This document shows, in pieces, positions 1 to 21,715 of a DNA stretch of 21,715 bases. Position 1 is the first letter of the stretch, and every line of letters starts with the position of its first letter. Under the pieces are notes generated by a model. The model made no database searches. It was not told the origin of the DNA and worked only from the letters and a program-made list of their open reading frames with translations. The DNA comes from a virus. The stretch lies in the IMG/VR virus record IMGVR_UViG_3300010153_000143, positions 1 to 21,715 of that record; one strand, 5' to 3'. Both the position numbers and the translations under genes were made by a program.

Positions 1-939
1 ATAAACAACTTCATACAATCCTTCAGTTGCACCGTGCTGTGTGAATATATCTGAAAGCGGTTCTTGATAAACTGCCGGATAAGCTTCTTGTGCATTCATC
101 ACATCATCCACCCATTGCTGGCTATAATCATATGTTGAAACAAGCTGCTGCAATTCCCACTCTGACATCCATACGCGCCTAAACAGTATTGGCGCAGATT
201 GGAGTTCAACTACTTCAGGCGGACAAAAGAACTCATCAAATGGTTTTAATGCAATTACCTGCGGACAGTTTTTAGTTACAACATCTTGCGGTATTTCAGT
301 TTGACCAGTTTCCCTTAGTTCGCGAACCAGCTTCTTAGCGCGGCTTCGTTTTAAACCAAGTTCAGCTTCTAGTATTTCAGCAGCTAAATCATTTTGGTCT
401 GGATCGGCTATCATCGCTGGCAATTGACCAAGCGGAGATTCCTCGCCGGCTTGAGTTGCAATTTCAATCAACCCTTCCATTGTGATTGGAACCATTGTCT
501 TGGTGATTTCGCGCTCCCACTTTACGTGAAGAACACCGAATCCATATTGCTGACCATAGTTAGCTAATAGATTTGCCTCTTGCCTTAAATCACCACGTAG
601 TTTGTTTTCCCTGTAATAGTTCAACAAGCTAGTAACAACTTCAGACTGAGCCGCATCGTTTACTTCAGTTGGTGCTGCACGCAGTATCCCCCGCTGAAAT
701 GCTGTAGTACATATGTCTGCATTTTCCGTGCATACCATGTCCGCAAGCCGAACTCTCGTGTCGCTTGCGCCGTCCCAAGGAAACACTTCATCCGTATCAT
801 TGGTTTGATGTTTCTTGCCGTCCTCATCCTGTCCGGCCCACACAGCAAACCGCACGTCATCCGCACGAGTACGCCTATAAGCTAGATCGTTATATCCGCC
901 GGCACGTGTGTACTCGGCGATTAGTTCATTTACCTCCAT
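1..939 (-). CDS. Phage portal (head-tail connector) protein, 3' end outside window
   Basis: An open frame of 313 codons starts at ATG 939-937 and is still open at position 1, so the C-terminal part is missing. The N-terminal part (residues about 1-95) has the layout of podoviral head-tail connectors: a charged start, DVRFAVWAG, then FPWDGASDTRVRLAD, the aromatic-Gly-Ala-Ser-Asp signature common in these portals. Portals form the dodecameric ring at one capsid vertex through which the terminase pumps DNA. The gene lies just downstream of the large terminase, separated only by a 62-residue HTH protein, the usual packaging-cluster order. The start is supported by a purine-rich AAGGGA/GGAAAG stretch upstream and a 10-base overlap with the preceding stop. 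The T7/P22-like subtype is inference; portal itself is likely. Confidence 0.8.
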   Translation of the reverse strand, partial: MEVNELIAEYTRAGGYNDLAYRRTRADDVRFAVWAGQDEDGKKHQTNDTDEVFPWDGASDTRVRLADMVCTENADICTTAFQRGILRAAPTEVNDAAQSEVVTSLLNYYRENKLRGDLRQEANLLANYGQQYGFGVLHVKWEREITKTMVPITMEGLIEIATQAGEESPLGQLPAMIADPDQNDLAAEILEAELGLKRSRAKKLVRELRETGQTEIPQDVVTKNCPQVIALKPFDEFFCPPEVVELQSAPILFRRVWMSEWELQQLVSTYDYSQQWVDDVMNAQEAYPAVYQEPLSDIFTQHGATEGLYEVVY

Positions 940-1118
940 TCAACTTTCCCTTCCCTTTTAAAATAATCATCAATTGTTTGACGTATAAATTTACGTTTTT
1001 GTTTCAACGGCACTATGAACCGGATTTCGCTATCGTCAGCGAGTGCATCTAGTTCGATTAGTGTTAGTCCGCTGTACTCCATTGCCTGTGCAGTGGTTAA
1101 TAATTTTGGCCAGTGCAT
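930..1118 (-). CDS. Small HTH (excisionase/MerR-like fold) DNA-binding protein between terminase and portal
   Basis: This 62-residue protein has the plan of short helix-turn-helix_17 proteins: LLTTAQAMEYSGLTLIELDAL (helix-turn-helix), then a wing-like EIRFIVPLKQKRKFIRQTID and a basic end. Its ATG shares the A of the terminase stop (TAATG), indicating coupled translation, and its own stop overlaps the portal start by 10 bases. Small DNA-binding proteins inside packaging clusters can assist terminase-DNA recognition or regulate late genes; which applies here is not visible. The recognition helix is weakly conserved, so the DNA-binding assignment is moderate. It resembles the genes at 9092-9274 and 13757-13951 in fold only; I see no close sequence identity. 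Confidence 0.6.
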   Translation of the reverse strand: MHWPKLLTTAQAMEYSGLTLIELDALADDSEIRFIVPLKQKRKFIRQTIDDYFKREGKVEWR

Positions 1119-2734
1119 TAGTAACTTCCTCCTCCTCTACTTTCCATACATCCCTCCTCTACCATTAAATTGTCATCCATAACTAAATATCTGAGGCAGT
1201 CAGCAAAATCCTTACAAGCACCGCGATCTTTATCTATATAGGTCCATTCCTTTAATGCATAGATGAGGTTTGGACAGTTTTTGCTTACATACAGCCTTGG
1301 ATAATTTTCATTATCAATTGGCTGTGTCGGATCGAAATACAAAAGGTCATTTATAAGTGCGACGCCTTCATCGACATGTTTGCCGGACGCAGGATAAAAG
1401 TGCATCGGCTCAAATCCGTACTCATCTAAATGCAACTTATCCAATATGCAGTTGCCGTCTAGTGTCCGATTTGATGCGGCACGTGGATCGATTAGACGCA
1501 GAAATATTTCTTCACCATCTTCAATCTCTTCAATCAACCGCTTGTATTGCCAAATAGCTAAGGCACCACCGCCTGATTTCTGTGCCGGACCTGGCGAACC
1601 ATCTGCTTTGTGTGAAGGCACGGCCCAATCACCCATAGATCGATCTGGCCATTCGCGGTAGATATAAACGCAGTCATCGACTACGCGACCCCATAGAAAG
1701 CACCAATTGCGGCTACCTGCAGGGTCCGCTATCATCAAATTCATTCCTTCATCTGGAATCTTACCGGGTTCAATAATGTGATCATCACCAAATCTCGGAA
1801 ACTGATTACCAGCGGTTGCTGTGGCCCAACCATATGCGCGGACCTTTACTTCACCGTCATGCAATCCATACAACCTCTTCTTTAATTCATTGTAGGGGTT
1901 GTAGGGATTCCACTTTGTATGAAACCAAATTGCATGCGCTCGTGGTCGCCGGCATCGCATCACATATGGCATTTTACCTTCAGGTCCATTCGGAAGATTT
2001 TGACCAGGTAACAACTCCGAATCTTCCCACTCAGTAACTTCGCCAGCACTAATCATATCTTTTACCGTCATCGAATAGCCTTCGATTGGCGTGAAGCTGA
2101 CAATTAACTTTCCGCTACGTGTAATTAAGCGGTATCTCAGTGTTTCTAGTAAATCGAATGGCACCAATTCATCACACCAAATTAGGTCCGCCTCTAACCC
2201 CTCGACCGTCCTTCGGTCTTGGCTATAGTGCATAAAGTGACATTGGCTACCATTTGGTAAAATAAACGCATTCCCAGTAAAACCGTTTTTAACTGAATAA
2301 GATACTGAAGCTACATTGCTTTTAATCTTACGCCTGTATTCGACTGGTAAGTATTTATGTATTACCGGCTGTTGTGTCTGAAGTGATGATTGATGAGTTG
2401 TATGAAAACAAATGACCCGAAGGTCTTTTTTACTCATCAATGTTTTCACGCACATCTTTGCGGCGTATTCAGTTTTTCCACTTCTATTTCCCCCGCTAAT
2501 CAGCAGTTCGTCAGATTCAGCTAGAAGCTTATCAGCTTTGGCCCAATGTTCTGGTTCATATCCAAAACGATACGGATCATTGAACTCGTCATAAATACGT
2601 TTACCACGACGCAGCATTGCATCACGGAACTCTTTCTCGCCTGCCTCCGTCTCACAGGCAACCGCCGCGTCTTCACGTGACGGCAACCTGTAGATCGGAT
2701 GCGGACGATAGATATATGGCTCCAGATCGATCAA
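1118..2734 (-). CDS. terL: Terminase large subunit (packaging ATPase/nuclease)
   Basis: This 538-residue protein is a full-length phage DNA-packaging motor. The ATPase half shows a Walker A loop GGNRSGKT (residues 81-88), a Walker B LIWCDE (184-189) with its catalytic glutamate, and the motif III coupling segment SFTP (213-216). The nuclease half has the RNase H-like acidic residues in LMIADPAG (Asp337), LIDPRA (Asp416) and KDFADCLRYL (Asp512). The enzyme cuts concatemeric DNA and translocates it through the portal encoded next door. The start is TTG at 2734-2732, which overlaps the upstream TGA in a TTGA arrangement typical of coupled translation; MIDLEPYIY follows. The C-terminus is Gly-rich and short. 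Confidence in function is high; the packaging mechanism (cos or headful) cannot be read from this window. Confidence 0.95.
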   Translation of the reverse strand: MIDLEPYIYRPHPIYRLPSREDAAVACETEAGEKEFRDAMLRRGKRIYDEFNDPYRFGYEPEHWAKADKLLAESDELLISGGNRSGKTEYAAKMCVKTLMSKKDLRVICFHTTHQSSLQTQQPVIHKYLPVEYRRKIKSNVASVSYSVKNGFTGNAFILPNGSQCHFMHYSQDRRTVEGLEADLIWCDELVPFDLLETLRYRLITRSGKLIVSFTPIEGYSMTVKDMISAGEVTEWEDSELLPGQNLPNGPEGKMPYVMRCRRPRAHAIWFHTKWNPYNPYNELKKRLYGLHDGEVKVRAYGWATATAGNQFPRFGDDHIIEPGKIPDEGMNLMIADPAGSRNWCFLWGRVVDDCVYIYREWPDRSMGDWAVPSHKADGSPGPAQKSGGGALAIWQYKRLIEEIEDGEEIFLRLIDPRAASNRTLDGNCILDKLHLDEYGFEPMHFYPASGKHVDEGVALINDLLYFDPTQPIDNENYPRLYVSKNCPNLIYALKEWTYIDKDRGACKDFADCLRYLVMDDNLMVEEGCMESRGGGSY

Positions 2735-2928
2735 TCTGTAGTGACGATCGTTGGTTCCTTATCTTCTTCCTCGTTACCAGCTTCGGCTGCTGGTCCTATA
2801 TCAAGCGCAGTTGCTAATACATTAGCTGCATTTTGCACCGCCGCTTGCTGTTGATTAGCCACTTGTAAGGCTAAATTTATCAGCGTATTTAAAGCTGATA
2901 TTGTCTGTTCCTTGTTATCTTCATTCAT
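2731..2928 (-). CDS. Small acidic helical protein upstream of terL, unknown
   Basis: This 65-residue protein is unrecognised. Residues 8-42 are Ala/Gln/Asn/Leu-rich and look like one long helix or a short coiled coil (LINLALQVANQQQAAVQNAA). The tail is acidic (EAGNEEEDKEP). It overlaps the upstream gene by 8 bases and the terL TTG start by 4 bases, so it is translated in the packaging operon. Its size, helical nature and position would suit a packaging accessory or virion-assembly factor, but no motif shows a function. Confidence 0.65.
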   Translation of the reverse strand: MNEDNKEQTISALNTLINLALQVANQQQAAVQNAANVLATALDIGPAAEAGNEEEDKEPTIVTTD

Positions 2929-3145
2929 CTTTATAACGCAGCCTCAACGCATACACGTAGTGCCACAAATCGATTATCTCTTCCTCTAGTTGACTCAGCT
3001 TTACCTTATCAACCAAACATCCTCCGTGTTCAGTCTGACCTGCCATATATTTAGCGTAAGCCAGCGCATTGAACCTTTCCATGCTTTGCCTCGCTATCTC
3101 CTCCGGCGGTAACTCGCACCGATACGGCTGTTCAGTCTCTGTCAT
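2921..3145 (-). CDS. Minimal MazG-like nucleotide pyrophosphohydrolase-family protein
   Basis: This 74-residue protein carries KYMAGQTEHGGCLVDK followed by LEEEIIDLWHYVYALR. The pattern (K-Y-x-x-G-Q-x-E-H-G-G, then E-E-x-x-D) is that of short phage relatives of the all-alpha MazG/dUTPase-like superfamily, where glutamates and an aspartate bind Mg2+ and the nucleotide triphosphate. If active it would hydrolyse an NTP to NMP and pyrophosphate. It is about half the size of a full MazG domain and probably acts as an oligomer, or has lost catalysis. The start ATG at 3145 has a good AAGGGA ribosome site 6 bases upstream and overlaps the preceding gene by 14 bases. Confidence 0.6.
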   Translation of the reverse strand: MTETEQPYRCELPPEEIARQSMERFNALAYAKYMAGQTEHGGCLVDKVKLSQLEEEIIDLWHYVYALRLRYKDE

Positions 3146-3353
3146 TTTTGTCCCTTTTGTTGATTGCCGCTACTGCTGTCTTATGCTGCAAATTCCGCTT
3201 TTCCTGTGCCATCCAGTTGCCAGTTGCCTGTCCTCGCTTGGCCAACCATTCGTCAGCCTTGCGGTTGAACTCCTTACATTGCGCCATCGAAATGTCATCT
3301 GCTGAACTGCCAGGCGCAGTCACATATAATATCTGTCCGTTTAGTCTTCTCAT
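3132..3353 (-). CDS. Small hypothetical protein, 73 aa
   Basis: I do not recognise this protein. I place the start at the ATG at 3353-3351 (MRRLNGQILYVTAPG), one base after the stop of the upstream gene. The longest reading starts at 3410 and would add 19 residues while overlapping the upstream gene by 56 bases; it is possible but less economical. The sequence is hydrophilic and basic towards the end (EKRNLQHKTAVAAINKRDKND) with a central helical stretch (MAQCKEFNRKADEWLAKRG). It sits between two packaging-cluster genes and overlaps the MazG-like gene by 14 bases. Confidence 0.6.
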   Translation of the reverse strand: MRRLNGQILYVTAPGSSADDISMAQCKEFNRKADEWLAKRGQATGNWMAQEKRNLQHKTAVAAINKRDKNDRD

Positions 3354-3354
3354 T

Positions 3355-3798
3355 TTACCAAATACCCGGGTAACGAGGTGATCGACCCATTTGCCGATAT
3401 TGATCGCCATCCCTTTGAAATTTAATCCGCATGAACTTGCCTTGCCGGTCAGGTCGCCATTTTAAGGCGTTTTGGACCCGAACGCGGTAAGTCCCACCAT
3501 TGTCGCCTTTGACCTCAACCATCTTTGAATTGCGCCAATCCCAGCGGGTCACACAACCTGTCATCACAAGTGGGACAACTGTGGTCTCTTCGATCTTGAA
3601 ATGTTGCCGCATCTTGATTAACCCGGCCGGCGTTAGGATTACCTCCCTCTCCAGACGCCAGTGTTCCGGATTAACCAAGTGCTTGTCTCTGAACCTTTTC
3701 AGGACTTTACGCGACAACCCCCATTCACCCACTAACAGCTTTTCCAAGTACTCCCCTGGCCTCATCTTCTTCACACTATAAATAGTTGGAACGATCAC
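3355..3798 (-). CDS. Hypothetical protein, first gene after the control gap; possible DNA-binding N-terminus
   Basis: This 147-residue protein is unrecognised. The N-terminal half (residues 12-65) is helical and basic, with LVGEWGLSRKVLKRFRDKHLV leading into VILTPAGLIKMRQHF, which could form a winged DNA-binding unit. The second half (75-145) is beta-rich and very basic (CVTRWDWRNSKMVEVKGDNG, then KFMRIKFQRDGDQYRQMG). The start is GTG at 3798, chosen because GGAGGG lies exactly 7 bases upstream, one of the best ribosome sites in the window. It is the first gene of the packaging cluster after a 294-base gap, so a regulatory or packaging-recognition role is conceivable, but this is inferred from position only. 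Confidence 0.7.
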   Translation of the reverse strand: MIVPTIYSVKKMRPGEYLEKLLVGEWGLSRKVLKRFRDKHLVNPEHWRLEREVILTPAGLIKMRQHFKIEETTVVPLVMTGCVTRWDWRNSKMVEVKGDNGGTYRVRVQNALKWRPDRQGKFMRIKFQRDGDQYRQMGRSPRYPGIW

Positions 3799-3907
3799 CC
3801 TGATTCCCTCCAGTAATCGATCAGCAGGAAAACCAAGAAAACCTGCTAACCTGAGTGACCGTTCCAGTCTTTTTCAAAAAATTTTTCATATGCTACTACC
3901 CATATAG

Positions 3908-3950
3908 AGAGCCTGGCCTATACCCGAAGGTCTACCCCCTCCCCGGCTCT
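3908..3950 (-). other. Predicted RNA stem-loop in the control gap
   Basis: Outer arms AGAGCC and GGCTCT pair perfectly over 6 bp. Inside, on the minus strand, ACC and GGT pair around a UUCG tetraloop. There is no uridine tract after it, so it is not a standard intrinsic terminator; a structured leader or processing site is equally possible. Confidence 0.35.
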
Positions 3951-4032
3951 GGTTGATGTTTGTGGTTAGGTTCAACTTTGATAATCTGCAACTGTTTTAT
4001 TCTGTTTTAATTGATTGGTTAGTAGACAAAAT

Positions 4033-4044
4033 AGTATACAAATT
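4033..4044 (-). repeat. Sixth copy of the attP-region 12-mer, in reverse orientation
   Basis: The plus strand reads AGTATACAAATT, the exact reverse complement of the AATTTGTATACT units clustered at 14001-14374. It is about 10 kb from those copies in this linear view and lies in the non-coding gap before the packaging genes. Confidence 0.6.
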
Positions 4045-4092
4045 TTTACACCCTTTATTACCAGTAAGTTAAACCTCACAACCTATGGCTAC

Positions 4093-4557
4093 CTAATCCA
4101 CCGTTGTTATATTGGCCCTTGGTAACCTGTCTAATACGTCCTCAATCTTGTCATCTTTCACCGACACATGCTTAACTACAGTGGCTGGCATTTCGTTCAT
4201 TAATAGGAGACTTTTTTCTGTGCATATTCCTGCGATAACCGATGCCTGAGCCGCACTGACTTCATCCTTCTCAAGCTTCTCAATCATTCTATCTGTGGCC
4301 ATCTCAGCAACCATACCCATCTTAGTAGCCAAGCGTCGCTTAGCCTCTGGGATGGACTCAAAGTGACGGTGCCTCAATACAGACACAGTCGACGGTGCCA
4401 CTCCGTAAGTCTCGGCCAGGTCGGCAACTGTCCTGCCTGCTATTAAGCCTGCAGCGATGCCTTGGTAAGCCTCTGGGTCTATCTTGCACCCAATACCCTT
4501 GGCGGGTTGTTCAACGACGTTTGCGGCGCTTTCTTCGCTTTGCTTCAAATCTTCCAT
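4093..4557 (-). CDS. HTH protein, candidate terminase small subunit
   Basis: This is a 154-residue protein. Residues 41-65 form a clear helix-turn-helix (AGRTVADLAETYGVAPSTVS, then VLRHRH). A long helical region follows (about 70-130: KMGMVAEMATDRMIEKLEK, AAQASVIAGICTEKSLLLMNE) of the kind that oligomerises in small terminase subunits; the A-x-x-A-G-I-x-x-(D/E)-K-x-x-L-L pattern is common in phage HTH proteins encoded just upstream of terL. Small terminases bind the packaging site and hand DNA to TerL. The start ATG at 4557 overlaps the previous gene by 47 bases and has only a weak AGAAG upstream. Five genes and the control gap separate it from terL, looser than usual, so a transcriptional regulator is the main alternative. 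Confidence 0.6.
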   Translation of the reverse strand: MEDLKQSEESAANVVEQPAKGIGCKIDPEAYQGIAAGLIAGRTVADLAETYGVAPSTVSVLRHRHFESIPEAKRRLATKMGMVAEMATDRMIEKLEKDEVSAAQASVIAGICTEKSLLLMNEMPATVVKHVSVKDDKIEDVLDRLPRANITTVD

Positions 4558-4741
4558 GATAATCTTCTATTAACCTTCTAGCTTTCTCAGCTTCGGATTC
4601 AGTTTCGTATGAATCCTTAATTACTGGCATTGGTTCTCCCCTTTCTAACCTTGGTCCGATTGGATGTTCGCCGGCTACCGAACGACATTTCACTTGGTAA
4701 CAATTCTGGCTTATCTCTTTGACCACAAATCTGCATGTCAC
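4511..4741 (-). CDS. Small basic-tailed protein, 76 aa, GTG start
   Basis: This protein is unrecognised. I start it at GTG 4741-4739, which overlaps the stop of the membrane-protein gene in a GTGA arrangement; the longer frame upstream is merely the shadow of that gene. Residues 1-30 look like a small beta unit (TCRFVVKEISQNCYQVKCRS), residues 45-66 a charged helix (YETESEAEKARRLIEDYHG), and the end is strongly basic (EAKRRKRRKRR). The last 47 bases also encode the start of the next protein in another frame, and the poly-basic tail comes entirely from this shared stretch. A nucleic-acid-binding role is plausible but unproven. Confidence 0.6.
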   Translation of the reverse strand: MTCRFVVKEISQNCYQVKCRSVAGEHPIGPRLERGEPMPVIKDSYETESEAEKARRLIEDYHGRFEAKRRKRRKRR

Positions 4742-4905
4742 TCGTCTCCTAAATTGAACATTGACCAGATAAACCAATGCACCATTGCTACTGCCAAAGT
4801 TGCAAAGAACAACAAAGGCATGCCGGATAGAAATGTTGCTATGATGAACAACATATACCACTCGTGTAATTCCAACCTGTTTTCGCCTCTATCGTTTAGC
4901 TTCAT
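4738..4905 (-). CDS. 55-aa predicted membrane protein
   Basis: This short gene reads MKLNDRGENRLELHEWYM and then a long hydrophobic stretch (residues 17-50) with a Gly-Met-Pro kink near residue 29, giving either two short transmembrane helices in a hairpin or one long one, ending NLGDE. The charged N-terminus with a tight turn would leave both ends on one side if it is a hairpin. Its ATG overlaps the DnaB stop (ATGA) and its TGA overlaps the next start (GTGA), so both ends fit coupled translation; this is the main evidence that it is real. Small holin-like or host-membrane-acting early proteins look like this, but function is unknown. Confidence 0.7.
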   Translation of the reverse strand: MKLNDRGENRLELHEWYMLFIIATFLSGMPLLFFATLAVAMVHWFIWSMFNLGDE

Positions 4906-6275
4906 TTCGGTTTGCTTAATGACTTAGCGAACTTCGGCTTAGTCTTCTTCATTACAATATCCTCAGCTAACGCGATTAGATCAGGATGCTTATTACAGGA
5001 TTCAAACTTGGCTACATCACGGTTGAACACGATGTCGAACTTGGCTTGGCAACCTGCGCGGTTCTTGGCCACTCCTATTTGGCAAAGCTTGCGGCCTTCG
5101 ATCTTCATTGCTTCATCTTCGCAATAAATCATCATCACAACATCAGAGTCGGATTCGATTGATCCAGACTCACGCAAGTCTGCCAGGCGTGGCGCACGAT
5201 TTTCATTTTCCACGGCACGATTAAGTTGTGCTAATGCGATTACAGGGACGTCCAACTCTAAAGCCATACGCTTTAAGCCACGGCTAATCTCGCCAACATC
5301 CTGTACTCGGTTACCGCCACGACCGTTTGGCTTAACAAGCTGCAGGTAATCAACAACGACTGCCTTAATGCCTCTGTTCTTCACCATCCTCCTAGCCTCG
5401 GCTCTTATTTGGCTGATAGTAATGTCAGTCCTTGAATTGATAATAAGCGGCGCCGCATTTAGCGTTGGAATTGCATCTGCGGCTTGCTTAATCACTTGTA
5501 TACGTTGCTGTTCGTCATACTCGTGATTGATAAACGACTGCATGTTCACTCCTATGTATGAACTAAGCATTCTGGTGTTCAACTCGTCCTCTGACATCTC
5601 TAAAGAAAAGAAGGCGACAGGCACTTTCTCAGTCATTACGAGGTATTCTGAGATATTCATTGCAAGCGTCGTCTTACCGACAGATGTTCGCGCTGCTATC
5701 GTGATAAGCTGTCCACCACGCAAACCGCAAAGCACTTTGTCCATCTCATCGTAACCAGTGCGAAGCCCCATAATGCCGCGACCGTTGTGCGCTTCTATCA
5801 ACATGTCTTGAACCCTCGTGAACGATTCAACGCGAGTGTTAGCGTCGGTATCGTGCTTTAGCTTTCGCAGGTCAAAGAGTCGCGTTTCAACTTCATCAAT
5901 AAATTTGTCTAATTCTTCTTTAGCCACTCGCTGCTGAACATCGGAAGCTAGATTATAATATTCACGGCGGCGCTTCTGTTCACGCAGAGGCTTTATCCAA
6001 TAAGGTAAATTAGACCCAGTCGGTGCCGCATCAACTGCTTTAGTAATATCGCCAGGCGACAAGTCAGCAATTGAACGAGTTGCCATCACTACATCAGTTT
6101 CATCGAAATCACCTTTCTCTGATAGCTGACCCATCAATAACCAAATCGCCTTATTGTTTAGTTCGTTAAACCAAGACTCATCAACGCCGGCTGCTATTGC
6201 GTCGCTATATGCACCTAGAACACAACAGCCAAGCAGACCCTCTTCTGCCATTGCATCGAATGGAATTAGTGACAC
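4902..6275 (-). CDS. dnaB: Replicative DNA helicase, DnaB family
   Basis: This 457-residue protein is a normal-length hexameric 5'-3' helicase. The N-terminal domain begins PFDAMAEEGLLGCCVLG, the usual EAE-x-x-LG start of DnaB. The RecA-like domain has Walker A ARTSVGKTT (about 195-203), FSLEMS (223-228), Walker B VVVDYLQL (306-313), the AQLNR motif (349-353, Gln350) and RESGSIESDSD (368-378), a variant of the family's GSIEQDAD. It unwinds the phage fork and would be loaded by the initiator encoded just upstream. The start is GTG at 6275 with a perfect AGGAGG 9 bases upstream and a 10-base overlap with the upstream stop. The C-terminal tail is Lys-rich. Confidence 0.95.
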   Translation of the reverse strand: MSLIPFDAMAEEGLLGCCVLGAYSDAIAAGVDESWFNELNNKAIWLLMGQLSEKGDFDETDVVMATRSIADLSPGDITKAVDAAPTGSNLPYWIKPLREQKRRREYYNLASDVQQRVAKEELDKFIDEVETRLFDLRKLKHDTDANTRVESFTRVQDMLIEAHNGRGIMGLRTGYDEMDKVLCGLRGGQLITIAARTSVGKTTLAMNISEYLVMTEKVPVAFFSLEMSEDELNTRMLSSYIGVNMQSFINHEYDEQQRIQVIKQAADAIPTLNAAPLIINSRTDITISQIRAEARRMVKNRGIKAVVVDYLQLVKPNGRGGNRVQDVGEISRGLKRMALELDVPVIALAQLNRAVENENRAPRLADLRESGSIESDSDVVMMIYCEDEAMKIEGRKLCQIGVAKNRAGCQAKFDIVFNRDVAKFESCNKHPDLIALAEDIVMKKTKPKFAKSLSKPK

Positions 6276-6988
6276 TTCAGCACGCCTCCTATTTGTCTCG
6301 GCTCAGCATTATCTGTTGGTAAAATGCCATTAGGCCCAACCCACTCTTTGGGATCATCGTTATACCGTTCACCGTTAAACCAAGTAGCCGGATGCGGAGT
6401 ATATTTGCGATCCTCGTTCGACTTAGACCTTTCACATTGCGCGTACAACTCAGTCATACGGATTAAATCGCCGGCATCGGTCTTCTTCAGTGCTTTGTCG
6501 ATTGCCTTTATTGCATTCGCCTTACCAACCTTTCTTGGATAGGCGGCGTAAATTTCCTCGGCCGATGGACCAGTTTCTTTATTGCCTTTATTATTGCCTT
6601 CTTTGTTCCTGTCTGGCTTGCGTCTTTCTTGTGTCCCAGCTTGCGTCCCAGCTAGTGTCGAAGGATTCTGATACTGCTTCCAATTAACAAAGGTAATAAG
6701 CGTGTGCTTGTTGCCTCTTTGCGTCTGAATCATTTGGTCTGCTTCTAAATCATTCCAAATTGATATGACCTTGTCTTTCTGAACTCCGGCTCGTTCACCA
6801 AGAACGCGAGCGCCAGTAACAAACTGGCCGGGTTTCAGCTTCTTCCTACTACCATTGTAATGCGCGTCCCATTCTGAATGAGAGGCCATCAACAACATAT
6901 GAACAACGACCGACATCCATTTCGGATCGCTTGACCTCGCGTTATCTTTGAGGCTTCTGTGTAACAATATATATCCCTGAGTGTGCAT
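6266..6988 (-). CDS. Phage replisome organiser / helicase-loader-type initiator
   Basis: This 240-residue protein opens with GYILLHRSLKDNARSSDPKW and a winged-helix region (about 50-108: LKPGQFVTGARVLGERAGVQ, then KVISIWNDLEADQMIQTQRG and TFVNWKQYQ), the classic N-terminal domain of phage replication initiators. A hydrophilic linker rich in Gly, Asn, Lys and Glu follows, with an AGTQAGTQ repeat. The C-terminal part (about 143-215) has EEIYAAYPRKVGKANAIKAI and HPATWFNGERY, a DnaD/loader-like segment common in such proteins. It likely binds the origin and recruits the helicase encoded immediately downstream. The start ATG at 6988 has only a weak AAG upstream. No iteron array is obvious within the gene itself. 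Confidence 0.8.
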   Translation of the reverse strand: MHTQGYILLHRSLKDNARSSDPKWMSVVVHMLLMASHSEWDAHYNGSRKKLKPGQFVTGARVLGERAGVQKDKVISIWNDLEADQMIQTQRGNKHTLITFVNWKQYQNPSTLAGTQAGTQERRKPDRNKEGNNKGNKETGPSAEEIYAAYPRKVGKANAIKAIDKALKKTDAGDLIRMTELYAQCERSKSNEDRKYTPHPATWFNGERYNDDPKEWVGPNGILPTDNAEPRQIGGVLKCH

Positions 6989-6995
6989 AAAAAAT

Positions 6996-7490
6996 TTACT
7001 TCATTAATTCGCGGTTCAACTCTGAAGCATCGAAGAACCAAGTTAGTGGCATCCAGTCACGCATCCTGCGCTTTTCTGCCTTCTTAAAAAAATCGATTGC
7101 CGAAACCCATCCGACATAATCGAAACCGTCTTTAGTACTTCCTCTGACCAACGCAAAAGCATCAGCCGAGTTCTTTAAATTAAATCTAAGAGGAACCAGT
7201 AAGTTGCCACGAGGGTGGTCAGTAGATTTCACGTCAACGGTCATGCCACTTGGCATCGTAAAATCTACGTGGTTAGGGCCGTCCACATTTGTGTTTGGAA
7301 AGATGTTGTGCATCTTAGCGAACGCCCATTCAGCACCAATACCCTCAACTTGAATTGTAACTCCTGACTTACCTTCAGCGACCTTGCATTCAGTTAACCC
7401 ATTAGCTTTAGCGTACTCATTAATGTGTTCGCCATACCATTTGGCGCACCATTCTTCGCACTCATTAAGCTTATGGAAATAGGTCGGCAT
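6996..7490 (-). CDS. Probable PD-(D/E)XK-fold nuclease, 164 aa
   Basis: I start it at ATG 7490-7488 (MPTYFHKLNE), which shares a base with the upstream stop (TAATG); the longer frame would overlap the upstream gene by 49 bases. The middle has the spacing of a PD-(D/E)XK core: a helix with Glu (GAEWAFAKMHNIFPNT), then VDFTMPSGMTVDVKST, where Asp precedes a strand ending D-x-K. A later strand LLVPLRFN and DAFALVRGS suit the fold. The protein lies in the recombination module beside two more nuclease-like genes, so processing of replication or recombination intermediates is likely. Alternatives are a phage restriction-like or homing-type nuclease. Exact family not recognised. Confidence 0.55.
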   Translation of the reverse strand: MPTYFHKLNECEEWCAKWYGEHINEYAKANGLTECKVAEGKSGVTIQVEGIGAEWAFAKMHNIFPNTNVDGPNHVDFTMPSGMTVDVKSTDHPRGNLLVPLRFNLKNSADAFALVRGSTKDGFDYVGWVSAIDFFKKAEKRRMRDWMPLTWFFDASELNRELMK

Positions 7491-8263
7491 TAAGCAGCTT
7501 CTTGAGGTATTGGATTGTACTTCTTGGTCCAACACCAAGTGTGAAACAGGTTCACAAATATCTTATAAGCCTCATCCACTTCTTCATCTGTCCAAACCTT
7601 CTCAAATATCTGAGGTTCGTTTGAGTTGATGATGACGCTTACAACATGCGGGTTAGTGCCTAAGCACTCACGATATGCTGCTAACTGCAAAAGCCACTTC
7701 TCGAAAAAGCGCGGCTTATATTCGTTCTTCTTGCCGGATCGCTTTAAATTCGATGTTTTCCAATCAATTAGACACATTCCGTGTTCCTGGTGATCGATCA
7801 GCGCATCTGCTTTACCGGCATATCCGAGTTCAGAATTGACCAATGATTTTTCAGTCCATTCAACTGATAGGACGTTGGATTGGACCCAATTATAAACCTC
7901 GTTCAGCCACGCATCCTCAGTGTCCCATTTGTTATCCCACAGGATAGCCTCAGCGCCATTGTGAACCTCAGTGCCACGCTTTGCTGCATCCATTGCAGGC
8001 TTACGTGACTCGGCAATAATCTGCTTTGCCAGTGCATCTAAGTCATTCGACTTTTCATCGTCTGGAATGGTCAACGCCGAGGTCACAAGCATGGTTTGTT
8101 TCCATGCCTCTAACCCCGGCGATGCCATCACCTTTATGACCTCTGTTACACTCGGGAAAAGATATTGCTTACGCGCTTCTCGCAGTGTGGCGCCGTAAGC
8201 CGGTTCACCATCTGGCTTGTACCAGTGATTGGTGGACTCAGGTGTAATTAATTCTTTTGCCAT
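7490..8263 (-). CDS. RecB/Cas4-like PD-(D/E)XK exonuclease
   Basis: The 257-residue reading starts at ATG 8263 (MAKELITPES). It has the full set of RecB-family nuclease motifs: RGTEVHNGAEA (His101), GYAGKADALID (Asp153), CLIDWKTS (Asp167 and Lys169) and the QLAAY motif (Gln193 to Tyr197). These residues bind Mg2+ and cut DNA ends. Together with the single-strand-binding-like protein upstream, it probably makes recombinogenic 3' tails, as lambda exonuclease does for its annealase; no Red-beta/Erf-type annealase is visible here. A GTG at 8287 could add 8 residues, but it sits inside a hairpin whose 3' arm is the ribosome-site-like GGAGG, so I prefer the ATG. Confidence 0.85.
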   Translation of the reverse strand: MAKELITPESTNHWYKPDGEPAYGATLREARKQYLFPSVTEVIKVMASPGLEAWKQTMLVTSALTIPDDEKSNDLDALAKQIIAESRKPAMDAAKRGTEVHNGAEAILWDNKWDTEDAWLNEVYNWVQSNVLSVEWTEKSLVNSELGYAGKADALIDHQEHGMCLIDWKTSNLKRSGKKNEYKPRFFEKWLLQLAAYRECLGTNPHVVSVIINSNEPQIFEKVWTDEEVDEAYKIFVNLFHTWCWTKKYNPIPQEAA

Positions 8264-8278
8264 CTTTAAAAATTGAAT

Positions 8279-8297
8279 CCTCCGCACGAAGCGGAGG
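8279..8297 (-). promoter_or_regulatory. Perfect 7-bp hairpin containing a GGAGG, upstream of the exonuclease gene
   Basis: CCTCCGC (8279-8285) and GCGGAGG (8291-8297) pair perfectly around a 5-base loop in the short gap between the ssb-like and exonuclease genes. On the transcript the 3' arm is GCGGAGG, a strong ribosome-site sequence, followed by ATTCAATTTTT and then the ATG 15 bases on. It may mask ribosome binding or act as a weak attenuator; neither is shown. Confidence 0.5.
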
Positions 8298-8303
8298 TGT
8301 TAA

Positions 8304-8741
8304 TCAGAACGGTGCCTGATCTTTATTGGCTAATACTTCCTTCACATTCGCAAACGTCTTCATTCCATCGTCACTCTTGTTGTGCTTTATCAACACACTA
8401 CAAGAACGATTAAGGATCGAACGTATATCGAATTTGGTTTCTTCGCCTGGGTTTAGTGCGCGACCAATAATGGCCTCCACTGCTGGTCTTAGCGCCGATT
8501 TTGGATGGAGGCTAAATGTAAAGGCACGCGTGGCAATCATGTCGCCACCGTCTCCGGTCTTTTCTTCGACCAAAAACTTAACCTTGATTTTCAGCTTCTG
8601 CTTACCGGGATTAAACCGGTCATCCACAAGTTCAGGAGATGTTACCTCTTGAACTGTTGCGCTATGTAGTCCCTCGCTAACGGGGACGAACTCACCGTCA
8701 CCCATTGAGGGGACGATCCAATCATTACTTTCCATTACCAT
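8304..8741 (-). CDS. Phage single-strand-DNA-binding-like protein (DUF669-like)
   Basis: This 145-residue protein begins with an acidic tag and then a predicted beta-barrel: GLHSATVQEVTSPEL, KQKLKIKVKFLVEE, then the characteristic AFTFSLHPKSALRPAVEAII (about 73-92), followed by FDIRSILNRSCSVLIKH and a short acidic end. Small phage proteins with G-x-x-x-A-x-(I/V) at the start and an (S/T)-x-S-L-x-x-K-S-x-L stretch sit beside recombination exonucleases and are thought to be OB-fold ssDNA-binding proteins. It lies directly upstream of the RecB-like exonuclease and overlaps the upstream gene by 17 bases. The start ATG 8741 is set by GGAAG 8 bases upstream. The family link is moderate. Confidence 0.6.
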   Translation of the reverse strand: MVMESNDWIVPSMGDGEFVPVSEGLHSATVQEVTSPELVDDRFNPGKQKLKIKVKFLVEEKTGDGGDMIATRAFTFSLHPKSALRPAVEAIIGRALNPGEETKFDIRSILNRSCSVLIKHNKSDDGMKTFANVKEVLANKDQAPF

Positions 8742-9099
8742 CTTCTTTACTTCCTATAGTTTCTGGCACTCTTTTAGCGCCGAGAAAATTCATCATGTCC
8801 TCCATCGGAAGGATCGCTATCCAGTTTTGGTGGTTAGCCTTAAAAGCTACTATTGGAGGAAGGGCGCCATCAGCATCGTTGATCGCCTGATCTAACGCGT
8901 CTTGTAAGCGGAGCCTGTTTGTTCGTTTAACCTCCCAGTGGACAGGCAGCGACGAAATGACATCGGGGTTCTCAAGGGAACCACAGCCAAACTGAACTCC
9001 TCGTCTTGCTTCGATTGGAGACCCATCTCCCATTTGAAATTTTTTGAGATATGAGGCGAACTCAAGTTCTCCTCGCTTGCCTTTGGAACGACTATTCAA
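8725..9099 (-). CDS. Holliday-junction-resolvase-like PD-(D/E)XK nuclease
   Basis: This 124-residue protein has the compact core of archaeal-Hjc-like or phage resolvases: KGKRGELEFASYLKK (Glu11 in the first helix), ARRGVQFG, NPDVISS (Asp46), HWEVKR (Glu56 and Lys58), and a following helix LQDALDQAINDADG. The R-R-G-x-Q-x-G and E-V-K spacing is typical of this group. It would cut branched DNA before packaging. The start is TTG at 9099, strongly supported by a perfect AGGAGG (plus strand 9105-9110) five bases upstream. It overlaps the upstream HTH gene by 8 bases. Confidence 0.75.
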   Translation of the reverse strand: MNSRSKGKRGELEFASYLKKFQMGDGSPIEARRGVQFGCGSLENPDVISSLPVHWEVKRTNRLRLQDALDQAINDADGALPPIVAFKANHQNWIAILPMEDMMNFLGAKRVPETIGSKEDGNGK

Positions 9100-9274
9100 T
9101 GGAACCTCCTAGCACTTTGGCTAAGCTGCTTTGTGGGATTCTGACGATTCCACCGACCTTAATTCTCTTCAAAATGCCGCTTTCGATCCAGCGATCTACA
9201 GTCCGAGGCGTGATTCCAATGATGTTTGCAACGTCATTTCTGCTATAAAAGCTTGGTTTTTGTGACTTAATCAT
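9092..9274 (-). CDS. Excisionase-like HTH protein, first gene of the early operon
   Basis: This 60-residue protein is almost all one helix-turn-helix_17 domain: YSRNDVANIIGITPRTVDRW (recognition helix TPRTVDRW), then IESGILKRIKVGGIVRIPQS as the wing and SSLAKVLGG. It is the size of phage excisionases and Cro/Cox-like regulators. It starts the minus-strand early transcript, directly opposite the lysogeny module, so it could be the lytic-phase switch protein or Xis. The ATG at 9274 has a purine run (AAAAAAGG) touching it, a poor spacing compared with its downstream neighbours. Function as Xis or Cro is inference from size, fold and place. Confidence 0.7.
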   Translation of the reverse strand: MIKSQKPSFYSRNDVANIIGITPRTVDRWIESGILKRIKVGGIVRIPQSSLAKVLGGSIE

Positions 9275-9315
9275 CCTTTTTTGCCGATTTTCAGTGTTTT
9301 AGGCTAAATTACCGG

Positions 9316-9424
9316 CGACCCCTCAGTCTTTAAGGACCTGCGTAATTTTTAGCAACCCCTATTTGATCAATGTGAAAAAATAATTTTCCATTTTGCGTCT
9401 ATACATTAATGTTTTTAGGGGTTG
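9316..9424. repeat. Three operator-like octamers AGGGGT(T/C)G in the divergent region
   Basis: AGGGGTCG reads on the minus strand at 9323-9316, AGGGGTTG on the minus strand at 9360-9353 and AGGGGTTG on the plus strand at 9417-9424. Two sit over candidate -35 boxes of divergent promoters and one over the expected minus-strand start. A palindrome TTGATCAA is at 9363-9370 between them. Confidence 0.4.
9327..9355 (-). promoter_or_regulatory. Candidate early promoter (minus strand)
   Basis: On the minus strand TTGCTA (9355-9350) is followed after 17 bases by TAAAGA (9332-9327). Transcription would start near 9320, about 46 bases before the first early gene. The match to TTGACA/TATAAT is moderate. 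Octamers AGGGGT(T/C)G overlap its -35 (9353-9360) and expected start point (9316-9323). Confidence 0.4.
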
Positions 9425-9447
9425 ACATGCTATATATACAGTGTAAT
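9417..9447 (+). promoter_or_regulatory. Candidate promoter of the lysogeny module (plus strand)
   Basis: A perfect -35 TTGACA lies at 9422-9427, preceded by AGGGG. Its best -10 is uncertain: TGTAAT at 9442-9447 gives a spacer of only 14, while TGC-TATATA at 9428-9436 would serve as an extended -10. The perfect -35 falls exactly on the longest possible reading of the following gene, an argument against that upstream start. Confidence 0.45.
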
Positions 9448-9505
9448 TCTGACCGCCACACAGCACAGACTGCGTCTACGCTATAAACCAAAAATCACTA
9501 CGCTA

Positions 9506-11317
9506 ATGGCACTTAAACCAAAAACTTACAGTAAAGGTCAGATGGTAAACCCTATGGATAGGATCATTATCAATGCTGGACCAAGCCTTACACCAGAAGA
9601 GGCGGCATCGACTTTCGCTAGTCGACATGTAAGTGATGATCTTAGAAAATTGTTAGTTGGATTCTTTTCAACGCAAAAAGGCGTCGACAATAAACTGAAG
9701 CGTATTGAGTTTCACACAGTGCGGTATCCGCGAATGGATTATACTCTTAATCAAGAGATCGATTATGAGGTTAATCAGTGGCGAGACAACATTAAGGCAA
9801 AAAAAGAACAAGGTAACTCTAAGGCAGCAGAAAGTCTTATAGAACACGGTCCCTTCGGCCCTGGCTTAGACGCTTCAATTTATAACAGAACTGACGCCAC
9901 AGTAGATTCGGAAGAATGGTATCAATCAGGATATTCTCTGCCTCTTCAGATTATCACTTCTAAAAGTAAGCTTTCAGATGAGGACGCAATCCTCGCTATG
10001 ATTTGCTACCTTAAACAAGTAAGAGAGGAAGAATTATCTTGTGACGCTGTTAGTTTTTTATTTCCTGATAAATCATGGGAAGGATTATTCAATCTTAAAG
10101 CATATAAAGAATTTGCTGACTGTGTAGATAAAGAAGGATTCCACAAATTAATCGAGAAAGCAGAGAGAAAGTTCTCTGTTCATTTTAGTCCGCTTAAAGA
10201 TACTTACGGTCCAGAGGCTTACAACGTTACTGCTACTGTTATTGAGTGGAGTATTGTAGAAATTATTAACTACTGGGGTGCATCTAATAACTACAAAGAA
10301 TTATTATGCGGTAACAAAAAATGGTATGAAGAGCCTGCTAGTATAACTAAGAACTTCCGACTTGATTGGCCAACTGTGCGCGGTCTTGAAGAATCTGCCT
10401 CTGTTTGCAGCCAGACACAGACAGATATTGTTGAGGCTTTAGTTAAAGAACATGTAAGCACTTATGTTGCTAAAAGGATGGAACAAAGAACTGTTGAAGA
10501 ACATGTTGATCCTACTTCTTTAGAAGGAGATTGGCTTCGCTGGAAAGCCGCACTTAAATCATTACCTGGTTTTAAAATAAACGAACAAAAAGGAGCGCCA
10601 ACAACTAAAGAAGAACTTGATAAGGCGATGGAAAACGTCAACTACCATCTTAATTCACTGGCAAAATGGACATCTACAATCAAAGGTGAAAAATATGATC
10701 CTGATGATTTACCAAAAACAGTGGAGGCAGTGAAGGAAGCATGTGATGAGCCTGACCACTTTCATTTTGCTGTGAAAAGCAGCGAGAACCCACTTAGGCA
10801 TGCAACTGTTTTAAACACCGCAAAATACGAGAGACCTTTTAAGCCTGCACAAAAAACTTCAACAGCCGGTCACGATAACCCGTTCTTGAATATTGAGCCG
10901 GAATTTTTCAACGTAGCATCATACTTTAATAGTATCGCCGAATTTCAACAGATCGTCGGCTTTGAAGTTAATCTCGATGATAAGACTGCTGGCTGGAAAT
11001 TTGGCGATTTAGTTATAGAGTATAATCATCAGTTTGAATCTTTTATCGGCGGCAAACTAGAAGACCACGGTTGCACGAGACTTTCAGTTCAACTCTTAGA
11101 TGGAATTAACGGCACCAATTTTACAGAGGCTGATTATACAAACACCGTTAAATCGCCAGTTACCGGGCTTCCTTTATTAAAAGTAATATTCCCAGACCTG
11201 CGAACCGTAAAAGAAATCTCTGATCCAAACGAATACGATCTCGATTGGTTACCAATGGACGACTATTCCCCTAGCGAAGATGATATAGATATAGATGAAG
11301 TAGCCAGACAACTTTAA
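9506..11317 (+). CDS. Large orphan protein opening the lysogeny module, unknown function
   Basis: I do not recognise this protein (603 residues from the ATG at 9506, MALKPKTYSKGQMVNP). Starts further in (9542, 9557) are possible; the frame extends back to a TTG at 9422, but that is the promoter -35. No ribosome site precedes any of them. It is soluble-looking, without signal peptide or clear membrane segment, rich in Lys/Glu and aromatic residues, with a predicted helical middle and a very acidic end (DDYSPSEDDIDIDEVARQL). No HTH, nuclease or nucleotide-binding motif is evident. Its place, first in the plus-strand transcript that ends in the integrase and opposite the early promoter, is where a phage repressor or lysogenic conversion gene would normally be. 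The codon choice looks more A/T-rich than the minus-strand genes. Confidence 0.75.
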   Translation: MALKPKTYSKGQMVNPMDRIIINAGPSLTPEEAASTFASRHVSDDLRKLLVGFFSTQKGVDNKLKRIEFHTVRYPRMDYTLNQEIDYEVNQWRDNIKAKKEQGNSKAAESLIEHGPFGPGLDASIYNRTDATVDSEEWYQSGYSLPLQIITSKSKLSDEDAILAMICYLKQVREEELSCDAVSFLFPDKSWEGLFNLKAYKEFADCVDKEGFHKLIEKAERKFSVHFSPLKDTYGPEAYNVTATVIEWSIVEIINYWGASNNYKELLCGNKKWYEEPASITKNFRLDWPTVRGLEESASVCSQTQTDIVEALVKEHVSTYVAKRMEQRTVEEHVDPTSLEGDWLRWKAALKSLPGFKINEQKGAPTTKEELDKAMENVNYHLNSLAKWTSTIKGEKYDPDDLPKTVEAVKEACDEPDHFHFAVKSSENPLRHATVLNTAKYERPFKPAQKTSTAGHDNPFLNIEPEFFNVASYFNSIAEFQQIVGFEVNLDDKTAGWKFGDLVIEYNHQFESFIGGKLEDHGCTRLSVQLLDGINGTNFTEADYTNTVKSPVTGLPLLKVIFPDLRTVKEISDPNEYDLDWLPMDDYSPSEDDIDIDEVARQL

Positions 11318-11326
11318 TTTTTGACG

Positions 11327-11566
11327 ATGCAGAATAGAAACATACAACCAACTGAAGCAAAGATTCAGATCAATGTCCGTTCAAGGAACGATGTCACAAC
11401 CAACAAGGACCACCTCGATACAATCATGGAGGCATGGTCTATCGATAACACTACTCCTCCCCTGTTTACTTGGGCCGAAGCATTTAACGTTCAGCTAGAT
11501 GAACTATCAGTCCTAATTATAGAACGCGCCGATAGTCGCGCTGTAACTGTCACAATAGATAATTAA
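11327..11566 (+). CDS. Small hypothetical protein in the lysogeny module, 79 aa
   Basis: This protein is unrecognised. I start it at ATG 11327; a TTG two codons earlier is possible. It begins 9 bases after the stop of the large orphan gene. The sequence is hydrophilic, with an N-terminal strand-like EAKIQINVRSRND, a helix around DHLDTIMEAWSID, PPLFTWAEAFNVQLDELSVL, and a final strand RAVTVTIDN. The TWAEAF-x-x-x-x-DELS stretch has a faint HTH look but is too short to call. No ribosome site is seen upstream. It lies 6 bases before the next gene. Confidence 0.6.
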   Translation: MQNRNIQPTEAKIQINVRSRNDVTTNKDHLDTIMEAWSIDNTTPPLFTWAEAFNVQLDELSVLIIERADSRAVTVTIDN

Positions 11567-11572
11567 TTTAAT

Positions 11573-12112
11573 ATGATAAACTTACCTCATATAAAACAAA
11601 ACCGGACCGTCGACGCAGACGGTGAGAATAACACCATCGACCAACTAAGCCTCCTAGAACCACATGTTCAAAACTTAGTTGTGAATGGTGCAGTGATGGC
11701 TGAGATCACAGACTACAGGGCGCCATACATGCCTCGTAGGATGCCAAAGGCAATGAGTAACAAAGGGTTCTCCCATATTAACAACATCGCAAAAACCGAT
11801 CGTTGTCCGTATGGCACCACAACCATATACAAAGCAATCAAGGACGGCAGGATCAAACCTGAATTTGTGAAGCCTGGTACACCTGCAAATCGACACAAAA
11901 GAATACACGTCGAAGAAGCTGTTAAGGCTTTGAAGAAGACCGTGAAGTTCACCAAGAACAACAAGTCTAAGATTAAAATTAAAAGTTCAAGGAGGGCCGA
12001 GTTTGCTTTCATCTCAGAAGAGAGATTCATACGAGAATGCAAAAAGCTTGGCACAGACGAGGTGCTAGACCGCCTCATAAAGGCGGATAAACAGAATATA
12101 AATGAAAACTAA
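11573..12112 (+). CDS. HTH-containing protein upstream of the integrase, possible excision/regulatory factor
   Basis: This 179-residue protein has a disordered polar N-terminus (1-55) and a central winged-helix-like DNA-binding segment (about 66-120): FSHINNIAKTDRCPYGTTTI, YKAIKDGRIKPEFVK, then HKRIHVEEAVKALKK, which is the plan of excisionase-type HTH_17 domains (helix, turn, recognition helix, wing with basic residues, helix). A very basic linker follows (KFTKNNKSKIKIKSSRR), and the last 45 residues are helical and charged. It overlaps the integrase start by 11 bases, so the two are translated together, as recombination directionality factors often are. No ribosome site is seen upstream of its ATG at 11573. 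Confidence 0.65.
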   Translation: MINLPHIKQNRTVDADGENNTIDQLSLLEPHVQNLVVNGAVMAEITDYRAPYMPRRMPKAMSNKGFSHINNIAKTDRCPYGTTTIYKAIKDGRIKPEFVKPGTPANRHKRIHVEEAVKALKKTVKFTKNNKSKIKIKSSRRAEFAFISEERFIRECKKLGTDEVLDRLIKADKQNINEN

Positions 12113-13643
12113 GATTGAATTAAAGAATGGGAATAAGATTTCCGCTTTTGTTGAATTACATCAGCTTAAACAAGATAGAGGAGGAATCACATGGCGATGT
12201 AGATACTCAATTAAGGGTAAACAAAAAGTGTTTTCTGCTAATAGGCACGATAGTAAAAACGAAGCGTTAATCACAATAAATCGTAAAATTCACGATGTAG
12301 TCAACGAAGAAAAGATTAAATCAAATCGATCCACTGCACCGACGCTTACTGAAATTGCTAAGGCATATTTAGCCGGCTCTGCCAGTTCTCTTAGTGCCTC
12401 ACAGGATACCAGAAAGTTGAACTTGTCTGCGCTCAGCAATGTCACCAAAGGCATTGTTCCTGGCGGTGAACCAACGTTCAAAAAGCTAAACGACGGTTCA
12501 TACAAATTAGTCGACGGCGGTTTCTGGGATAACTTCAGGCTAGATAAACTAGTTAAGCGTGTAGCCAAGGACTTCTTAGATAGCCGCATGGTCGGTTACA
12601 AAGAGAAGACTGATGAATGGTATGTTCGCGCACGCGGTGCCAACGATCGGCTTAGACAAGCACGTGGTGTATTCACTGAAGAGGTCAGAAATGAAATCTA
12701 CGTAGAACTCTTTAAAATGCCTGACTTGGAAGACAAGAAGACTGGATTCCTAAAAGCACGCTATTTGAAGACTCGTAAGAAGATATACAAGGCGCCAAAG
12801 CAAGCTGTCATTGATGAGATATTGGAAAAAGTCGGTGTACTTAAAACTGAAGACCCAGATATTTATGGCTGCTTCTTACTACAATATGGCTGTGGCCTTA
12901 GTTGGGGTGAAGTTATGCACGCACAGTATAGTTGGCTTGCAGAATCTGATACCCCTAACAAGGACGGTTCTACTAGATACGAAATCAATGTGCAGCCTGT
13001 TGCAGATTGGGTTCCTAAGTGTGAACGTCGCGAACGAAGTGCCACTGTCCCCGCTAACATCTTTCAAAAGATTTTGGACCTTCGCTATGCAAAGCGCCCT
13101 ATTAACTGGCGCGAAGAGGAGAAGGCTGAAATTAGTGATCAAGATTTAGCTAAGCTTGTTTGGTCAAAGCCATGCCGGCAAGTCGCTAAGGAACTTGGAG
13201 TGACTTCATCCACGGTTTGCAACTACTGCAATAAGCGTGGTATCCGCAAACCTGAGAGTGGTTTTTGGACCAAGGTACGCCTCGGCCAGGTGGAACACCC
13301 TAACGGTAATGTGCCAGCGGATGCTTTTGATGGCCCTAAATTGTCCCCTGCTGATCCGAAGCCAAATGATGGCTTCATTCTGCAGCGTCATCGTTGCGAT
13401 GGCTACACAGGCGCGAATCGTCGCCTAGCACGTTGGTTTAGGGAGAACATTACTGGATGGGACCGCAAACAGGTTGGTCACGAACTCCGCAAGATTAATA
13501 TCAGCATGGTTATATGTTCGACTGGTAGCTTGTACCAAGGTTCGAAGCACGCCGGCCATTCATCCTATAAGACTACTGAGGAGTCTTATGGTGATCTCTT
13601 AGAAAATGCACCAGTTGATATACCTCTGCCTGAAAACGAATAA
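12102..13643 (+). CDS. int: Tyrosine recombinase (phage integrase) with inserted HTH and box I Arg-to-Ser change
   Basis: This is a 513-residue integrase. The N-terminus (28-65, WRCRYSIKGKQKVFSANRHD) resembles the AP2-like arm-binding domain, and the core-binding region is roughly 78-200. The catalytic domain (about 232-500) has the beta-hairpin Lys306 (DWVPKCERRERSATVP), box II HELR (His460, Arg463), AGHSS (His486) and the nucleophile Tyr496 in TTEESYGDLL. At box I, where families read GLRxGE, it reads CGLSWGE: Ser267 replaces the first catalytic Arg. Between the lysine hairpin and box II, residues about 345-396 form an extra helix-turn-helix (PCRQVAKELGVTSSTVCNYC, then a GFWTKVRLGQ segment). 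The ATG at 12102 overlaps the upstream gene by 11 bases with no ribosome site. A terminator follows 72 bases on. Integration at 14208-14254 is inferred. Confidence 0.85.
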   Translation: MKTKIELKNGNKISAFVELHQLKQDRGGITWRCRYSIKGKQKVFSANRHDSKNEALITINRKIHDVVNEEKIKSNRSTAPTLTEIAKAYLAGSASSLSASQDTRKLNLSALSNVTKGIVPGGEPTFKKLNDGSYKLVDGGFWDNFRLDKLVKRVAKDFLDSRMVGYKEKTDEWYVRARGANDRLRQARGVFTEEVRNEIYVELFKMPDLEDKKTGFLKARYLKTRKKIYKAPKQAVIDEILEKVGVLKTEDPDIYGCFLLQYGCGLSWGEVMHAQYSWLAESDTPNKDGSTRYEINVQPVADWVPKCERRERSATVPANIFQKILDLRYAKRPINWREEEKAEISDQDLAKLVWSKPCRQVAKELGVTSSTVCNYCNKRGIRKPESGFWTKVRLGQVEHPNGNVPADAFDGPKLSPADPKPNDGFILQRHRCDGYTGANRRLARWFRENITGWDRKQVGHELRKINISMVICSTGSLYQGSKHAGHSSYKTTEESYGDLLENAPVDIPLPENE

Positions 13644-13656
13644 TTAATAGCCGGCT

Positions 13657-13686
13657 AGGGGTGCTGCCGGAGTTAATCGCACCTCT
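13657..13686 (+). other. Stem-loop in the integrase 3' untranslated region
   Basis: AGGGGTGC (13657-13664) pairs with GCACCTCT (13679-13686) over 8 bp with one G-U, around a 14-base loop. It lies between the integrase stop and the strong terminator. It may protect the transcript end; no known RNA family is recognised. Confidence 0.35.
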
Positions 13687-13714
13687 GTATGTTTACATTA
13701 TTCATTGTGTTGGA

Positions 13715-13747
13715 CCTCGTCAGCTTCGGCTGGCGGGGTTTTTCTTT
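13715..13747 (+). terminator. Strong intrinsic terminator after the integrase
   Basis: CCTCGTCAGC and GCTGGCGGGG form a 10-bp stem (three G-U pairs) closed by a UUCG tetraloop (13715-13738), followed directly by TTTTTCTTTT. This ends the plus-strand lysogeny transcript. Confidence 0.9.
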
Positions 13748-13756
13748 TATTGGTAG

Positions 13757-13951
13757 GCTTCCGGCATCGACCCACTCATCGACAAAAAAGAATTAGCCAA
13801 GCGCCTCCAGGTGACGCCCAGAACCATTGAAACGTGGATGAAGGAAGGCAGGCTTCCTTACATGAAGATGAATCGATCAGTGAGGTTTGAATGGGACATG
13901 GTCCTAAGCAGCCTCAAGCGTGACTACGGTCACAATATTCCTCTTCAGTAA
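13757..13951 (+). CDS. Excisionase-like HTH ORF without a recognisable start codon
   Basis: After an in-frame TAG at 13754-13756 the frame stays open for 64 codons to a TAA at 13949-13951. From residue 5 it reads DPLIDKKELAKRLQVTPRTI, then ETWMKEGRLPYMKMNRSVRF and EWDMVLSSLKRDYG, a complete helix-turn-helix_17 domain of excisionase type. No ATG, GTG or TTG lies in frame before the first helix; the only candidate is ATC at 13766, 7-8 bases after a GGTAGG. It is also downstream of the strong terminator, so it needs its own promoter. Lying between integrase and arm sites, it is either a real Xis with a rare start or a decayed one. It is shorter than the usual ORF length cut-off. Confidence 0.5.
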   Translation, partial: ASGIDPLIDKKELAKRLQVTPRTIETWMKEGRLPYMKMNRSVRFEWDMVLSSLKRDYGHNIPLQ

Positions 13952-14000
13952 CTGAGGGTCAAACCCATCAAACCCAAATGCAAAAATAGGTATTTATACT

Positions 14001-14078
14001 AATTTGTATACTACCCGTTTTATTCAAAATCACAATAACGCTCGATTTCTATAAAATTTGTATACTAATTTGTATACT
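14001..14078 (+). repeat. Left-arm copies of AATTTGTATACT (candidate Int arm sites)
   Basis: Exact copies of the 12-mer occur at 14001-14012 and, in direct tandem without a gap, at 14055-14066 and 14067-14078. A degenerate unit precedes the first (13989-14000) and a partial one follows the last (14079-14084). Each contains the palindrome GTATAC. Confidence 0.75.
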
Positions 14079-14207
14079 AATTTGGGTGTCTAAACCCCTC
14101 TTTTGCTTTCTTTTACTGTCTACAGTGTTTTATTGAAGAAGAAGTAAGGCAAATTCATTTAACCACTGCTATTATTGATTAAACCGCCTGTTTACTAACA
14201 AAAAAGA

Positions 14208-14254
14208 TGGTACGCGCGGCGGGGGTCGAACCCACAACCTCTGGCTTCGGAGGC
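14208..14254 (-). other. tRNA-Arg(CCG) 3' half: predicted att core
   Basis: Read on the minus strand, this is a clean tRNA 3' half. It has the anticodon loop CTCCGAA (anticodon CCG, Arg), the 3' anticodon-stem strand GCCAG, a 5-base variable loop AGGTT, a T-arm GTGGG-TTCGACC-CCCGC (one T-G pair), the acceptor strand CGCGCGT, discriminator A and encoded CCA. No D-arm or 5' acceptor strand lies upstream, and the 5' anticodon-stem strand fits only partly, so it is not a functional tRNA gene by itself. Phages that integrate in tRNA genes carry just such a 3' copy, so the host gene is rebuilt after crossover. The exact length of identity with the host cannot be known here. Confidence 0.8.
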
Positions 14255-14350
14255 TAAAAGATATGAAATGATGCTAATTTTGGGGTGTAATTTTAACCAA
14301 TAAAATCAGTACTCAAATGAAGCAGAGTAGACATTAGGTCATAGTAAAAA

Positions 14351-14374
14351 AATTTGTATACTAATTTGTATACT
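14351..14374 (+). repeat. Right-arm tandem copies of AATTTGTATACT
   Basis: Two exact 12-mers abut at 14351-14362 and 14363-14374, ending 2 bases before the stop of the last late gene. On the minus strand the pair could fold (GTATAC with GTATAC) and is followed by a T-run, so it may double as a weak terminator for the late operon. Confidence 0.75.
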
Positions 14375-14376
14375 AG

Positions 14377-14568
14377 TCACTCTTCGTCTTCATCTCGAAG
14401 TTCTTTGATCGCCTGTTGGATTACGCAAGCCTTGGCAGTTTCTAGAATGCCGATGATTTCAATCGCTGGAACTTCGGTCACATGATTGTGGACAGCTTCG
14501 CCTATGATGTCAGCGAATGACTGGCGGTCATAGAACTCTCGGTCGCTGTAATCATTCGGTGCGATCAT
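14377..14568 (-). CDS. Small acidic protein, last gene of the late operon
   Basis: This 63-residue protein is unrecognised. The N-terminus is polar (MIAPNDYSDREFYDRQSFAD) and the rest is helical (VPAIEIIGILETAKACVIQQ) with an acidic end (LRDEDEE). Its ATG overlaps the stop of the giant gene upstream in an ATGA arrangement, so it is translated with it. It is followed within a few bases by the right-arm 12-mers. Small proteins of this form often end phage structural operons; function unknown. Confidence 0.6.
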   Translation of the reverse strand: MIAPNDYSDREFYDRQSFADIIGEAVHNHVTEVPAIEIIGILETAKACVIQQAIKELRDEDEE

Positions 14569-17500
14569 CTGGCATATTCAGGAGGCTGAAGTGCTTCCTG
14601 ATATTCGGCTCTTGGGTACTGGCGAATATTGAACCCGCCTAACTTCAAAGCCTGCAACTCTGCCTGCTGTGTTGTCCGTGTGGCTTCCGGTATCAGACCA
14701 AGCCTCAGATTGCCGTGGCGGTCTCTGAACTGCCTAGCCTCTGGACGGCCTTCTGCGAGGATTTGTTTAGCCTCAGACCTCAATGCCTTGCGCTCTCTCT
14801 TCTCGCCTCTCACAGGCTTCTTAGCGACATCTTTGACTGTCCCTTGCGCCATCGGCAACTCGGTTAAGCCAAACTTGTTTAGCATGCGATCTACTACGCC
14901 ACTGGCATGACCAAGGCGGACTGCCTCCCATGCGCCAGGTTCATAGTCCAGCACCTTCGACCTAGTCTTTCGGCGACTGGTTGGATCAATAAGCATCATC
15001 ACCTCGTCGAACTGGCGCCGGCCAGGAACTAAGGTAGTCATCGTCTGATCCATCACATAAAAGGTAAGCGGCACATTAGATGCATATGGGTCTGTAATCA
15101 TCGTAGGAGGTCGATCGCCGGGTTCAGTTGTGGTGGTGTCGTATACCTTCTCAACTACCTTTATACCTCCTCCAAGCGTGAAGTAGTCTTTAAGTAAGTC
15201 TGCGCCTTGGCTTGAATATGTTCTTAATGCAGTGCTGGCAGCGGCAGATGGTCCATCCTGTTCATATGCTTTTTTGGCATCTTGTTCTGCCAATATAATT
15301 GCGCCAGCCATTACCACTGGCGGAAACTGTCTAGCGCGCCACCAGAAATCTGAATCGTCATCGTCATCAATTCCAAGCAGGCGGAAGTACTCAGACAGAT
15401 TGATACGGTTAGCTGTGATCAATTGGCGTGGAAGCTTCTTAGATTTCATCTCGCCAGTTACAGGGTCGATATATTTGTAAGTAGCTGAACCAATTCGTTC
15501 ACGCGCCTCATCATCATCCTCTCCACCTCTAAGCACCTTATCCAATACCCAGAAAGCACCGCCTCCAGTGAACATCAATAAAGTAGTTAGGTTAGCCAAA
15601 GCATCGGCACGTTTGCCTTTTGGCACCTTTCCAAGAAACACCTTCACAGCCGACGCACGTTCTAACTGTTTAGCTGACCAGTGATAAGCAAACCTTGGGA
15701 ACGGCATTAACAAACGTGAGTAATCCGTTCCTGCCATGAAATTAATAAAATTAGGTGAGTCGCTGTAATTAAGATAATCAAAGTCAGCCAACTCCATCGC
15801 CTGGATTCGATCCTGCTTTGGCGGTCTAGCCATATAGCTTGCAACCTCAATCTTCAAAGCTTCACCAGACAGACCCTTATCTTTAGCACGTCTTACTGCC
15901 TTGGCTTTTAGGAAAGCATAAGTCGCACGTTGTTTAGCGCGAATATCAATGTTGCCGTATTGGATTGCCTGTAATGCTGCAGCACCTATTTCACCCTGGC
16001 GTAAATACTCCCAAGGTTTGACGTGGTGCTGGATCTTCAAATCCTCTAATGCAGTTGATCCTTCAAATACATCATCTGGCATTATCTCTTCAGCGAACTG
16101 ATCAAACTCAGTTTTCCAGCCAACCATCTTTCTAATAGCGGCGAACTTGTAGAACTGAGAAGTAAACAGATTCTTAGCGAACCTCAAATCATCTACACCA
16201 GCTTTGCCTTGCAGCGAAGCCAGCTTCAACAATCCGCTGGTTGTGTTCTTTGCAATTGCCTCTGCGGTGAACATATCGTTCGACAGCACGTTGATCACGT
16301 ATGTGAACGGATGCGCCAAAAGTGTCTGTGTTGAATTACGAATGGCCCATGCACCTGCACGGATCAACCAATTATGAACCTTCTCGGCGGCATATCCATC
16401 TTGAAGCAACTTAACTAAGCGCTCGTTGATTTGATAGTTCTTGCCGCGCATCTTTAACGCTTCACCAATAAACTTAGAATATGAAGCCAAGTCACTTGGA
16501 ACTGATTTCTTGCTTAGCCTTTTCTCAATCTCAGTGTCAGCACCGATAGTACTGAAATTCTGAAATGCTTGAATAGCATCCCACACAACATCGATGCCTG
16601 TAGATAGTCGGACGTGACCAGGCAATAGTTTCTCACCCGGCTTAATCGGCTTAGCACCATGCCGAATGATGTTTTCAAAGTATTCCTTACGCGCTTTCTC
16701 TCGGATCGCTTGGTAAGCGCGAATACTGAAGCCTTCAAACAAACCCTGCAGATCGCCGCCTTTGCGTGAGTAACCTGCAAAAACAGGCTTACCGCTTACC
16801 TCATCCTCTTCGTATTCAGGCGCAATCTCCCCTTCCCTTGCGGTTCCGGTTTTGTATTTGCGACCAGGTGAACGTGACCCAGCCTTTGGATTAAATACAC
16901 CTTTGAGTGCGCCAAGCAGGCTTCGGCTAACTATGACGTCTGGCGTGTAGCCGGCAACGCCAACCATAGGATCTTCACCTTCAGCAATATCCTTTTCACC
17001 CATTAAATATTCTAGGCTGAAGCGATTGAATGCCGGAACCTCAACTCCGTTAACCACTGTGCGTGTTTTCTTAAATGCCGGATCAATAAACTGATCGACG
17101 GCCCAGATCATGTCAGGAAACTCATTAGCAAAGTGATCATATATTTCACCCTGCTGTTCAGCGGACACCTTTCGGATAAGCTGATAACCTTGCCTGCCAT
17201 CCACTACAATATGGTTAGCGATTATGAGTTCATCCATTTCCCCGGTGACCTCGTCTTTAACTAAGATTTTATGACCAGGCTTGTGACCTTGTTTTTTAAA
17301 TTCTTTTAAAGGCATCATTCCGGCACGCATTTCAAAGTCTGTGAAATTGAAAGTGCCATCTTCATTCCTGCCTATAGCATTTAGATGCGCTGATATTGGT
17401 AGTGCCAGCTTGTAAAACTTCTTGAGACGCTTGGCCCACTTACCAACTCTAAACCATTTAGGAAGTTTGTATCCAGTCTGACTATCCCAGGCATCATTGA

Positions 17501-20500
17501 CTAACTTCGTATGAAGTTCTTCAACTGTTTTACGAACTGCACGCGCAGCGTATGCCTCTTCTAGTTCAAGTTTTTGCTTGGCACGTAGAGTTGCTTGTCC
17601 TCCAAAGTAAACTATCTGCCTACTCTTTCTGCCAAATGTCTGCTTGATGATTGAGTTAACAGTACTGTTGTTTTCCTCCTCAATATTCTCAACTTCGATT
17701 GCTTCGTAGCCTTCAATAACATTGATGCGTTCACGCGCCTTTGGACTGACACGCACTGATAACCTCGGCGGCGGAACTCGTTCTTCAACTACTGCAGCTT
17801 CTTGCGCTGCTAAAGCTTCATCATAGCTTTGTGAATACGGAATTTCTTTTGCGCCTTTTAGATTAAAGGTGCCGGCACGTTCGCCTAGAGTTAACGGTTC
17901 TCCGCCTTTATATGCCAAGAACACAACATCCGGCTCGCCGTTGTTGTAGCCTTGATATGTTGTTTTGTCCCAATCAGGTGGTGCTTGGCTATCGTCCCAA
18001 GGCAGTCTTGCGACCGGCTCAAAACCGTAGTCAGCATAGATGTCTGGAAGGACGGTATTGAAAGCATCAGCTTTTTTTGCGCCTCCAGCTACAGCCACAT
18101 TTAGCAATGAACGAATTGGACTGCTTGCACCTTTGCGTGTGTTACTAAACACACTAACCATATCCCCGTCAGGCTTAACAGCTATACCGCTTTTACCATC
18201 TGGCGAAACGAATAACCGCATCTTCGAGTATTCGGCTGCTTTGTATGCGTATACAGAACTGCCATGCTTGTTGCCTTTCTTGGCTTCAAGAATCAGGTTG
18301 CGGAATACTTTACCGGACTTCGGTTTTAATTCGACTACCGGACCTGTGTAGGTCGGTCGGCTTTTTGGAATTGATTGGGATAGTTCAACCTCGGTGCTGG
18401 ACGGATCGAATACCGTGCCAACGTGATCCTTTAAATCAGGCCGAAGTTTTCTAACTCCTCGATTGCCTTTTCGCGGGGTAAATCGTGCGACTTCATCACC
18501 CGGTCTACCAATCCGTCGTTCAACTGATGGACGGTCTTCGGCTGGTCGTTTGATGATTCCTCTGATTGCTTTTTCGCTGTAGCCAGCGTCCCTAAAAATT
18601 GCTGCATCGACGGCATCCTGCCTTCGTTTTGCAGCCGCTGAACGTCCTTTTGCAATCCTTGGGGGTTTAATGCCTTTTTCATTTAATAACTTTTCTGCTG
18701 CGGATTTGTACGAATACGATTTTATATTCGCACCGAGTGCGGCCCAGAGTTGCTGTTCGTAGTACCACCAGACAGCCTGGAACTCGCTAGGAGTTAAACC
18801 TACTCGTTCGGCTGCTGCAAGTATGAACGCATCCATGCGCTCTCTTTCTGTGTCATTCCTCGGTGCTTCAACTATCTTACCTTTATCATCAAGCGCGGTT
18901 CCCATTAAACGGTTCCACGAACGACTGAACCAAAGGTCTTTGGTCATCTCTTGCGAGATACCATTTAGGTTCAAAAAGAACGGACCTCCTTTAGGTCCAA
19001 AAATGTGTGCGCCATACTTCATGTCATCAGCGTAACCACTGACGTGCTTGTTGTACTGGCGAAGTTCACTAACTGGATGCTTTGTTTTAAGCCACTTGGC
19101 TGCACCCTTCTCACCAAACTGATTAACCAATAGACTAATGCGGTCCATATTCATCTCAACGATGTCGCCGCGTGCTGTCCATCCTTTGCCATCTGGCTGG
19201 CGTTTTGGCAGGTTATTAAAGGTTCCACCTGCTGCTTCGTAAATTCTAGCTGCCGTTGCAAAGTTCTGCATCGGTGTTGTGCCATATGATGTTGGCGCCA
19301 ACAGTGCTTTGAATAAGGTCATATGTTCCGGCTTCTTCATTGCCTCATATGCCAGGACCAAAGCCTTATCCATATATTTGATGTCAGCTTCATACCAATC
19401 AACACCACTGTCTGGCTGCTGTAATTGATAAGTAACTTCATCAAGCGCATTGACCATCGCCTGCGCTATCTGTCGATTCTCTTCAGATTCTAAAGTGAAT
19501 TTCTCGCCTGTAAGTTTAAGTGATAAATCCTCAAGCGCGTTTGCAACATCCTTAGTTGATATTGATCCGCCTTTACCTGTGCCAACAATTCCCATTGGCA
19601 TATCAACAAACTCACGACTGCCAACATTACGGACCGATTGCCTTCCAGCTTCTGGTTTAGACATTACACGGCCACGCACTCGCGGTGCCGGTATCGGCTC
19701 TGCATAACGCTCTGCATCAAGCATTGGATAACCGTACTTGATTCCTCCTTGCTGAATATCAAACCCTGATCCTGGCTGCACTAAATGGCGTTTAGCATCT
19801 GATCTAAATTCTTTTTCGTTATTATATATAACCGGCTCTCCAACAGTTGCCTCACCAATATATTCAGCATCTCCTTCGCCTGTCCTTGTAATACGAATGC
19901 GCTGACCAACAGCAGCACGTAATGAATCAGTGTTTCTTGTCTCAACAGTTTTCTTACCGTCAACAATAAGATCGGCAAATCTTGCGTCAGCCTCATTACG
20001 AACATTGACTCCTCTCAACTTGTCTTGAACTGAATATTTAATCTCACTTGATGGTTCGACATCTGGTTCACCAACCTCAACCTCAGATTCAACATCGTCA
20101 GGCAATGGAATAGTCACCGGCTCAAGAGTGTCTTCAGGCTTCTCGCGCATTCCAACTTCACCGCGATCCACTCGTCTTAATATAGATGCAGCAGATCGGA
20201 TGTTTAGCATCCCTGTAAATTTATCGTATAGCCGTTTGAAGATTCCATCATCACCACCGCGCTTAACATAATATTCATAAGCACGTGCGACATCTTCCTC
20301 CTGCCTAATATCGTCCCGATCTTCCCTGCTATATTTAGATACCAGTGTTTGATATTCCTTTTCGGTCATCAACCCAGTCTCACGCAGGAAGTGAATTGCC
20401 TCATGCCTGAAAGTGCCAATATCAACACCAGCACCTAACTGCATCAAATATGAATCAGGAATCTCAACCGCATTGCCATCAGCATCAACGACACTGTTCT

Positions 20501-21715
20501 TTGTGAATGCACCAATAGTGACTGCCTCTTGAAGTTTCTCGTCTTGTTCTTCTTTAGATAAAGCATCCCACTCTGACTGTTCCATGCCAGTCTCAGACAA
20601 GTATGATTGAACATCGACGTCACCCTGCATCTCAGTGAAGTCGATTTTCAGTTCAATACCATTATCAAGTTTTACATCGTATCCAGATTCGCTGTCAGTG
20701 ACCTCACCGCCAAGCACTGTCTGTACATCTTTTGCTTTAACTCTGTGTTTACCTAACCTGATTGGATCAAGCACACCGTCTCCGAGTGCTGTCGCCTCTG
20801 TTTCAATCCTCGTTTCAAGGCTGTCCGGCTTCTCGGCAACCTCAACCGTTCCAAGGTCGAATGCGCCACGGTAGTAACTATTGGGGTTCGCGTTCTCGTG
20901 TTGTTCAATTAGTGTCGTGAGATCAGAATTAGTATCATCAACTTTGATATACTCGTGTGTGGTTCCAAGCGGTTCGCCTTCTTTAATCTCTGGCACGCGC
21001 TCAAACATTATCACCCGTCCGTTGTGACCTTTGAGTCCATCAAGTTCTTCTGACCCATCGATAAGTTTCTTAGCTTGTTCGTTAGTATATCGATCGCGGT
21101 ATATCGCAGTATTACCTTTTGCTAAGAAATCATTTAATTCTTTAACCTTCTGTTCTTGGCTAACATCAACAGCAGTTTTAACCATTCGGCCAGGCGCGAG
21201 TATGTATGGCATTGCCTTCAGCGTCTCACCTGTTGTTTCAAGTAAGCGATCACCTAGCGGAGTGCCTTTCATATCAACATCAGATATTGATTGTGCAATC
21301 GCCTCGCCAGCAGCCATTGTGATTTCCTGCGCGACTTCTTGTCCTACATTGGAAGTAACATCAGCACCAAATTGAATAGCATTACGTTTGAGTGTGCCTT
21401 TAACTTTATCAGCAATCTTCTGTACGACGAATCGCTTCATTCCAGGCGCAACCTTAGAAACCTGCGCGTACTCAAGTAGCGCATATGGAATACCCATTCC
21501 TTGTGCAACTGGTGCTGCGACATTATGAGGGACGCCTTCTTCACGTAGATCGGCATATAAAGAACCAGCACCTTGTCGGAACCAATACTGAGTAGAACCA
21601 ATTGTCATCCCTGCTGCTGCAGCCACTGGAACAGTTACCACTTCTTCAGGCGCTGCAATCTGCGGTCCGGCTTGACCAGCAACTAATGCAGTTGTGCCTA
21701 ATGCTGTCCCATAAG
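14565..21715 (-). CDS. Giant phage 'large polyvalent protein', multidomain virion-type, 5' end outside window
   Basis: The frame is open from the right edge to TGA at 14565, at least 2382 residues. A GTG at 21641 exists but the frame continues upstream of it (YGTALGTTALVAGQAG), so the true start lies outside. Counting from that GTG: a metallopeptidase-like region with HEAIHFL (413-419) and a downstream EEDVARAYEYYV; an ASCH/PUA-like region (about 535-645: DARFADLIVDGKKTVETRN, then KYGYPML); a conserved phage region with YGTTPMQNF and LTPSEFQAVWWYYEQQLW (about 670-1000); a GNAT-like region (about 1105-1245: KPDGDMVSVFSNTRKG, YADYGFEPVARLPWDD); and a long C-terminal part (about 1450-2350) with HPFTYVINVLSNDMF and MPFPRFAYHW, resembling the LPD38-type end of such proteins. 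These giants are thought to be packaged in the virion and ejected into the cell. Roles of the single domains are inferred. Confidence 0.8.
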   Translation of the reverse strand, partial: YGTALGTTALVAGQAGPQIAAPEEVVTVPVAAAAGMTIGSTQYWFRQGAGSLYADLREEGVPHNVAAPVAQGMGIPYALLEYAQVSKVAPGMKRFVVQKIADKVKGTLKRNAIQFGADVTSNVGQEVAQEITMAAGEAIAQSISDVDMKGTPLGDRLLETTGETLKAMPYILAPGRMVKTAVDVSQEQKVKELNDFLAKGNTAIYRDRYTNEQAKKLIDGSEELDGLKGHNGRVIMFERVPEIKEGEPLGTTHEYIKVDDTNSDLTTLIEQHENANPNSYYRGAFDLGTVEVAEKPDSLETRIETEATALGDGVLDPIRLGKHRVKAKDVQTVLGGEVTDSESGYDVKLDNGIELKIDFTEMQGDVDVQSYLSETGMEQSEWDALSKEEQDEKLQEAVTIGAFTKNSVVDADGNAVEIPDSYLMQLGAGVDIGTFRHEAIHFLRETGLMTEKEYQTLVSKYSREDRDDIRQEEDVARAYEYYVKRGGDDGIFKRLYDKFTGMLNIRSAASILRRVDRGEVGMREKPEDTLEPVTIPLPDDVESEVEVGEPDVEPSSEIKYSVQDKLRGVNVRNEADARFADLIVDGKKTVETRNTDSLRAAVGQRIRITRTGEGDAEYIGEATVGEPVIYNNEKEFRSDAKRHLVQPGSGFDIQQGGIKYGYPMLDAERYAEPIPAPRVRGRVMSKPEAGRQSVRNVGSREFVDMPMGIVGTGKGGSISTKDVANALEDLSLKLTGEKFTLESEENRQIAQAMVNALDEVTYQLQQPDSGVDWYEADIKYMDKALVLAYEAMKKPEHMTLFKALLAPTSYGTTPMQNFATAARIYEAAGGTFNNLPKRQPDGKGWTARGDIVEMNMDRISLLVNQFGEKGAAKWLKTKHPVSELRQYNKHVSGYADDMKYGAHIFGPKGGPFFLNLNGISQEMTKDLWFSRSWNRLMGTALDDKGKIVEAPRNDTERERMDAFILAAAERVGLTPSEFQAVWWYYEQQLWAALGANIKSYSYKSAAEKLLNEKGIKPPRIAKGRSAAAKRRQDAVDAAIFRDAGYSEKAIRGIIKRPAEDRPSVERRIGRPGDEVARFTPRKGNRGVRKLRPDLKDHVGTVFDPSSTEVELSQSIPKSRPTYTGPVVELKPKSGKVFRNLILEAKKGNKHGSSVYAYKAAEYSKMRLFVSPDGKSGIAVKPDGDMVSVFSNTRKGASSPIRSLLNVAVAGGAKKADAFNTVLPDIYADYGFEPVARLPWDDSQAPPDWDKTTYQGYNNGEPDVVFLAYKGGEPLTLGERAGTFNLKGAKEIPYSQSYDEALAAQEAAVVEERVPPPRLSVRVSPKARERINVIEGYEAIEVENIEEENNSTVNSIIKQTFGRKSRQIVYFGGQATLRAKQKLELEEAYAARAVRKTVEELHTKLVNDAWDSQTGYKLPKWFRVGKWAKRLKKFYKLALPISAHLNAIGRNEDGTFNFTDFEMRAGMMPLKEFKKQGHKPGHKILVKDEVTGEMDELIIANHIVVDGRQGYQLIRKVSAEQQGEIYDHFANEFPDMIWAVDQFIDPAFKKTRTVVNGVEVPAFNRFSLEYLMGEKDIAEGEDPMVGVAGYTPDVIVSRSLLGALKGVFNPKAGSRSPGRKYKTGTAREGEIAPEYEEDEVSGKPVFAGYSRKGGDLQGLFEGFSIRAYQAIREKARKEYFENIIRHGAKPIKPGEKLLPGHVRLSTGIDVVWDAIQAFQNFSTIGADTEIEKRLSKKSVPSDLASYSKFIGEALKMRGKNYQINERLVKLLQDGYAAEKVHNWLIRAGAWAIRNSTQTLLAHPFTYVINVLSNDMFTAEAIAKNTTSGLLKLASLQGKAGVDDLRFAKNLFTSQFYKFAAIRKMVGWKTEFDQFAEEIMPDDVFEGSTALEDLKIQHHVKPWEYLRQGEIGAAALQAIQYGNIDIRAKQRATYAFLKAKAVRRAKDKGLSGEALKIEVASYMARPPKQDRIQAMELADFDYLNYSDSPNFINFMAGTDYSRLLMPFPRFAYHWSAKQLERASAVKVFLGKVPKGKRADALANLTTLLMFTGGGAFWVLDKVLRGGEDDDEARERIGSATYKYIDPVTGEMKSKKLPRQLITANRINLSEYFRLLGIDDDDDSDFWWRARQFPPVVMAGAIILAEQDAKKAYEQDGPSAAASTALRTYSSQGADLLKDYFTLGGGIKVVEKVYDTTTTEPGDRPPTMITDPYASNVPLTFYVMDQTMTTLVPGRRQFDEVMMLIDPTSRRKTRSKVLDYEPGAWEAVRLGHASGVVDRMLNKFGLTELPMAQGTVKDVAKKPVRGEKRERKALRSEAKQILAEGRPEARQFRDRHGNLRLGLIPEATRTTQQAELQALKLGGFNIRQYPRAEYQEALQPPEYAR

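Follow-up and report, generated by a model that had tools for sequence, protein, structure and literature searches.

A natural helix-turn-helix module inserted in the catalytic domain of a phage integrase

Can a phage integrase carry a complete helix-turn-helix (HTH) domain within its catalytic half, and what would such a domain do there? The question is raised by a 21,715-base virus record from IMG/VR (the window, meaning the whole stretch of DNA that was analysed), the gene content of which is temperate-looking and indicates a tailed phage. The minus strand carries genes for a terminase large subunit, a DnaB-like helicase, and a helicase loader, a Holliday-junction-nuclease-like gene, and a composite, polyvalent-protein-like ORF of 2358 aa (14565-21641). 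The plus strand carries a run of genes whose last member is the integrase. The ORF that precedes the integrase overlaps its start and is probably co-transcribed with it.

11573-12112, plus strand: 179-aa ORF, 11 bp overlap with the integrase start (ORF list)
12102-13643, plus strand: tyrosine recombinase (integrase) gene, 513 aa (ORF, phrog_1, 7-integrase profile, Foldseek)
12141-12320, plus strand: arm-binding-like N-terminal domain, aa 14-73, three strands and a helix (inferred from predicted structure)
12786-13082, plus strand: first half of the catalytic domain, aa 229-327, with box I, lysine hairpin, and next helix (L154 alignment, pLDDT)
12900-12902, plus strand: Ser267 at the catalytic Arg I position, box I CGLSWGE (alignment; comparators have Arg)
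13017-13019, plus strand: Lys306, presumed catalytic lysine of the beta-hairpin (invariant alignment column)
13083-13358, plus strand: whole insertion, aa 328-419, HTH module with flanking linkers (gap against L154, abutting profile matches)
13128-13289, plus strand: HTH module, aa 343-396, LVWxxP, HTH, KPxxGxWxK (profile match, AlphaFold2)
13290-13358, plus strand: Pro-rich C-terminal linker of the insertion, aa 397-419, PADAFDGPKLSPADPKP (sequence, pLDDT)
13359-13598, plus strand: second half of the catalytic domain, aa 420-499, with H460, R463, H486, and Y496 (L154 alignment, motifs)

The integrase and its interrupted catalytic domain

The 513-aa protein matches phrog_1 (E 5.7e-11) and, across the whole catalytic domain, a profile of seven other integrases from which the window was excluded (E 5.4e-20). 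It is a divergent integrase, since it matches phrog_1 but gives no match to PF00589 at E values up to 1. In Foldseek searches with the whole integrase model, the top matches were Cre, IntI4, and XerH, with low global TM-scores, as expected from the low-confidence domain placement. AlphaFold2, which was run with an alignment of eight integrases, predicts for aa 14-73, at low pLDDT (about 50), strands at 15-23, 29-37, and 40-46 and a helix at 48-73. This predicted topology fits the one described for arm-binding domains in a survey of tyrosine recombinases (PMC8138268).

The earlier note had placed an HTH at 13134-13289, in a position where tyrosine recombinases usually have only a short loop. 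These coordinates do encode aa 345-396 of the 513-aa ORF, and the segment lies, as claimed, between the lysine hairpin (K306 in WVPKCERRER) and box II (H460-E-L-R463). Its extent needs revision: an HTH is present at aa 345-396, but the full insertion, linkers included, spans aa 328-419. The corresponding loop is indeed short in other integrases, with a K-to-H spacing of 57-80 in nine of them compared to 154 in the window.

The boundaries of the insertion are given by L154, the closest integrase found. BLASTP splits the alignment into two collinear segments, window 229-327 with L154 188-275 (30% identity, E 4e-10) and window 420-499 with L154 279-356 (31% identity, E 8e-5), so that 92 window residues (328-419) replace 3 in L154. 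The seven-integrase profile, with the window excluded, also gives two matches, hmm 15-265 to aa 26-334 and hmm 264-342 to aa 418-501, which abut in the profile and are 83 residues apart in the window protein. None of the nine homologs compared carries the module; these include L154 and L141, the insert-free integrase of a phage with a 61% identical terminase.

AlphaFold2 predicts the segment as a separate three-helix HTH and not as an ordinary part of the recombinase fold, which agrees with the claim. Within the catalytic core, most of aa 240-330 has a pLDDT of 83-91 and aa 441-490 one of 79-89; the value is about 73 in the HTH helices (346-355, 358-365, and 369-378) and below 50 in the joining stretches (335-343 and 383-422). 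The HTH segment is a true insertion into the recombinase catalytic domain. Two other identities for it were considered. An ordinary loop of the recombinase fold was rejected because a separate HTH is predicted and the insert is absent in homologs, and an intein or endonuclease remnant was rejected because no splicing or nuclease motif is present. No HNH nuclease domain was found in the window protein, whose similarity to HNH families is confined to their HTH part.

The module and its relatives

The claim that the segment is an HTH was borne out by a profile of 25 independent modules from which the window was left out (Z set to 10,000). This profile matches aa 343-396 with 63.9 bits (E 4.4e-18), while the best score among 5000 shuffled copies of the integrase protein is 14.6 bits; a chance HTH-like sequence was rejected on this comparison. 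No other window ORF passes E 5 against the profile. In the module alignment, W, P, C, P, G, and W are invariant and further residues, among them L, A, G, and R, are almost invariant, and the shared motif (VWxxP, HTH, KPxxGxWxK) is present in the window module. Modelled alone in AlphaFold2, the module has a pLDDT of 76.9, with three helices (11-20, 23-30, and 34-44) and a C-terminal one (53-59). Foldseek with the module alone gave HTH matches that were all weak, with E values above 0.001, and searching the PDB by sequence gave no clear relative. Weak matches to RWP-RK (PF02042) occur in 25 of the 26 modules, and the window module, with 20.2 bits, is below the Pfam gathering cutoff of 29.3. Membership proper in RWP-RK was therefore rejected, and the weak scores leave only a remote kinship.

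Outside integrases the module does occur as an element of its own, as the earlier note had stated: it is found at the N- or C-terminus of plasmid proteins, HNH homing endonucleases, and a second endonuclease-like family. By tblastn, plasmid proteins match aa 341-397 at 44-45% identity (E 9e-6 to 2e-5), and a Vibrio phage HNH endonuclease is 43% identical to the module (E 2e-6). A scan of genome contigs yielded 67 loci with the module, and none of these was identified as a recombinase from its position and motifs. The module apparently represents an undescribed domain family, and the window copy was probably drawn from a pool common to phage homing endonucleases and plasmid proteins.

Several observations concern this wider family. 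The module is widespread, mostly in alphaproteobacterial plasmid-type proteins of about 450 aa, with scores under Pfam cutoffs (L003, L021-L087). Five phage-contig proteins of about 550-590 aa (L102, L115, L116, L117, and L129, of which L115 is incomplete) seemingly hold two module copies each. In L009 and L010 the module forms the C-terminus of the nuclease-like family phrog_5018, of unknown function, the N-terminal part of which resembles a PD-(D/E)XK domain by eye.

A second case was found by a DNA-pattern scan and a profile scan. Two tyrosine recombinases from phage contigs, L014 and L132, contain the module (E 4e-21 and 3e-16, respectively). They are 55% identical overall and both keep it, and by alignment the module is kept through substantial divergence in this line. 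It lies just before box I, in another loop than that of the window. Because these proteins match the window in the HTH only, the module must have entered recombinases at least twice, at different loops.

A second copy of the window's exact architecture was not found in the searches made. In IMG/VR exact-peptide scans, neither the complete integrase nor its HTH or box II gave a match, and tblastn with the integrase gave none among phages and only the HTH part among plasmids. No homolog of the HTH-masked integrase was found in 229 Gammaproteobacteria genomes, and none of the L141 integrase in 289 Alphaproteobacteria genomes. Alignments that combined integrases with modules came out misaligned and were discarded.

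Comparison with known recombinases

The gene thus encodes an ordinary phage integrase, with arm-binding-like, core-binding, and catalytic domains, into the catalytic domain of which a whole mobile HTH module has been inserted. In the alignments, the insertion site falls past the lysine-hairpin helix and before box II, in the loop that holds the insertion of integron integrases. In profile alignment with the integron integrase IntI4 (2a3v), which likewise has an extra catalytic-domain segment between these two elements, the integron-specific segment and the window insert open at an identical profile position, and the inserted sequences are unrelated. The I2 helix of integron integrases docks extrahelical attC bases and contacts DNA (PMC7790495); since the IntI4 segment opens at this position, the window loop should allow an insertion to reach DNA. 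However, I2 is a helix of about 20 residues, absent from other proteins, that serves folded attC DNA, whereas the window has a 54-residue HTH module common to many proteins, and its integrase is that of a phage, next to a putative attP of tRNA type. No integron attI/attC cassette array was seen in the window, and the context is one of phage genes with a tRNA-like putative attP.

In engineered Cre-type recombinases, a zinc-finger domain has been inserted within the chain, at Cre residues 278/279, and dependence on the extra site has been shown (PMC11631766). These enzymes share with the window a DNA-binding domain within the recombinase chain, but theirs is engineered, whereas the window HTH is natural and follows the lysine-hairpin helix. 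The HNH homing endonucleases of phrog_15471 (e.g. that of Vibrio phage 11895-B1) carry the same module at the C-terminus of an HNH nuclease and include no recombinase. The phage integrases L154, L141, and L150 have the same catalytic domain but no HTH, with a K-H spacing of 63-70 and Arg I present. L014 and L132 have the same module in the catalytic region and also lack Arg I, but apart from the module they do not match the window. In the CTnDOT integrase subgroup Arg I can be missing, and the available part of the survey describes no HTH insertion there (PMC8138268). The window integrase would work most like the engineered zinc-finger-insertion recombinases and its insertion is placed like integron I2, but it is a member of neither group.

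Catalytic-domain insertions of integron, Tn916/BPP-1, and archaeal types are listed in the available part of the same survey, which mentions no complete DNA-binding domain placed there (PMC8138268). Searches of the open-access literature turned up no account of a tyrosine recombinase with an HTH insertion. A DNA-reading domain in the catalytic half has so far been reported for engineered enzymes only and, in other form, for integron integrases. A natural HTH insertion in a phage integrase is a rare and testable case. Together with L014 and L132, it suggests that nature did something similar to the engineered zinc-finger insertions, with an HTH, at least twice and in different loops, one of them the integron loop.

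Attachment-site context and possible roles of the insertion

Downstream of the integrase are a terminator-like hairpin (13712-13741) and a 61-aa excisionase-like ORF (13766-13951, plus strand; DPLIDKKELAKRLQVTPRTIETWMKEGRLP) that has no ATG, GTG, or TTG start, and ATC at best. The following elements were read from the sequence.

4019-4042, minus strand: additional repeat pair at a distance of 10 kb from the integrase, in the space separating 3355-3798 and 4093-4557 (sequence scan)
13991-14014, plus strand: 12-bp direct repeat pair, TATTTATACTAA TTTGTATACTAC, candidate arm sites (sequence scan)
14057-14080, plus strand: 12-bp direct repeat pair, TTTGTATACTAA, candidate arm sites (sequence scan)
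14208-14253, minus strand: tRNA 3'-half-like sequence (loop CTCCGAA, T-arm GTGGGTTCGACCCCCGC, end CGCGCGTACCA), candidate attP core (inferred from sequence)
14353-14376, plus strand: 12-bp direct repeat pair on the opposite side of the tRNA-like core (sequence scan)

The pairs at 13991, 14057, and 14353 are of the repeat TTTGTATACTAA, which has seven sites in the window compared to 0.36 expected. The T-arm of the tRNA-like sequence matches Rfam at E 0.77 only, and no host copy of this sequence was found in 563 genomes at three or fewer mismatches. The tRNA-like sequence may be the attP core and the repeats its arm sites, and the presence of 12-bp repeat pairs on both sides of such a core suggests that the attachment site is functional.

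It is about an even call that the HTH assists or gates recombination through an additional, specific contact with DNA. Such a contact would most likely be at attachment-site or regulatory DNA. The HTH would hang from the catalytic domain on flexible linkers, and each protomer would gain an extra sequence-specific grip on DNA beside the core site, at either the attP repeats or the host DNA around attB. Such a grip could strengthen or gate assembly of the recombination complex, by analogy with the zinc fingers inserted in engineered Cre-type recombinases. If the HTH does gate recombination, the window would offer a test case for how acquired domains give integrases new specificity, and a model from nature on which programmable recombinases could be based. 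A stronger version, in which the HTH has to bind its own sequence beside the core before assembly or action of the catalytic domain is possible, such insertions are a recurrent route (used at least twice) to new specificity, and loss of Arg I is linked to them, is doubtful.

It is unlikely that the insertion is instead a passenger that is neutral or nearly so, a piece of a homing-endonuclease or similar gene lodged in a tolerant loop. In phage HNH and other endonucleases the module forms the DNA-binding C-terminus, GC is 0.51 in the insert and 0.43 in the rest of the gene, and the loop tolerates insertions, as in IntI. However, the reading frame is unbroken, the signature residues (VW..P, A, G, KP..GxW) are retained, nothing remains of an endonuclease, and L014 and L132 have retained the module despite their divergence.

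The catalytic residues bear on a further alternative, in which the protein is no longer mainly a recombinase but a DNA-binding regulator of phage genes, acting for example at the repeat pairs at 13991-14376 and 4019-4042. The integrase keeps K306, H460, R463, and H486. The nucleophilic tyrosine of these enzymes is usually at H+9; the putative nucleophile here, Y496 (13587-13589), is at H486+10, as is a tyrosine in L141, L014, and L132, and L154 has one at both +9 and +10. Arg I is replaced by Ser267 in the window and by Asp in the HTH-bearing L014 and L132 (TGMDPG), and it is retained in the HTH-free comparators. Its loss in two of two HTH-bearing families is suggestive in this small sample. 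With Ser267 at Arg I and Tyr496 at +10, catalysis is not assured. However, the CTnDOT integrase lacks Arg I and is active, with another Arg substituting (PMC8138268), so the loss is no proof of inactivity. Repeat pairs are not confined to attP: the one at 4019-4042 lies between two genes and is possibly an operator. Yet the other catalytic residues and a nearby tyrosine are all retained, and the gene adjoins an attP-like site, as integrases do. A role mainly in regulation is improbable.

It is still less probable that the HTH fold serves protein contacts, in multimerisation or in docking of an excision factor, and not DNA reading. Several small HTH genes lie nearby (9092-9274 and 13766-13951), which makes excision-factor partners plausible, but the module is elsewhere often joined to DNA-acting proteins and no evidence of a partner was found. 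An artefact, either chance HTH-like sequence or chimeric assembly, is highly improbable: the window is a single metagenomic contig, and a near-identical one (L136) spans only 1-4611, but the module score far exceeds the shuffled maximum, both flanks are collinear with the contiguous L154, and the ORF is uninterrupted.

The contig L136, also from IMG/VR, is 99.7% identical to window 1-4611. The minus-strand repeat pair at 4019-4042 is absent from L137 and L138 and is kept in L136, which extends the phage past window position 1.
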